Below, in pieces: positions 1 through 61,270 of a stretch of DNA of 61,270 nt. How positions within the stretch are numbered: position 1 is the stretch's first letter; each line of letters starts with the position of its first letter. Source of the DNA: Adlercreutzia sp. ZJ304 (GTDB taxonomy: Bacteria > Actinomycetota > Coriobacteriia > Coriobacteriales > Eggerthellaceae). The DNA is taken from NCBI RefSeq assembly GCF_011039075.1, contig NZ_JAAKEG010000013.1:1-61270 (forward strand). Reading direction: 5' to 3'. The position numbers were made by a program, and so were the translations under genes. Below the pieces are notes generated by a model. It searched no databases. It was given only the letters and a program-made list of their open reading frames with translations, and had not been told where the DNA came from.

Positions 1-76
1 AGGCATTGTGTGATTGTTGAATCACGGGAATTGAGACACCTAGATGCTAGCCCAGATTTTGGACTGAATAAACCAT

Positions 77-976
77 TTGTTCAGGTCGGAGCCTCTTTGT
101 GTAACATCCCGATGGACATATCATCAGTTTTATGCGGAAGCGATGAAGGTTATCGCAAAGGGATTCGGCACCCTAGAAGAGCAAGCTGCAAAGTTCACTG
201 TCAGTGAAAAGGACGTCATCAACAATATTAACAAGCAGTCTGATATAGAGATAGATTCATTGGAAGCTATTTGCTTAGCAAGAAGCTATGACATTGCAAA
301 AGCTGTTAACACTGATCGTCTTCCTAATATTGGTTTTGCATTAGCGGAGGGTGGTGGAACTGGTGTATTTGGCTTTGCGGGAATTCCGTTTAATATAGTT
401 CTCAGCACCTTCTGCTATTACCGAGCTGTTCAGTCTGTTGCAATGTTCTATGGATATGATATTAAGAATGACTCAGATGAATTAGCGCTGGCTTCTGAAG
501 TTTTCACTACGGCACTATCGCCCACTTCTAATTCCTCAGAGATTGTTGGTGTTATCGGAAAGATTATGATGGTTACGGAGGGAGAGGTTGTTAAGCAGAC
601 GGTCAAAAAGGGCTGGACTGCAATGGCATCTCGTGGTGGGGTTAGTCTGCTTATTACTCAAATGAGAGCATTAGCTCACAAATCTGCTGTTACAGCTCTT
701 AAGAAAGCAGGAGAAGAAGGGCTTGAAAATAGCATCTTCAGAAGTATCTTTGAGCAGATTGGGAAACAGCTAACCCAAAAGACTGTTCAAAGGGCTGTTC
801 CTATTGTATCAGCCCTTATCGGGGCATTGTTTGATGCGGGAATGATGAATAAGGTTTTAGATTACGCTAATACGTTCTATCAGAAACGTTTCATTCTTGA
901 AAAGAGTGATCGCCAAAAGGCGCTTCTAGAGAAGCTTGAATCTGAAGAAAAAGAACTAATAACAGTGGAAAATTAA
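77..976 (+). CDS. EcsC family protein (5' end uncertain)
   Basis: The protein resembles the EcsC family (PF12787). It has a glycine-rich hydrophobic stretch around residues 88-105 (ALAEGGGTGVFGFAGIPF), then a Tyr-rich helix with YYRAVQSVAMFYGYD, and a second hydrophobic segment near residues 240-255. Family members run about 250-290 aa, so 299 aa is roughly full length. The biochemical role of EcsC-like proteins is not established. The start is weak: TTG at 77 has no clear ribosome site, and the next in-frame ATG (143) lies inside what looks like the conserved N-terminal helix. The first 140 bases are crowded with stops in this frame, so the true N-terminus may be lost or frame-shifted. It sits in accessory DNA beside an unrelated small gene on the other strand. 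Confidence 0.7.
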   Translation: MFRSEPLCVTSRWTYHQFYAEAMKVIAKGFGTLEEQAAKFTVSEKDVINNINKQSDIEIDSLEAICLARSYDIAKAVNTDRLPNIGFALAEGGGTGVFGFAGIPFNIVLSTFCYYRAVQSVAMFYGYDIKNDSDELALASEVFTTALSPTSNSSEIVGVIGKIMMVTEGEVVKQTVKKGWTAMASRGGVSLLITQMRALAHKSAVTALKKAGEEGLENSIFRSIFEQIGKQLTQKTVQRAVPIVSALIGALFDAGMMNKVLDYANTFYQKRFILEKSDRQKALLEKLESEEKELITVEN

Positions 977-1014
977 AATCCTTATATAAAATATAAAGGA
1001 GAGTTCTTGTTAAG

Positions 1015-1281
1015 TTAGTTATCGTCTTCTGATAGATACCAACCATGCTCAGTGTGATAGGTTGAAAAGCTTTCATCATTCTTTTGTTTCGATCTACGTG
1101 CACCGATGATTTGATCTATACGTTCAAGGTCGTAATATGCCTTTTTTGAACCAGAACACATCTTTTGACGAACTTCTTCCCTGACGTCATTAAGTTCACT
1201 ATCTGATCTCGAATGAAGATATAATCCTCCATAGCGTTTATCAGAGCCAATAAATCGAACTAGTAAATCAAGTAATCCCAT
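1015..1281 (-). CDS. Small hypothetical protein, 88 aa
   Basis: This charged 88-aa protein begins with an amphipathic helix (MGLLDLLVRFIGSDKRYGG) and ends in HGWYLSEDDN. No signal peptide, membrane segment or enzyme motif is visible. A modest ribosome site (AAGG, about 6 bases before the ATG at 1281) supports the start. It faces the EcsC-like gene tail to tail. I do not recognise a function. The composition looks like real protein, and no better frame covers this stretch. Confidence 0.5.
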   Translation of the reverse strand: MGLLDLLVRFIGSDKRYGGLYLHSRSDSELNDVREEVRQKMCSGSKKAYYDLERIDQIIGARRSKQKNDESFSTYHTEHGWYLSEDDN

Positions 1282-1408
1282 AATGACCTTACCAAGAACA
1301 ATGCAAATGCCCTATGTATATGAGTATTTCCGTTTTCTATTATATATTCTCACCGCGACATCACTGAGGGGAGTAATAGGAATTTAGAAATAGGTCCGAC
1401 TCCGCAAT

Positions 1409-1444
1409 GCTTAAATTGCTAAAACTGCTAAAACGGCTAAATCG
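1409..1444. repeat. Four degenerate 9-bp tandem repeats
   Basis: Four consecutive 9-mers read GCTTAAATT, GCTAAAACT, GCTAAAACG and GCTAAATCG. They lie in the gene-poor stretch 1282-1862. No ORF with coding character covers them. Each unit is close to one helical turn. Confidence 0.5.
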
Positions 1445-1624
1445 TTACGAAGCAGAGTAGGTGCGATAAGCAAGTTGTGACCGTTCAAATATTTCTAGAG
1501 ATGAATTCCAAAGACTCAAGCTGTCTTTTAGACATTCAAGAAACACCAGTTCAAAGACCATATTTGTCATGCAAATAGAAATCAACGATAATGCTCTTTG
1601 GAGTATCAAGCTGGTAAGTTAAAT

Positions 1625-1705
1625 GGCAGGGCTAAGACAAGATAGACTCAGAACTCCGTTCTGTCACGTCGGAGGTCGCGAGTTCAAGTATCGTACATCC
1701 TGCCA
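1625..1705 (+). pseudogene. Decayed tRNA-like sequence / possible att site (left)
   Basis: The ends can form a 7-bp acceptor-like stem (GGCAGGG at 1625-1631 with TCCTGCC at 1698-1704). The 3' part contains a T-loop-like GTTCAAGT inside a partly paired stem. The central part does not fold into proper D and anticodon arms, so this is not a working tRNA. Its last 25 bases closely match the remnant at 6281-6304 (AGTTCAAGT-TCG-ACATCC-GCCA). Repeated tRNA 3' ends are the usual scar of integrases that target tRNA genes. Confidence 0.45.
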
Positions 1706-1742
1706 TAAAGCACTAGGTCAAAAGTCATTTTTGGCTCCTGTT

Positions 1743-1840
1743 TTTTTGCAAAAACGATGTGCCGCAGAAAATGGTTTTCTCGCGAAACACTGCATTTTGT
1801 TACAAAACGCTATAATGAATTCATGTATTTTGTCGCAAAA
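1743..1840. promoter_or_regulatory. Cluster of four operator-like palindromes with a -10 box before the DUF4143 ATPase
   Basis: Four short palindromes precede the ATPase: TTTTTGCAAAAA (1743-1754), an imperfect TTTCTCGCGAAA (1776-1787), TTTTGTTACAAAA (1795-1807) and TTTTGTCGCAAAA (1828-1840). Their centres are about 33, 20 and 33 bp apart, near whole helical turns. A consensus TATAAT lies at 1811-1816 between the last two. This fits cooperative repressor binding over the promoter. The regulator itself is unknown. Confidence 0.5.
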
Positions 1841-1862
1841 CTAACCTTTAAAAGGATGCAAA

Positions 1863-3176
1863 ATGCTCAAACGTAAGGTTTACCAGCAACTTATCGATTG
1901 GAAGTCAAGTCAGCAGCGAAAGCGCAAAGCGCTTCTAGTAACGGGAGCACGCCAGATCGGCAAGAGCTATATTATTCGCCACTTTGGTATGATGCAGTAC
2001 AAGGCGCTAATTGAGATCAATCTGCTTGAAGACCGAGCCGCCCAACAATCGTTATCCCGCGCAACGGATACGCAGGATTTCATAAACCGTTTGATGCTTA
2101 TTGCTCGTACCGAGCCTGTCGATGGCAGCACGCTTATATTCATCGACGAGATCCAAGAATCGCCCGATATCATGACATATGCGAAATTTCTAGTGGAAGA
2201 CGGTCGCTTCGATTACGCATTCTCAGGATCTATGCTGGGAGCCGCGTTCAAGGGGGTTAGATCGTTTCCCGTCGGATTTGTTACCGAGATAGAGATGCGT
2301 CCGCTCGACTTCGAGGAATTCTGCTGGGCTACCCTTCCCACTACCTCGCCGCTCGATGCGACCCGTCAAGCCTTCTTGGACCAAAAGCCGCTGGAAAAAT
2401 ATATCCACGATACATTGATTGCCGCTTTCCGTTCGTATGTAATTGTGGGCGGGATGCCCGAGATCGTACAGCAGTTTGCAGATGTGGGAACATTGGAGCA
2501 CATACGTCCGCTACAGCTCGAACTCAATCGCCAGTACGCCTATGACATCTCACGGTACGCCGGGCGCCGCGCCTTGCAAGTTCAGGCAATATTCGACGAA
2601 TTGCCGGTGCAGCTTGAAGAGATGAATGTGAAGTTTGCCGTAACCTCGCTTGACAAAACCGCCCGCTATGATCGCTTCGAGCAGGACTTTATCTGGATTA
2701 CCCGCGCGGGGGTTGGGCTGAAAGTCAATCGTGTAACCGAGCCGCGTCCGCCGCTTCGTCGCACGCAAAAAGCATCCAACTTCAAGCTTTACCAATCCGA
2801 TACGGGCATGCTTGTCGCGCGCTTTTCGCAAAGCCTAGCACGTGCGATCTATGAGGATAGTCGCACCGTGAACATGGGAGGCGTGTTTGAGAATGTTATC
2901 GCGCAGGAGCTGGTGGCTGCGCAGTTCGAGCCGTACTACTTTATGTCACGCAAGGCAGGCGAGGTCGATTTCCTGATAGAGGGCGAGAATGGCATCGTTG
3001 CGCTTGAGGTGAAGTCAGGGCGCGACTACCTTACACACGCGTCATTGGCGAAAGCGATGCATGCGCCCGGATATGAGATCGACCGCGGAATCGTGTTGTG
3101 CCGATCGAACTTTGAGGTGCGCGACGGCATACTCTATGCTCCGTGGTATGCTTCGATCTGCTTCTCTCAACTCTAG
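1863..3176 (+). CDS. AAA (AAA_14) ATPase with DUF4143 domain
   Basis: The protein has two parts. The N-terminal ATPase has Walker A TGARQIGKS near residues 27-35 and Walker B IFIDEIQES near residues 97-105. The C-terminal DUF4143-type domain contains the motif FYxxDTG-like LYQSDTGML and the nuclease-like string AGEVDFLIEGENGIVALEVKSG near residues 365-390. The 437-aa length is normal for this family, whose physiological role is not settled and which is often found in variable genome regions. The ATG at 1863 follows an AAAGG site. The stop overlaps the stop of the opposing permease gene by 4 bp. Codon third positions are clearly GC-richer than in the core genes to the right, suggesting separate ancestry. 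Confidence 0.85.
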   Translation: MLKRKVYQQLIDWKSSQQRKRKALLVTGARQIGKSYIIRHFGMMQYKALIEINLLEDRAAQQSLSRATDTQDFINRLMLIARTEPVDGSTLIFIDEIQESPDIMTYAKFLVEDGRFDYAFSGSMLGAAFKGVRSFPVGFVTEIEMRPLDFEEFCWATLPTTSPLDATRQAFLDQKPLEKYIHDTLIAAFRSYVIVGGMPEIVQQFADVGTLEHIRPLQLELNRQYAYDISRYAGRRALQVQAIFDELPVQLEEMNVKFAVTSLDKTARYDRFEQDFIWITRAGVGLKVNRVTEPRPPLRRTQKASNFKLYQSDTGMLVARFSQSLARAIYEDSRTVNMGGVFENVIAQELVAAQFEPYYFMSRKAGEVDFLIEGENGIVALEVKSGRDYLTHASLAKAMHAPGYEIDRGIVLCRSNFEVRDGILYAPWYASICFSQL

Positions 3177-4327
3177 CAGAAAGCAAGCAGCATCACGAAA
3201 AAGGCAGCGTTCATCAGCCCGAATAGACAAAGGAAGTGTCCCATCGTGGGCGCGTCGTCAGCGCGAAGGCGGGGAAACACCTTGCGCGCTAGGGAAAAAT
3301 ACCGTATAGCTATGAGGCTAGCTAGCGACCCTACGAACGTCCCGGCGCCGCCGATATTCACGCCCACGAGCAGCGGCTGCCATGCTTCCGTGAAATGGGA
3401 CAGCACCACGGCTGCTGGGACGTTGCTTATCACCTGACTGGTGCAGGCAGAGACGAGCAAACCCCATCGATCCATCAGCGGACCGAGGAAATCACCCATG
3501 GTTGGCAAGCGCGACATATTCCCCGCGAAAGCGAAGAAGCACATGAATGTGGCTAGTAGCGCATAATCTACTTCGACCAAGGCCTTGCGGTCGGCAATGG
3601 CGAGTGCGCCTGCAATCACGACAACGGCTGCGGCTGTGGGCACGATGCGGAATACGGCCATCAGGGTGACGACAAAGAGGAACCCGTAGGCCGAAAGGCG
3701 CCGCCGGTCAATTGGCATTTGAGGGGAGAAAGGTTTTGTGGCTGGCGCTTGCAGCTCTTTCTTATTTAGGTTTCCTGTGGTTGTTTTGCCAGTTGCGAGC
3801 ATAGTAGCGGCAATCACTCCAGCGAGTGAGAGCAGGAAAGGTGGAATCATTGTTGTTAGAAACTCGACCAACCCTAGATGGAAGTGCGAGTAGATGTAAA
3901 GGTTTTGCGGGTTACCGAACGGCGTCACCATTCCACACAGGTTGGCTGCTAGGGCTTGCAGCGCAAACACTGCGGGAACTAGCCGCGTCTGGTTGAGCTC
4001 TACCAACACTGACGCAGACAGCGGCAGCATAATAACTAGGGCAACGTCGTTGGTGAAAGCCATAGAAAACGCTGCCGTGGTGAGGACGATAGTAAGTGCT
4101 AGCGTCCGAGGGCTGCTCTGGCGGGCTATAGCCATACGCGCTATGCGATCGAATGTCCCAATACGGCGCAGCGCGTTTGCCATAGCTAGCACGCAGAACA
4201 AACACCCTATGGTCTTCCAGTCGAAATACCTAAGGTAAGCCTCGTCGGGCGGTACCACAAGCATGGACGTCAGCGCCGCCAACGCCGCAGCTGCTAGCAT
4301 CCAATGCTCTCGAATGAAGTAGACCAT
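3173..4327 (-). CDS. SLC13/ArsB-type (ion transporter superfamily) permease
   Basis: The protein is 384 aa with about ten hydrophobic segments. It shows the two pseudo-symmetric asparagine-containing hairpins of this superfamily: FTNDVALVIMLPL near residues 112-124 and VISNVPAAVVLSHF near residues 303-316. These loops form the ion/substrate site in CitMHS, NhaD and ArsB relatives. The substrate (dicarboxylate, arsenite, or sodium/proton exchange) cannot be read from the sequence. A GGAGG site precedes the ATG at 4327. It converges on the DUF4143 ATPase with a 4-bp overlap and shares its GC-rich codon use, so the two probably arrived together. Confidence 0.8.
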   Translation of the reverse strand: MVYFIREHWMLAAAALAALTSMLVVPPDEAYLRYFDWKTIGCLFCVLAMANALRRIGTFDRIARMAIARQSSPRTLALTIVLTTAAFSMAFTNDVALVIMLPLSASVLVELNQTRLVPAVFALQALAANLCGMVTPFGNPQNLYIYSHFHLGLVEFLTTMIPPFLLSLAGVIAATMLATGKTTTGNLNKKELQAPATKPFSPQMPIDRRRLSAYGFLFVVTLMAVFRIVPTAAAVVVIAGALAIADRKALVEVDYALLATFMCFFAFAGNMSRLPTMGDFLGPLMDRWGLLVSACTSQVISNVPAAVVLSHFTEAWQPLLVGVNIGGAGTFVGSLASLIAIRYFSLARKVFPRLRADDAPTMGHFLCLFGLMNAAFFVMLLAFC

Positions 4328-4419
4328 GTTTGGGGTATGCCTCCGATTCGCCGTTTGCCTTCGATGGGTTCAGCGTGCTGTTTATTGGTGCATGCTTGTG
4401 CGCTCCGCGCCGGGACATT

Positions 4420-5422
4420 TTACATCTTCGGCATTGTTTCAATACAACTATCCAACCATCTAACAAATACAGAAATATCGGAATAGTAGTTAGGATAAGC
4501 TCGTCGCAAGTCTTCTAATGAACCAGCTCGGGCTAATAAATAAACTAGACCATCTTGTGCGCTGCTTTCTAGTTCGGTATATCTGGCAGCAGCATCATCT
4601 TCTTGATCACTTGGAAAAATCTCTAGGTTGATTTGCTGTACACCAACATCAACTGTAATTAGACAGCTATCTGATCTATTAATATCGCTCTTACTGTTAT
4701 ATACAACGTACATGGAATTCATAACTTCGCGTAATGAAGCAAGTATATTAAGCTTTTTATCTAGTTGTCTCAATTCATCTATAGATTCGTTTCTGTTGAT
4801 AACAGCATCGTTCATAATTGTAGAAACAAGTTGGAAATAGCGTTTTTGCTCATTAGATCCGCTGCCGAATTTAAGATTAGCGTTGGATATCATGTCGTAT
4901 ATTTCGACGGCGGTTGCCCAATCGTGTTGAAGGAATGAACGAACCTGAACTTCTACATTAAGGTTTTCATAGCCGAAGGATTTGGCATCATGGCGACAGA
5001 TCAGATGGATGCCGCGATAACCAGATGATTTTGGGTTAAGCATATAATCTTTGATGTCATAGTATTGTCCTGTTGCTTGAATTGCTTCAGAAATCTTGCG
5101 AACATCTGACAATAAGTCTGCAGCCAGCTATATCTCGAAGTGTGCTTAAAGTGAAGTTGTATCCAGGTCGGCGCAGTTTATTGATAATTGTGTCAATGCG
5201 CTTCATCCGACTAACCAATATAGTTGACTCATTTTGTCCGCAGACTTCTTCTAACATCGAAAGAGTTTTATGTAATGGTTCCATATGGGCAGCTCTCCAA
5301 TGCCCGACCATTTGTAAAGTAGCATTCTTTTTGCGCTCAGAAAGAGAGCCGGCAGCTAGTGCCTCGCCAGCTCTTCTAATTTCTCTCTTGCTGTATCTAC
5401 TCTTCATTTGGCTGGCATGCAA
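4420..5422 (-). pseudogene. RelA/SpoT-domain (toxSAS-like) alarmone-synthetase toxin, interrupted by a frame change
   Basis: Two overlapping reading frames make up one RelA/SpoT nucleotidyltransferase. The first (5422 to 5087) carries RPGYNFTLSTLRDIAGCRLIV. The second (5112 to 4420) continues with SDVRKISEAI, then NPKSSGYRGIHLI and VEVQVRSFLQHDWA, the conserved synthetase motifs. The frame changes by +1 near 5090-5112, and the spacing there looks about three residues short of the family, consistent with a deletion of roughly 8 bases. A programmed shift is possible, but no classical slippery site is seen. It lies directly downstream of a Panacea-domain gene, overlapping it by 11-26 bases. PanA proteins are known antitoxins of toxSAS enzymes, which pyrophosphorylate tRNA or make (pp)pApp. 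Confidence 0.75.
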
Positions 5423-5873
5423 TGGGATTTAGGCATATGGGCGATGTGTAGAAATCGAGCATTGCTTCTATTGTGATTTCATTATGGCATCGTTCATCAG
5501 GTTTATAACCTTTTCGCGCATTAGCCCAAGGCGCTTCTGAATGTGTCATCTCTCGAAGCTGTTCGCCAGAGTATCCTCCGAAGAGGTCAACTACTTTATC
5601 TGCCGCCAAACGTTGGGTGTTTGTCAGCGCGGATGTATGGTTCGACAGTATCAATTCTTCATGGCTAATCATATATTTGCCGGAGTGAACTCGAAATAAA
5701 TCGGGAACAACGGGACCATTAGCCCATGCCTCTATACGGTTCTCAAATAGAGGAACTCCATTCATAATTAAGTATCGAACTTGCGTATAGTAAATTAATT
5801 TTTGGAGTTTCATGGTAGTGACATTACCGATTCGCTCTAAAATGTATGCAGCAACATCGATTACATTTGCCAT
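5397..5873 (-). CDS. Panacea-domain (DUF4065) antitoxin, PanA-like
   Basis: The 158-aa protein is a clear DUF4065/Panacea domain: VAAYILERIG near the start, KLQKLIYYTQ at about residues 22-31, and AWANGPVVPDLF near residues 48-59. The start chosen is ATG 5873, which follows a strong AAAGGAG site and gives the family N-terminus; an upstream extension to 5942 has no support. In PanA-type toxin-antitoxin modules the antitoxin is encoded first and neutralises the toxin by direct contact. Here the toxin gene overlaps its 3' end, implying translational coupling. The antitoxin frame is intact although the toxin frame is broken. Confidence 0.85.
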   Translation of the reverse strand: MANVIDVAAYILERIGNVTTMKLQKLIYYTQVRYLIMNGVPLFENRIEAWANGPVVPDLFRVHSGKYMISHEELILSNHTSALTNTQRLAADKVVDLFGGYSGEQLREMTHSEAPWANARKGYKPDERCHNEITIEAMLDFYTSPICLNPIACQPNEE

Positions 5874-6050
5874 GCTCACTCCTTTCTCTGTGTGAAAAAA
5901 TATCTTACCTTTGTCAAATACTCCTACGCAATAGCCATTCAAAAAGAACTTGACAAACGCTATTAACGGTGCTTGACGTTTGATAATTGCAAGCTATTAG
6001 CCTGCTTGTCCACTTCATCTTGAATTTGGTTGCGGCAAAGAGGAATAGAA

Positions 6051-6140
6051 ATGAAAAAAGACCTTGGAAGCGCGGGAGAGTTGTTTTCGCAATCGGTGTT
6101 TATTACGGGTAACTACAATGTAAAAGTTTCGGCTTTCTAA
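6051..6140 (+). pseudogene. Short 5' remnant resembling a flavin-reductase gene
   Basis: A 29-codon frame with a good ribosome site (AGAGG before ATG 6051) starts MKKDLGSAGELFSQSVFITG. This resembles the N-terminus of flavin-reductase-like (DIM6/NTAB) proteins, which commonly begin MKKxxG...FP.PVxIIGTY. After NYN the match stops and a TAA follows. It may be the broken head of a gene cut by an insertion or deletion, or a chance match. It lies in the gene-poor stretch 5874-6359. Confidence 0.35.
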
Positions 6141-6280
6141 TAGCTTCAAAACTATGTATGTCTTTCTCCTTTCGGTAAAGATAAAGACAATGGGTTAAAA
6201 TAGGCATTACTCTGTCCGTTGGATTTTGGTAAATGGAAGTGCAAGATTTGAAGTGCTGGTCTTTCGCGCCTAAACTTGAA

Positions 6281-6304
6281 AGTTCAAGTCTCGCACATCC
6301 GCCA
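6281..6304 (+). pseudogene. tRNA 3'-end remnant / possible att site (right)
   Basis: The sequence AGTTCAAGTCTCGCACATCC followed by GCCA has the T-loop and acceptor end of a tRNA, and it matches the element at 1681-1705. The T-stem is not complete upstream and no full tRNA can be folded. The pair brackets the ATPase, permease and PanA/toxSAS genes. Confidence 0.45.
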
Positions 6305-6359
6305 CTGAATTGACTGTCAAGAGGTTTGCGCTTCTGGCATTTTGATAGTAGGAGTATTT

Positions 6360-8462
6360 ATGTCAAATAACCCGCGTGCAAATCGCGATAATGCGAGACG
6401 TACAGCTACAGGTCGTCCTTATAGAGATTCATCTTCTACATCGCGTCCAAAGGTAAATTCCCGACCAGCCAGTTCCAGATCAACTAGTTCTAATGGGGCT
6501 GCGAATAGGACCACGAATAGGACCGCGAACAGGGCTGCTCAAAGTTCATCTGCACGCTATGGTCGCGTTGATGCGGCTAGCAGACAATCGCCCATTCGCA
6601 CAAATCTGCGCTATGCCAACACTCGCGCAAATACTTACAATTCAAGTCGCATTCCGGAAATGCCTCCAAAAAAGCGCATGGGTAAAGGCAAGAAAATAGC
6701 CATTGTGGTGGTTGCCGTTGTACTTGTACTAGGGCTTTGCTGCGGTGGAGTTGCTTTTGCTGCGGCAGGTCAAGCAACCGAGCTGAAACAAAAAGCATCG
6801 CAGGCAATGACGGATATAAATTCTGTTATGGACAGCGTGAAAGCTCAGGAATATACGGCGGCTGTAAATTCTGCGATAGATGCTAAAAACACAGCTGACG
6901 ATATTCAAGAGCAACTAAGCAATCCTATATGGAGCGCCGTTTCCATTCTTCCTGTGGTCGGCGAAGACATTCGTAATGTGCGCGTGGCTGTTAGTGCGTT
7001 GCAAATAGCCACAAACGATGCGCTTATTCCACTAACTTCCGCTTTGCAGGCAACACCGCTAAGTGCACTAATAGGCGCAGATGGCGCAATAAATATAGAT
7101 GCTATGAATACGCTTCTCGATTCTGTGGAAGCAGCTGCGCCTTCAATGCAGAAATGTACAGATATGATAGAAGGGCTTCCCGATTTCCATTTGTCGCAAA
7201 TACAGAATAGTTTTGGAGGGGCGAAAGAAAAAATTGCTCCGCTGAACGACAAGTTCCAGCAACTTAGTTCGCTGGCTCCAATTATAGGCATGCTGCTAGG
7301 TTCAGAAGGCGACCGTTCGTATATGATAGCCGCTCAGAATTCTGCAGAATTGCGTGCGGCTGGTGGTTTCCCCGGCTCTATTGGCTTTATGTCAATTAAA
7401 AACGGTCTTATTTCTATGGAAGATTTCACGAATGTATACGACGCGCTTCCAGAATCTGCTATGCCCGCAAATGCAAATATTACCGATGTAGAGCGCCGCT
7501 TGTTTGACGACGAGAAGAATCACCTTAAGCGCACAAACGACCTAGGTGCTATTCCCGACTTCGAGCGTGTGGCATCTATTTGGGCGCAAGTATATGCCGA
7601 TCGCGGCGATCCGGTCGATGGCGTAATCTCGATAACTCCTAGCGTTGTCCAAGATGTGCTGGCAATATCGGGTGCTATTACGCTGTCTGACGGCACCATG
7701 CTAGACGGCACAAATGCAACGAAGGTGCTAGAACACGACCTTTATTGGAAATATCTGGGAACCGATGAAGAAGCGGCTAAAAATGCTGAATTGATTGACT
7801 TGCTCTTTGCGGAAGCCGCCGCAAAAGCCATGTCTAACCTTTTTGCAAACTTAGGATCGGGTGGTTTGACCGAACTTGCAAAAGTAATTTTTGCCGATAT
7901 GGAAACACGCGAATTTATGGTTTGGTTAACCGACGAGGCTGAACAGGCACAACTTAGCGTGCTTAATTGTTCTGGCAGTATTGGTGGCAGTGTTCAAGCG
8001 CCAGAATTGGGGATATACACATCAATAATGACACCATCTAAACTTGGTTGGTATTTAGATATTGACACCGAACTTGCGTCTCCCGTAACAAACGCAGATG
8101 GTACCGTAACTTATTCAGCTACCACCACGGTAACAAATAGCCTAACTGAGCAAGAGTGCAAGAAAGGCAGCAACTACATCATAGGTCGCAATACTTATTA
8201 TCCGTGGGCGGAAGGCGATATACATCCTTGGGTTTACTTTGTGGCTCCCAGTGGTGGCTCTATAACCGATTTGCAAGACGATGCCGGAGCAACCATCATT
8301 TCCGACACGTACAACGACGTGCAAGTAATAAGAGCCATATCTAAGCTAAATGTGGGCAAAAGCGCTACGTATACTTACAAAGTTACTATAGCGCCCGGTG
8401 CTGAAAGCGAGCTTTCTGTTACCGGCACGCCGCTTCTTACTGAATATAGATTAGCAGGGTAG
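6360..8462 (+). CDS. DUF4012 domain membrane-anchored cell-surface protein
   Basis: The 700-aa protein has an Arg/Ser/Asn-rich cytoplasmic tail of about 105 residues, then one membrane segment (about 106-130: KKIAIVVVAVVLVLGLCCGG). A large extracytoplasmic region follows, with the DUF4012 hallmark YMIAAQNSAELRAAGGFPGS near residues 320-340. DUF4012 proteins are found in Actinobacteria next to polysaccharide genes, and their exact function is unknown. The start at 6360 is preferred over 6342 because a TAGGAG site lies about 8 bases upstream. The gene leads the envelope polysaccharide group, and the UbiA-like gene begins 8 bases after its stop. Confidence 0.8.
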   Translation: MSNNPRANRDNARRTATGRPYRDSSSTSRPKVNSRPASSRSTSSNGAANRTTNRTANRAAQSSSARYGRVDAASRQSPIRTNLRYANTRANTYNSSRIPEMPPKKRMGKGKKIAIVVVAVVLVLGLCCGGVAFAAAGQATELKQKASQAMTDINSVMDSVKAQEYTAAVNSAIDAKNTADDIQEQLSNPIWSAVSILPVVGEDIRNVRVAVSALQIATNDALIPLTSALQATPLSALIGADGAINIDAMNTLLDSVEAAAPSMQKCTDMIEGLPDFHLSQIQNSFGGAKEKIAPLNDKFQQLSSLAPIIGMLLGSEGDRSYMIAAQNSAELRAAGGFPGSIGFMSIKNGLISMEDFTNVYDALPESAMPANANITDVERRLFDDEKNHLKRTNDLGAIPDFERVASIWAQVYADRGDPVDGVISITPSVVQDVLAISGAITLSDGTMLDGTNATKVLEHDLYWKYLGTDEEAAKNAELIDLLFAEAAAKAMSNLFANLGSGGLTELAKVIFADMETREFMVWLTDEAEQAQLSVLNCSGSIGGSVQAPELGIYTSIMTPSKLGWYLDIDTELASPVTNADGTVTYSATTTVTNSLTEQECKKGSNYIIGRNTYYPWAEGDIHPWVYFVAPSGGSITDLQDDAGATIISDTYNDVQVIRAISKLNVGKSATYTYKVTIAPGAESELSVTGTPLLTEYRLAG

Positions 8463-8469
8463 ATTTTTC

Positions 8470-9351
8470 GTGCGCGAATGGCTAAAACTACTTAGGGTAA
8501 AGCACTGGCTGAAGAATCTGCTGGTGCTTTTTCCTTTGTTGTTTTCGGGTCGTGCAGTACACCCAGACGCTTTAATACAGGGAATAGTTGCATTTCTCGC
8601 GTTTTGCTTTATGGCATCTGCAATATATGTTGTAAACGATATTCGCGATGCGGAAAACGATCGCGCACACCCTACAAAATGCTTACGCCCTATTGCAAGC
8701 GGGGCTATTAGTACAGCACCAGCAATAGTTGTGGCGTGCGTTTTTGCGGTGTTGGCTGTGGTGCTTTGCATTCCTTGTGCCCAGCAAACACCACTTGCAA
8801 TTTTGTTTTTGATAGCATACGCAGTTTTGAATATAGCCTATAGCTTTGGGTGTAAAAATGTACCTATATTAGATATAGCTATGCTTTCAGTGGGCTTTCT
8901 GCTGCGTATTTTGTTCGGCAGCGCTTTTTGCGGCATCGAAGTATCGTCTTGGTTATTCCTTACAGTGTTGTCGCTTTCGGTATTTTTATCTTTAGGTAAA
9001 CGCCGCGGCGAAATAGAGCGTTTTGGAACATCTGCGCGCGCCTCGCTTATGCGCTACGACAAATCGTTCCTAGATAAGAACATGTATGTTTATCTAGGGC
9101 TTGGTCTTGTGTTTTATTCATTGTGGACTTTTCAAGGAATGGATGTTGCTTATCTCGGATATAGTATTGGTCAATTGGCGCTTGTGGCTGGAATCCCGTT
9201 AGCAATGTTTGCATGCATGCGTTATAGCTTTTGCATAGAGCGCACCGCATCCGATGGCGACCCAATCGGTGTGGTTTTGGGTGACAAGCCACTTCTTGTG
9301 CTAATGATTTTATGGGTTGTTGTTATGATTATTGGCGTGTATATGCCATAG
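8470..9351 (+). CDS. UbiA-family decaprenyl-phosphate phosphoribosyltransferase-like protein
   Basis: This is a multi-pass UbiA-type prenyltransferase of 293 aa. The first Asp-rich motif, NDIRDAEND (residues 56-64), is followed by HPTKCLRPIASG, the form seen in DPPR synthase (Rv3806c type), which transfers phosphoribose to decaprenyl phosphate. The second acidic motif region lies near residues 177-200 (LGKRRGEIERF). The start is GTG 8470. Neighbours (HAD phosphatase, WecA-like, GT2, LCP) support a role in a lipid-linked sugar donor for a wall polymer. Assignment to DPPR synthase rather than another UbiA branch is inference. Confidence 0.75.
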   Translation: MREWLKLLRVKHWLKNLLVLFPLLFSGRAVHPDALIQGIVAFLAFCFMASAIYVVNDIRDAENDRAHPTKCLRPIASGAISTAPAIVVACVFAVLAVVLCIPCAQQTPLAILFLIAYAVLNIAYSFGCKNVPILDIAMLSVGFLLRILFGSAFCGIEVSSWLFLTVLSLSVFLSLGKRRGEIERFGTSARASLMRYDKSFLDKNMYVYLGLGLVFYSLWTFQGMDVAYLGYSIGQLALVAGIPLAMFACMRYSFCIERTASDGDPIGVVLGDKPLLVLMILWVVVMIIGVYMP

Positions 9352-9368
9352 ACGCGCAGGAGCGCAGA

Positions 9369-9935
9369 ATGCAAGTATTCGACTTTGACGGAACTATATA
9401 TGATGGCGATTCAACGGTAGATTTCTATAAGTTTGCGCTGCGGAAATGTCCAGCATGCGCCTTTGCGCTGCCCACTCAGGCAGCGGCGGCTACTTTATAT
9501 ATAGCAAAGCGCATATCGCTAGACCAATTTAAAGGGCGTTTCTACACATTTCTTCAGCGGATAGATAATACAGATGCGCTTGTTGCGCAATTTTGGGATT
9601 CTCATTGGCACAAAATAAAAAAGGAAGTAGTCAGCCTTATAAAGCCGGGAGATGTGGTTGCTTCGGCTTCACCAGAATTTTTGCTGCGCCCTGCCTGTAA
9701 GCGTTTAGGTGTGGGTCTTATAGCATCAAAGGTAGATTCAAATACGGGTAAATTATTAGGTCCTAATTGTCGCGACAAGCAAAAAGCACAGCGTCTTCGT
9801 GAAGCTGGGCTTGAAGGCAAAATAGAAGTTTTCTACACCGATTCTTCTGCAGATGAAGCATGTATTGCAATGTCTGATAGGGGAGTGCTTGTGTGCGGGC
9901 GCAAACTTAGCGACTATTCGCTTTCGTCTTCTTGA
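9369..9935 (+). CDS. HAD-IB family phosphatase
   Basis: The N-terminus QVFDFDGTIYDGDS contains the HAD nucleophile motif DxD (Asp5, Asp7). SASPEF near residues 98-103 is motif II, and YTDSSADEAC is the motif III/IV acidic region. The 188-aa size and layout match phosphoserine-phosphatase-like HAD-IB enzymes. ATG 9369 follows an AGGAG site and leaves a 17-base gap after the UbiA-like gene; the longer frame from 9312 is rejected. In DPPR/arabinan pathways a HAD-like phosphatase acts after the UbiA enzyme, so this protein may dephosphorylate that product (inference). Its TGA stop lies inside the convergent wecA-like gene (22-bp overlap). Confidence 0.75.
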   Translation: MQVFDFDGTIYDGDSTVDFYKFALRKCPACAFALPTQAAAATLYIAKRISLDQFKGRFYTFLQRIDNTDALVAQFWDSHWHKIKKEVVSLIKPGDVVASASPEFLLRPACKRLGVGLIASKVDSNTGKLLGPNCRDKQKAQRLREAGLEGKIEVFYTDSSADEACIAMSDRGVLVCGRKLSDYSLSSS

Positions 9936-11053
9936 GAACCGTCTTCTATAGGCTTCATGGTGCGAGGGTTGTAGTGGTGCAACAGCACAGGGTCTAGTAA
10001 ATGTAGCTTCATTATGAAGAAAATTGTAACTGCTGCAGCTAATACTATAACAGCCGCTCTGAAAAGTCCGTCTGTTTCTGCAATCATAATGCTGCATATA
10101 GCCAAAAGCGCTGTCCATCCCCACATTATTAATACTGTTTTCCGCTGACTAAAACCGGCGCTTAACAGTCTGTGGTGAATATGCCCGCGGTCGGGTGCAT
10201 CTATTGGTTGATGCGCTCGTACTCGGCGAATTATTGCCATCGCCGTGTCTATAACAGGAACGCCCGCCGCCATTATGGGCACCATAAGCGATATGAACAG
10301 CGTTGAACGTGCAACAGCTAAAAGCGACACAATACCAAGAGTTAGCCCTAAAAGCAGGCTTCCAGAATCGCCCATGAAAATTGAAGCTGGGTTAAAGTTG
10401 TAGCGCAGAAACCCTATGCATACTCCAATTATTATGATTGCCAGTATTGCGGCATCTAGGCGGTGAGCCAGTACAGCAAACGTAAATATTGTGGCTGCCG
10501 ATATTGCACTAATTCCTGAAGCCAGTCCGTCTAGACCGTCAATAAGATTAATAATATTGGCGAACGCCACTAAATAAAAGACGGTTATAGGGTAAGAAAA
10601 CAACCCAAAATTTATGAATGCGCCTTCAATAAAAGGATTTTGTATATTCGACAGCAAAAGCCCCGACGCACTTACTAAGCATGCCGAAATAATTTGCCCA
10701 ACTAGTTTCACCTTAGCCGATAGGTTTTTTATATCATCCACCAGACCAACTGCGAACATAAATATTACGCCGGCGCATAGCAGCCAGTAGTTAATATCGA
10801 ATCCAAGATAGGAATAAAATGGGTCTATCCAGCCGAAAAACTCCGTACCTATTTTCAGCACCGCTATACTAACTATCATACCGATGAATATAGCTACGCC
10901 GCCCATGCGGGGAATGGGTTTAGTATTGATTCGTCGTTGGTCTGGATAATCTATCGCATTCGTTATGAAAGCGATGCGCTTAGCTAAAGGCGTGCATGCT
11001 ATTGTGGCCGCGATAGCGACGGCAAGTAAAATGCCGCATTCCAGCCAATTCAT
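9914..11053 (-). CDS. WecA/TagO-like polyprenyl-phosphate GlcNAc-1-phosphate transferase
   Basis: This 379-aa integral membrane enzyme has the full motif set of the MraY/WecA superfamily. They are RRINTKPIPRMGG (about residues 41-53), DDIKNLSAKVKL (about 104-115), NLIDGLDGLASG, FMGDSGSLLLG and the WecA-type HIHHRLLSAG near residues 289-298. It transfers a sugar-1-phosphate (most likely GlcNAc-1-P) from a UDP sugar to a lipid carrier, starting wall polymer synthesis. It sits between a HAD phosphatase and a GT2 transferase in the polysaccharide group. It converges on the HAD gene, overlapping its last 22 bases. Confidence 0.88.
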   Translation of the reverse strand: MNWLECGILLAVAIAATIACTPLAKRIAFITNAIDYPDQRRINTKPIPRMGGVAIFIGMIVSIAVLKIGTEFFGWIDPFYSYLGFDINYWLLCAGVIFMFAVGLVDDIKNLSAKVKLVGQIISACLVSASGLLLSNIQNPFIEGAFINFGLFSYPITVFYLVAFANIINLIDGLDGLASGISAISAATIFTFAVLAHRLDAAILAIIIIGVCIGFLRYNFNPASIFMGDSGSLLLGLTLGIVSLLAVARSTLFISLMVPIMAAGVPVIDTAMAIIRRVRAHQPIDAPDRGHIHHRLLSAGFSQRKTVLIMWGWTALLAICSIMIAETDGLFRAAVIVLAAAVTIFFIMKLHLLDPVLLHHYNPRTMKPIEDGSQEDESE

Positions 11054-11130
11054 CAGCTATGCCGTATTCCCTTCCTCAGCGCTTTTCGCACATGATTAAG
11101 ACAGTAATGTTTAAGATTATACCCTTAGAG

Positions 11131-12138
11131 TTAGGCTTCTGTATGCGGGAGTGAACACACTTTGCTATATGGATGCCATTGTGCATCATGTTTTATCGCG
11201 CGCGAATCGCGCATGCCTCGGCGAAGTTCACGCAGACTGCTTCGTTTGTCAGCAGTACTGCCGCTGACAAACAAGCGAACTAGCTCTTTTGCGAGTGTAT
11301 AAGCTGTACCTAGCTTAAAAAATAGCGGGTTGTATTGTCTGTACAATTTCAAGTAATTAGCCATATATCCGCGGTTTCTCATAATGTAATAACGCGACAT
11401 ATCAGATGCAGGGGTTAGCTTACGTGCGCTGCCTACGCGCATAGTTTGCATTGTGCGGGTGCGAATAAGGGTGTAATCGTTTATGAAAAGCATTTTTGTA
11501 TACTGCGAAAGCACATATCCATAAATAGTGTCGTCGGCATATATAAAGAAGCGCGCATCGGGCAAACCAGCCTCTTCTACTGCGCGTCTGTGTACTAATC
11601 CACCTTCAAAACATAAGCAATTTATGGGTGTGCTTGGCTGGGATTGTACGCGTTTAGCACTAGCTAGTGGGTTTTGCATTCCAAATTTAGTAGAGAATTT
11701 GTATTGCCAGTAGAAAAACGAACTGTCGTAGTTGCGTCTAGCAGGTTGAAAAGCGCCTACGGTTTGGCTAATTGGAATGCCGTTTGCTAAATCGGTATCG
11801 GTTTTTAAGGTCCACTTCGCCAACTCTTCAATGGCGTTTGGTAAAACGGCTACATCGTCGTCCATAAGCCAAAACCACTTGTGCCCCATTTGGTAAGCCT
11901 CGGCTACTCCGCGAGAAAACCCACCTGCTCCACCGGTGTTGTTTTCCATAGCTACATAGCGCTCTACGTTAAACTGTGCGGCTATTGCCTCTGTTTCACT
12001 TGATTTTTCGTTATCTACCACCACTATGGCAGCAGGTCCTACTTCCAATTCGCGAATGCTTTGAAGAAGACCGCGCAAGAGTTCTTGCCGTTTATAGGTG
12101 GTTATGACTATTGCTATATCGGGGATGTATGCCTGCAA
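11131..12138 (-). CDS. Glycosyltransferase family 2, galactofuranosyltransferase-like
   Basis: The GT-A fold begins with IAIVITTYKRQELL. A donor-site string NNTGGAGGFSRG follows at about residues 67-77, and the catalytic acidic motif WLMDDDV at about residues 90-96. NTGGAGGF together with MDDD is typical of GlfT1-like galactofuranosyl or rhamnosyl transferases. The size is 335 aa. It is read away from the LCP gene and shares direction with the wecA-like gene, from which it is separated by 77 bases. The sugar specificity is not readable from the sequence. Confidence 0.8.
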   Translation of the reverse strand: MQAYIPDIAIVITTYKRQELLRGLLQSIRELEVGPAAIVVVDNEKSSETEAIAAQFNVERYVAMENNTGGAGGFSRGVAEAYQMGHKWFWLMDDDVAVLPNAIEELAKWTLKTDTDLANGIPISQTVGAFQPARRNYDSSFFYWQYKFSTKFGMQNPLASAKRVQSQPSTPINCLCFEGGLVHRRAVEEAGLPDARFFIYADDTIYGYVLSQYTKMLFINDYTLIRTRTMQTMRVGSARKLTPASDMSRYYIMRNRGYMANYLKLYRQYNPLFFKLGTAYTLAKELVRLFVSGSTADKRSSLRELRRGMRDSRAIKHDAQWHPYSKVCSLPHTEA

Positions 12139-12291
12139 GGGTAATTCCTAGTCGGTTTGTTTTTTGTAATTGTAAACAATCATAATTGTAATGTCTGTTG
12201 CTTATGGCTGCACCTAAATCTGAAAAGTAATTCGGGGGCGTGGACGTTTTCGTAGTTTTTGCAAATAACCAGCTAATTACCTGCCATGGTC

Positions 12292-12297
12292 TATAAT
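12292..12297 (+). promoter_or_regulatory. TATAAT -10 box upstream of the first LCP gene
   Basis: A consensus TATAAT lies 50 bases before the LCP start. No strong -35 hexamer is seen at the ideal distance. The divergent interval 12139-12346 otherwise shows AT-rich sequence only. Confidence 0.4.
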
Positions 12298-12346
12298 GGC
12301 ATCTTAAAAATTCGCATCTTAAAATTAAAACAGGAGCAAATTGCTA

Positions 12347-13696
12347 ATGTCTATTTATGGTTCGAATAACAATAACAGATCTAATCAACAGTATCAGATA
12401 AGGCAGGCAGCAGGGTCTGCTGGTCAATATGCCCGTGATGCGCAAGCGTATCATCAGGCATCGCGTATGGCGCATAGGGGCAAGCGTATTGCTATTGCTG
12501 TTGTGGCAGCTTTTCTTGTGGTTTTGTTGGGTGGAGGTACAGCTTTTGCGCTTTACATGAATCACATTAACAACCAGCTTACCCGCGGTGATAAAACAGA
12601 TGAAGAACTGCTCAACATTGACGATGCGCTGGGATATGGCACATCGCTGGATAAGCCATTTAATATGTTGCTAATCGGCTCTGATAGTCGCGAAGGGAAT
12701 TCCAGTATGGGCTCACGTAGCGATACTAATATCGTTGTGCGTGTCGATCCGGAAAATAAGCAACTTACAATGGTTTCTATTCCGCGCGATACGAAAATTG
12801 AACTTAAAGGTCATGGTACTCAAAAATTTAACGCTGCTTATGCCTTTGGTGGCGCGGCTGCATGTATAGATGCCGCAGAAAAGCTGCTTGATATAGAAAT
12901 ATCTCATTATGCTGAAGTGAACTTCAAGAATATGGCTGGGCTGGTGGATGCGGTTGGTGGTATTACCGTAGAAAATGAATCGCGCATTGATAACCATAAA
13001 TGCGACGATGGCGATGGCAAGCACTACATCATAGAAAAAGGCACGCAGCACCTAAACGGGGGCGAAGCTCTTACATTTGCCCGTAACCGCGATTATCCCG
13101 ATGGCGATTTCACACGTCAAAAGCATCAGCGTGCAGTAATTCAGGCTGTTATTGATGAAGTGCTAAAGACTTCAATTACTGGTATTCCCGGCGTTATAGA
13201 TGCGGCATCAAAGTGCGTTACAACCGATTTGGATGTTTTAGATGTTATTGGGCTTGCGCAGATGTTTGCCGAATCCGGAGACATTACTATTTATTCAGCT
13301 ATGCTTCCGTCCTACACGCAGACCATCAATGGCATTTCTTTTGTTATAAACGATGCTGAAAAGACGAAAGAAATGATGAAAATTGTCAACGAAGGCGGCG
13401 ATCCGAGCGAAGTAGTGTCCACTATGACCGCCTCTGACACAACTTCTTCCGATTTAGACACTTCGAAGGTGCTTTTGTTTGAAGACGATGATGAAGTAGC
13501 TTCAGGCAAGATGAAAAAGAACACAAAGAACAACGCGTCTAATAGCACTTCTAAGAGCTCTAACGGTGGTTCAGCAAGCACCTCAGCAGGTTCTGGTACC
13601 GCTTCAGAAACCAGTTCCGGTAGTGGCGGCAACAATACCACCACTACCGATACTTCCACCGGTTCAGGTTCTAATGCGTCAGAATCGGCAGAATAG
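12347..13696 (+). CDS. LytR-CpsA-Psr (LCP) family wall-polymer ligase
   Basis: The protein has a short cytoplasmic tail, one membrane helix (about residues 47-70) and an LCP domain. LCP motifs visible are LIGSDSREG, SRSDTNIVVRV, VSIPRDTKIEL, VNFKNMAGLVDAVGGI and ALTFARNRDYPDGDFTRQKHQR. LCP enzymes transfer lipid-linked glycopolymers to peptidoglycan outside the membrane. The last 75 residues are a low-complexity Ser/Thr/Gly tail. The ATG at 12347 lies 10 bases after an AGGAG site and is preferred to TTG 12341. It stands divergent from the GT2 gene, beside the wecA-like and DPPR-like genes whose product it could attach. Confidence 0.88.
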   Translation: MSIYGSNNNNRSNQQYQIRQAAGSAGQYARDAQAYHQASRMAHRGKRIAIAVVAAFLVVLLGGGTAFALYMNHINNQLTRGDKTDEELLNIDDALGYGTSLDKPFNMLLIGSDSREGNSSMGSRSDTNIVVRVDPENKQLTMVSIPRDTKIELKGHGTQKFNAAYAFGGAAACIDAAEKLLDIEISHYAEVNFKNMAGLVDAVGGITVENESRIDNHKCDDGDGKHYIIEKGTQHLNGGEALTFARNRDYPDGDFTRQKHQRAVIQAVIDEVLKTSITGIPGVIDAASKCVTTDLDVLDVIGLAQMFAESGDITIYSAMLPSYTQTINGISFVINDAEKTKEMMKIVNEGGDPSEVVSTMTASDTTSSDLDTSKVLLFEDDDEVASGKMKKNTKNNASNSTSKSSNGGSASTSAGSGTASETSSGSGGNNTTTTDTSTGSGSNASESAE

Positions 13697-13704
13697 TTAA
13701 TAGG

Positions 13705-14073
13705 CTACAATTCGTCGTCTGCCCATTTGGTTAGTCCGGCTATAACCTTGTCGTGCGCTGCCTTTACATCGCTTAGCATTTCCTCGGCAGCCTGATATTC
13801 GCCTTCGCGAAGTGCTTCAGATTCAGATGCGGAAATTTCGTACAACTCGTTAAACGAAAGATTGCCAGACGCGCCCTTTAAGGTGTGTGCTGCTGTATAT
13901 GCTGCATCGAAGTCTTGAATTTCCATGGCGGCTAGCAAATCGGCCATACATTCGTTGTCCAAATACTTCATCGCTAGTTTCTTATATAAATCAGCGTTGT
14001 TGCCCATGCGATCCATTGCATCGTTGTAGTCAATGCCATATGCAAGAAGTTTATTGTTAAGCATTTCGCTCAT
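13705..14073 (-). CDS. Orphan histidine-phosphotransfer (Hpt) domain protein
   Basis: The 122-aa all-helical protein carries the Hpt signature AAHTLKGASGNL with phospho-acceptor His63. Hpt proteins pass phosphoryl groups between hybrid kinases and response regulators in the cytoplasm. No kinase or receiver gene is nearby, so its partners are encoded elsewhere. It converges on the LCP gene with an 8-base gap. A GAGGA site precedes the ATG at 14073. Confidence 0.85.
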   Translation of the reverse strand: MSEMLNNKLLAYGIDYNDAMDRMGNNADLYKKLAMKYLDNECMADLLAAMEIQDFDAAYTAAHTLKGASGNLSFNELYEISASESEALREGEYQAAEEMLSDVKAAHDKVIAGLTKWADDEL

Positions 14074-14313
14074 TCCTCCTCTAATTAAAAGTCTATATGT
14101 AAAAGTCTAATCATATTGCGCAGTTAAACCCCGACATTGTTAAACGTGTTACCATTTTGAATTATTACTAAGCATTCGTTTTTGTGCGCAGCGCGAAAAC
14201 TTTGCCGTAAAACCACGCCTTTCGGCAATGCCTAAATGCGTAAGTACGTATTCGTCCATATACTGAAAGCAAGCTAAACAGGTGCATTTTCGCCAATAAT
14301 TAGGAGCAATCTT

Positions 14314-14994
14314 ATGCAAGTAGAACTTCTATATCATACCCCCGATCCGCAACGTGCTATAGCTACAGCTGCCAGACTATGCTATGCGCCAGTAGGTGCT
14401 GCTGAATTGATGGAAACTATGCCGGAAGATCGGGTCAAATCGGTACTTACAACCATAATGGAAAGCGGGCATTTCTCAACGCTTGAACACGCTAGTTTTA
14501 CGTTTGCGATAGATGGCGTGTCGCGCGCTTTAACCCATCAACTGGTAAGGCATCGCTTGGCTAGTTTTAACCAGCAATCGCAGCGTTACGTGAAATTCAA
14601 AGATGGTTTGTCGCGCATAAAGCCACAAAGTGTTGCCGATGTGCCAGAGGCAGATGAGCTGTTTGAAAATGTTATGGAAGTGGTGGTAGATGCGTATTCT
14701 CGCATGTTAGAGCTTGGCATTCCCGCCGAAGATGCGCGGTTCATATTGCCCAATGCGGTAGAGACAAAAATTGTAGTTACTATGAATGCGCGCGAACTTC
14801 TGCATTTTTTTGAGCTGCGTTGTTGCAATCGTGCTCAGTGGGAAATAAGAGAGCTAGCGCATAAGATGTTACAGCTGGTTAAACCTGTGGCACCGTTTAT
14901 TTTTATGGATGCGGGCGCTCCGTGTGTTCGCAGCGGTTGTGTTGAAGGAAAGATGTCTTGTGGAGATCCGTATCCTCGCATAAAACGCGATTAA
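14314..14994 (+). CDS. thyX: Flavin-dependent thymidylate synthase ThyX
   Basis: The ThyX signature RHRLASFNQQSQRY (RHRxxSxNxxSxRY) occupies residues 79-92. The 226-aa length is standard for this FAD- and folate-dependent enzyme, which makes dTMP from dUMP. ATG 14314 follows a TAGGAGC site. It is transcribed with the DUF1385 gene 31 bases downstream. No thyA is in the window. The 240-base gap upstream holds no other recognisable feature. Confidence 0.96.
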   Translation: MQVELLYHTPDPQRAIATAARLCYAPVGAAELMETMPEDRVKSVLTTIMESGHFSTLEHASFTFAIDGVSRALTHQLVRHRLASFNQQSQRYVKFKDGLSRIKPQSVADVPEADELFENVMEVVVDAYSRMLELGIPAEDARFILPNAVETKIVVTMNARELLHFFELRCCNRAQWEIRELAHKMLQLVKPVAPFIFMDAGAPCVRSGCVEGKMSCGDPYPRIKRD

Positions 14995-15025
14995 AATACC
15001 TAAAAACACATTCAGACAACGAAAA

Positions 15026-16264
15026 GTGGTTGATAGCAAAGTGACTGAGAATAAAAAGAAAAACAGCGATTTGAAGCGCGCATTTGCTGAAGATGGCGAA
15101 CTGAAGACCCATGTGGGGGGTCAAGCTTTGCTTGAAGGCATAATGATGCGTGGTAAATACAATTGGGCAGTAGCCGTGCGAGAGCCAGACGGCAATATTT
15201 ATGTTGAAGAGCACGACTTAGCTTCTGGAAAAGAAAAGCACAAATGGTTGCGCTGGCCGCTTGTACGTGGTTGTACAGCGCTAGTAGAGTCGTTGGGTTT
15301 AGGGTTTAAGGCGCTAGAAATTGCAGCTGAGCACGCATTTGGCGATGAAGATGCCGAAGAAGAAAAGCGTGCGCAGGCAAATGAAATGGTTGATTCACTA
15401 GAGTCTCAATTTGAACCGGAATCTACTGCGCTGAGTGCATCGGAAGTTGTTGCTGCTGAATCGGAGGCAAAAACTGCATCTAATAAAGATGCAGAATCAA
15501 GCGATGCGCGCCCAGATTCGCAAGATGGCATCGGCAAAGGCGCTATGACTTTCTCGATGATACTTGGTGTTGTGTTGGGCGTGGTGTTATTTATAGTAGC
15601 TCCGGCGGCTATAACAAATCTTATAGTGGGCGAATACGATAGCAACACCGTACTTTGGAACATAGTTGACGGTGTATTGCGCGTTGCTGTGTTTATTTTC
15701 TACATATGGCTGATTGGGCGTATGGAAGACATTAGACGCATGTTTATGTATCACGGAGCCGAGCATAAAACTATTCATTGCTACGAACATGGGCTTGCCC
15801 TAACGCCTGAAAACGCACGGTCGTTTCCGCGGTTGCATGTACGTTGCGGTACGGCATTTCTGATAATGGTGCTAATAATTGCAATTATTGTGTACACCAT
15901 AGTGCCAGTTAATGCCCTAATTAGTGCGTGGGGTATACCCGATGGGTTGCCGAAATTGGCGCTTGTTATAGCGGTTCGCATACTATTTTTGCCAGTAATA
16001 GCGGGCATATCTTACGAAATAACAGTGAAATGGGCCGGATCGCACCCAGATAATCCTTTGGTGAAGGTAATTCTGTGGCCCGGCATGCAGATGCAGTACT
16101 TAACAACTAACGAGCCAGACGATTCGCAGATAGAATGCGCTATTTTGGCTATGCAGCGGGTGTTAGAGCGCGAAACGGCAGAAGCGGAAGCAGAAGCTAA
16201 AGCGAAAGCGAAAGCAGCCGCCGCCTCGGGTACTAAAACTCCAGCAGCAGCGCAAGCATCATAG
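15026..16264 (+). CDS. DUF1385 membrane protein (YqhQ family)
   Basis: The N-terminal motif HVGGQALLEGIMMRGKYNWAVAVR (residues 30-53) is the DUF1385 hallmark. HGAEHKTIHCYEHG near residues 242-255 is a second conserved block with His and Glu residues. Five or so hydrophobic segments fill the middle. An acidic, Ser/Ala-rich insert of about 60 residues (105-165) separates the N-terminal block from the membrane part, and the tail is Ala/Lys-rich. The function of the family is unknown. The start is GTG 15026, with no good ribosome site; GTG 15041 is an alternative. In Firmicutes this gene is often near rpmE, prmC and prfA, which is not so here. Confidence 0.85.
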   Translation: MVDSKVTENKKKNSDLKRAFAEDGELKTHVGGQALLEGIMMRGKYNWAVAVREPDGNIYVEEHDLASGKEKHKWLRWPLVRGCTALVESLGLGFKALEIAAEHAFGDEDAEEEKRAQANEMVDSLESQFEPESTALSASEVVAAESEAKTASNKDAESSDARPDSQDGIGKGAMTFSMILGVVLGVVLFIVAPAAITNLIVGEYDSNTVLWNIVDGVLRVAVFIFYIWLIGRMEDIRRMFMYHGAEHKTIHCYEHGLALTPENARSFPRLHVRCGTAFLIMVLIIAIIVYTIVPVNALISAWGIPDGLPKLALVIAVRILFLPVIAGISYEITVKWAGSHPDNPLVKVILWPGMQMQYLTTNEPDDSQIECAILAMQRVLERETAEAEAEAKAKAKAAAASGTKTPAAAQAS

Positions 16265-16265
16265 C

Positions 16266-16721
16266 TTACAAATATCCTAAATAGCCAATGTAGTCTTGCG
16301 CGGAAGCGGGCACTTCAAGCGTTACTTCGCCAGCGCCTGTATCTACTGTAACAACCGACGGATCATCGTATGTAGTTACAGTAGCGGACACGCCATCATA
16401 GGTCATACTGGTAGTTCCTGTGGCTGTTGCGTCAGCTGGCAGGTTTGTTACTTGCCAGCTTTCAATATTCAAATTGTCTATCATGCTATTTACGCTAGAC
16501 ACCGGCAGTCCGGTTTTTTCAGCAATTTTGCTCGCATTGCTGCGCAGCGCTGAATCGGCTTTGCTTTTTATGCCCGATGCATCTAGTGCTGTATTGGCAG
16601 CTTTATTTGCAACGCCAGATATAGGAGTTTCTATGCCGGCTTTCTCCAGCAAAATGCCGCCGCCTAAAACCAGCACTACCGCTATAACTAATACTGCCAA
16701 TAATTTCAGAGCTTTTTTCAT
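16266..16721 (-). CDS. Hypothetical membrane-anchored secreted protein
   Basis: The 151-aa protein starts with a strong N-terminal hydrophobic segment (KALKLLAVLVIAVVLVLGGG, residues 3-22). An exported Ala/Thr/Ser-rich domain follows, ending in VPASAQDYIGYLGYL. No lipobox is present. Function is unknown. A GAGGA site precedes ATG 16721. It converges on the DUF1385 gene with a single base between stops. Its upstream region is shared with topA. Confidence 0.7.
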   Translation of the reverse strand: MKKALKLLAVLVIAVVLVLGGGILLEKAGIETPISGVANKAANTALDASGIKSKADSALRSNASKIAEKTGLPVSSVNSMIDNLNIESWQVTNLPADATATGTTSMTYDGVSATVTTYDDPSVVTVDTGAGEVTLEVPASAQDYIGYLGYL

Positions 16722-16808
16722 GTGCGTTTGTCCTCATGTATTGTAAAGTGGTCATTCGCATGTAAACCAAGTTTAGCAACAACGACACAATCGACAAAAT
16801 TGTGTATG

Positions 16809-16824
16809 CTTATCATCCGATAAG
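16809..16824. promoter_or_regulatory. Palindrome CTTATC-ATCC-GATAAG upstream of topA
   Basis: Perfect 6-bp arms separated by 4 bases lie 26 bases before the topA start. It could be an operator or a leader hairpin. A TATACC -10-like element follows at about 16834. Confidence 0.3.
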
Positions 16825-16849
16825 TTAGTGATTATACCTAAGGAAGCAT

Positions 16850-19330
16850 ATGAAGCTCATAATCACAGAAAAAAACGATGCAGCGCAACAGATTGCACGC
16901 CTGCTTTCAAATAAAGCACCGAAACAGGAAAAAGTGTACAACACTCCTGTATATCGTTTCGAATCGGGCGGAGAAGAATGCGTAACTATAGGTTTGCGCG
17001 GGCATATTCTAGAGCCCGACTTCACGCCGCAGTTGGTATACAAAAAGAAAGGCGGATGGCAGGGCATTACTGCTGAAGGCGAAGCGGTGCCCGCCGAAAT
17101 TCCCGACAGTCTTCCCAAGCCGCCATTTAAAAAGAAGAAACCGTTTTCTGTAGATGGCGTAGATCTGAAAGGCTGGAAGATGGAGGCGTTGCCTTACTTG
17201 GCTTACGCGCCCATAGAAAAGCTGCCGAAAGAAAAAGACATAATCCGTTCGCTGAAGAATTTGGCGAAAAAGGCTGACGAGATAGTAATTGCTACCGACT
17301 TCGATCGCGAAGGCGAGCTTATTGGCTCTGATGCGCTTTATTGTTGTAGAGAAGTTAATAAGACATCTCCTGCGCTGCGCGCTAGGTATTCGTCGTTTAC
17401 ACGTCCTGAAATAGAGGGCGCTTTTTCAAATTTGGTAGACATAGATACCGCTCTTGCCGATGCTGGGGCAACGCGGCAAGATATCGATCTTATTTGGGGT
17501 GCTGCGCTTACTCGCTATTTAACTATAGTGAAATTTGCGGGTTACGGAAATGTGCGCTCGTCTGGGCGCGTGCAAACGCCTACACTGGCGCTTATTGTTG
17601 CGCGCGAGAAAGAGCGCATGGCTTTTGTTCCGGAAGACTACTGGGTAATTAAGGGCTTTTTCGATGCTACGGCGCAAACAGGACCAACCGATGCGCAAGA
17701 CGAATTTGAAGCACCGCATGCCATAGCCCGCTTCAAAAACGAAGAAGAAGCCAATGCGGTAATGGCTGCAGTAGATGGCGCTAAAAGTGCCATTGTTAGC
17801 AACGTCGAGAAGAAAAAACGCACGCAGGCTGCACCGGCACCGTTTAACACCACGTCGTTAATGGCTGCCGCTGCAAGTGAGGGAATATCACCCGCGCGCA
17901 CGATGCGTATGGCAGAAAGCCTATATATGGATGGCTATATTTCGTATCCTCGCGTCGATAATACGGTGTATCCATCTACATTAGACCTTACAGAAGTAGT
18001 GCAGGCGCTGCAGAAGAACCCGGCATATGCGCCGTATTGTAAGAAGTTGCTGGCAAAGGGTAAGCTTGTCGCTACGCGCGGCAAGAAAGAAACTACAGAC
18101 CATCCGCCAATTTATCCTACAAAAGGAGCCACGCCAGACGATTTGAAGCCAGCCGAATACAAGCTATACAATCTAATAGCTAGGCGCTTTTTGGCTACTT
18201 TGTCCGAGGGCGCTGTTGTTGAAGGCACCAAAGTAGTGCTAGATGTGCGCAACCAGCAATTTGTCGCCAAGGGAGATGTTTTGGTGAAAGCTGGTTTTCG
18301 CGAAATATATCCGTATGGCTTGAAGAAAGACGAGCAACTTCCCGCCATGGATGCGGGGCAAACTATTGCGTTTAATGGTGCCAGCATAAAGCAAGACCAG
18401 ACAAAACCGCCAGCTAGGTATAGCCAAGGTAAGCTTATTCAGGAAATGGAAAAGCTGGGGCTAGGCACGAAATCTACCCGCCATTCAATAATAGAGCGTC
18501 TCTATAACGTGAAATATATAATGAACGACCCAATAGAGCCTTCGCAGCTAGGAATAGCGGTAATTGATGCGCTAGATCGCTTTGCGCCGCATATTACGCA
18601 TCCTGAGATGACGGCTGAACTGGAAGCCGAGATGGACCACATTGCGGAAAGCAAGCAGACAAAAGCTGAAGTGGTTATGGAGTCCCGTAATTTGCTGGCG
18701 CACGAATTAGCGGGGTTGATGCCTCATTCCGACGAGGTTGCCGAAGCGCTAAAAGATGCGGTGGCAGCCGATGCATATGTTGGGAAATGCCCCAAATGCG
18801 GAAACGATTTGCAAATAAGGGCATCCAGCAAGACCAAGAGTATGTTTATTGGTTGTGCCGGTTGGCCCGATTGCGATGTAACGTATCCGTTGCCTAAGGG
18901 CAAAATAGAATCTGTAGAGGAAGTTTGCCCTACTTGCGGTATGCCTCAGGTGAAAGTAACAGCATTTCGCTCGAAGCCGCGCATTGTGTGTATTAATCCA
19001 CAGTGTGCAACAAACCAAGAGCCAGAGCTTGTGGTGGGCAAGTGTCCGGTATGCAAGGAAAAAGGCATAGATTCAAATATGATAGCGCGGCGTAATCCAA
19101 AGACGCTTAAGCGCTCTGTTACTTGCGAAAACTTTGATGAATGCAACACGCGCTATCCGCTTCCGCAATATGGCGATCTTATGGCTACAGAAGATGTATG
19201 TGAACATTGCGCAGCGCCAATGGTTGTGGTGAAAACTGCGCGCGGTCCATGGAAGCTGTGTCCAAATTTCGATTGTCCAGCTAAAGATGAAGAAGCCGCC
19301 AAGAAACCTACGCGCAAAACCAAGAAATAG
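16850..19330 (+). CDS. topA: DNA topoisomerase I, archaeal-type, with C-terminal zinc ribbons
   Basis: This 826-aa type IA topoisomerase starts with the TOPRIM domain (LIITEKND). It has the acidic motif ATDFDREGELIG and the catalytic YISYPRVDNTVYP, with Tyr at about residue 366. Several features match archaeal topoisomerase I better than the bacterial form, which typically has YMRTDS: the ITEKND start, CVTIGLRGHILEPDF, WGAALTRYL, APFNTTSL and YPRVDNTVYP. The last 180 residues hold four CxxC zinc-ribbon units (KCPKCG, VCPTCG, KCPVCK, VCEHCA). It relaxes negative supercoils. ATG 16850 follows an AAGGA site. Confidence 0.93.
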   Translation: MKLIITEKNDAAQQIARLLSNKAPKQEKVYNTPVYRFESGGEECVTIGLRGHILEPDFTPQLVYKKKGGWQGITAEGEAVPAEIPDSLPKPPFKKKKPFSVDGVDLKGWKMEALPYLAYAPIEKLPKEKDIIRSLKNLAKKADEIVIATDFDREGELIGSDALYCCREVNKTSPALRARYSSFTRPEIEGAFSNLVDIDTALADAGATRQDIDLIWGAALTRYLTIVKFAGYGNVRSSGRVQTPTLALIVAREKERMAFVPEDYWVIKGFFDATAQTGPTDAQDEFEAPHAIARFKNEEEANAVMAAVDGAKSAIVSNVEKKKRTQAAPAPFNTTSLMAAAASEGISPARTMRMAESLYMDGYISYPRVDNTVYPSTLDLTEVVQALQKNPAYAPYCKKLLAKGKLVATRGKKETTDHPPIYPTKGATPDDLKPAEYKLYNLIARRFLATLSEGAVVEGTKVVLDVRNQQFVAKGDVLVKAGFREIYPYGLKKDEQLPAMDAGQTIAFNGASIKQDQTKPPARYSQGKLIQEMEKLGLGTKSTRHSIIERLYNVKYIMNDPIEPSQLGIAVIDALDRFAPHITHPEMTAELEAEMDHIAESKQTKAEVVMESRNLLAHELAGLMPHSDEVAEALKDAVAADAYVGKCPKCGNDLQIRASSKTKSMFIGCAGWPDCDVTYPLPKGKIESVEEVCPTCGMPQVKVTAFRSKPRIVCINPQCATNQEPELVVGKCPVCKEKGIDSNMIARRNPKTLKRSVTCENFDECNTRYPLPQYGDLMATEDVCEHCAAPMVVVKTARGPWKLCPNFDCPAKDEEAAKKPTRKTKK

Positions 19331-19434
19331 AAACAGATATAAATGCAGTCTTGTCTTTCTATTTATTGAACGCCATATGCATGGCGAATGAAGCAGGAAT
19401 TTCTTGGTGTATATTTTCGTGCTTGGCATAATAT

Positions 19435-19450
19435 GTAAATGTGCATTTAC
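19435..19450. promoter_or_regulatory. Operator-like palindrome GTAAATGTGCATTTAC
   Basis: Perfect 7-bp arms surround a central TG. A related copy, GTGAATGTGCATCTTT (12 of 16 identical), lies at 19563-19578 just downstream of the -10 box of the secreted-protein promoter. Two similar sites flanking a promoter suggest a dedicated repressor. Confidence 0.45.
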
Positions 19451-19521
19451 ACTGGGATGTGTTGTTCAGGCTGCTAAATAGTGGCTCGGGAACCGCAAAC
19501 CACAATATTTGGAAATCTCGG

Positions 19522-19551
19522 TTGACAAAAGCGCGCGCTGGGGTTTAGAGT
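19522..19551 (+). promoter_or_regulatory. Promoter of the secreted SPKTG-tail protein
   Basis: TTGACA (19522-19527) is followed after 18 bases by TAGAGT (19546-19551). The predicted start of transcription is around 19558, immediately before the second operator-like copy at 19563-19578. Confidence 0.6.
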
Positions 19552-19611
19552 CTTAGCTGCATGTGAATGTGCATCTTTCAAAAAATGTAAATCTAATGAA
19601 AGGTATGAGGG

Positions 19612-20241
19612 ATGAAAAAGAAGATAACAGCTTCTGTTGTCGCCTTTGCTCTTGCTCTGGCTGTGCCTACTGCAGCATTTGCTTCTGAGAGCGTTACAGC
19701 CAAAGCGGTAGACGGCAAGGCTTCTATTGAGCTTAAAGATGATGCCACCACGAAGGGTCTAGAGATAACAAATGTCAAGGGTGACATTTCAGTAAAGACT
19801 TATAATTATGAATATGATGGTCAAATTGGTAGTGATTATCAAGCCGCAGCTAGTGATGTATTACAAGCTGTTCTTGACAAAGATAAGAACAACACCACTA
19901 TTAAAGCAGCTTATAACGATTATACACGCCAGTGCGAGAAGATTGTAAAAGATGGCGGCGACTGCATTTCTGCTTTTGTGATTAATGGTGAAGTTGAGAA
20001 GGGCAAGACTGCTACCGTTAGCGTTTATCTAGACGAATACTATGGTGGCAAGACCGTTACTTATGTAATCCTGCATGAGGATGGCAAAATCCAGAAGAAG
20101 ACCGTTAAGGTCAATGCGGATGGCACCGTTAACATTAACGTAACTCAGTTCTCTGCATTCTCGTTCTTCCTGACCGAGGGTCTAGAGGGCTATGAGGCAG
20201 TGCCGCAGGATGGCGCTGTTTCTCCGAAGACAGGTTGCTAA
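19612..20241 (+). CDS. Secreted protein with terminal SPKTGC motif
   Basis: The 209-aa protein has a typical Sec signal peptide (KKKITASVVAFALALAVPT, with cleavage likely after AFA at about residue 24). The exported domain is rich in Lys, Asp, Thr and Val and contains two cysteines (about 121 and 131, in RQCEKIVKDGGDC). It ends SPKTGC followed by the stop. SPKTG resembles an LPxTG-class sortase motif, but no hydrophobic helix or positive tail follows, so it would be a tail-less signal. It has its own promoter, a GGTATGAGG ribosome region and a strong terminator, and lies just before a class B sortase gene. Function unknown. Confidence 0.75.
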   Translation: MKKKITASVVAFALALAVPTAAFASESVTAKAVDGKASIELKDDATTKGLEITNVKGDISVKTYNYEYDGQIGSDYQAAASDVLQAVLDKDKNNTTIKAAYNDYTRQCEKIVKDGGDCISAFVINGEVEKGKTATVSVYLDEYYGGKTVTYVILHEDGKIQKKTVKVNADGTVNINVTQFSAFSFFLTEGLEGYEAVPQDGAVSPKTGC

Positions 20242-20295
20242 TTTAAGTTTTAATAAGTTAGAAAGATGCATGATTTCGCGATTTCATGTGGAGAA

Positions 20296-20321
20296 GGGGT
20301 TGAGTTGGTCAGCCCCTTTTT
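20296..20321 (+). terminator. Intrinsic terminator after the secreted-protein gene
   Basis: GGGGTTGA pairs with TCAGCCCC (8 bp, one wobble) around a 5-base loop, followed by five T residues. Confidence 0.85.
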
Positions 20322-20353
20322 CATTATGAATTTTTTGCATCGTCTAAGCCACC

Positions 20354-20413
20354 AGATGTTATATGCGCAATTCATTCATTAATATGAACGCATGAATAGC
20401 ACATATAACATCT
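20354..20413. repeat. Perfect 12-bp inverted repeat with nested stem upstream of srtB
   Basis: AGATGTTATATG (20354-20365) and CATATAACATCT (20402-20413) are exact inverted copies 36 bases apart. A second pair, ATTCAT/ATGAAT (20370-20375, 20392-20397), is nested inside. It could be a leader structure, an operator pair or a miniature element. It ends 34 bases before the sortase start. Confidence 0.6.
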
Positions 20414-20447
20414 TAGTAAGGCATGTTTAGAGCAGGAAGGCGAGGAA

Positions 20448-21293
20448 ATGTCAGCTTTATCTAAGGCAAATATAAAATTAAAATTACTTATAGGAGCAGT
20501 TATTGCACTGTTGTGCGCTTTGTCGATTGCCTTTTTATCGGGTTGTGCGGGGCAGGCTAGCGAATCTGATTCTACAAATATCGATGGCGGCGCGCAGGAA
20601 TCCGAATTTGATGCGGGAATAGAAAACCCGGTAAATTGGAACGAATGGCTAAACCGTAACGACAATATATATGCATGGATAGTTGTTGATGATACAAATG
20701 TGAACCTGCCTATCCTACAACATCCTTCTCAAGATAATTTCTATTTGAAGATGAATGTTGATGGTTCGTCCGACAGACTTGGCGCTCTGTATTCACAGGG
20801 TAAATTTAACTCTAAAGATTTAACTCAAGACCCTGTAACAGTTGTGTATGGACACACTTTTACCGATAACGAAGAAATGTTTACCACTCTGCATAAATTT
20901 GAGGATGCAAAATTCTTTGAAGAGCATCCAACATTTTATGTATACACTCCAACGCAGCGCTATACCTACGAGGTAGTGTCGGCTTTTGAAAACGATAATA
21001 AGCATATCCTTATGAAATACGATATGTCTAACATTGCGCAGCGTACTGATTTCTTTAATAAGGTTCAAAACCCCGATTCTATGAATAAGCAGGTGCGTAC
21101 TCTAGAGACTCCGCTCGATCCAGAGAAAGATAAATTGCTCGTTCTTAGTACCTGCACACAACCTGCTAACGATAATGCACGTTATTTAGTAACTGCAGTT
21201 CTTCGCAATGTTGAAGACACTAATACTCAAGAGATTAATATAGAAGAGCCTGAAGTTATAGAGGAAGAAACTTTACGCGAAGCAAATGCCTAA
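20448..21293 (+). CDS. srtB: Class B sortase
   Basis: The mature domain has the sortase catalytic triad: His136 (VVYGHTF), Cys236 (LSTCT) and Arg245 (ARYLVTA). The layout WNEWLNRNDNIYAWIVVDDTNVNLPI plus the long helix-containing insert is that of class B enzymes. These cleave a sorting signal and join the protein to peptidoglycan or pilins outside the membrane. The N-terminal hydrophobic segment ends in a lipobox-like FLSGCAG (Cys33), so it may be lipid-anchored, which is unusual for sortases. It follows the SPKTG-tail protein gene and overlaps the second LCP gene by 8 bases, suggesting coupled translation. Confidence 0.9.
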   Translation: MSALSKANIKLKLLIGAVIALLCALSIAFLSGCAGQASESDSTNIDGGAQESEFDAGIENPVNWNEWLNRNDNIYAWIVVDDTNVNLPILQHPSQDNFYLKMNVDGSSDRLGALYSQGKFNSKDLTQDPVTVVYGHTFTDNEEMFTTLHKFEDAKFFEEHPTFYVYTPTQRYTYEVVSAFENDNKHILMKYDMSNIAQRTDFFNKVQNPDSMNKQVRTLETPLDPEKDKLLVLSTCTQPANDNARYLVTAVLRNVEDTNTQEINIEEPEVIEEETLREANA

Positions 21294-22929
21294 AGCTAAC
21301 GGAAATAATAAGAGTAATAAGTCGCTGACTAGCCGTCGCAAAGAGGAAGCTATAGCGAAAGCATGGGAACGCGCTAAGGCTGATTCTTTGAAGTTCGACA
21401 AAATGGGTATAGAGAGTACCTCTATACCCAAAGAGTCGCCAAAAAAGGCAGTTAATAAGCCAGCGCCTGCTGTTCATGCCAAAAAGCAGAGGTCTGTGTC
21501 ACAAAAACCTGCAGAGCATAAACAAAAGTCTAATTCTGAGCAGAAGTCAAAGAATACCAATAAAGCAGCTTCTGTTAAGAGCGATAAGGTTGTAAAAGCT
21601 TCTGCTAAAACTGCGGGCATAGAGGAATTTCATCCGTACAAGCCTAATCCGGCTCCAAAAAATAAAAAAGTTGCAGATAAAACTAAAGCAATAAAGCCTG
21701 TTCAAGATATCAAGCCTAACAAAAATCTCAAGGAGCCAAAATCCGATTCTACGGCTGTTTTGCCTGTAATGGCTACAAAGCCTAAGAGCACCAATAAAGC
21801 ATCGAATTCTAAGGCTGTTAATTCTAAGGTTTCACAAAAAGCTAAAAAGCCCAAGAAGAAGCGCTCTAAGAAACGCATAGCGGCTGTAATTGCAGCATGT
21901 TTTTGTGGCATTTTGCTCTGCGGTGTAGGTGCTGTAGCTTTGGCACTTAATATGGGTAAATCTAATCTTGTTGAGCAGGGCAATGTAGACGTTAATGAAA
22001 ATGCCGTATCGTATGATAACGGTCAGACCGTTGAATATAACGGTGTAACGTACAAGCGTAAAAATGATATGACATCCATTTTGTTGCTCGGGCACGATGG
22101 GCGCGATGGCAAGAATCTAAATGGACAAACCGACCTTATTATGGTGCTTGCTATTGACACTAATTCTGGCAAGATGGACTTAATTTCAGTTCCGCGTGAC
22201 ACTATGGTAGATGTTCGTCGAAATTTTAATAAGAGCGACGAATATGCTGATACGCAGAGAATGCAGATAGCTACTGCATTTGCTTACGGGTCAGACTTTG
22301 AACATTCAGCAGAGAATGTGTGCAATACAGTTTCTAGTCTTATCTACAACATTCCTATGTCTTATTACTATGTTTTGAACGTTAATGGCGTGGCTCCTCT
22401 TACAGATGCGGTAGGTGGTGTGGAAGTTCAAGCTTTAATGGACGTTCCGCCTGCTGGTATAAAAGAAGGGCAGACATACAATCTTACTGGCAAGAAGGCA
22501 TACTATTACGTTCAGTATAGAAATACCGGCATTAGCAACTCTGCTGTAGGTAGGCTTGATAGGCAAAAGCAATTCTTAAACGCTTATGCCAAGAAAGCAT
22601 TTGATCAGGCTAAGGGAAATGTTGGTGTTTTGGTTGATGTATTCAATACTGTGTCTGAGTATTCAACAACCAACATAGGTATACCTGAATTTACTTATTT
22701 GGCTTCTACATTCCTTAATCATGGTATAGACGATTTTGAAATAACCACATTAGAGGGTGAGCGTAGCTACAACAGCTCAACCGGATATGAAGAGGTGGAA
22801 CTCAATCGCGACTCCGTATATCAAACGGTCTTAGATGTATATTACGAGCCGCTAGAGGAAGCTCAGAAATCCGAAGCAGAAGCTGAAGCCAACAAAAGCA
22901 TCGACCACGTAAGCGACACTTCGTTTTAA
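21286..22929 (+). CDS. LCP family protein with long basic cytoplasmic tail
   Basis: The 547-aa protein has a Lys/Ser/Ala-rich cytoplasmic region of about 200 residues. One membrane helix follows (about 204-226, IAAVIAACFCGILLCGVGAV), then an LCP domain with SILLLGHDGRDG, NGQTDLIMVLAID, ISVPRDTMVDVRR and VGRLDRQKQFLNAY. It is expected to transfer wall polymers or glycans to peptidoglycan or to proteins. Actinobacterial LCP proteins can glycosylate sortase-assembled proteins, and the gene overlap with the class B sortase makes a joint role plausible (inference). The lysine-rich tail is low complexity and much longer than in the LCP protein at 12347. Confidence 0.88.
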   Translation: MPKANGNNKSNKSLTSRRKEEAIAKAWERAKADSLKFDKMGIESTSIPKESPKKAVNKPAPAVHAKKQRSVSQKPAEHKQKSNSEQKSKNTNKAASVKSDKVVKASAKTAGIEEFHPYKPNPAPKNKKVADKTKAIKPVQDIKPNKNLKEPKSDSTAVLPVMATKPKSTNKASNSKAVNSKVSQKAKKPKKKRSKKRIAAVIAACFCGILLCGVGAVALALNMGKSNLVEQGNVDVNENAVSYDNGQTVEYNGVTYKRKNDMTSILLLGHDGRDGKNLNGQTDLIMVLAIDTNSGKMDLISVPRDTMVDVRRNFNKSDEYADTQRMQIATAFAYGSDFEHSAENVCNTVSSLIYNIPMSYYYVLNVNGVAPLTDAVGGVEVQALMDVPPAGIKEGQTYNLTGKKAYYYVQYRNTGISNSAVGRLDRQKQFLNAYAKKAFDQAKGNVGVLVDVFNTVSEYSTTNIGIPEFTYLASTFLNHGIDDFEITTLEGERSYNSSTGYEEVELNRDSVYQTVLDVYYEPLEEAQKSEAEAEANKSIDHVSDTSF

Positions 22930-23112
22930 ATCTCTGTTTTTTGTACGCCGAATGCTTATGTTTTCTGAAAGGGTTTAGGGGAAATACTAGCATCGCTCTG
23001 GGCACTTTGCGTATATCTTGTATGCAATCTTCATCCTTGTGTTAATATAGTACAGATTGTGCGCTTGTAGCCATTCATACAGTCTGAAACGTAGCCGACT
23101 AGGGAGATATAT

Positions 23113-23583
23113 ATGGACGAAACCGGAGTATTGGGTCTTCTCGAAGAACTTTCTATCCTTCTTGAAGATTCGAAGGCGGTCTTCGGGAAGAGCAATATGC
23201 GCCAAGTAGATATTACTGCGGCGTTTGAGATTATGGACGAAATTCGCGACTTATTCCCAAGCGAATTCGCTCAGGCACGTCAGATTGTGCGCGAAAGACA
23301 GGCACTTCTTGACGATGCGGAAGCTGAGGCTAACAGGCTTATAGAAGATGCACGCAGTCAGGCTATGACCATAGCTAGCGAACAAGAGATAGTACGCATT
23401 TCCCAGCAGCAAGCCGAAACCATTATGGCTGATGCCCGCGAACTAGAGCGCGAAACACGCGCCGGCGCTGAAGATTATGCAGACGAAGTTTTCAGCCACG
23501 TTGAGCAAAGTTTAGACAACGTACTTGGGCAAGTTCGCCGCGTGCGTGACAGATTGAATCAGAACAGCACAGTTCCTCGCTAA
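23113..23583 (+). CDS. SepIVA/DivIVA-like coiled-coil protein
   Basis: The 156-aa protein starts with a small hydrophobic N-terminal segment (GVLGLLEELSILL). A long Ala/Glu/Arg coiled coil follows from about residue 50 to 150 (ARQIVRERQALLDDAEAEA onward). In actinobacteria a SepIVA or DivIVA-like septation protein is encoded directly before the DUF177 gene, as here, so the neighbourhood supports the call. It probably works at the division septum or cell pole membrane. ATG 23113 follows AGGGAGAT. The stop is 2 bases before the next start. Confidence 0.7.
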   Translation: MDETGVLGLLEELSILLEDSKAVFGKSNMRQVDITAAFEIMDEIRDLFPSEFAQARQIVRERQALLDDAEAEANRLIEDARSQAMTIASEQEIVRISQQQAETIMADARELERETRAGAEDYADEVFSHVEQSLDNVLGQVRRVRDRLNQNSTVPR

Positions 23584-23585
23584 TT

Positions 23586-24119
23586 TTGAATTCTATTCCC
23601 ATTCATATTCCTAAGGATCTTTTTGAACCGGCGGCTATTCGGCACTACGAGGCTGAATTGTCGCCGTTTTGCCTATCTGTCGGTATAGATGAATATTCAT
23701 TTGACAAACCTCTGCATTGGCAGGTTGATATAACAAATACAGGTGGCGCGCTGTTGGTGGCTGGTACGGTAGAGGGCACGGCACGTGGTATATGTGCGCG
23801 CTGTTTAGAAGATGCTGTGTTTGATGTTACAGGTGAAATAGAAGGATACTTTTTAATACCCGGCGTTGAGGCTGACCTAGACGATATTGATGAAGACGAG
23901 TTTGACACATTACCTGCAGACGATGTGCTTGATATGGCACCGCTAATAGAGGCAGCGCTTATTTTAGAGATGCCTCTTGTGCCGGTGTGTACTGAAGACT
24001 GCAAAGGGCTTTGTGCAAAATGCGGCAAGAATCTAAACGAGGGTGAATGCGATTGTATCTTCGAAGACGCGCTGCCACTCAATCCGTTTGCTGCCTTGAA
24101 AGATTTCAAGTTTGAATAG
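23586..24119 (+). CDS. DUF177 (YceD family) protein
   Basis: The 177-aa protein has the YceD pattern: ICARCLEDAVFDVTGEIEGYFL in the middle and a C-terminal cysteine cluster C-x3-C-x3-C-x2-C (CTEDCKGLCAKCGKNL) that probably binds zinc. YceD proteins are linked to 23S rRNA/ribosome assembly and normally precede rpmF. Here rpmF is absent and rpmE follows after 111 bases. The start is TTG 23586, right after the upstream stop, implying translational coupling. Confidence 0.85.
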   Translation: MNSIPIHIPKDLFEPAAIRHYEAELSPFCLSVGIDEYSFDKPLHWQVDITNTGGALLVAGTVEGTARGICARCLEDAVFDVTGEIEGYFLIPGVEADLDDIDEDEFDTLPADDVLDMAPLIEAALILEMPLVPVCTEDCKGLCAKCGKNLNEGECDCIFEDALPLNPFAALKDFKFE

Positions 24120-24230
24120 TTTGCCATCAGATATGCTTTCTTATATGTGAAAACTGCAATTTGTGTGTTAAACTCTTCAAGTTTGCTTATATGCTTTGGT
24201 CGGAAACCAAGGTGCCCATAAGGAGATGAC

Positions 24231-24701
24231 ATGAGAAAAGATATCCATCCTGAATACATGGATTGCACTGTTAAGTGCAGCTGCGGTAACACTTTCACCA
24301 CGCGCAGCACCAAGCCCGAACTTCGTTTGGACATTTGTAATGTATGCCACCCGTTCTACACTGGCACTCAAAAGCTGATTGACTCTGGTGGACGTGTTCA
24401 GCGCTTTGCTGATCGCTTTGGTAATGCTACCGATTTGGTGGCGTCTCGCGAAGCTGCTCGCAAGGCAGAGCGTGCCGCTAAGGCTGCCGAGAAAGAAGCT
24501 GCTCGCAAGGCAGAGCGTGAGGCTAAGGCTAAAGTTAAGGGTGAGCGCGCTGCGAAGTATGCTGCCGAGGCTGAGAAAGCCGAAAAAGCAGCCGCAAAAG
24601 CTGAAAACAATGAAGCGCAGGCTACCGCAGAAGCTGCTCCTGCAGCTGATGAAACCGCCGCACCTGAGGCTAGTGCTGCAACAGAAGAAACTGCTGAATA
24701 G
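24231..24701 (+). CDS. rpmE: 50S ribosomal protein L31 with long Ala/Lys/Glu tail
   Basis: Residues 1-67 are a zinc-type L31: MRKDIHPEY, Cys16/Cys18 (KCSCGN) and Cys36/Cys39 ([12 protein letters not shown]). The usual protein ends near residue 70. Here about 88 further residues form an Ala/Lys/Arg/Glu helix-like tail turning to Ala/Glu/Thr at the end. A similar tail is on L21 in this window. The ribosome site AAGGAGATG precedes ATG 24231, and an intrinsic terminator follows. Confidence 0.95.
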
Positions 24702-24726
24702 CTTTTTCGCGCAATTCGCATTCGAA

Positions 24727-24757
24727 ACCCGGTATCAACTTAGATGCCGGGTTTTTC
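24727..24757 (+). terminator. Intrinsic terminator after rpmE
   Basis: ACCCGGTATC pairs with GATGCCGGGT (10 bp, one wobble) around a 6-base loop, then TTTTT. It separates rpmE from glnA. Confidence 0.85.
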
Positions 24758-24839
24758 TTTTCTGCAAAGGCGATAATTAACGCAGACGAAACATGGTCGA
24801 TATAAGGTATTCTTAAAAAGTCGGTGATGGGAGTCTAGT

Positions 24840-26201
24840 TTGGAATTCTTAGATATGGAAAACCTGAACCCAGAACAAGATTTTGTGCTAAAAACGGTAA
24901 AAAGTCGCGATGTTCATTTTGTGCGCTGTTGGTTTTCTGATGCGCTGGGAAATATGAAATCCTTCGCTATGGTGCCCGGCGAATTGGAAAACGCATTTGC
25001 CAACGGAATGGGCTTCGATGGCAGTTGTATAGATGGTTTTTCGCGTACTCAGGGTTCGGATATGTTGGCATTTCCGCAAGCTTCAACTTTTCAAGTGTTG
25101 CCTTGGCGCCCTGAATCAAACGCTGTAGCTCGTATGTTCTGTAATATATGTACACCTGATGGCAAGCCTTTTGCGGGCGATCCTCGCAATATTTTGGTGC
25201 GTACAGTACAAAAAGCTGCCGATATGGGCTATATGGTCAACATCGGCTCCGACTTGGAATTTTTCTACTTTAAGGATGCCGAAGATACGCAAATTTTAGA
25301 TAGAGGCAGCTATTTCGATCTTACTTCGCTAGACTATGCAAGCGATTTGCGCCGCGATACGGTTCTTGCGCTGGAAAAAATGGGTATACCGGTGGAATAT
25401 TCGCATCATGAAGTGGCACCATCGCAACATGAAATAGATCTGCGCTATTCCGATGCGCTGTCTATGGCTGATGCGGTTATGACGTATAAGCTTGTGGTAA
25501 AAGAAATTGCTCTAAAGCATGGAGTTCACGCTTCTTTTATGCCTAAGCCTTTACAGGAATATCCCGGAAGCGCCATGCATGTACACATAAGCCTTGTTGA
25601 TGAAGACGGCAATAATGCTTTCTTTGACGAAGCTGACCCCATTGGTTATAACCTTTCTTCAACGGCAAAAAGCTTTATTGCTGGAATTTTGAAATACGCA
25701 TCCGAGTTTTGTTTGGTTACAAATCAGTATGTGAATTCGTATAAAAGATTCTTTGGAGTGGGCAGCGCGCCTTCTGCGCTGGCTTGGGCGCGCGGTAATC
25801 GTTCGGCTTTGGTACGAATACCCGGCTATCGTCCAAATTCTCAGGAATCGTGCCGTATAGAGGTTAGAAACCCCGATCCTGCATCAAATCCGTATCTGGC
25901 ATTTTCTGCGCTTCTTAGCGCAGGGCTTGCGGGCATACAAGAGGGCTTAGAGCCTCCTGCGCCTGTAGAAATGTCAGATTTGGGAACAAGCAGTCGTGAA
26001 GAACTTTTGGCTGACGGAATAAGCAGCTTGCCTGAAACCTTGGGTCAAGCGGTAGACCTATTCGCCAATAGTCAGCTGATGCGAGATACGCTTGGCGAAC
26101 ATACTCACAGCTATTTGGTGCGCACAAAGCGTGCCGAATGGGAGGCTTATCAAGGTGCAGTTTCGCCGTGGGAACTTAACAGGTTTTTGGCGGTGTTGTA
26201 A
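24840..26201 (+). CDS. glnA: Glutamine synthetase, type I
   Basis: This 453-aa GSI enzyme makes glutamine from glutamate, ammonia and ATP in the cytoplasm. Visible motifs are FDGSCIDGF (substrate grasp domain), GSDLEFFYF, the glutamate/metal site PGSAMHVHISL and the ATP/Arg region NRSALVRIPGYRPNSQESCRIEVRNPDPASNPYLAFSALL. No adenylylation-site tyrosine context typical of GSI-beta is seen. The start is TTG 24840, 7 bases after GGGAG; ATG 24855 is an alternative. The GlnR-like regulator starts on the very next base after its stop. Confidence 0.93.
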   Translation: MEFLDMENLNPEQDFVLKTVKSRDVHFVRCWFSDALGNMKSFAMVPGELENAFANGMGFDGSCIDGFSRTQGSDMLAFPQASTFQVLPWRPESNAVARMFCNICTPDGKPFAGDPRNILVRTVQKAADMGYMVNIGSDLEFFYFKDAEDTQILDRGSYFDLTSLDYASDLRRDTVLALEKMGIPVEYSHHEVAPSQHEIDLRYSDALSMADAVMTYKLVVKEIALKHGVHASFMPKPLQEYPGSAMHVHISLVDEDGNNAFFDEADPIGYNLSSTAKSFIAGILKYASEFCLVTNQYVNSYKRFFGVGSAPSALAWARGNRSALVRIPGYRPNSQESCRIEVRNPDPASNPYLAFSALLSAGLAGIQEGLEPPAPVEMSDLGTSSREELLADGISSLPETLGQAVDLFANSQLMRDTLGEHTHSYLVRTKRAEWEAYQGAVSPWELNRFLAVL

Positions 26202-26876
26202 ATGGCCAGCAAAAAGGTCATATTCATAGCCGATTCTCTGGATAGTGCTCACAAATTTCAGAAAGTGTTTTCCGACATGGATGTTGAAGTTGCGGCTTCA
26301 TCTTCGGCGCAATTCAAGCAGGTGTTATCTCAGAATTTGGGATACGATTTAGTTGTATACGAAGCGGCACAATCGGCATCGGCAATAATAGAGCAAATGG
26401 AAAGCCAGTTAGCTGAAGATGGCAGCGCTGGGCTTCTTGCTATAGTTAGCGCAGAACAATTAGGAAGTTTTCGTCTGCCCGTACAGGTTAGAAGCGATTT
26501 TGTGGTATCTAGCGCTAGTGAAGAAGAATGTGCGGTGCGGGTGCGTCAATTGTTATGGCCGGGCAACGAAGCCACATCAGCCGATTATCTGGTTGTGGAC
26601 ACAATGGTAATGAATTTAGCTACCTATCAGGTAAAGGTTAATGGCGAACCGCTCGATTTAACCTATTTGGAATATGCACTGCTAGCATTTTTGGCGACGC
26701 ATCCCGGTAGAACGTATTCGCGCGATGCGCTGCTTAGGCGTGTGTGGGGTTTCGATTATTACGGCGGGTCGCGAACAGTAGATGTACACGTTCGCCGCGT
26801 TCGCGCTAAACTTGGACCAGAACTTGCTAACAGGCTTCAAACCGTGCGCGGGGTTGGCTATCTTTGGAGTGCTTAG
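26202..26876 (+). CDS. glnR: GlnR-like orphan OmpR-family regulator with degenerate receiver
   Basis: The C-terminal half is a PhoB/OmpR winged helix: LTYLEYALLAFLATHPGRTYSRDALL, then WGFDYYGGSRTVDVHVRRVR. It is strikingly like actinobacterial GlnR, which controls nitrogen genes. The N-terminal half keeps a receiver-like length but lacks the usual phospho-acceptor context: YDLVVYEAA stands where DLVLLD is expected. It is therefore an atypical, probably phosphorylation-independent regulator, as GlnR itself is. No kinase gene is nearby. Direct abutment to glnA supports nitrogen control. The gene name is an inference from similarity and context. Confidence 0.7.
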   Translation: MASKKVIFIADSLDSAHKFQKVFSDMDVEVAASSSAQFKQVLSQNLGYDLVVYEAAQSASAIIEQMESQLAEDGSAGLLAIVSAEQLGSFRLPVQVRSDFVVSSASEEECAVRVRQLLWPGNEATSADYLVVDTMVMNLATYQVKVNGEPLDLTYLEYALLAFLATHPGRTYSRDALLRRVWGFDYYGGSRTVDVHVRRVRAKLGPELANRLQTVRGVGYLWSA

Positions 26877-26922
26877 GTAGGGTAGAATCGGATAAACATC
26901 CGTCAGCGCACAAAGGAACATT

Positions 26923-29550
26923 ATGCCAAAAAAGGTAGCTGTCATTGATGGCAATTCTCTGATGCATCGTGCTTATCATGCTATACAAACGCCTATGAGC
27001 GCACCAGATGGAACGCCCACTAATGCCATATTTGGGTTCATGCAAATGTTCTGTAAGTTTATAGAGAGCGCAACGCCCGATGCTGTTATTTGCGCATTCG
27101 ATGCTGGCAAGCCCGAATTTCGCATGCAAGAACTTCCTACTTATAAGGCGCAACGTCCGCATATGGATGATGAATTGCGAGTACAATTTCCAATAATTGA
27201 AGAATTGCTTGAGAGCATGTGTGTGCCCGTGGTGAAAGTTCCCGGCTGGGAGGGCGACGACATTTTGGGCACTATAGCTGCACGCGACGAAGCGCTAGGG
27301 TTTGAAACTTTGCTGGTTACTGGCGACAAGGATGCTTGCCAGTTGGCAACCGATCTTACGCATGTTATAACCACAAAAAAAGGTATATCAGATGTCGAAA
27401 TATTAGGACCTGCGGAAGTTTGGAAAAAATACGGCGTTACGCCCCAGCAATTTAGTGACTATTTGGGCTTAATGGGCGACAAATCTGACAACATACCGGG
27501 AATTACTGGTATAGGTCCGAAGCATGCTTCCAAATTGCTTCAAAAATATGGCAGCATTGAAGGCATATACGAGAATATAGATGACCTGCGCGGTAAGCAG
27601 CGCGAGCGTTTAGATGAAGAGCGCGATATGGCGTTTCTCAGTCGCCAAATAGCCACCATAGTTACCGATTTAGATTTTTCGCTCGACATAGATAGTCTGA
27701 AATTCCCTAGCTTTTCGGCTCAAGCGGTAACAAAGGCGTTTACGCGATACTCGCTTTTAAGTCCGCTTGCCCGCGTTCTGAAATTGACGGGCGAAAATAT
27801 TACGATGCCGCAAATGCATATAGATTGCGAACCGGTACTGCATGGAAGCGAGGCATTAGCTCTGCTTGATGATGCAATAAAGGCGAAAGATGTTGTAGGT
27901 GTGGCTGTTGATGCATCTGGGCAAGACTCTCTGTTTGAAACAAGTTTGCATGTAGCGGTGAATGCTGCAAGTGGTACTGCCATGTTTGAAGGCGAAGCGG
28001 CATGTGAAGCGCTGCGCCGCATAGTGTGCAATGCGTCTTTTTCTGCGCTGGACGTAAAAGAAATGATTCGAAATATCTATCCGGCAGACACATCGATTAA
28101 CGCGCATGTTGATGCAAGCGACTTGGCATCTATGGACGCTTTCGATTTGGGTCTTGCTGCCTACATTTTGAATTCTACTGTGTCCACTTACACATACGAG
28201 CAGCTTTCGCAGCACTACTTAGGTGGGGAACTTCCAAAGCCAGAAGATGATGATATGCAGTTGGCGTATAAAGCGTGTGTTTCGCGACTTTTAGAGGCTC
28301 CGCTTCGAAAAGAACTTGCCAAAGATGGCTCTGATGAAGTGTACAAAAAGATAGACTTACCATTGGTTCCTGTACTTTTGCAAATGGAGCGCGTTGGTAT
28401 GGCAATAGATTGCGCGCGTTTGTCAGAATTGGGCGAACATGCACGTACTGAACTAACGGCGCTGTCCGATAAAATTTATGACATAGCAGGCGAAACGTTC
28501 AATATAGATTCGCCAAAACAATTGGCTCACATCTTGTTCGAAGTAATGGGCATACCGCCAATGAAGAAAAACAGGCGCGGGTATTCCACAAATGCTAGCG
28601 TGTTAAAAGAACTTGCAAAAACTCATGACATCGCCGCGTTAGTAATAAGATATCGCGAATTGGCGAAGATAAAATCTACTTATATAGATAGCTTGCCCAA
28701 AATGCGCGCGACAGACATGCGCGTCCATACGCAATTTCACGAAACCGTTACTGCAACAGGGCGCTTGTCGTCCTCTAATCCAAATTTGCAGAATATTCCC
28801 GTAAGAACCGATTTTGGGCGCAAGATAAGAGAATGCTTTGTGCCTCTATCAGACGAAGATGTATTCCTATCTGCCGATTATTCGCAGATTGAGCTGCGTC
28901 TTCTTGCCCACTTGTCGGGGGACAAGCATTTAATAGACGCATTCAACTCCGGTGAAGACTTTCATGCAAATACAGCTGCGCGCGTGTTCGATTTACCTAT
29001 TGACCAAGTTACACCTCAATTGCGCAGCAGGGCAAAGGCTGTGAATTTCGGCATAGTTTACGGACAGCAGGCATTCGGTTTATCGCAGAATCTTGATATA
29101 CCAATCGATGAAGCGCGGGAAATGATTGACAGATATTTTGATGCATATCCCGGCGTTCGTAGTTTCTTAGATTCCACTATCAAGCAGGCGGAAAAGAATG
29201 GATATGCCGAAACGATGTTTGGCAGGAAGCGCCGCATTCCGGAATTGTCTTTATCCAATAAGCGCATGCGGGGAGTTGGTGAGCGCACGGCTATGAATCA
29301 TCCTATGCAGGGAAGTGCAGCCGATGTAATTAAGCTGGCTATGATAGAAGTTGCGCACAGGCTTACAAATGCGAAACTGGATGCAAAAATGATGGTGCAA
29401 GTGCATGATGAACTAGATTTCTCTGTTCCTAAAGATAATGTAGAGGAACTGGCGGCTTTGGTTAGCGATGTAATGGAGAATGTTGTGCAGTTAAAAGTTC
29501 CGCTAGTCGCCGATGTTTCATGGGGTTTGAATTGGTCAGATGCCCATTAA
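26923..29550 (+). CDS. polA: DNA polymerase I
   Basis: This 875-aa family A polymerase has an N-terminal 5'-3' exonuclease (VIDGNSLMHRAYHA, GWEGDDILGT, TGDKDACQL, GLMGDKSDNIPGITGIGPKHA). The central exonuclease-like domain is degenerate: VAVDASGQDSL lacks the DxE pair, so no proofreading is expected. The C-terminal polymerase has motif A DYSQIELRLLAHLSGD, motif B RAKAVNFGIVYGQQAFGLS and motif C VQVHDELDF. It acts in Okazaki fragment processing and repair. An AAAGGAA site precedes ATG 26923. Confidence 0.96.
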   Translation: MPKKVAVIDGNSLMHRAYHAIQTPMSAPDGTPTNAIFGFMQMFCKFIESATPDAVICAFDAGKPEFRMQELPTYKAQRPHMDDELRVQFPIIEELLESMCVPVVKVPGWEGDDILGTIAARDEALGFETLLVTGDKDACQLATDLTHVITTKKGISDVEILGPAEVWKKYGVTPQQFSDYLGLMGDKSDNIPGITGIGPKHASKLLQKYGSIEGIYENIDDLRGKQRERLDEERDMAFLSRQIATIVTDLDFSLDIDSLKFPSFSAQAVTKAFTRYSLLSPLARVLKLTGENITMPQMHIDCEPVLHGSEALALLDDAIKAKDVVGVAVDASGQDSLFETSLHVAVNAASGTAMFEGEAACEALRRIVCNASFSALDVKEMIRNIYPADTSINAHVDASDLASMDAFDLGLAAYILNSTVSTYTYEQLSQHYLGGELPKPEDDDMQLAYKACVSRLLEAPLRKELAKDGSDEVYKKIDLPLVPVLLQMERVGMAIDCARLSELGEHARTELTALSDKIYDIAGETFNIDSPKQLAHILFEVMGIPPMKKNRRGYSTNASVLKELAKTHDIAALVIRYRELAKIKSTYIDSLPKMRATDMRVHTQFHETVTATGRLSSSNPNLQNIPVRTDFGRKIRECFVPLSDEDVFLSADYSQIELRLLAHLSGDKHLIDAFNSGEDFHANTAARVFDLPIDQVTPQLRSRAKAVNFGIVYGQQAFGLSQNLDIPIDEAREMIDRYFDAYPGVRSFLDSTIKQAEKNGYAETMFGRKRRIPELSLSNKRMRGVGERTAMNHPMQGSAADVIKLAMIEVAHRLTNAKLDAKMMVQVHDELDFSVPKDNVEELAALVSDVMENVVQLKVPLVADVSWGLNWSDAH

Positions 29551-29562
29551 CAAAATTAACTG

Positions 29563-29591
29563 TTGACGTGGCTGGTTTGCATTGTTAAAGT
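29563..29591 (+). promoter_or_regulatory. Promoter of rplU-rpmA
   Basis: TTGACG (29563-29568), 17 bases, TAAAGT (29586-29591). The leader to the rplU start would be about 30 bases, too short for a large regulatory structure. Confidence 0.6.
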
Positions 29592-29628
29592 AAATCCTTG
29601 CGTTTAGTCACTTTCAAGGAGACATGTA

Positions 29629-30183
29629 ATGTATGCGATCGTAAAAACCGGTGGCAAGCAATATAAAGTATGCCCGGGCGACAAGTTGAATATTGAAAAG
29701 CTCACTGCACAAGTGGGTGACAAGGTGAAACTGGATGCTATCTGCGTTGTAGATGGCGACAAGACCGAGTTAGATCCTGAGAAAGCTTCTAAGACTGCTG
29801 TAGAGGCTGTGGTTCTTGAGCAATTCAAAGATAAGAAGAAAGTTATCTTTAAGTTCAAGAAGCGCAAGAACTACAAGCGTCTACGCGGACATCGTCAGGA
29901 AATGACTCGTATCCAGATAACCGCTGTAGGTTCTGAAAAGTATGAGCCGAAGCCGAAGAAGGCTGCTAAGGCAGACGATGCTAAAGATGCTAAGGCTGCC
30001 GATGCTAAGCCGGCTGAAAAGAAGGCTGCCAGCACAAAGGCTAAGACTGAAGATAAGCCGAAGGCTAGCACGAAGAAGCCTGCTGCCAAAAAGACTGCAG
30101 ATGCGAAAGAAGATAAGCCTGCCGCTAAGAAACCTGCTGCAAAGAAGGCTTCCAAAGCAGAAACTAAGGCTGAGGAGGAATAA
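29629..30183 (+). CDS. rplU: 50S ribosomal protein L21 with Lys/Ala tail
   Basis: Residues 1-103 are a standard L21 (MYAIVKTGGKQYKV, KKKVIFKFKKRKNYKRLRGHRQ, TRIQITAV). About 80 more residues form a Lys/Ala/Asp/Pro repeat-like tail (KPAAKK, AKKTADAKEDKPAAKK). The tail has the low-complexity character of linker histones and should be flexible, positively charged and solvent-exposed. It is co-transcribed with rpmA 3 bases downstream. The ribosome site is AAGGAGAC. Confidence 0.96.
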   Translation: MYAIVKTGGKQYKVCPGDKLNIEKLTAQVGDKVKLDAICVVDGDKTELDPEKASKTAVEAVVLEQFKDKKKVIFKFKKRKNYKRLRGHRQEMTRIQITAVGSEKYEPKPKKAAKADDAKDAKAADAKPAEKKAASTKAKTEDKPKASTKKPAAKKTADAKEDKPAAKKPAAKKASKAETKAEEE

Positions 30184-30186
30184 GAG

Positions 30187-30444
30187 ATGGCTCATAAGAA
30201 AGGTCTTGGATCTACACGTAACGGTCGCGATTCTCACGCGAAGCGTTTGGGCGTAAAAATGTTTGCCGGACAAGAAGTTCATACTGGCAATGTTATAGTT
30301 CGTCAACGTGGTACGCATTTTCATCCGGGTGAAAATGTTGGTCGTGGCAGCGACGATACTCTGTTTGCTCTTTGCGATGGCACGCTGAAATTCACAAAGG
30401 GTGATAAGAGAAAGATTCACGTTATACCTGCCGTGGCTGAGTAG
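30187..30444 (+). CDS. rpmA: 50S ribosomal protein L27
   Basis: The 85-aa protein starts [20 protein letters not shown] and contains [22 protein letters not shown], the full L27 pattern, with normal length. There is no N-terminal leader peptide of the Firmicute kind; the N-terminus reaches the peptidyl-transferase centre directly. It is followed by an intrinsic terminator. Confidence 0.97.
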
Positions 30445-30495
30445 TTAGAGATTTGTGTTCGCTCAAGTTTCTAATCTATAAATCAGTTATTATTT

Positions 30496-30523
30496 AAGCC
30501 CTTGGGAATCAAGGGCTTTTTTT
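30496..30523 (+). terminator. Intrinsic terminator after rpmA
   Basis: AAGCCCTTG pairs with CAAGGGCTT (9 bp) around GGAAT, followed by a T-run. It ends only four bases before the obgE ribosome site. Confidence 0.88.
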
Positions 30524-30533
30524 ATTGAGGTGA

Positions 30534-31943
<1,410 letters not shown>

Positions 31944-31952
31944 ATAGGAAAT

Positions 31953-33080
31953 ATGGGCGTGGATACTGAAAAGCGTCTTGTTGTAAAAATTGGATCTTCA
32001 ACACTGATGAGCGCGGAAAATGCCGTGGATAGCGGGCGTATAACCAACTTGGTTGATCAGGTTGCAAAACTTGTTGAAGATGGCTGGCAAGTGGTTATAG
32101 TTACATCGGCAGCTATAGCAGCTGGTTTAGGTGCGCTTTCAATAGAGAAACGTCCAAAAGATATGGCAACACTGCAGGCTGCTGCTTCCGTGGGACAGTG
32201 TGAACTTTCTGGTGAATATGCAAAAGCATTTGCCCGTCATAATATTTTGACATCGCTTGTTTTGCTTACAAGGCGCGATACGGCGGATAGAACTGCATAT
32301 CTGAATGCTCGTGCAACATTGGATAGGCTGTTATCGCTTGGAGTTGTTCCAATTGTTAATGAAAACGACACTGTGTCCGTCGAGCAAATACGTTTTGGTG
32401 ATAATGACACATTAGCTGCATTGGTTGCATGTCTTGTGGGCGCTAATCTGCTTGTAATTCTCTCTGATATTGATGGACTCTACAATTCTAACCCTAGAGC
32501 CAATTCAAATGCTCAGCTTATTTCTGTAGTTAACAGAATAGATCGCAGTATAGTAGACGCTTGTGGAGGCGCAGGTAGTGTTGCCGGGTCAGGCGGTATG
32601 ATTACTAAGGTTTCCGCAGCGCGCGTCATGATGAGCGCCGGAATTCCTATGGTTATAGCCCATGGGTGCAAGAAAGACGTTGTGCTAGATGCGGCTTTAG
32701 GTAAATCTGTAGGCACTCTATTTTGTCCGGGCGAAGCGCAGCATGAAATAACTTCCAGAAAGCTTTGGATAGCACTAGGAGACGCTGTACATGGTTCTAT
32801 TGTTGTTGATGAAGGCGCAAAGCATGCTCTGATAGACACCGGCAGTTCTTTGCTTGCTGTGGGAATAATAGATGTGGAAGGACGCTTTGTTGAGGGCGAT
32901 ATTGTAGAAGTACGCGATTCTCAGGACTATGTATTCGCTCGTGGTAAGGTGAATGTGCAAAGCGATGCCATAAGTTTGGTATGCGGAATGTCTACTGAAG
33001 AGATTCTGGAGAACAGCTTATTGGCTCCTATAGCTGAAAAGCCTGTTATACATAGAGATGATTTAGTCGTATTCGAGTAG
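31953..33080 (+). CDS. proB: Glutamate 5-kinase with PUA domain
   Basis: The 375-aa protein has the amino-acid kinase fold: KIGSSTLM at the start, VTSAAIAAGLGAL, IVNENDTVSVEQIRFGDNDTLAALVA and LSDIDGLYNSNPR. The last 100 residues are a PUA domain (GSIVVDEGAKHALIDTGSSLLAVGI). It phosphorylates glutamate in the first step of proline synthesis. It follows obgE by 9 bases and precedes proA by 8. Confidence 0.96.
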   Translation: MGVDTEKRLVVKIGSSTLMSAENAVDSGRITNLVDQVAKLVEDGWQVVIVTSAAIAAGLGALSIEKRPKDMATLQAAASVGQCELSGEYAKAFARHNILTSLVLLTRRDTADRTAYLNARATLDRLLSLGVVPIVNENDTVSVEQIRFGDNDTLAALVACLVGANLLVILSDIDGLYNSNPRANSNAQLISVVNRIDRSIVDACGGAGSVAGSGGMITKVSAARVMMSAGIPMVIAHGCKKDVVLDAALGKSVGTLFCPGEAQHEITSRKLWIALGDAVHGSIVVDEGAKHALIDTGSSLLAVGIIDVEGRFVEGDIVEVRDSQDYVFARGKVNVQSDAISLVCGMSTEEILENSLLAPIAEKPVIHRDDLVVFE

Positions 33081-33088
33081 AGGTATTA

Positions 33089-34387
33089 ATGAATAACGCT
33101 ATATATGATGATGTTCTGCACTTGGCTGAAAAAGCAAAAGACGCATCGGCAGTTGTGGCTAGAACAACAATAGATGAAAGAAACGGCGCGCTAAGCTGCA
33201 TGGCTAGGGCACTTCGCGATAATACATCTTCAATATTGCAGGCTAATAGTCTTGATATGAAAGCGGCTGAAGCTGCTGGGACAAGCGATGCCATATTAGA
33301 TCGATTAATGCTTGATGAGGCTAGAGTTAACTCTATGGCTGATGCGCTTGAAGATTTAGTAAAGCTAGCAGATCCGCTTTCGCGCACTTTAGAAGCGCGC
33401 GATATGTATAACGGAATGTATCTTGAACGTGTTAGCGTTGCCATGGGTGTTGTTGGAATAATTTACGAAGCGCGCCCGAACGTAACTGCTGATGCGGCTG
33501 GAATATGTATCAAGTCGGGTAATTCGTGTATTTTGCGAGGCGGCAGTCTGGCGGCGCATTCAAATGAAGCTATAACCAATGTGTTGGCAAGTGCTGCCAT
33601 GCGCGCCGGAATGCCTTGTGGTTGCATAAGCGCCATAACTACTACTGACAGAAGTGCAACGGATGCTTTAATGCAATTGCATGGCATTGTAGATTTAATA
33701 ATTCCGCGTGGTGGTGCGGGTCTTATTAGACACTGTGTTGAAAATTCGAAGGTTCCTGTCATAGAGACTGGCACGGGAAACTGTCATGTGTATATCCATG
33801 AAAGCGCTGATGTCGATATGGCTAAGCAGATAGTTCTCAATGCAAAATGTAGGCGTTATGGGGTATGTAATGCTGCCGAAACTTTGCTTGTAGATTCTAC
33901 TTTTGATGCGTCTGGCTTAGCTCGCATAATGGATGCGCTTGTGGAAAAAGGCGTGCTTTTGCATTGCGATGAAAAGGCAATGAATATAGCTAAATCAGCA
34001 GGGATAAAGACTAGCGGCAACAATAGTCAGGCTGTATTAGCGACACAGGCTGATTGGGAAACTGAGTATCTTGCTCCTGAGATAGCTGTGAAAATTATTG
34101 ATGGCGGAGTTGAAGAAGCGCAAGCTCATATTAACAAGTACGGAACGGGGCATTCGGAGGCTATCGTAGCAACAGACGATTCTGCGATTGAGCTTTTTTT
34201 AAGTGGTGTTGATGCTGCTGCGGTGTATGCAAATGCGTCTACTGCTTTTACCGATGGTGGTCAATTTGGTTTAGGTGCCGAAATTGGCATATCGACGCAG
34301 AAACTGCACGTGCGCGGTCCGTTTGCACTAGAGGCTCTAACCTCTTATAAATATATATTGCGCGGTAATGGTCAGGTGCGTGCATAG
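33089..34387 (+). CDS. proA: Gamma-glutamyl phosphate reductase
   Basis: This 432-aa aldehyde-dehydrogenase-like enzyme has GVVGIIYEARPNVTADAAGICIKSGN, the catalytic-cysteine region KCRRYGVCNAAETLLVD and the C-terminal GPFALEALTSYKYILRGNGQVR. It reduces glutamyl phosphate to the semialdehyde with NADPH, acting after ProB. The ribosome site AGAGG precedes ATG 33089. The nadD GTG follows its stop without a gap. Confidence 0.97.
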   Translation: MNNAIYDDVLHLAEKAKDASAVVARTTIDERNGALSCMARALRDNTSSILQANSLDMKAAEAAGTSDAILDRLMLDEARVNSMADALEDLVKLADPLSRTLEARDMYNGMYLERVSVAMGVVGIIYEARPNVTADAAGICIKSGNSCILRGGSLAAHSNEAITNVLASAAMRAGMPCGCISAITTTDRSATDALMQLHGIVDLIIPRGGAGLIRHCVENSKVPVIETGTGNCHVYIHESADVDMAKQIVLNAKCRRYGVCNAAETLLVDSTFDASGLARIMDALVEKGVLLHCDEKAMNIAKSAGIKTSGNNSQAVLATQADWETEYLAPEIAVKIIDGGVEEAQAHINKYGTGHSEAIVATDDSAIELFLSGVDAAAVYANASTAFTDGGQFGLGAEIGISTQKLHVRGPFALEALTSYKYILRGNGQVRA

Positions 34388-35098
34388 GTGGGCGCATTGG
34401 ATGATACAGAAGAGTTGGCTTTTAACGGCGCTGTGCCAACAGGTGTGTGCGATGCTGTTGTAAGTAAGAAATTTGACCGGCTTGGCAGCGATGGGCGCGC
34501 AGCTAGGTTGGGCATTATGGGTGGCACGTTTGACCCTGTACACATGGGGCACTTGGCGTGTGCCGAGGCGGCATATAGCGAGTTTAATCTTGATGCAGTA
34601 GTGTTTATGGTTGCAGCTAATCCTTCGCTTAAGCAAAAACAAGCGCTAACCGATATGACCGATCGTCTAAATATGTGCAAATTGGCGGTGGCTCATAACT
34701 CTCATTTTGATGTAAGTGCTATGGAGATGCGTCGCGGTGGTATTACGTATACATCAGATACGTTGCGTCAACTTCGCGAACATTATCCATCTAATGTTGA
34801 GCTGTGTTTTATACTGGGCAGCGATTCGCTTACCACATTGCCTGAGTGGCACGAAGCTGGCGTTGTAGCTGAACTCGCGCGAATAATCTGCGTGTCGCGT
34901 CATGGGTTTGAAGATGAAGAGCTTGTTGAAAGGGCAAGAGAAGCCGGATTTACAATAGATATTTTGCAAGCGCCATTGCTAGATATTTCATCAAGTGAAA
35001 TTCGTCGCAGGGTGGTGCTGGGCAAGTCGATACGCTATCTTGTTCCGCTGTCTGTGTGCGATTATATTCGCTCACATAAGTTGTATACAAAGAGCTAG
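34388..35098 (+). CDS. nadD: Nicotinate-nucleotide adenylyltransferase with N-terminal extension
   Basis: The nucleotidyltransferase signature GIMGGTFDPVHMGHL starts at residue 42, so about 40 residues precede the usual N-terminus. LGSDSLTTLPEWHEA and DISSSEIRRRV are the remaining family motifs. NadD adenylates nicotinate mononucleotide in NAD synthesis. The start used is GTG 34388, directly adjoining proA. A later start near the conserved motif has no obvious ribosome site, so the extension may be real, or the true start may be nearer residue 40. Confidence 0.92.
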   Translation: MGALDDTEELAFNGAVPTGVCDAVVSKKFDRLGSDGRAARLGIMGGTFDPVHMGHLACAEAAYSEFNLDAVVFMVAANPSLKQKQALTDMTDRLNMCKLAVAHNSHFDVSAMEMRRGGITYTSDTLRQLREHYPSNVELCFILGSDSLTTLPEWHEAGVVAELARIICVSRHGFEDEELVERAREAGFTIDILQAPLLDISSSEIRRRVVLGKSIRYLVPLSVCDYIRSHKLYTKS

Positions 35099-35107
35099 GC
35101 AGAGTTT

Positions 35108-35731
35108 ATGGAAGATGTGTTCAGTCAAAAATTTTTAGATGCCCGAATAGAAGATCTAAAGGGGCGTGTTAAACCTAAACGTTTCAAGCACATTATGGGT
35201 GTTGCTGATACGGCAGAGTTGTTAGCGAAAACATATGGCGAAGACAGAAATAAGGCGCGTCTAGCCGGTCTTCTGCATGATTGGGACAAAGGATATCGCG
35301 ACAAAGAAATAAGACAGCGCGCCTACGATTTAGGTGTAGATGCTCTTGTAGGCGAGTGGATGATAGAAAATATGCCTGAGGTATTGCACGGACCTACTGC
35401 TGCAGCTGCGCTTGAGAGGGAATTTCCGCAAATACCATCAGATGTACTAAAAGCTATACGTTGGCATACGACTGCTTCGTTGGATATGAGCAACTTAGAT
35501 AAAATAGTTTATATTGCTGATGCACTAGAACCATCTAGGAGTTTTCAAGAAGCTGAATTGCTCAGATCGTATATTGGTCAAATATCCTTAGATGAACTCT
35601 ACTACAGAGTTTACAAATTTTGGACACTTGCACTTATAGCTAGCGATAGAGTGTTGCATCCTGATACTATCAGTATATGGAATTCTATAGCCGCAGAGAA
35701 ATCGAAGGCGAAGAAGGAGAAATACGCATGA
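35108..35731 (+). CDS. yqeK: YqeK-type HD-domain diadenosine tetraphosphatase
   Basis: The 207-aa HD phosphohydrolase has RFKHIMGVADTA (metal His), ARLAGLLHDWDKG (HD pair His57-Asp58) and RWHTTA plus YIADALEPSR downstream, the YqeK pattern. YqeK splits Ap4A into two ADP. It sits between nadD and rsfS as in many Gram-positive genomes. Its TGA stop overlaps the rsfS start (ATGA). Confidence 0.92.
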   Translation: MEDVFSQKFLDARIEDLKGRVKPKRFKHIMGVADTAELLAKTYGEDRNKARLAGLLHDWDKGYRDKEIRQRAYDLGVDALVGEWMIENMPEVLHGPTAAAALEREFPQIPSDVLKAIRWHTTASLDMSNLDKIVYIADALEPSRSFQEAELLRSYIGQISLDELYYRVYKFWTLALIASDRVLHPDTISIWNSIAAEKSKAKKEKYA

Positions 35732-36171
35732 CAAAAGAGTGCGCAGAAAGTTCACGCCAGATAGCCATTGCCGCAGCGATTGCTGCTGACTCTAAAAAAG
35801 CTACAGACATAATGGTGCAGGAAGTGCGCGAACTTATTGGAGTGACCGATTATTTTGTAATAGTCACGGCTAAGAATACGGCGCAGGTAGAGGCAATAAT
35901 AGATGCTATAGAGGAGAAATTGCGCGACGATTTCTCGGTAAAGCCTACACATCGCGAAGTGTCTGGCGACGGCTCTTGGTCGTTGCTTGATTATGGCAGC
36001 ATAGTTGTGCATGTTTTTCAGCCACAAACTCGCGAATATTACAGATTAGAAGCGCTTTGGAACGATGCTCCTGTCATAGATTTGGCTGCCGAAGCAGGCT
36101 TGAGAGATTTAGAGTATTCCGAGCGCATTGGAAAACTAATTCGCGATGCCGCATCTGCTACACAGAAGTAA
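35728..36171 (+). CDS. rsfS: Ribosome silencing factor RsfS
   Basis: The 147-aa protein contains the RsfS core: ATDIMVQEVRELIGVTDYFVIVTAKN, then GDGSWSLLDYGSIVVHVFQPQTREYYRLEALW. It binds L14 and blocks subunit joining in starvation. ATG 35728 follows GAAGGAGA and overlaps the yqeK stop by 4 bases; the longer frame from 35677 is rejected. It is the last gene of the obgE operon. Confidence 0.94.
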   Translation: MTKECAESSRQIAIAAAIAADSKKATDIMVQEVRELIGVTDYFVIVTAKNTAQVEAIIDAIEEKLRDDFSVKPTHREVSGDGSWSLLDYGSIVVHVFQPQTREYYRLEALWNDAPVIDLAAEAGLRDLEYSERIGKLIRDAASATQK

Positions 36172-36250
36172 CAAATATTTTTTGTAGCCAATGTGCAAAA
36201 TCCCACGTTTGACTTATGTAGTGCAAAGCCGCTTTATGTTTTGGGCTTGA

Positions 36251-36281
36251 TGTTCAAATATTGTTGACACTATTTTGAACA
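36251..36281. promoter_or_regulatory. Inverted repeat over the -35 region of the BTAD regulator gene
   Basis: TGTTCAAA (36251-36258) and TTTGAACA (36274-36281) are perfect 8-bp arms with a 15-base spacer. A consensus TTGACA (36264-36269) lies between the arms. No good -10 hexamer follows at 17 bases. The position suits a repressor or autoregulator site. Confidence 0.5.
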
Positions 36282-36324
36282 GTGTTCTCTAGTCGAAGAA
36301 TGCCGTCAGAAAGAGCTGATATGT

Positions 36325-38958
36325 ATGGCATCTTTCGTGGAATCTTGCAGATGTAGTGGCGCTAGACCAGCTGGAATTGTCGGGCATAGGTTTACATCTC
36401 GCCCTGATATAGTCGGACGCCTTTTGCGCGATAGGCATGTAGTAAGGTTTGTTGTCGCGCCAACTGGTTTTGGGAAAAGTACTACAGTTTTCGAGTATTC
36501 AAACATAATATTTGGCTTTCGCGATATGCTTTGGATGAATTGCAAATCGCCATGCTTTCTAAGAGATTTAGATGCAAACGTTTTACTATCTGCAATAAGG
36601 CATATTGAACCTGCGCTTAGGCTTGCCGTTTTTGAAGACGTGCCTTGTCTCGATGACGATCGCGCAATAGCGTTTAGCAATGTCTTAGATCAGCTTTTAT
36701 CTTTAGATTATGAAGTTATAGTGACATGTACACCATCTGCTGACACCTTTTCGCATTTACAAAGAGATCGTATGATGCTAACGGGCAACGATCTGCTTCT
36801 CTCCGATGATGAGCTTGTCACGCTTACTGTAAGCAATAGATATAGCGAACAAGACATTTCTGCTATTCCTAGCATATCGCGCATTGCGGGAATGTATTGG
36901 CGCGATGAAGGCGCGCGTGCGCTTCTTCAGGGCGTATCCTTAGAAGAACTTCCGCAAGATGTAGTTTTGACAATGATTGTATTGCTGGTTCTTGGGTCGG
37001 GGAATATAGATGATATTCAGGCATTTTTAACGCCGGACAGAGCCAGAGAGGCTGGCGCAATAATTTCAGAGAGTTATCCATTTTTCGGATTGGACAGTAG
37101 AGCGGGCGTATATAAAACTGTAGACGTTTCAATTGCGCAGATTGCCGAGAATTTTGGGGCTAGAATGTCTCGGTTTGCTGCTTGCTCTACATTTGGCGAT
37201 AAAGATGCGCTTGCGTGTCGTTTAGCCGACATGCTTATAGAAAGCGAACAATATCGCAGGGCATGCGAATTTATGTGCTCATTTGCGTCGAAATCTGCGG
37301 CGGCGGGATGGTTGGTGCGCTCTTGTAGGTGTCTTATTCGCAATGGGGAAGCGTATGCTATAGCGAAGTTGCACGATGCGATTCGTCGAGGCGCAACTGG
37401 ACAGCTGGATGCGCTTTCAATTTGTAAATCGTGGGCATCTTTAATGATGGGTGATATTGATGCGGTTTTAACTTTTTCAAAACGAATTTCGCGCTCTGGT
37501 GCAGCAAGTGTTATGCAGAAGATGCAGGCATTTTGTTTTCTCGTTCTATTTGGCGACAAACAAAGCGTGAAGAAAGCGGCTTTCAAACTAAGTCAAATAT
37601 TGGATCAATTTGACGAGTCTGCAGCAAAATGCGAGGAAAGTCTTTACTGCGATACGTTGGTTATGGCGAAATTTGCCTTAGCGATAGAAGATGAGGGACT
37701 TGCCGCTGTTAAAGATTGGGATTTAATGCGAACGCAAGATTCGCAAAATGCAGCTAAGCTAGATGTATTGCTTTTTTGTGCGGGCATTCTGATGAAATGT
37801 ATTGTTGCCGAATTATCTAAAGACGACAGTTCAAGCATCAATGGTTTCAAAGATGGCAGCATGCAGTCAGATTTGCTAAACCGGCTTAGAACCATGCTTG
37901 CATTCTGCAAAAACTCTGTAGAAGCGCATGTGTCTAGCAATAATTGGTTTATCTTCTTTGCTGCTCAAAATATCTTAGATATTACAGATGCTTTACCTTT
38001 GTTCTCCGACTTAGCGCTGTCGGATAAGGCTGTGTCCAACTTTCAGCGAATGCGGGCATCAATTTCAAAACAATGCGAAGAATACGGTTTAGATGTGCGC
38101 AGAGCCAAAGCGAAACAGCATGAATATAATGTTACCAACCCAAGTATATTCCGATTTGAAGAAGACATTTCCAAAAATGAAAATGCCAGCACATCCATTC
38201 CGACGCTTAGTGTGAATTTATTTGGTGGCATGGAGGTGCGTTTGGGCGGAAGAATTTTAGAACCTAACAAATTAAGCAGGATGAAAACGAAAACGCTATT
38301 AGCAGTTCTTGTTATTAATCGTGGAAAAGAAATACCTAGGCATCGTCTAGCTGAAATACTATGGCCCGACTCTGGCATAGATTCTTATAGACGCAATTTC
38401 TATTCAATATGGTCACAGTTAAAGCAATCGTTATCCATTGATGGAACTTGTCCGTATCTTATTAGGTCGCAGGTTGGATGCAGCATAGATATGCGTCTTG
38501 TTACAAGCGATGTATACGAGTATGACAAAATTTGTCGAGCATTGCTTTTTGGCAGCGACGAAGCGAACGACTGGGAGTATCTCTATTCGCGTGTTTGTAA
38601 CGAATATGCCGGAAAACTTATGCCGTGCGAAACAGAAAATAAGACCATAGTGTCGCTTCGAGATCATTATCATGCTCAAATGGTCGATGGGTTAATTGCT
38701 ACATCGGCTAGATTGGTCGCCATGAATGAACCTAGGGGTGCGCTATGGTTTGCCCGGGAAGCTGCTAGGCGCGAATCTAAGCGCGAAGACGTGTTTATTG
38801 CGTTGATGGAGGCACAGATAGCAGCAGATCAACGCTCGGCTGCTTTGGAGACATATTTTGAGTGCCGTCAATTTCTAAGTGAAGAGTTAGGGATAGATCC
38901 TTCATCGCGTTTGGTGGGGCTATATCGGTCCATAATTGAGACTGAAGATGTCTTCTAA
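36325..38958 (+). CDS. Large BTAD/SARP-type transcriptional regulator with P-loop domain
   Basis: The 877-aa protein has an N-terminal ATPase-like part with Walker A APTGFGKST (residues 45-53), in the MalT/STAND style. A long helical middle follows. From about residue 620 an OmpR-like winged helix (VNLFGGMEVRLGGRIL, RHRLAEILWPD) leads into a bacterial transcriptional activator domain. Its end shows ALWFAREAARRESKREDVFIALMEA and FLSEELGIDPSSRLVGLYRSI. Such proteins activate specific operons after an unknown ligand binds. The gene stands alone between the obgE operon and secA, with an inverted repeat in its promoter. The target is unknown. Confidence 0.8.
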   Translation: MASFVESCRCSGARPAGIVGHRFTSRPDIVGRLLRDRHVVRFVVAPTGFGKSTTVFEYSNIIFGFRDMLWMNCKSPCFLRDLDANVLLSAIRHIEPALRLAVFEDVPCLDDDRAIAFSNVLDQLLSLDYEVIVTCTPSADTFSHLQRDRMMLTGNDLLLSDDELVTLTVSNRYSEQDISAIPSISRIAGMYWRDEGARALLQGVSLEELPQDVVLTMIVLLVLGSGNIDDIQAFLTPDRAREAGAIISESYPFFGLDSRAGVYKTVDVSIAQIAENFGARMSRFAACSTFGDKDALACRLADMLIESEQYRRACEFMCSFASKSAAAGWLVRSCRCLIRNGEAYAIAKLHDAIRRGATGQLDALSICKSWASLMMGDIDAVLTFSKRISRSGAASVMQKMQAFCFLVLFGDKQSVKKAAFKLSQILDQFDESAAKCEESLYCDTLVMAKFALAIEDEGLAAVKDWDLMRTQDSQNAAKLDVLLFCAGILMKCIVAELSKDDSSSINGFKDGSMQSDLLNRLRTMLAFCKNSVEAHVSSNNWFIFFAAQNILDITDALPLFSDLALSDKAVSNFQRMRASISKQCEEYGLDVRRAKAKQHEYNVTNPSIFRFEEDISKNENASTSIPTLSVNLFGGMEVRLGGRILEPNKLSRMKTKTLLAVLVINRGKEIPRHRLAEILWPDSGIDSYRRNFYSIWSQLKQSLSIDGTCPYLIRSQVGCSIDMRLVTSDVYEYDKICRALLFGSDEANDWEYLYSRVCNEYAGKLMPCETENKTIVSLRDHYHAQMVDGLIATSARLVAMNEPRGALWFAREAARRESKREDVFIALMEAQIAADQRSAALETYFECRQFLSEELGIDPSSRLVGLYRSIIETEDVF

Positions 38959-39000
38959 CTGCCTTAATTTGTTTGTTGGTCGCGGATTACGTGTGAATTC

Positions 39001-39030
39001 TTACGCATATTCTTTGGCGTGTATTAGAAT
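39001..39030 (+). promoter_or_regulatory. Promoter of secA-prfB
   Basis: TTACGC (39001-39006), 18 bases, TAGAAT (39025-39030). It implies transcription from about 39037, consistent with a secA start at 39100 rather than 39049. Confidence 0.4.
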
Positions 39031-39099
39031 TGGCTAGATACATTCAATTTGACAATGTGTGATATACGTAAGCATGTAGAAGAGATAGGCAAACTAAAA

Positions 39100-41886
39100 A
39101 TGGGAATACTCTCAAAGCTGTTCTCGGCTGGCGAAGGAAAGCAGCTTAAAAAGTACCAAGGCAAAGTGGATAAGGTGAATGCTCTTGAGCCTACAATGCA
39201 GGCTATGAGCGATGAAGAACTAAGGGGTATAACCGCTAAATTTCGTGAAAGATATGCCGCGGGAGAAACTTTAGACGATCTGCTGCCCGAGGCTTTTGCT
39301 GCTGTTCGCGAAGCTAGTGTGCGCACCATAGGGCTTCGCCACTACGATGTGCAGCTGATAGGCGGTATGGCGCTTAACGCTGGCGAGATTGCTGAGATGA
39401 AAACCGGCGAAGGTAAAACGCTTGTATCTACTTTGGCGGGTTATCTAAACGCAATACCCGGTCATAACGTTCACATAGTCACCGTTAACGACTACCTTGC
39501 CAAGCGCGACTCGCAATGGATGGGTCAGATATATGAATTTTTGGGAATGAAAGTTGGTCTTATACAAAACGGTATGCGTCCAGCTGCGAAAATTCCTGCG
39601 TATCAAGCCGATGTTACCTATGGTACTAATTCTGAATTTGGCTTTGATTATCTGCGTGACAATATGGTTACTCGTGCCGATGCAAGAGTTCAGCGCGGGC
39701 ACCATTTCGCTGTGGTAGACGAGGTTGACTCTATTCTTATTGACGAAGCGCGAACTCCGCTTATTATTTCCGGTGCTGGAATGCAGGCAGCCGATACCTA
39801 CAAGAAATTTGCTGCGGTTATGCCCGGTCTTGTAGAGGGCGAAGACTTCGATATGGACGAAGCTAAGCGTACTATTAATGCTACCGAAGTCGGTCTTGAG
39901 CGCATTGAAAGCATGCTTGGCATAGAAGACATATACAGCGATCCTTCCGGTCAGCTAGCCAATCACCTGCAGCAAGCATTGAAAGCGCAATTCTTATTCC
40001 ATCGCGATATAGACTACGTTGTTATAGATGGCGAAGTGAAAATTGTCGATGAGTTTACTGGTCGTATCATGGAGGGTAGGCGCTATTCCGAGGGTCTACA
40101 TCAAGCGCTTGAAGCGAAAGAGCACGTTAAAGTTTTAGATGAAAATCAGACTTTGGCTACTATTACACTTCAGAACTATTTCCGTTTGTATGAAAAACTT
40201 TCAGGCATGACCGGTACCGCTATGACTGAAGATGCGGAATTCCGTCAAATATATAAACTGCCTGTTTTTGCTATTCCGCCCAACAAGCCCGTTATTCGTG
40301 ACGATTTGAACGATTTGGTTTATCGCACGGTAGATGCAAAGTTTAATGCGGTTGCGAATGATATTGAGGCTAGAAACGCCATAGGGCAACCCTGCCTGAT
40401 AGGTACTGTTTCTATTGAAAGTTCTGAAAGACTGTCGCGTTTGTTGGATAAGCGCGGTATTAAGCATGAAACTCTGAATGCTAAAAACCACGAACGCGAG
40501 GCTCATATTGTTGCGCAGGCTGGTCGTGTAGGCGCTGTTACTATTGCTACTAACATGGCTGGTCGTGGTACCGACATTTTGCTGGGCGGCAACCCTGATG
40601 TGTTGGCGCAAGATATTTTACGCGATCGCGGGTTTGACCCCGATGCGCCAGAGTTTGACGAAGATGGTCAGGCAAACGAGCTGTTTGCACCCGCAGCCGA
40701 GCGAGATAAGGCTTTAGAAGAAGCGCGTGCTATATGCAAGCAAGAACAAGAGATTGTAAAATCGGCGGGTGGTCTTTGCGTTATAGGCACAGAACGCCAC
40801 GAATCGCGCCGTATTGATAATCAGCTTCGTGGTCGTTCTGGTCGTCAAGGTGATCCGGGCGTAACGCAATTTTATCTTTCATTGGAAGACGATCTGATGC
40901 GTCTATTTGGCGGCACTCGCATGGATTCCATATCGAATATGATGCAAAAAACCGGCATGGAAGACGATATGCCAATTCAGGCTAGCATGGTATCGAAATC
41001 TATTGAAAGTGCTCAGCGCCAAGTTGAAAGCATGCATTTTGCAGCCCGTAAAAACGTTCTTGAATACGACGATGTTATGAATCTGCAGCGCAAAGCTATC
41101 TATGATGAAAGAAACGCTATCTTAGACGGCAAATCTATGCTAGAGCGCATTCCGCAGATTGTAGATGATTCTGTAGCAGCTCAGGCATCCGAGATGCTTG
41201 GCGATGCCGCAAGTGACGATTGGGATAAGCGTGCACTAGAGCTGTGGGCGGCAAATATGAGCGGTCGCAGCGATTTCAAAATAGACGAAATAGATCACGA
41301 TGACGATCCAGAAGTTGTTGAAGATGCTCTGCGCGATTTCCTGATGGGAACCTACAACGAGAAACTGGGTGTTCTCGGACCAGATATTATGTCGAATCTG
41401 TCTAACCAGATTATGCTTCGCATAATGGATACTCGTTGGATGGCGCATCTGCAAGAGATGGATTACTTGAAAACCGGTATTGGTTTGCGTGCATTCGGTC
41501 AGCGCGACCCGTTAGTGGAATACAAAAATGAAGCATACAGTGCTTTTGAAAATATGACAGCGGGCATGTACGACGACTATCTGCGCACGCTGTTGCGTCT
41601 TGAAATAGCGGTAAAAATAGAACCTGTGCAGCAGGAAGATCCTACTGAAAAGGAACTTAGCTATTCGTCTCCCGAGGCTGTTCTTGAAGACTCTGGCGTG
41701 GCGCAAGCGCGTACTACTTCCGGCAACGCTACTGTGCAAACAGCCACGCAGGCTCCACCTAAGCCTTCTGCAAGCAAGCCGCAAACTTATGTAAAAGATA
41801 AGGAAGACCCTTTCGCAAATGTGGGTCGCAACGATTTGTGTCCTTGTGGTAGTGGTCTTAAATACAAGAAATGCCATGGAAAGTAA
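39100..41886 (+). CDS. secA: Protein translocase subunit SecA
   Basis: The 928-aa translocase motor has Walker A MKTGEGKTL (residues 100-108), DEVDSILIDEARTPLIISG, motif GRGTDI, RGRSGRQGDPG, and a C-terminal zinc SEC-C motif CPCGSGLKYKKCHGK. ATG 39100 gives the standard start MGILSKLFSAGEGKQLKKY; the longer frame from 39049 adds 17 residues with no family match. It drives export through SecYEG, and no second secA is in the window. The last 11 bases overlap prfB. Confidence 0.97.
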   Translation: MGILSKLFSAGEGKQLKKYQGKVDKVNALEPTMQAMSDEELRGITAKFRERYAAGETLDDLLPEAFAAVREASVRTIGLRHYDVQLIGGMALNAGEIAEMKTGEGKTLVSTLAGYLNAIPGHNVHIVTVNDYLAKRDSQWMGQIYEFLGMKVGLIQNGMRPAAKIPAYQADVTYGTNSEFGFDYLRDNMVTRADARVQRGHHFAVVDEVDSILIDEARTPLIISGAGMQAADTYKKFAAVMPGLVEGEDFDMDEAKRTINATEVGLERIESMLGIEDIYSDPSGQLANHLQQALKAQFLFHRDIDYVVIDGEVKIVDEFTGRIMEGRRYSEGLHQALEAKEHVKVLDENQTLATITLQNYFRLYEKLSGMTGTAMTEDAEFRQIYKLPVFAIPPNKPVIRDDLNDLVYRTVDAKFNAVANDIEARNAIGQPCLIGTVSIESSERLSRLLDKRGIKHETLNAKNHEREAHIVAQAGRVGAVTIATNMAGRGTDILLGGNPDVLAQDILRDRGFDPDAPEFDEDGQANELFAPAAERDKALEEARAICKQEQEIVKSAGGLCVIGTERHESRRIDNQLRGRSGRQGDPGVTQFYLSLEDDLMRLFGGTRMDSISNMMQKTGMEDDMPIQASMVSKSIESAQRQVESMHFAARKNVLEYDDVMNLQRKAIYDERNAILDGKSMLERIPQIVDDSVAAQASEMLGDAASDDWDKRALELWAANMSGRSDFKIDEIDHDDDPEVVEDALRDFLMGTYNEKLGVLGPDIMSNLSNQIMLRIMDTRWMAHLQEMDYLKTGIGLRAFGQRDPLVEYKNEAYSAFENMTAGMYDDYLRTLLRLEIAVKIEPVQQEDPTEKELSYSSPEAVLEDSGVAQARTTSGNATVQTATQAPPKPSASKPQTYVKDKEDPFANVGRNDLCPCGSGLKYKKCHGK

Positions 41887-42961
41887 GAAATTTGAAGAAT
41901 TGGAAAGTCGGGTGCATGCAGCACACGACTTTCTTCATATAGAGAATATATCAGAGGAAATCCGAACGCTAGAAGCCGAAATGGCTAAGCCTGAGTTTTG
42001 GGATGACGCTGTTCATGCACAGGATGTGTCGAAACGTGCGGCTACAATAAAGGATACTTTGCATGCCTATTCACAGGCTGAATCTAAGCTAGGCGATATA
42101 AAGACGGCTTTAGAGTTTGCTTGTGAAGATGAGGCTTTTGAAGCGGAGGCGCAACAGGCGGCACAAGCTCTTGCTGCTATGCTTGATGTGCTCGAAATAG
42201 AGTCGTGGTTTTCGGGGCGCTTCGATTCAGGAGATGCAATTTTGTCGGTAAATCCCGGGTCTGGAGGACTGGAAGCTCAGGATTGGACCGAGATGCTGTA
42301 TCGCATGTATTCGCGATATGCTGAACATCGGGGCTGGAAAGTTACCATTTTAGACATAGTTCCCGGCGAAGGTATAGGGCTCGACAAAGTTACTATACAG
42401 ATAGAAGGCAAGAATGCTTACGGAATGTTGCGCAGCGAATCAGGCGTGCATCGTTTAGTGCGCATCTCGCCTACAGATGCGAAAAAGCGTCGTCATACCA
42501 CTTTTGCTGGTGTAGAGGTTATGCCGGTTATCTCTGACGATTTGGAAGTAGATTTGAATCCGGCAGACGTGCGCGTCGATGTTTATCGCTCTAGCGGTCC
42601 GGGTGGACAGTGTGTAAATACTACCGATTCGGCTGTGCGTTTGACGCATATTCCTACAGGTTTGGTTGTAACTTGCCAAAACGAGAAAAGCCAGTTGCAA
42701 AATAAAGAAGCTGCATTTCGTGTCTTGCGTGCCAAGCTCTATGAAATTGAGGAACAGAAGCGTCGTGCGGAAATGGAAGAATTGCGTGGCGAGCGTATGG
42801 AAAACTCGTTTGGTAGTCAGATTCGCAACTATGTACTCTATCCCTACCAATTAGTAAAAGATGCAAGAACCGATATAGAGACTGGCAATGTTGATGCTGT
42901 TTTAGATGGCGATTTAGACGATTTCGTTATCGGATATCATAAATGGCTTAATTCGCAGTAG
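41876..42961 (+). CDS. prfB: Peptide chain release factor 2 with SPT in place of SPF
   Basis: The 361-aa protein is a complete RF2: coiled-coil N-terminus (EEIRTLEAEMAKPEFWDD), GGQ catalytic motif at residues 243-245 (SGPGGQCVNTTDSAVR) and VEYK-like C-terminal part. The codon-recognition tripeptide, normally Ser-Pro-Phe, reads Ser-Pro-Thr here (residues 198-200, RISPTDAKKRRHTTFAG). ATG 41876 overlaps the secA end by 11 bases. There is no in-frame UGA and no CUUUGAC shift site near codon 25, so the classical autoregulatory frameshift is missing. RF2 releases peptides at UAA and UGA; TGA stops are very rare in this window. Confidence 0.94.
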   Translation: MESKKFEELESRVHAAHDFLHIENISEEIRTLEAEMAKPEFWDDAVHAQDVSKRAATIKDTLHAYSQAESKLGDIKTALEFACEDEAFEAEAQQAAQALAAMLDVLEIESWFSGRFDSGDAILSVNPGSGGLEAQDWTEMLYRMYSRYAEHRGWKVTILDIVPGEGIGLDKVTIQIEGKNAYGMLRSESGVHRLVRISPTDAKKRRHTTFAGVEVMPVISDDLEVDLNPADVRVDVYRSSGPGGQCVNTTDSAVRLTHIPTGLVVTCQNEKSQLQNKEAAFRVLRAKLYEIEEQKRRAEMEELRGERMENSFGSQIRNYVLYPYQLVKDARTDIETGNVDAVLDGDLDDFVIGYHKWLNSQ

Positions 42962-43011
42962 TTCTGCGTTATTATTAGACATTGTCCAATCTTTTCAATA
43001 AAGGAGTCGGA

Positions 43012-44307
43012 ATGCTTCTGCGTGACATTGCTATTCTCGATGAGAATTTAGATTTTCAAGATCATCAATATGTCGGCATAATTGATGGCGCAATAGACTA
43101 CATTGGATCAGAGCCACCTGCTGATGTTATGCGCTATGGTGATGTGTATAGCGGTTGTGGCAAATTAGCAATGCCTGCGCTTTACAATGCACATGCCCAT
43201 GCTCCCATGACGCTTCTGCGCGGTTTTGCCGAGAACCTTCCGCTGGATAGATGGCTTAATGAAAAATGCTGGCCCTTTGAAGCGAAAATGACACCTGAGG
43301 ATAATTATTGGGCTACATTGCTTGCGTGTGCCGAAATGTCGAGATACGGGGTAGTTTCATTTAGTGATATGTATTATGCCACGCCCGAGCGCGCACGCGC
43401 TGTGGGCGAAGCGGGTATGAAAGCTAATTTGTGCGAAGGATTGTTGGCGTTTGAGCCAAAACCATATTCCGAATATCCTATTTGCCAATTAAATGAACAG
43501 TATGTGCGCGATTTGCATGGCAGCTATGATGGGCGAATTCTGATCGATTACAACATTCATGCGGAATACACGTCTAATGAACAAACCTGCAGAGATATTG
43601 TAGAAATTTTGCACGGCAACAATTTGCGTCTTCATCTGCATCTCAGCGAAACTGAAAAAGAAGTTCAGGAATGTCGTCAGCGCCATGGTGGGTTATCGCC
43701 GGTAGAGTATTTCGATAGTATTGGAGCTTTTGATGTGCCGTGTACAGCTGCACACTGTGTATGGCTTAGCTCTAACGACATAGATATATTAGACCGTAAG
43801 GGCGTTTTTGTGGCTAATAATCCTGTTTCAAATATGAAGCTAGGAAGTGGCTTTGCGCCAATCCCTGAGATGCTTGAACGCGGCATGAATGTATGTGTTG
43901 GTTCCGATGGTATGGCATCGAATAATAACCATAACTTATTTGGAGATTTGTACGTAATGGGTCTGATATACAAAGGCTCTACACTAGATCCATCGGTAGT
44001 TGAACCCAAGCAGATTCTTCGTGCAGCTACGCGCACAGGCGCACTTTCGCAGGGGCGTGGCAACTGCGGCGTTATGAAAGAGGGAATGCGTGCCGACATA
44101 TGTGTTCTAGATATTACAGGTCCGCAATGGTGTCCCATGGTACAGCCCGATTACAATGTTGTTTTTGCAGGGGATGGCAGCGATGTTGTTATGACTATCT
44201 GCGATGGCGAAATTGTGTACCAAAATGGTTCGTGGACAGGCATTGATATAGAGCAGGTGAAATTTGAGGTACAGCAACGCACGCAAAGGATAATATCTGA
44301 ACTTTAG
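43012..44307 (+). CDS. Amidohydrolase, MTA/SAH-adenosine deaminase-like
   Basis: The 431-aa metal-dependent hydrolase of the cytosine-deaminase/MtaD group has the HxH metal pair (PALYNAHAHAPM, His61 and His63). HLHLSETEKE, TAAHCVWL and GSDGMASNNN supply the remaining metal and catalytic residues. The likely substrate is a deoxyadenosine, methylthioadenosine or S-adenosylhomocysteine derivative, but guanine- or drug-type substrates cannot be excluded. ATG 43012 follows an AAAGGAG site; the upstream TTG at 42982 is rejected. It converges with the LuxR-type gene, 4 bases apart. Confidence 0.82.
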   Translation: MLLRDIAILDENLDFQDHQYVGIIDGAIDYIGSEPPADVMRYGDVYSGCGKLAMPALYNAHAHAPMTLLRGFAENLPLDRWLNEKCWPFEAKMTPEDNYWATLLACAEMSRYGVVSFSDMYYATPERARAVGEAGMKANLCEGLLAFEPKPYSEYPICQLNEQYVRDLHGSYDGRILIDYNIHAEYTSNEQTCRDIVEILHGNNLRLHLHLSETEKEVQECRQRHGGLSPVEYFDSIGAFDVPCTAAHCVWLSSNDIDILDRKGVFVANNPVSNMKLGSGFAPIPEMLERGMNVCVGSDGMASNNNHNLFGDLYVMGLIYKGSTLDPSVVEPKQILRAATRTGALSQGRGNCGVMKEGMRADICVLDITGPQWCPMVQPDYNVVFAGDGSDVVMTICDGEIVYQNGSWTGIDIEQVKFEVQQRTQRIISEL

Positions 44308-44311
44308 AAAC

Positions 44312-44845
44312 TTAAGCTTTCTTGTTTGATTCATAAGTTGACGAATCTTCTTGTTGTATGCGGGCGCGTATTAGACTGCGCAATTCTTGGCAATTTTTGG
44401 TGCCGGTTTTCTTGTAAACCGATCCTAAGGAGTGTCTAATTGTGCTTTGGGATACAAACATTTGCTTTGCTATCGATGTTGAGGATTCGCCCAAAACGGC
44501 TTTTGTAGCAATTTCTATTTCTCGTTCAGTCAACCCAAATCTTGCAAGTTGCTGTGCGTGAAGTGCGTAATACATGTGAATTATGGTCTGCGAATTCATG
44601 CGCGCCAAGTTACTTCCCGCTAAGCGTAACTCTTCTATACGCGCGTTATATTCTTGTACTTCCCGCTTCATTTTAATGACTATTCTATCGTCTGCTTTCT
44701 TAGACAATTTTGTTATAAGTGCCGACGATAAAAAGGTAGAAGCAGCTGCGACCATACTAATTACGATGGCAACTTTATACATTGAAAGATTAGATTTTTT
44801 CGCTTCATGCTCACGCATTGCCGTGGATGCAGCATTGTGATTCAT
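44312..44845 (-). CDS. Membrane-tethered LuxR-family regulator
   Basis: The 177-aa protein has one N-terminal hydrophobic segment (YKVAIVISMVAAASTFLSSALI, about 23-44). A short charged coiled region follows (KADDRIVIKMKREVQEYNAR). The C-terminal LuxR-type helix-turn-helix starts FGLTEREIEIATKAVLGESSTSIAKQM and continues SQSTIRHSLGSVYKKTGTKN. There is no receiver or other sensor domain. It resembles the output half of the large membrane LuxR proteins of Coriobacteriia, reduced to one helix. It is divergent from the EF-G paralogue across a 326-base gap that contains a strong palindrome. Confidence 0.8.
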   Translation of the reverse strand: MNHNAASTAMREHEAKKSNLSMYKVAIVISMVAAASTFLSSALITKLSKKADDRIVIKMKREVQEYNARIEELRLAGSNLARMNSQTIIHMYYALHAQQLARFGLTEREIEIATKAVLGESSTSIAKQMFVSQSTIRHSLGSVYKKTGTKNCQELRSLIRARIQQEDSSTYESNKKA

Positions 44846-44896
44846 AAAATTTAAGCCTTAATCTTGTTGCATTAAACCTTAACATCTTAAAAATTG

Positions 44897-44913
44897 ATGC
44901 ACTAATAGTGCAT
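44897..44913. promoter_or_regulatory. 17-bp palindrome ATGCACTAATAGTGCAT between luxR-type gene and EF-G paralogue
   Basis: Perfect 8-bp arms around one A, 52 bases before the LuxR-type start. A half-site-like copy (TTAATGCACAT) occurs at about 45107-45117. A -10-like TATACT (44928-44933) follows. It is the natural candidate for the binding site of the divergent LuxR-type protein. Confidence 0.5.
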
Positions 44914-44948
44914 TAGTAATGCCGCCATATACTATTTATAAAAGGAGA

Positions 44949-45029
44949 ATGAAAATAATATCAGCATCATCTAATCGTTGTATGGGTTCAACGATAAACG
45001 GTTGTTGGTTAGGTGTAGCTATCACTTAA
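44949..45029 (+). CDS. Candidate 26-aa peptide with two cysteines
   Basis: A short frame starts at ATG 44949 just after AAAGGAG (only 1 base of spacing, too close for a normal site) and ends TAA 45029. The peptide is small and uncharged in its second half (RCMGSTINGCWLGVAIT), with two Cys, several Ser/Thr and one Trp. It lies between the LuxR-type gene and the EF-G paralogue. It could be a leader peptide, a signal peptide or chance. An inverted repeat ATCGTTG/CAACGAT (44974-44995) lies inside. The remaining stretch to 45171 shows nothing else. Confidence 0.25.
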   Translation: MKIISASSNRCMGSTINGCWLGVAIT

Positions 45030-45171
45030 TGCCTTCTAGAAATCGATATATTATGTGCTCGAGATATTCAGGTATAGCTTCCATGGGGTAAACTAATCAT
45101 GCATATTAATGCACATCTATTGTCGTGGCATTTGCTACAGATGTGTTTAGATCTTCGAGATGGAGGAAAAG

Positions 45172-47247
45172 ATGGCAGCTCCTGCTACTGAGCATGTGCG
45201 CAATATTGTCCTTGTGGGTCAAGATGGCGCAGGTAAAACATCACTGGCTGAAGCCATGCTGTACGTTTCGGGTAAAACTCCTAGAATGGGTACAACGCAT
45301 GATGGTAAGTCGTTTATGGACTACGATTCAGAGGAAATAAAGCGTAAGTTCACAATAAGCACGAGCATAGCTCCTATTCCTTATAAAGACTACAAAATTA
45401 ATGTGCTTGATACTTCTGGGCATCCCGATTTCATTGGCGATACTTTAGCTACTATGCAAGCTGCAGAAATGGCACTATTTGTGGTAGATGCAGTTGCCGG
45501 ACCGCAGGTTATGACTACTCGTCTTTGGCGTGAAGCCGAAAAAATGAGGCTTTCGCGCGCAGTATATATCAATCATATTGATCGCGAAAATGCTAACTTT
45601 GATGCTGCTATGGCTACTCTGCATGCACGTTTCGGATCGCGTTTGGGCGCTGTGACTATTCCTATTGGTGTTAATCGCGATTTTGAAGGCGTAATAGATG
45701 TTATTCGCATGAAAGCGCGCTATCACAGAGGCGGCGGTACTGAGGAAACGGTAGAGGATATTCCCGCTGACTATATGGAAGCTGCGTTAATGGCGCGCGA
45801 TAAACTTTGCGATTTGGTTGCTGAAGCCGATGACGAGCTTATGATGAAATACCTCGATGGCGAAGAGCAGCTAAGTCAAGAAGAGTTAGAATCGCTTCTC
45901 GATAAAGCGATTGCCCAAGAGTTATTCATTCCTGTATTTGTTGGTTCGACCATTATTATGCAGGGCGTAGAGAGCCTCATGGAAGATATATGTACATACT
46001 TCCCGCACCCGCGCAGTCATGGTCGTTTCCGTCAAATGTCTGATGGATTAACTATTCCAATTGATGAGACAAAACGTCCTAGTGCATTTGTTTTTAAGAC
46101 TATAAACGATCCGTTTGTTGGGCGTTTAAGCTTCCTTAAAGTGTTATCCGGATATCTTGAGCCCGGACTAGAGCTGATCAATGCGCGTACCGGCAAGAAA
46201 GAGCGCTTGGGCAAGATTCAGGTAATGATGGGCAAAGAACCAATGGATGTAAAAAGCGCGAAAGCTGGCGATATTGTTGTTGTGCCAAAGCTTTCCGAGA
46301 CGCGCAATGGTGATACGCTTTCCGTAGAAGGCGACATAGCAATTGAACCGCTTGAATTGCCCGAGCCGCTGTATCCGGTCGCAATAGAGGCTGTGAACAA
46401 AAATGAAGAGGACAAGCTAGGCACATTCTTGACACGTGCGGCTGAGGCCGATCCTACAATTCGCATTCAGCGCGACGATCAGACGCATCAAACTATAGTA
46501 TATGCTATGGGCGATACTCAGGTTGATATGCTGCTCTCTCGCATGAAAGAGCAAGCTGGTGTAGATGCCAAATTGGTTGATGTTCGCATTCCTTATCGTG
46601 AAACTATTCGCCGCATGTCCGAGGCGCAAGGTCGCCATAAGAAACAAACCGGTGGCGCTGGTCAATTTGGCGATTGCTGGCTGCGCTTAGAGCCTATTCC
46701 AGATGGTGGATATGAATTTGTGGACGCTATTAAGGGTGGCGTTATTCCCAACGGGTTAATTCCTGCTGTCGATAAAGGCGTGCAAGAAGCTATGGCGGAA
46801 GGCTTTTTGGCTGGATATCCCATGGTTGATATTAAATGTACCGTCTTCGATGGCTCTTACCATGCTGTAGACAGTAATGAAATGGCGTTTAAGACTGCTG
46901 CTCGCATAGGCTTCCGCGCGGCATGTGAAAAAGCGAATCCGGTTGTGCTAGAGCCGATGGCTACGCTTGATGTTGCTGTTGATGAAGAGTATGCGGGTGC
47001 AGTTATGGGCGATATTTCGACACGTCGAGGTCGCATAATAGGTACTGACGCAGGTGCTGCTGGAGAGACAATTATTAAAGTGCGCGTGCCATATGCTGAA
47101 GTTATCAGTTACACGAAAGATCTTCGTTCAATTACGCGCGGCTCCGGTACATATTCAATTAAGTTGGAGGGCTACGAAGAGGCACCGAGAGAAGTGACCA
47201 AAAAGCTGATTGAAGCGCACGAGGCAGCACGAGCCGCGGGCAACTAA
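45172..47247 (+). CDS. fusA2: Elongation factor G paralogue (EF-G2 type)
   Basis: The 691-aa translational GTPase has P-loop GQDGAGKT (residues 16-23), DTSGHPDF in place of DTPGHVDF, and NHID (134-137) where EF-G has NKxD. Domains II to V are complete (GRIIGTDAG and VPYAEVISYTKDLRSITRGSGTY near the end). These changes match the EF-G-like paralogues seen in Actinobacteria; their role in translocation or ribosome rescue is unclear. ATG 45172 is chosen because GGAGG lies 6 bases upstream; the ATG at 45160 is part of that site. No rpsL/rpsG/tuf genes are nearby, unlike the main fusA locus. Confidence 0.85.
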   Translation: MAAPATEHVRNIVLVGQDGAGKTSLAEAMLYVSGKTPRMGTTHDGKSFMDYDSEEIKRKFTISTSIAPIPYKDYKINVLDTSGHPDFIGDTLATMQAAEMALFVVDAVAGPQVMTTRLWREAEKMRLSRAVYINHIDRENANFDAAMATLHARFGSRLGAVTIPIGVNRDFEGVIDVIRMKARYHRGGGTEETVEDIPADYMEAALMARDKLCDLVAEADDELMMKYLDGEEQLSQEELESLLDKAIAQELFIPVFVGSTIIMQGVESLMEDICTYFPHPRSHGRFRQMSDGLTIPIDETKRPSAFVFKTINDPFVGRLSFLKVLSGYLEPGLELINARTGKKERLGKIQVMMGKEPMDVKSAKAGDIVVVPKLSETRNGDTLSVEGDIAIEPLELPEPLYPVAIEAVNKNEEDKLGTFLTRAAEADPTIRIQRDDQTHQTIVYAMGDTQVDMLLSRMKEQAGVDAKLVDVRIPYRETIRRMSEAQGRHKKQTGGAGQFGDCWLRLEPIPDGGYEFVDAIKGGVIPNGLIPAVDKGVQEAMAEGFLAGYPMVDIKCTVFDGSYHAVDSNEMAFKTAARIGFRAACEKANPVVLEPMATLDVAVDEEYAGAVMGDISTRRGRIIGTDAGAAGETIIKVRVPYAEVISYTKDLRSITRGSGTYSIKLEGYEEAPREVTKKLIEAHEAARAAGN

Positions 47248-47250
47248 GGT

Positions 47251-47285
47251 TATAATCGCATGCGGCTTGCGCATCTAATGCGCAA
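47251..47285 (+). promoter_or_regulatory. TATAAT box and 8-bp inverted repeat upstream of SpoVA-like gene
   Basis: TATAAT at 47251-47256 is followed by the perfect inverted repeat TTGCGCAT/ATGCGCAA (47267-47285, 3-base loop), which would sit at or just after the start of transcription. It may be an operator or a 5' stabilising hairpin. No T-run follows, so it is not a normal terminator for the EF-G gene. Confidence 0.45.
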
Positions 47286-47339
47286 AATACTAGGGGGTCA
47301 GCTGTTTATTTAGCTGATAGATGTTTAATAGGGGAAGAT

Positions 47340-48269
47340 ATGAAACCGTACAAGACAGTAATCTACAGTTTTTTTGTAGGAGGAATGTTTGCGCTTATCG
47401 CTCAGGCTATATTAGCGGTTTGGCAGACAGTGCTTGCTGGCACTCCGATGGAGTTTTTCATAGGTGGCGCCACGCTGGTATCTATGGGTGTAATTGGCTG
47501 CATTTTGGGTGGTCTAGCTTGCTACCAATACGTTGAGGAATGGGCAACATTCGGCGCTTTGTTGCCGTTCTCTGGTTTTGCTATGGCGGTAGGCATGAAA
47601 GCTGTTGGACCGTGGACCACCAACAATGAAAAAGCTGGAAAGTGCGTTATTAACGTTGTTTGGTTTGTACTGTGGTTCAATGTGGTTTTTGCGGCTATAT
47701 GTATAGTCATAGGTTTCTTGTTTGGTATGCTTGGTGTTGAGCCAGCATTTACTATAGAAAAAACTACTGGCGCAATGCTTTTCCCGCTAGCTTTTCTTAT
47801 TGGTGGTGTACTTGCGGCACTGTTCCAAATCCTTTTTGTTGCTTTGAAGTCAATAACACCGAAGGTTACTCCGCTTCATATATTGATGACAGCATGGATG
47901 TGCGGCGCAATATTTGCGCCACTTGGAGTTTCTGGTGCTTTGGCGAATCTCTCTGGGGAAGGTTTCTCCGTAATGATAACCGTTGGCGGTTACAACATGT
48001 ACAATGTTGGATTCGACCTAGCCATGGGTGAAACCGGAACAGCTCTTCTGCATCTTGGTTCATTTGGACTGGCTGTATTCGGTCTTATGATTACCGCGCT
48101 GTTTACATGGATAATTTACAATGCGGTATTCGGACGTAAGCCTATTCATCAAGTTCACATAGATAAAGCACAGGCATCTATAGATGGTCTAACAAAGCAG
48201 GTGCCCGCTTCTGATAATGTTGAGGGTTTCGATTACGAAGTAAATCCGTCTTCAGCCACTAGTGCATAG
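47340..48269 (+). CDS. SpoVA-like (SpoVAC/SpoVAE-type) membrane protein
   Basis: The 309-aa protein has about eight hydrophobic segments. The N-terminus YSFFVGGMFALIAQAIL and the later LLPFSGFAMAVGMKA resemble SpoVAE/SpoVAC, the spore membrane proteins that move dipicolinic acid. The second half (LFPLAFLIGGVLAALFQILF, then LGVSGALANLSGEGFSVMI) repeats the same pattern, as if two SpoVA-like units were fused. Coriobacteriia do not sporulate and no other spore gene is in the window, so the role here is unknown. A small membrane protein gene follows after 8 bases. Confidence 0.65.
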   Translation: MKPYKTVIYSFFVGGMFALIAQAILAVWQTVLAGTPMEFFIGGATLVSMGVIGCILGGLACYQYVEEWATFGALLPFSGFAMAVGMKAVGPWTTNNEKAGKCVINVVWFVLWFNVVFAAICIVIGFLFGMLGVEPAFTIEKTTGAMLFPLAFLIGGVLAALFQILFVALKSITPKVTPLHILMTAWMCGAIFAPLGVSGALANLSGEGFSVMITVGGYNMYNVGFDLAMGETGTALLHLGSFGLAVFGLMITALFTWIIYNAVFGRKPIHQVHIDKAQASIDGLTKQVPASDNVEGFDYEVNPSSATSA

Positions 48270-48277
48270 GTGAATTT

Positions 48278-48571
48278 ATGTCTCGCAACTCCAAAAATAA
48301 AGCCAAGATAAAACAGCAGATATATGAATTGAAGCTGAAAAAGCGCAATGGGTTTATGCGCTGCATAGCGGCAATTGTGGGTTTTGCTGTACTTATAGTT
48401 ATCAAAATATCGCTTTCATCTAATGGTGTGGAGTGGGCGAGTACAACTGTGGCTAATGCTATCTTTTTCATTATGGCGTTAGTGGCGGCTGGTTTTGCCG
48501 GTCTAGGCAGTCGTGATTGGCGTCATGCGCGCGACGAGATTTTAGCGCTTAATCAGAAGCTGCATAAATAG
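48278..48571 (+). CDS. Small hypothetical membrane protein, 97 aa
   Basis: A very basic N-terminal 28 residues (Arg/Lys/Asn-rich) is followed by two hydrophobic segments (about 29-45, CIAAIVGFAVLIVIKI, and 57-78, VANAIFFIMALVAAGFAGLG) and a short charged tail. Probably co-transcribed with the SpoVA-like gene 8 bases upstream, and followed by a terminator. Function unknown. Confidence 0.7.
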   Translation: MSRNSKNKAKIKQQIYELKLKKRNGFMRCIAAIVGFAVLIVIKISLSSNGVEWASTTVANAIFFIMALVAAGFAGLGSRDWRHARDEILALNQKLHK

Positions 48572-48596
48572 ACACTACTGGCTATATAAGCATTTG

Positions 48597-48631
48597 AGAA
48601 GGCATCTGCTGTTAGTGGATGCCTTCTTTTT
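48597..48631 (+). terminator. Intrinsic terminator after the small membrane protein gene
   Basis: GAAGGCATC (48598-48606) pairs with GATGCCTTC (48618-48626), 9 bp, around an 11-base loop, then five T residues. Confidence 0.85.
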
Positions 48632-48672
48632 ATGAATTTATAAATAATATAGAACAAATGTTTTATTTATGA

Positions 48673-48678
48673 TATAGT
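48673..48678 (+). promoter_or_regulatory. -10 box of the structured-leader transcript
   Basis: TATAGT stands directly before the folded leader, with a weak TAGAAC 17 bases upstream as -35. It implies transcription from about 48685. Confidence 0.35.
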
Positions 48679-48693
48679 GAAGAAAATGAGCCA

Positions 48694-48767
48694 GTGCAAG
48701 CGCCTCTTTCAAAAAGAGTGTCCGCGCAGGTACCGTATTTCCCGCGGTACCCATACAACGCTTGCAA
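48694..48767 (+). ncRNA. Structured 5' leader RNA (three-way-junction-like) of a hypothetical gene
   Basis: An outer stem TGCAAGCG (48695-48702) / CGCTTGCA (48759-48766) is perfect over 8 bp. It encloses two hairpins: CTCTTT/AAAGAG (48704-48709, 48713-48718) and GGTACCG/CGGTACC (48729-48735, 48745-48751). A competing helix CCGCG/CGCGG (48722-48726, 48743-48747) would break the second hairpin, so two alternative folds exist. It lies between a promoter-like box and the ATG at 48809. It looks like a cis-regulatory leader; the class is not one I recognise. Confidence 0.5.
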
Positions 48768-48808
48768 GATCCTCGCCGTATAGGGAATTAAAGAGAGTGG
48801 GTGCTACT

Positions 48809-49351
48809 ATGCGTAAAGGCACGCTTTATTTTCCTGCGCAATTTTGCTCTTCTGATTCCATCGTAGAAGAGTCAGATATTAACACTGTTAAACATTTTCT
48901 TTGCATGTCTAATCCTGCAACCATAGCTGATCGCATTCTTTTAGATCGGTTTGATTGGTCGCCCGAGGCGCTGTCTGCTAACGAATCAATTAGGAATGCA
49001 TTTGTGCATAAGATTCGGTCAGCGTTGTCTCTTATGCAGCATATAGAAGAGAGTTCAATTTCAGATTCCTTGCATATCGTAGTTCCTTGGCAATGGCCCA
49101 ATCTATCTGATAAAGAAAAAGAGTCGAATTGTTTTATTGGGGCTGCGCTTGTTAACCTAGAAAATTCTAAGGTCACTGATATATCATCTTTGTCCAGCAT
49201 GTCTTGGACTGACATGCTTAGCTATCGTATGTGGTTGCCAAATAACCTCTCCTGCATTGATTCAGTTGCAGTTATCAGCTATGTCTTTTGGTGTATTACA
49301 CACGATGGATTTGGATCAGATTTGACAGAATTGATACGTGCCGTTATATAG
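48809..49351 (+). CDS. Hypothetical protein behind a structured leader
   Basis: The 180-aa protein reads MRKGTLYFPAQFCSS at the start. It contains an Asp/Ser-rich soluble body with WSPEALSANESIRNAF and HIVVPWQWPNLSDKEK, and a hydrophobic patch near the end (SVAVISYVFWCITHDGF). No recognisable domain. A start at 48677 would place the -10 box and the leader structure inside the coding region, so ATG 48809 (weak GAGTGGG site) is preferred. It stands alone between a terminator and the glutamate synthase genes. Confidence 0.6.
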   Translation: MRKGTLYFPAQFCSSDSIVEESDINTVKHFLCMSNPATIADRILLDRFDWSPEALSANESIRNAFVHKIRSALSLMQHIEESSISDSLHIVVPWQWPNLSDKEKESNCFIGAALVNLENSKVTDISSLSSMSWTDMLSYRMWLPNNLSCIDSVAVISYVFWCITHDGFGSDLTELIRAVI

Positions 49352-49507
49352 CTCCATTTTTACGTTACGAAGCAGGCAAATATTAGGAGCGCTTAACACG
49401 ATAGAAACATGCAGCACATTCATGCGTAACATAGCGATGTTAGCATTTTTCTAATATAGGTACACATGTATACAGATTATTGATCTCCACTTAAAGAGGT
49501 GCAGAAT

Positions 49508-50713
49508 ATGGCGGTTAAACCCATACCTAGAGAAGGTGACGTTAGAATCCCTTCCGGATGTGCGATATCTGCCGTTATGGATAAAAGCGGCAAACGCCAT
49601 GACGGCAGCGACATTCTTAAATCTATTGCGCTGATGCACGATAGAGGCAATGGATTAGGCGGCGGCTTTGCGGCGTATGGAATATACCCTGAATACAAAG
49701 AGCTATACGCATTTCATATTATGTATGAAACTCACGAGTCGCGAATACAGACAGAGGCTTATATTGATAAGTATTTCATGATAGAAAAACAGGAGCGCAT
49801 TCCTACCGAAAGCGTTGCCTCAATAAAGAATCCCCCTGATATTTGGCGGTATTTTGCTGCTCCGCATCCCATGCGGCTCAATATGAGCGGTTTAGATGAA
49901 TCCGAATACACAATGCGCCATGTGGTGCATATTAATTCTTGTATTGATGGGGCATTTGTGGCTTCTTCTGGGAAAAATATGGGAGCTTTTAAGGGTGTGG
50001 GCTATCCGGAAGATATTGGTGAATTCTATAGAATAACCGATTATTCTGGTTGGGCATGGACTGCTCATGGTAGGTTTCCTACCAATACTCCGGGATGGTG
50101 GGGAGGCGCACATCCGTTTACTTTGCTTAACTGGTCTGTAGTTCATAATGGAGAAATTTCAAGCTACGATGCTAACCGAAGATATGTAGAACAATTTGGA
50201 TATCTCTGCGATCTTCAAACAGACACAGAAGTTATAACGTATTTGTTCGATTTGCTTTCAAGAAGACACGGCTTGTCACAGGAGATGGCTGCTCATATTA
50301 TGACGGCTGCATCTTGGGAAGAAATCGACAAGATGAGTCCTGAAGATGCGGAATTTGAAACAGCGCTTCGCATAACGTATGCAAGCGCCCTTGTGAATGG
50401 ACCGTTTTCGGTTATTTTAGGCTCCGAAGAAGGTCTTCTGGCTTTGAACGATCGTCTTAAATTAAGAGCGCTAATGGTTGGAGAAAAGGGGAGCATGGTA
50501 TATATGGCAAGCGAGCAAGCTGCCATAGAAGTGGTTTGCCCTGATGCTCAAAATGTTAGATCTATAGAAGGTGGCGTGCCATTTGTTGTACAACTTGACG
50601 AAGTGGCACAGCGCAAGATGAATGAATCCGCCGAAAACATTGCAAAGGAAACGCCTCTGGCGCACGAAACAGGAGTATTGCCTCCACGTAGAAGGGAGGC
50701 AACACATGCTTGA
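49508..50713 (+). CDS. Glutamate synthase glutaminase (class II amidotransferase) subunit
   Basis: This 401-aa GATase type 2 protein releases ammonia from glutamine. The predicted nucleophile is Cys18 (IPSGCAISAV), so a short leader would be removed to expose it. HGRFPTNTPGWWGGAHPF and NWSVVHNGEISSYDANRRY are the substrate-binding blocks, followed by QTDTEVITYLF. It is the separate-gene form of the GltB N-terminal domain, as in Archaea and some anaerobes. ATG 49508 follows AGAGGTG. Its TGA stop lies inside the next gene. Confidence 0.88.
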   Translation: MAVKPIPREGDVRIPSGCAISAVMDKSGKRHDGSDILKSIALMHDRGNGLGGGFAAYGIYPEYKELYAFHIMYETHESRIQTEAYIDKYFMIEKQERIPTESVASIKNPPDIWRYFAAPHPMRLNMSGLDESEYTMRHVVHINSCIDGAFVASSGKNMGAFKGVGYPEDIGEFYRITDYSGWAWTAHGRFPTNTPGWWGGAHPFTLLNWSVVHNGEISSYDANRRYVEQFGYLCDLQTDTEVITYLFDLLSRRHGLSQEMAAHIMTAASWEEIDKMSPEDAEFETALRITYASALVNGPFSVILGSEEGLLALNDRLKLRALMVGEKGSMVYMASEQAAIEVVCPDAQNVRSIEGGVPFVVQLDEVAQRKMNESAENIAKETPLAHETGVLPPRRREATHA

Positions 50714-52211
50714 TCATAGCCTTCCCAAATACAGGGTATATCGCGATTTGGAAGAGTGTAGCAACTGTGGAGTGTGCATACATTCTTGCTCTAACGGAGT
50801 GCACTATAAAAGCGCCGATGGAGTTGCCATAAAAGCCGATCATAAAAAATGCGTTAATTGTCTAAGATGTGTTGTTATGTGCCCAGAAAATGCTCTTGCT
50901 ATTACTGAGTGGCCTCAAGTAGGTGTTGGGTCTTCTAATTGGACGCTTGGATATATGCAAGACATTGCAAAACAGGCTCAGACGGGGGCGGTGCTTCTAT
51001 CGTCTATGGGTACACCTAATTCGTATCCGGTGTATTGGGATCATCTTCTATTGAATGCAAGCCAAGTAACAAATCCATCCATAGACCCATTGCGAGAACC
51101 TATGGAAACAAGAGTGTTTCTAGGCAGCCGACCAAACATGCTAAAAATTAACGAACGACAACGCAAAGTGGTTTCAAAAATGCCACCGCAACTTAAAATG
51201 AATGTTCCTGTTATGTTTTCTGCAATGAGTTTTGGGTCGGTGTCTCTTAATACCCAAAAAGCGCTAGCTATGGCAGCTCGCGAACTCGGTACTTTTTTCA
51301 ACAGCGGCGAAGGTGGTCTTCATCGCGACTTGGAAGATTATTCTGACAACACAATTGTTCAAGTGGCTTCGGGAAGATTTGGGGTAGATCCTCATTATCT
51401 CAATAATGCGGCTGCTATAGAAATTAAGATTGGGCAAGGGGCAAAGCCCGGCATTGGAGGGCATCTTCCGGGCGAAAAAGTTACAGCTGAGGTGTCTGGT
51501 ACGCGAATGATTCCACAGGGTTCAGATGCAATATCCCCTGCACCTCATCATGATATTTATTCTATTGAAGACTTGCGCCAGCTTATTTTTTCATTGAAAG
51601 AAGCCACTTTATACAAAAAACCAGTATTGGTAAAAATAGCTGCTGTGCATAATGCTGCTGCAATAGCTTCAGGTATGGCTCGGGCTGGAGCTGACATTAT
51701 TGTTATAGATGGTTTTCGAGGCGGAACAGGTGCTGCTCCTAAGCGCATTAGAGACAACGTTGGTATACCAATCGAGTTAGCACTAGCGGCTGTAGACCAG
51801 CGTTTACGAGACGAAAGTATACGCTCTACGGTTAGTCTTGTCGTTTCTGGCTCTATTCGCAGTTCAGCGGACATAGTGCGCGCTATAGCGCTTGGTGCTG
51901 ATGCTGTATCTATTGGTTCTGCAGCTCTTATAGCTGTAGGGTGTCATCAGTGTGGCGATTGCTATCGCGGGCGTTGTAATTGGGGCATTGCTACCCAAGA
52001 TCCGAATTTAACAAGGCGCCTTCATCCAGAATCAGCCGCAAAAAGGATAGTGAATCTTGTTAGAGGCTGGAACAAAGAAATAGAAGAGATGATGGGCGGA
52101 ATGGGGATAAATTCAATCGATAGCCTTCGGGGAAATCGTTATATGTTGCGCGGAGTAGGGCTCAATAAGAAAGAACTCGAGATACTCGGGGTGAAACATG
52201 CTGGAGAATAA
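50706..52211 (+). CDS. gltB: Glutamate synthase FMN-binding subunit with ferredoxin domain
   Basis: The 501-aa protein starts with a 2[4Fe-4S] ferredoxin module (CSNCGVCIHSC and CVNCLRCVVMC, residues 18-65). The FMN barrel of glutamate synthase follows, with SFGSVSLNTQKALAMAA, FNSGEGGLHRD, KIGQGAKPGIGGHLPG and DIIVIDGFRGGTGAAP. It ends in a Cys motif for a 3Fe-4S cluster (CHQCGDCYRGRC). It converts 2-oxoglutarate and ammonia to glutamate, probably using reduced ferredoxin or another low-potential donor. ATG 50706 overlaps the previous gene by 8 bases; the longer frame from 50622 is rejected. Confidence 0.92.
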   Translation: MLDHSLPKYRVYRDLEECSNCGVCIHSCSNGVHYKSADGVAIKADHKKCVNCLRCVVMCPENALAITEWPQVGVGSSNWTLGYMQDIAKQAQTGAVLLSSMGTPNSYPVYWDHLLLNASQVTNPSIDPLREPMETRVFLGSRPNMLKINERQRKVVSKMPPQLKMNVPVMFSAMSFGSVSLNTQKALAMAARELGTFFNSGEGGLHRDLEDYSDNTIVQVASGRFGVDPHYLNNAAAIEIKIGQGAKPGIGGHLPGEKVTAEVSGTRMIPQGSDAISPAPHHDIYSIEDLRQLIFSLKEATLYKKPVLVKIAAVHNAAAIASGMARAGADIIVIDGFRGGTGAAPKRIRDNVGIPIELALAAVDQRLRDESIRSTVSLVVSGSIRSSADIVRAIALGADAVSIGSAALIAVGCHQCGDCYRGRCNWGIATQDPNLTRRLHPESAAKRIVNLVRGWNKEIEEMMGGMGINSIDSLRGNRYMLRGVGLNKKELEILGVKHAGE

Positions 52212-52956
52212 AAAGCACTTTGTTTGCGACAATAATAAGGAAGAGCTAACACTGGGAACGTTGCATTTTCAAGAAGCGAATGAACTTATTCGCCAAAAGC
52301 TTGCCAAATGTAGCAGTCTTATACTGCGCAACGTTTTTGCGCAACGCTATATAGGATGCGCAATGCCCATGGGTAAAAGCATATATGTATTCGGTACGCC
52401 GGGAAATGATATGGCCGCTTATATGGATGGTGGCAGCATAGAAGTTTTTGGAAACGCGCAAGACCAGATAGGTAACACAATGAATGATGGTGTAGTTGTC
52501 ATTCATGGGCGCTGTGGAGATGCAGCGGGTTATGCTATGCGAGGCGGTACCATTTTTATACGCGATGATTGCGGTTGGCGTGTTGGCATTAATATGAAGC
52601 AATATCAAGATAAATGTCCAACTATAGTTATCGGTGGTAATGCTGGGAACTTTCTAGGTGAATACATGGCAGGTGGCATTATTTTGCTTCTGGGCAAAGC
52701 CGGATCTTACTTAGCTACAGGTATGCACGGGGGCGTTATATATCTAAGAAAAAATATTGATTTGTCTGGCATTACAGATGATCTTTCAATTTGTCCCCTA
52801 GATGATAGTGACGAAACAAAAATAACAGGTTTGCTTAACAGCTATTCAGAAAACTTTGGAGACGAATTAGACAAATTTACATTACCCGATATAGAAGAGT
52901 TTGTAAAAATTATTCCCAAGTCAGCTAGACCTTATGCAAATATGTATGCAAATTAA
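52198..52956 (+). CDS. Glutamate synthase GXGXG (beta-helix) subunit
   Basis: The 252-aa protein carries the repeated glycine turns of the GltB alpha-subunit C-terminal domain: GTPGNDMAAYMDGGSIEVFG, DQIGNTMNDGVVVIHG, GDAAGYAMRGGTIFI, GNFLGEYMAGGIILLLG and GSYLATGMHGGVIYL. In fused GltB it is structural and lies between the other two domains. Here it is the third separate gene, overlapping the FMN gene by 14 bases. No gltD-like NAD(P)H subunit follows. Confidence 0.9.
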   Translation: MLENKKHFVCDNNKEELTLGTLHFQEANELIRQKLAKCSSLILRNVFAQRYIGCAMPMGKSIYVFGTPGNDMAAYMDGGSIEVFGNAQDQIGNTMNDGVVVIHGRCGDAAGYAMRGGTIFIRDDCGWRVGINMKQYQDKCPTIVIGGNAGNFLGEYMAGGIILLLGKAGSYLATGMHGGVIYLRKNIDLSGITDDLSICPLDDSDETKITGLLNSYSENFGDELDKFTLPDIEEFVKIIPKSARPYANMYAN

Positions 52957-52977
52957 ACTTTGCATTGCATCGCTAAA

Positions 52978-53029
52978 GCCGGCAAGGCGTATTTATAACT
53001 GCGAAATTCCTGAATACACCCTTTCCGGC
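52978..53029. terminator. Imperfect inverted repeat between convergent genes, possible two-way terminator
   Basis: GCCGG-AAGG-GTATT on the left is matched by AATAC-CCTT-CCGGC on the right, with small bulges and a loop of about 19 bases. It lies in the 96-base gap between two convergent genes. T-runs are weak on both sides. Confidence 0.35.
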
Positions 53030-53052
53030 ATTACGCATCTAAAGCGTACCTA

Positions 53053-54309
53053 TTATATGTGCTCCATCTCTGCGATATCTGCTAGCGTTTTGCGATGCTC
53101 AACTAGTTCTGCTATTGGAACAATAAAATGTTTTTCCTCTTCCGATAAACTACTAGCCGCAATGCTTATCAGTTCATCGGCAATTTCAGACACTGGGCTT
53201 CCATACACGTCGGACGCATATCCTTTTTGCATTAAGAATGTTTTCGCATCTGCTATATCTTCGTTAGATACATTATCAAATATTAATTCCATCTGACTAA
53301 GAGCATTTGCGTTATAGAAAAGCCCCTTAATAAGCGCTGCATAAGCAACTACGTATTCTGATGGCATTGCATCTGCGGGTCTTATTTCTATATAACGTTT
53401 CAGGCGAACATCATTGAAAAACATTGATAAAGCGTGCTCTATATCGTCAGTAGACATAACTTTATCAGCAAATAATTCCCCAAATGTTTTTTTACATGGC
53501 TTATCGATATCGTCTATTTTTGCAACAAGTGCCGGTGTGTCCAAAATATAGGCAGCATATGCATCTAAAGAGAAATTCTTATCCATTACCTTTGGCACTA
53601 TTCCGCACCGATCAGGGTCGCACTTCTGCCATATTTTCGTTCTTACCATATTGTGTGTTCTTGGTTTGGCTTCAAATATGGGCGAGTTATCGCATATCAG
53701 AGAAAATATAGGTACGCATGCATTAGAAAGACGCAGTTTTTGTAGACAATCTTTTTCAGAGGTGTAGTCGATCGATATTTGCGTAGAAGCGCTACCGCGC
53801 ATCATACATATTCCAAACATAGATATGGCACCCAAATATTCATTCATAATAGCGTAGCGTTTTTTAGGTATTATCTTTAAATCTATTGCGCGCATTGTGG
53901 GGTGATATCCCGGCGTTAAAACCTCTATTCCGCAGTCTTTCCCAACGTCAAGCAACTCGCTTTCAAAATTATCAATACATTTTTTCGCCTCAAGTAAGCT
54001 ATCGAATGGTCCAGCGGACAGTTCTACCTGTGCTGCTGGTTCTAGCGTAACGGTTTTATCTTTTCCAGCCATGCCGATTATATTGTTGCTATCGCACATA
54101 GGTTCCGGGAAAGATCCAGCTAGTTTTTTAAGCAACTCTTGTGCGCCGCAGTCGCCCTCATATGGTACTTGGCTTCCGTTTGGGTATACCAGCGTATGCT
54201 CAATTTCTATTCCAATTTTGGGTGTAGTATCTTTAATGCCGCTTCTGTAATAGTTGGCTATAGCTGCTATGTTTTTACTGCGCATTTCTTGATCGTATCG
54301 TCCCATCAA
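53053..54309 (-). CDS. Glutamate-cysteine ligase family (GCS2) protein
   Basis: The 418-aa protein shows the GCS2 pattern: PKIGIEIEHTLV (metal/ATP Glu pair) near residue 31, TLEPAAQVELSAGPF, GYHPTMRA and MRGSASTQISIDY. The C-terminal part is YIEIRPADAMPSEYVVAYAALIKGL. It should join glutamate to cysteine (glutathione, or ergothioneine-type EgtA function). No gshB or egt genes are nearby, so the final product is open. ATG 54309 follows GGAGG. It converges on the glutamate synthase genes, whose product is its substrate. Confidence 0.83.
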   Translation of the reverse strand: MMGRYDQEMRSKNIAAIANYYRSGIKDTTPKIGIEIEHTLVYPNGSQVPYEGDCGAQELLKKLAGSFPEPMCDSNNIIGMAGKDKTVTLEPAAQVELSAGPFDSLLEAKKCIDNFESELLDVGKDCGIEVLTPGYHPTMRAIDLKIIPKKRYAIMNEYLGAISMFGICMMRGSASTQISIDYTSEKDCLQKLRLSNACVPIFSLICDNSPIFEAKPRTHNMVRTKIWQKCDPDRCGIVPKVMDKNFSLDAYAAYILDTPALVAKIDDIDKPCKKTFGELFADKVMSTDDIEHALSMFFNDVRLKRYIEIRPADAMPSEYVVAYAALIKGLFYNANALSQMELIFDNVSNEDIADAKTFLMQKGYASDVYGSPVSEIADELISIAASSLSEEEKHFIVPIAELVEHRKTLADIAEMEHI

Positions 54310-54562
54310 ATATCCTCCGAATCTGTGCGCATCATTGACGTATGTCTATACGAATTATTTATTATTGAAATCGTATCACTAGCACGTTTGTATAACGGTC
54401 AATATAACCGAACGAATACAAAATGTGATTTTTCAGATAAGTTGCGATATTGTTTTACACATGGATAAATACTTCTTCATAATTATTACTGACAAGACGA
54501 TATTGTATTGCTGACGTGGAGAAATAACGCATAATGGCTGGATTTAAATTAATAGAAATCAA

Positions 54563-54585
54563 TCTAGCATTTTTCCGATGCTAGA
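54563..54585. promoter_or_regulatory. Inverted repeat TCTAGCAT/ATGCTAGA upstream of the PBP gene
   Basis: Perfect 8-bp arms around TTTTCCG, 29 bases before the PBP start. Either an operator or a leader hairpin. The rest of the 304-base divergent gap (54310-54613) is AT-rich with no other recognisable feature. Confidence 0.4.
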
Positions 54586-54613
54586 ATATCCAAAAACGTA
54601 ATAAGGAGCATGA

Positions 54614-56815
54614 GTGAGTTCACGCGCCGTAAAGGGACGCTACAACATCAAAAAGAAGAATGGAAAGGTAATCGCACTTTCTATTCTTGCGGTGTTTGCA
54701 GCTATTATTATTTCATTTGCATTTGGTGTATCGGCACTGGCTAATAGTTGGCTAGAAGATCTTCCCGACTATACCGATTCAGATGCCTTCAACACCTCTG
54801 CAACTTCTGTAGTTTATGCATCCGATGGCACTACTGTTCTTGCGGAATTTCAACTTGAAAATCGTGAGCCTGTAGAGATGGATGCTATTTCTGATTATGT
54901 TAAACAAGGCACCGTAGCTACCGAGGATGAACGTTTCTATAACCATAACGGCTTTGACGCTATGGGTACTGGTCGTGCACTTGTTAACAATCTTACAGGG
55001 GGTGCCCTAGAAGGTGGCTCTACCATAACGCAGCAGTTAGTTCGCAACACTATTTTGTCTGAGGAAATGACAGACATTTCTTTCAAGCGTAAACTTCGCG
55101 AAGTTTATCTGGCTTTGAAGATGGAGGAAATATACAACAAAGACGATATTTTGTTGATGTACCTAAACACCATTAATTACGGTTCGGGCGCATATGGCAT
55201 ACAGGCGGCATCGGAGCGATATTTTTCGAAAAATGCTAGCGATCTTACACTTGCTGAAGCGGCTACGCTTGTAGGTATTCCGCAATCTCCCACCTACAAC
55301 AATCCAATCAATAGTCCATCGAATTGCCTTGCGCGCAGGAATTTGGTTTTGGATCGCATGACATCTAACGGCTACATAACGCCTGAAGAAGCCGAAGCTG
55401 CTAAGGCAGAAGAACTAGTTTTGAATCCAACCGAGCCTTCTATGACAGGCATAAAAGCATATCCGTATTTTACGAGTTATGTGCGCAACCAATTGCTCAA
55501 TCAAAGTGGTAAATATGCATTTAGCACAGCGGATGTATTTTCTGGCGGTTTAGAGATAATAACAACACTTGATGTGAATGCTCAAGCAGCTGCCGAGAAG
55601 GCGGCTGCCGAAAAAGAGAAGCAAGCAGGAGAGGGATTCGAGGTTGCTCTGGCTGCCATAGAGCCAGACAATGGATATATTCGCGCTATGGTTGGCGGCA
55701 ATAGCGAAAGCTATGAAGCCCAGCAGGTGAATATGGCAACTGGCGAAGGTGGTTCTGGGCGGCAGCCGGGTTCTTCTTTTAAGACATTCACTTTGGTTGC
55801 AGCTTTAGAGGAAGGCATTAACCCTGAAACAATAATAGATGCTGGCGAATCCTATAAGGTTGAGGGTACCGATCAGCTGGTACACAACTACGACAATGCA
55901 GACTATGGCATTCGCCCTATAGATTCAGCATTCGCTGTATCTTCAAATACAGCTTTTATGCGCCTTATTATGTCTGCTGGGGTTGATAATGTTATAGATG
56001 TTGCACACCGTCTAGGCATTAAGTCTGATATTCAAGAAGTTGCTGGCATCACCCTTGGCATTTCTTCGGTGAACCCACTTGAAATGGCTAACGCATATGC
56101 AACCATTGCCAATGGCGGTACGCACTACGACCCAGAATGTGTCCTTACCATAAAAGACCGCAAGGGTAATGTTATAGTTGATAATTCTTCACCCGAAGGA
56201 GAGCGTGTCATAGATGAAGAAATAGCCGTTGCTGCTCTAGATGTTATGGAAGGGGTTATTTCAAACGGAACCGGCAAGCAGGCACGGCTTTCAACGAAGC
56301 AGCCTGTGGCTGGTAAAACTGGCACTACTGACGATAATAAGGACAGCTGGTTTGTAGGTATGACTCCGCAAATGGCTGTAGCTATTTGGCTTGGTGATAG
56401 AGCTCCTACCTACGAAGAGGCTCGCCCTGTTAAAACCACTGCCGCAAGTGCATTTGCATCGTTTATGAATAGCATTCTTGATGGGCAAGAGATACGTCAG
56501 TGGCCCGTTGCCGACGATCCTGACTATCAGAAAAACTATATTGACGAAAAGAATCATATAGGCAAAGGTTCTTGGGTTCGCTACGAGGAAGAAAAGAAAG
56601 AAGAGGAAGAAGCGGCCGCTGCTGCTGCCGCTGCTGCTGAAGCGATTCCCGATACTTCTACTGGTCGCAATCCCTTTGACGATTCTTCCGATAGTAGTGG
56701 AAGTAGTGGAAACAGTGGTGGTAGTGGAGGCAGTGGAACTTCTACTAAACCTCCCAGTGGAGGCAGCTCTAACCCGGGTTCTGGTGCGGCACCAACCCGG
56801 CATGATGGGGTATAA
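54614..56815 (+). CDS. Class A penicillin-binding protein (PBP1a type)
   Basis: This 733-aa bifunctional enzyme has one N-terminal membrane helix (about 17-39) and a GT51 glycosyltransferase domain (TEDERFYNHNGFD, EGGSTITQQLVRN, KMEEIYNKDDILLMYLN). The transpeptidase has SxxK as PGSSFKTF, SxN as VSSNTAF and KTG as AGKTGTTDDNKDSWFVG. It polymerises and cross-links peptidoglycan outside the membrane. The C-terminal 75 residues are Glu/Ala then Ser/Gly/Pro low complexity. GTG 54614 follows AAGGAGC. A strong nested hairpin (56774-56800) sits in the last codons. Confidence 0.93.
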   Translation: MSSRAVKGRYNIKKKNGKVIALSILAVFAAIIISFAFGVSALANSWLEDLPDYTDSDAFNTSATSVVYASDGTTVLAEFQLENREPVEMDAISDYVKQGTVATEDERFYNHNGFDAMGTGRALVNNLTGGALEGGSTITQQLVRNTILSEEMTDISFKRKLREVYLALKMEEIYNKDDILLMYLNTINYGSGAYGIQAASERYFSKNASDLTLAEAATLVGIPQSPTYNNPINSPSNCLARRNLVLDRMTSNGYITPEEAEAAKAEELVLNPTEPSMTGIKAYPYFTSYVRNQLLNQSGKYAFSTADVFSGGLEIITTLDVNAQAAAEKAAAEKEKQAGEGFEVALAAIEPDNGYIRAMVGGNSESYEAQQVNMATGEGGSGRQPGSSFKTFTLVAALEEGINPETIIDAGESYKVEGTDQLVHNYDNADYGIRPIDSAFAVSSNTAFMRLIMSAGVDNVIDVAHRLGIKSDIQEVAGITLGISSVNPLEMANAYATIANGGTHYDPECVLTIKDRKGNVIVDNSSPEGERVIDEEIAVAALDVMEGVISNGTGKQARLSTKQPVAGKTGTTDDNKDSWFVGMTPQMAVAIWLGDRAPTYEEARPVKTTAASAFASFMNSILDGQEIRQWPVADDPDYQKNYIDEKNHIGKGSWVRYEEEKKEEEEAAAAAAAAAEAIPDTSTGRNPFDDSSDSSGSSGNSGGSGGSGTSTKPPSGGSSNPGSGAAPTRHDGV

Positions 56816-56816
56816 T
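56811..56816 (+). promoter_or_regulatory. TATAAT box at the end of the PBP gene
   Basis: A consensus TATAAT overlaps the PBP stop codon and lies 34 bases before the lipoprotein start, so the downstream genes may have their own promoter. A 12-bp nested stem (56774-56800) is just upstream. Confidence 0.35.
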
Positions 56817-56849
56817 CGCCGTTAAACTAATTAACTTGATGGAGGCTTA

Positions 56850-57350
56850 ATGTCCCGCTATTTTAGAAATTTTATTACAGTATTTTTTTCACTTGCTTGC
56901 GTTCTGGCTTTAGCTGGATGCACTATGCCTCAGCAGGCAAATAATCAAACGGATGCGGTTGCTAAAAATCGCCAATATATGTCGGCATTAAATCAAATGT
57001 CTGACGATTTGTCTCAGCGCTTAGACGGTTTTGCCGATGCGGTATCAAGAAACGATACTGTGGGTATGCGAACTCAGGCAGACGATGCCTTTCAGCTAAT
57101 CGACAAAATGAAAGAGCAAGAGGCCCCGGAAGATCTTGTAGAACTTAAAGACGGATACATGCAGGCATGCGAGAGCTTAGAAGATGCCTTAAATTCATAC
57201 ATCAGTCTTTATGAAGACGTTTCTGCAGTTGGGTCTTCATTTGACTATTCCACTTATTCGGACAGAATAAAGGAAGTGCAAGAAAGCTACGATAAAGCAG
57301 CTTCTCTCTTAGATGAAACCGATCAGAAAGCTGCTGAACTACAAAAATGA
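56850..57350 (+). CDS. Putative lipoprotein, helical
   Basis: The 166-aa protein has a lipoprotein signal: hydrophobic ITVFFSLACVLALAGC with lipobox LAGC and acylated Cys at about residue 24. The mature part is Gln/Asp/Ser-rich and predicted helical (ALNQMSDDLSQRLDGFADAV onward), like small coiled surface lipoproteins. Function unknown. GGAGG precedes ATG 56850. The TGA stop overlaps the U32 gene start (ATGA). Confidence 0.75.
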   Translation: MSRYFRNFITVFFSLACVLALAGCTMPQQANNQTDAVAKNRQYMSALNQMSDDLSQRLDGFADAVSRNDTVGMRTQADDAFQLIDKMKEQEAPEDLVELKDGYMQACESLEDALNSYISLYEDVSAVGSSFDYSTYSDRIKEVQESYDKAASLLDETDQKAAELQK

Positions 57351-59839
57351 CGCATTTAGAACTGCTAAGTCCGGCTGGAAATGCCGAGGCGTTGAACGCT
57401 GCGGTTCGTGGAGGTGCCGATGCGGTTTATTTAGGGTTGGCATCGTTTAATGCTAGGCGCAATGCAGACAACTTCACACCCGATTCTTTGCAAACCGCTT
57501 GCGATTACGCCCATTTGCGGGGCACTCGAGTATATGTAGCATTAAATACAGTCATTTTGCCCTCTGAGGTAAAATCGGCTCTTCAATGCGCCAGCGATGC
57601 GTATGAAGCAGGTGCTGATGCGCTTATCATTCAGGACGCGTCGTTTGCGCATGCCGTATCATCGGCTTTCCCCGGATGTTCTGTGCATCTATCTACTCAA
57701 GCCAACATTCATGATTCTTGGGGAATACGCGCTGCGGCATATATAGGTGCAAAGCGCGTCACGCTGGCCAGAGAACTTTCTCTGCCCGAGATAGCAAACT
57801 TATCCGCGCTAGCAGCCGAGTATGATATACAAACAGAAGTCTTTGTCCACGGCGCTTTGTGCGTTTGCTATTCAGGACAGTGTCTTATGTCTTCAATGAT
57901 TGGTGCCCGTTCGGCAAATCGTGGGCTTTGTGCGCAGGCATGTCGTTTGCCTTATAAGTTGTTGTGCGAAGGCGAAGTTGTGGCTGAAAATACGGGCGAT
58001 TATCTGCTTTCTCCCAAAGATTTATGCGCAGCCGATTTGCTGCCTGAACTTGTTAGCGCAGGTGTTACATCTTTCAAAATTGAAGGGCGCATGAAATCTG
58101 CGGAATATGCATATGAAGTAACACATGTATATCGCAATGTGCTCGATCGTATTGTTTTAGGCGAGCAGGCACATACTAGTGCGGCAGAGCAGCATTTGCT
58201 CAAGTCTGTTTTTTCGCGCGGTTTCACAACAGCTTATCTTGAAGGCAAGCGCGATAACGACATTATGAGTTACAAGCGTCCAAATAACAGGGGAGTTTTT
58301 GTAGGGCGTGTTGGCAAAATTCAAGATGGCGTTGTGCAGGTTTTGTGTGAACACGACTTACATGCCGGCGATGTTGTGGAATTCTGGACCGGAAAAGGCA
58401 GAACCACTCAAACTCTGCATGCCGATTTTGTTATGAATGGCAAAAAGGCATACATCCCTATAGACGATAAAAGTGCGCGTGTGCGCATATCGGATAGGGT
58501 ATTTTGTGTGCGAAATGCTAGCGCTGCGTTTGTCCCCGACATTTTCAAGCCGCGAGTGCCTCTTAATTGCTCTGCAGAACTTTCTCAGGATAAGCCTCTC
58601 AAAATTAACTTCTGTGTTTCTGCGCCAGATTCTTGTGAAGGTGTTCAACGGTCTATAGCCTCTCGTTTGCTTGAATCTTCAAGCCCCGGCAAGCTTTGCG
58701 CTTCGGCAGAAGGGGTAACGGTACAAGCTGCGCGTTCCAAGGAAATAACATTCGATGAGGTGTGCGAACACATAGGCAGAACTGGACAAACACCGTTTCA
58801 TGTAGCATCTTTTGATGTGCGCATTCAGTCAGGTGTCGGAATTGGGTTTTCTCAGCTGCACCATACGCGCTCCGATGCGCTGGCATCTTTGGAAAATACT
58901 ATCCTTTCGCGCTATCGCTTTAGAAAACCTTTCGCCGTACATCCTCATTTTCCGCAGGCTGCGCTCAATAATTCAACTCCGTCTGTTTGCGTTCTTGCTT
59001 CAAATCCAGAATGCGTCAGAGCGGCAAAGCGCGCACGAGCAAATTCAGTATACGTTTCGGTGCTGAATTATCGCAGGGGGCAATCTACATACAATGGCGT
59101 TTTGGCTAAAGATGTAGCGCAGGCTTCATATCCAAAAGACTGCATATTGCAGATGCCAAACATTTCTCACGATGCGCTCGGCACTTCTCGCGAAGCTAAG
59201 TTGGGTGTTAATCTGTGGGAATACGTATCGGCTGACAAGCCAGTTTTAGTAGAAAGCATAGCAGGTCTTGTACGCGCTGTTTCTCTTGGTGCTATTCCGC
59301 AAGCTGGTTTTGGCATGTCTATAACAAATGCGCTAGACCTAGGTTTTGTTGCAGAATTGGGAGCTAGTAAGGCGTGGCTTTCGGCAGAACTTAATATCGA
59401 TCAAATAGCCGAGCTGGCTAAATCTGCTCCAATTCCTATTGGGGTTAAAATAGCCGGTGCCCAAGAGCTTATGGTTACAGAGCATTGCCCACTAATGGTT
59501 CACGGCAAATGCAATCAAGAGTGCCTAACGTGCGGCAGGCGCATGCATGCTCACACATTGCTCGATCGTAAAGATTTCGAATTTCCAGTAGTATCCGATT
59601 TGTTTGGTCGTGGGCATATTTACAACAGCGTTTCTATGGACGCTTTGCCTGCCATTCCGAAACTTATCCGCGCTGGTGTCAGCATGTTTTTCGTGGATGC
59701 TACGCTAATGAGCGTAGAGCAGACCGCGCAAACTGTAGGTCGCATTGTGCACGCGCTTAACCATATCAACAGCAATATTGATGCGCCGCAAAAGATGTCC
59801 GGTACAACTAGCGGGCATATGTTTCGTGGTGTTGTATAA
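57347..59839 (+). CDS. Peptidase U32 family protein (RlhA-like)
   Basis: The 830-aa protein has the U32 barrel: ELLSPAGNAEALNAAVRGGADAVYLG, the signature EVFVHGALCVCYSGQCLMSS and RSANRGLCAQACRLPY with the paired cysteines. SFKIEGRMKSAEYAYEV and a C-terminal CNQECLTCGRRMH complete it, so a Fe-S cluster is likely. Long members of this family include RlhA, which hydroxylates 23S rRNA cytidine using prephenate, and the RNA-modification role is more plausible than proteolysis. It overlaps the lipoprotein gene by 4 bases and precedes tyrS by 50. Confidence 0.85.
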   Translation: MTHLELLSPAGNAEALNAAVRGGADAVYLGLASFNARRNADNFTPDSLQTACDYAHLRGTRVYVALNTVILPSEVKSALQCASDAYEAGADALIIQDASFAHAVSSAFPGCSVHLSTQANIHDSWGIRAAAYIGAKRVTLARELSLPEIANLSALAAEYDIQTEVFVHGALCVCYSGQCLMSSMIGARSANRGLCAQACRLPYKLLCEGEVVAENTGDYLLSPKDLCAADLLPELVSAGVTSFKIEGRMKSAEYAYEVTHVYRNVLDRIVLGEQAHTSAAEQHLLKSVFSRGFTTAYLEGKRDNDIMSYKRPNNRGVFVGRVGKIQDGVVQVLCEHDLHAGDVVEFWTGKGRTTQTLHADFVMNGKKAYIPIDDKSARVRISDRVFCVRNASAAFVPDIFKPRVPLNCSAELSQDKPLKINFCVSAPDSCEGVQRSIASRLLESSSPGKLCASAEGVTVQAARSKEITFDEVCEHIGRTGQTPFHVASFDVRIQSGVGIGFSQLHHTRSDALASLENTILSRYRFRKPFAVHPHFPQAALNNSTPSVCVLASNPECVRAAKRARANSVYVSVLNYRRGQSTYNGVLAKDVAQASYPKDCILQMPNISHDALGTSREAKLGVNLWEYVSADKPVLVESIAGLVRAVSLGAIPQAGFGMSITNALDLGFVAELGASKAWLSAELNIDQIAELAKSAPIPIGVKIAGAQELMVTEHCPLMVHGKCNQECLTCGRRMHAHTLLDRKDFEFPVVSDLFGRGHIYNSVSMDALPAIPKLIRAGVSMFFVDATLMSVEQTAQTVGRIVHALNHINSNIDAPQKMSGTTSGHMFRGVV

Positions 59840-59889
59840 TTTTGCACTCTGTTTAATGAAATATATCTAATCAAGGAAATGGGGTTTAT

Positions 59890-61101
59890 ATGCTATCGCC
59901 CGAAGAACAACTGCACATAATAAAGTCGGGCGCCTCGCAGATAGTTCCAGAAGACGCCCTGCTAAAAAAGCTGCGCCGAGATTGCCCGCTTAACATTAAG
60001 CTTGGAGTTGACCCCACAGCGCCCGATATCCATTTAGGTCATGCTGTGCCGCTTCGCAAGTTGCGTCAGTTTCAAGATTTAGGGCATCAGGTTACTTTAA
60101 TAATTGGCGATGGAACAGCTCTTATTGGCGATCCGTCTGGTAGAAATTCAACTCGTCCCCAGCTGTCTCGCGAAGAGATAAAACACAACGCGCAAACCTA
60201 CGTAGATCAAGCTTTCAAAGTGTTAGACCCGAAGAAAACTACATTGCGCTATAACTCTGAGTGGATTCTAACGCTCAATATGGAAGAGCTGCTTCGCCTT
60301 ATGTCAAACTTCACCGTAGCGCGCATACTTGAGCGCGACGATTTTACGAAGCGCTACAACTCTAATCAGCCGATCAGCCTACATGAATTTCTCTATCCCG
60401 TTATGCAGGCATACGATTCTGTTGTAATAAAAGCCGATGTAGAGCTTGGTGGCACCGATCAGCTGTTTAATTTATTGGCTGGGCGTGAGCTCATGGAGAA
60501 AATGGGCATGGAAGCGCAAGTATGCTTAACGCTGCCGTTGCTTGAAGGTACTGATGGCGTTCGGAAAATGTCGAAGTCTTATGGTAATTACATAGGTTTG
60601 ACGGATACGCCGGAGGATATGTTTGGCAAAACAATGTCCATTCCCGATGAGCTGATGGTGAAGTACTTCCGATTAGCTTCTACGCTTGATGTATCTGAAA
60701 TTGATTCTATAGAAGCCGGTCTTGCAAACGACGAATTGCATCCAAACAAAGTAAAGCGCCAGCTTGCTAGAAATATTGTGGAATCTTATTACAATTCTGA
60801 AGCGGCGGCATTAGCTGAAGAGTATTTTGACAAGGTCTTTAAAGCCCATGAGGCTCCCGATGATATTCCTGAATTTAGCGGTGAACTTCCATTAAATGAT
60901 GATGGGGATGTATACATTGCGGGGCTTCTTTATGTTGCGGGATTGGCGGGAAGCGCTGGCGAAGCTAGGCGGCTTATAGATGGCGGTGGAGTAAAAATTA
61001 ATGACGAAGCACTTGCTCCAAAGTCATATAACGTGCCTGTAGAATCTCTGCAAAATGCCGTTATAAAGGTCGGTAAAAGAAAATTTTTAAAAATTTGCTA
61101 A
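59890..61101 (+). CDS. tyrS: Tyrosyl-tRNA synthetase
   Basis: The 403-aa class I synthetase has the HIGH-type motif DIHLGH (residues 46-51) and KMSKS at 226-230. [11 protein letters not shown] sits between them, and a C-terminal S4 RNA-binding domain ends in [14 protein letters not shown]. It charges tRNA-Tyr with tyrosine. ATG 59890 follows AAGGAAATGGGG. No T-box leader is seen in the 50-base gap upstream. Confidence 0.95.
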
Positions 61102-61108
61102 TTTCTGC

Positions 61109-61270
61109 TTGACGTTTACGGAAAGTGCTGATATTGTATTTCGTCGCGCCGCAAAACGGCGCAAAGGTTAAACACCTTTGGCACCTTGACAACCGGATAC
61201 TGTGGATGGGATCACACAAACAAAAATGTGTGATCAAAAAGACAGCAAAATCTTTGATAGATCCACATGG
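61109..61270 (+). promoter_or_regulatory. Strong promoter and structured leader, probably of an rRNA operon
   Basis: TTGACG (61109-61114), 17 bases, TATTGT (61132-61137). The transcript then carries hairpins GCGCCG/CGGCGC (61146-61162), AAAGGT/ACCTTT (61163-61179), and GATCACACA/TGTGTGATC (61210-61235) nested within TGTGGAT/ATCCACA (61201-61267). No ORF is present. Heavily folded leaders of this kind precede 16S rRNA in related bacteria, but the rRNA itself lies beyond the window, so this is inference. Confidence 0.5.

Follow-up and report, generated by a model that had tools for sequence, protein, structure and literature searches.

A conserved leader RNA of Eggerthellaceae, predicted to gate the translation of toxin- and defence-type genes beneath LexA

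The locus and its fold

The window, that is, the whole stretch of 61,270 nucleotides of Adlercreutzia sp. ZJ304 DNA that was analysed, carries a structured RNA between an SOS-type promoter and a gene, all on the forward strand. Upstream of them lie the coding region of a SpoVAC/SpoVAEB-like membrane protein (47340-48269), in a lineage from which sporulation is generally not known, and a hairpin followed by a T run (48598-48631), likely an intrinsic terminator, which would insulate the promoter from the upstream gene. The promoter includes a LexA/SOS-like operator, GAACAAATGTTT (48652-48663), which agrees with seven of the eight consensus positions of GAAC-N4-GTTC, and a -10 element, TATAGT (48673-48678), recognised from its sequence and from the -10-like hexamer of its relatives. 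On the other side, the RNA is followed by a ribosome-binding region inferred from sequence, GAGAGUGGGUG (48793-48803), and by the target gene (48809-49351), which starts with the ATG at 48809 and encodes a protein of 180 aa that aligns to the DUF6557-like family with a shortened C-terminus. The sequence-only reading of this DNA had placed the RNA between a promoter-like box and an unrecognised gene, and so it is, as the frame has no confident match in Pfam, NCBIfam or PADLOC. Further downstream come split glutamate synthase genes (49499-52956); since the first of them has a relative 3' of the RNA in three other loci as well (L098, L117 and L165), the neighbourhood is partly conserved.

The fold is composed of four helices and a pseudoknot. 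P0 pairs GAG (48688-48690) with the CUC (48772-48774) inside the conserved AAGAUCCUC, as assigned by covariance-model alignment, and encloses P1, in which UGCAAGCG (48695-48702) pairs with CGCUUGCA (48759-48766), as supported by the fold and by covariation. Within P1 stand two hairpins: P2 (48703-48720), with CUCUUU (48704-48709) paired to AAAGAG (48713-48718) and an additional C48703-G48720 pair, and P3 (48729-48751), with strands 48729-48736 and 48744-48751 and the loop AUUUCCC (48737-48743). The UUCCC of this loop (48739-48743) covaries with a downstream strand, GGGAA (48783-48787), located 5' of the ribosome-binding region. The perfect 8-bp stem enclosing two hairpins, which had been described from the letters alone, is borne out by the stability of the segment 48686-48775, whose minimum free energy of -30.3 kcal/mol compares with -18.15 (sd 3.07) for dinucleotide shuffles (z -3.96; none of 200 as stable). 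P0, the covarying pseudoknot and the LexA-like box are additions to that description, which foresaw neither the SOS link nor the toxin-antitoxin targets. A longer stretch with about 50 bases more on each side (48640-48830), which favours a different pairing when folded alone, loses the excess of stability (z -0.83; 36 of 200 shuffles as stable), and therefore the case for the RNA rests on comparison, not on folding energy.

Homologues, covariation and the pseudoknot

Homologues were sought by blastn with 121 bases in 138 Eggerthellaceae genomes at E <= 0.1, a threshold that includes chance matches; 52 of the 138 gave matches, many of which consist of two short pieces at the ends of P1, and some of which are due to chance. 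An alignment (A1) of 28 of 30 loci, from which a chance match (L033) and a locus nearly the same as L021 (L032) were left out, served to build a first covariance model with P0, P1, P2 and P3 set by hand. This model gave 116 matches in 50 of the 138 genomes, up to nine per genome and scattered over the contigs, and matches in 44 of 396 genomes of the class, so that the covariance search proposed in the sequence-only reading did return homologues. The working set of 114 copies comprises 113 of the 116 family matches, the three weakest (G035:C3, G157:C3 and G031:C7) being left out, together with G382 from the class search. A second model, made from 101 matches in 100 of the 114 loci and leaving out L121 (whose RNA is also in L115) and L176-L188 (the 12 weakest and G382), detected the RNA in 54 of 395 genomes of the order, 50 of them Eggerthellaceae and four in two other families, and in eight of 396 genomes of a phylum sample, every one Eggerthellaceae. 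The exact two-sided P1 pattern occurs in 25 stretches of titled genomes, whose titles include Gordonibacter, Eggerthella, Paraeggerthella, Adlercreutzia, Enterorhabdus, Senegalimassilia, Raoultibacter, Rubneribacter and Enteroscipio, genera which we take to belong to the Eggerthellaceae; the other titles are uncultured Eggerthellaceae, Eggerthellales or Coriobacteriaceae and one plain uncultured bacterium.

The genome of the window contains a second, weaker-scoring copy (L176, G000:C25:98989-99121), followed by a gene with a ParE match below the cut-off, and in one genome two copies stand about 900 bases apart (L115 and L121, G005:C1:933664-934706), one before DinD and the other before HicA/HicB.

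Neither the copy in the window nor the RNA of 20 further loci reaches the gathering score of any of the 4227 models in Rfam release 15. At E values up to 5, the window yields six low-scoring unrelated matches, none within the RNA on its strand, and such relaxed searches, with three copies in all, returned only low-scoring unrelated matches. A glutamine riboswitch (glnA or Downstream-peptide), which the glutamate synthase genes behind the target gene had suggested, was rejected, as it is absent from the six. Known RNAs do occur nearby, namely the L31-Coriobacteria ribosomal protein leader (Rfam RF03128) at 24193-24225 of the window and a SAM riboswitch (RF00162) elsewhere in locus L111 (15-108). 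The former resembles the RNA described here in being a leader restricted to a lineage, within the same class of bacteria; unlike it and the other leaders of Rfam, the present RNA has no gathering-score match there. The open-access literature, searched by titles and abstract starts and with most subscription journals outside the scope, gave no description of such an RNA. On comparative grounds, this is a real family of leader RNAs, unrecorded in Rfam and in the open-access literature searched.

The fold is supported by covariation. Among 100 distinct sequences, aligned by fitting to the covariance model and hence biased towards the structure, 92.1% of the cells are paired, while shuffling leaves 79.1% and sliding the partners no more than 49.3%, and the covariation score is 0.424 against 0.189, a value that none of 500 shuffles reaches. 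Double changes occur at 20 of the 24 pairs in this set, a count inflated by the relatedness of the copies, which the slid controls retain, and all three main helices covary. In P1 (98.8% of cells paired), six of the eight pairs are double-changed, and next to the UGCAAGCG/CGCUUGCA of the window stand versions such as UGCGGACG/CGUCCGCA and UGCGAACG/CGUUCGCA, with double changes, and the further coherent versions UGCAAACG/CGUUUGCA and UGUGGGUG/CAUCCACA, in a list that has a few rows out of register. P2 varies in length (79.6% of cells paired) and has changes on both sides at six of six pairs, as does P3 (91.9%) at seven of its seven modelled pairs. P0 is near-invariant (99.3% of cells paired) and so yields little covariation evidence, its support being weaker than that of the other helices. 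Near-invariant letters are the GA and CC of the 5' end, a UGC, the junction CC and an A before P1, and GCA, a G and UCCUC at the 3' end; the junction sequences vary between target classes. In six loci (L133, L143, L154, L164, L166 and L169) a small extra hairpin sits between P1 and P0, with the CUC of P0 retained.

The pseudoknot, in which the P3 loop pairs with a segment 3' of AAGAUCCUC, takes the forms GUUCC/GGAAC, CUCCG/CGGAG, GCCCU/AGGGC, GCUCC/GGAGC and UCCCG/CGGGA. In the 106 of the 114 copies that could be parsed by pattern, the longest match averages 5.25 bp, compared to 4.41 bp after swapping the partners between copies, with a highest value of 4.67 over 200 permutations, and in 75 of the 106 it falls in the same register, 6-10 nt beyond the CCUC. 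The same parsed copies decide about the mutually exclusive helices that the sequence-only reading had attached to its three-way junction: the junction itself is supported by covariation, and the competing CCGCG (48722-48726)/CGCGG (48743-48747) helix has both strands in one copy of 106, that of the window. This helix excepted, what had been observed in the letters holds and is in that sense partly confirmed, and its interpretation as a structured regulatory leader RNA is partly supported, given the many homologues, the compensatory changes in relatives, the position between promoter and start codon and the lack of an Rfam match in the loci searched. Neither of the two observations that, according to that reading, would have spoken against it was made: relatives do have compensatory base changes, and translation through the region is not conserved. 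Pairing of the CCUC of P0 with the Shine-Dalgarno region is often possible, but its covariation is no stronger than in permuted copies (5.72 vs 5.64, 93 copies), and for this reason a CCUC switch is not claimed.

Promoters, LexA boxes and target genes

With regard to its place in the message, 104 of 111 copies have their best -10-like hexamer ending 9-16 nt 5' of the conserved GAG, and TATAAT is matched at five or more of six positions in 93 of the 111, against about 24% of shuffles. Start codons, chosen by a script rather than taken from annotation, lie at a median of 38 nt from the conserved AAGAUCC (94 copies), and in 19 of the 94 they are at least 80 nt away, too far for direct masking of the ribosome site to apply to every copy. 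A reading frame of a seed class, the seed classes being picked from the same 114 loci, is found on the same strand within 900 nt 3' of the RNA in 111 of the 114. Comparison of the copies puts the RNA at the 5' end of the message, of which it is probably the first part to be transcribed, reaching close to the start codon. An attenuator based on an intrinsic terminator was rejected, as a T5 run is present in two of 94 leaders; the rarity of such runs, the nearness of the start codon and the -10 box just 5' argue for translation rather than intrinsic termination.

A GAAC-N4-GTTC box matched at seven or more of eight positions (six alone being not significant) stands 5' of the RNA in 65 of the 114 copies, and 59 of these 65 boxes start 30-41 nt before the start of the RNA model. 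In random windows taken from the same loci the count at this threshold is 138 of 6342, in AT-rich windows it is 144 of 3555, and 2.2% of shuffles reach it as well. The boxes are distributed by target class, with none in the 32 DUF559-like copies and 65 in the 82 others (17 of which lack one), and motif matching thus places a LexA box in the promoter of most copies outside the DUF559-like class. As the DUF559-like copies carry the RNA without the box, the RNA is not a mere passenger of SOS promoters. The motif is also found at lexA and recA: the lexA promoter in the genome of the window has two perfect (8/8) boxes, and the recA promoters of six genomes have 7/8 (three) or 6/8 (three) matches within similar 16-mers of the ACAAACATATGTTCGT type. 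The perfect motif has 13 sites in this 2.0-Mb genome vs 48 for the reversed control, and its other sites there do not clearly mark SOS genes.

The genes behind the RNA were sorted into classes with blastp, the seed proteins being drawn from the same 114 loci. These classes are DUF559-like (32), DUF6557-like (20), a small ORF followed by a DUF6557-like gene (13), a small ORF only (3), YhcG (7), DinD (7), BrnT-like (5), an antitoxin-like/ParE-like pair (5), KilA-N (4), VapD-like (4), Rpn (4), DUF4160 (3), HicA (2), RelE/HigB (2) and other (3). Classes related, some of them weakly, to known toxin-antitoxin or candidate defence genes thus make up 43 of the 114 copies, and the DUF559-like, DUF6557-like and small-ORF classes, of unknown function, account for 68 (65 without the small ORF alone); the DUF6557-like family lies behind the RNA in 33 of the 114 loci, that of the window included. 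Profile HMM scans, made on class representatives only, exceed curated cut-offs for Bro-N, YhcG, KilA-N, Cas2 (in the VapD-like protein), HicA, HicB, BrnT (in L087), BrnA, DUF4160, DUF2442, PDDEXK_2, DinD, Rpn and the upstrm_HI1419 RelE/ParE toxin, and in L186 for the HI1420-type antitoxin, Gp49/HigB and HTH. Pfam DUF6557 passes its cut-off in L094, falls below it in L077 and L160, and does not pass it in the window protein; below cut-offs are also DUF559, a second BrnT-like group, ParE, and the NCBIfam models VapD and DhiT, and the small ORF and antitoxin-like/ParE-like pair of L127 have no profile HMM match. With PADLOC, the YhcG, DinD and KilA-N proteins match the candidate defence models PDC-S02, PDC-S13 and PDC-S22, and the other seven proteins scanned, including that of the window, have no match. 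The predicted fold of a DUF6557-like representative (pLDDT 78.8) has no Foldseek match at E <= 0.001 in the PDB or among viral structures, where an uncharacterised Edafosvirus protein comes closest (2.2e-3), and VIA-align gave no Z >= 5 among 533 chains aligned.

Eight further loci were found only by the second model and were fetched after the target pattern had already been seen. All eight precede toxin-antitoxin or nuclease genes, namely an Rpn-type nuclease, a fused HicA-HicB, YhcG, four HigB/HigA pairs and one MazE/MazF pair, the latter a class new among the targets, with MazF above the cut-off and MazE below; since the proteins of two of the four HigB/HigA loci (G064 and G111) are 97-100% identical to those of L186, these eight count as about six independent loci. 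A LexA box at seven or more of eight positions is present in six of the eight. As matches to the RNA model, most of the eight loci score weakly, with E values from 7e-13 to 4e-5. At the HigB/HigA loci L186, L284, L285, L287 and L288 the RNA is divergent and has a low score, and the HigB/HigA loci have a second promoter-like palindrome, of the ATATAACAATTTTGTTATAT type, between RNA and toxin.

Comparison of gene places with RNA matches shows the RNA at seven of 70 YhcG matches and at seven of 12 DinD genes of the family. The 63 YhcG matches and five DinD genes that lack it count against the reading favoured below, and show that genes of these kinds also occur without the leader. Judging by its distribution, the leader would behave as an add-on control that serves some of the toxin and defence genes.

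Mechanism and competing readings

From these observations, we consider it likely that the RNA is a new cis-acting leader of the Eggerthellaceae, which is predicted to act as a gate on the translation of toxin- and defence-type genes beneath LexA. According to the -10 box, transcription would start a few bases 5' of the RNA. The covariation supports a three-way junction of P1, P2 and P3, closed by the short P0 and locked by the pseudoknot, which joins the P3 loop to a segment 5' of the ribosome-binding site. DNA damage would lead to production of the message via the LexA box, and the RNA would provide a second lock or gate, governing translation initiation of the first gene, in many copies a toxin, an antitoxin or a defence-type nuclease. 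Most likely, the state of P0 and the pseudoknot would decide ribosome access in response to one shared signal, which could come from a small molecule, from a protein or from the ribosome.

Whether this signal is a ligand is a narrower matter. A ligand-gated RNA placed before about a dozen unrelated toxin-antitoxin and defence modules, stacking a single signal on the LexA response, is conceivable, and we put it forward tentatively; if true, this would be an RNA regulon defined by toxicity and not by metabolism. Orphan riboswitch candidates are 5' leader motifs obtained from comparative genomics. The present RNA resembles them in its conserved junction, its near-invariant unpaired letters and its location at the mRNA 5' end, and differs in its targets, many of which are toxin-antitoxin and defence-type genes rather than members of a single metabolic pathway.

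Alternatively, the leader could be a ligand-independent 5' structure, either keeping the mRNA in a standby state, as the tisB pseudoknot does for binding of the ribosome and S1, or shielding its 5' end from nucleases, with LexA as the sole regulation. In tisB, the closest system described, a pseudoknot at the 5' end of this SOS-induced toxin message is needed for standby binding of 30S and S1 (PMC7708055). The arrangement described there, a DNA-damage toxin message of Escherichia coli whose structured 5' end with a pseudoknot controls translation (PMC7708055), resembles the combination found here of a pseudoknot near the 5' end with SOS-type promoters, translation control being in our case predicted. 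That the RNA begins at about the transcript start also fits a ligand-independent structure. However, the near-invariant unpaired CC by P0, the AAGAUCC, the junction CC and the A before P1 exceed what a stability element would need, and the same RNA precedes 32 DUF559-like genes that lack a LexA box, which makes this alternative somewhat unlikely. The leader also differs from that of tisB in its three-way junction, in its occurrence in other bacteria and in having one fold common to many unrelated gene families.

Another explanation is that a single partner, either a protein or a trans-acting small RNA, would bind the leader and repress all the messages together. One conserved fold before many unrelated genes would fit such a partner, but the variation of the junction sequences between target classes disfavours a single antisense RNA, and we regard this explanation as unlikely. 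Far less probable is a DNA-level cassette or recombination site, equipped with a promoter, that inserts before genes: scattered copies before unrelated genes and the existence of same-family genes without the element would agree with it, yet the compensatory changes fit RNA pairing, the pseudoknot included, the start codon lies at a short, typical distance 3' of the element, and no match was found in phages and plasmids (searched with one representative copy) or in IMG/VR (searched with one exact two-sided P1 pattern). These searches and the scatter of the copies over the contigs also bear on an integron attC or other mobile DNA site, for which tandem cassette arrays or a place on mobile elements would be typical. 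Finally, a chance fold in a coding region 5' of the annotated start is scarcely credible, for although the window copy has a frame open from the GTG at 48677 through the RNA, the distances from RNA to start codon in 89 homologues spread over the three frame classes (29, 25 and 35) and the frame is open in 46 of the 89, so that there is no conserved coding region, as the sequence-only reading had suspected, and the covariation is strong.

The favoured reading, a gate on translation beneath LexA, bears on how toxins are controlled, the usual view being that each toxin-antitoxin module is regulated individually by its own antitoxin. A common leader before some copies of DinD, YhcG, HicAB, BrnTA, HigBA and MazEF would mean joint post-transcriptional control, extending to VapD-like, DUF4160/DUF2442 and other genes, with LexA as the first gate, and the leader may be a shared safety catch on genes able to harm the cell. 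In Escherichia coli, the LexA regulon includes tisB, symE, dinJ-yafQ and dinD, and the LexA boxes before toxin-antitoxin or dinD genes are alike in both cases; to our knowledge, no common structured leader unites the Escherichia coli LexA toxin targets. While structured cis-regulatory leaders are a known kind, the fold and its LexA-coupled set of toxin and defence targets are new to us. A toxin-releasing signal in gut bacteria such as Gordonibacter and Eggerthella would become testable, and the sharing of one leader by DUF6557-like proteins, DUF559-like proteins and known toxins offers a functional lead. As a minor observation, L080 and 12 other loci have a small ORF of about 80-100 aa (EALVVI...PLC) between the RNA and the DUF6557-like gene.
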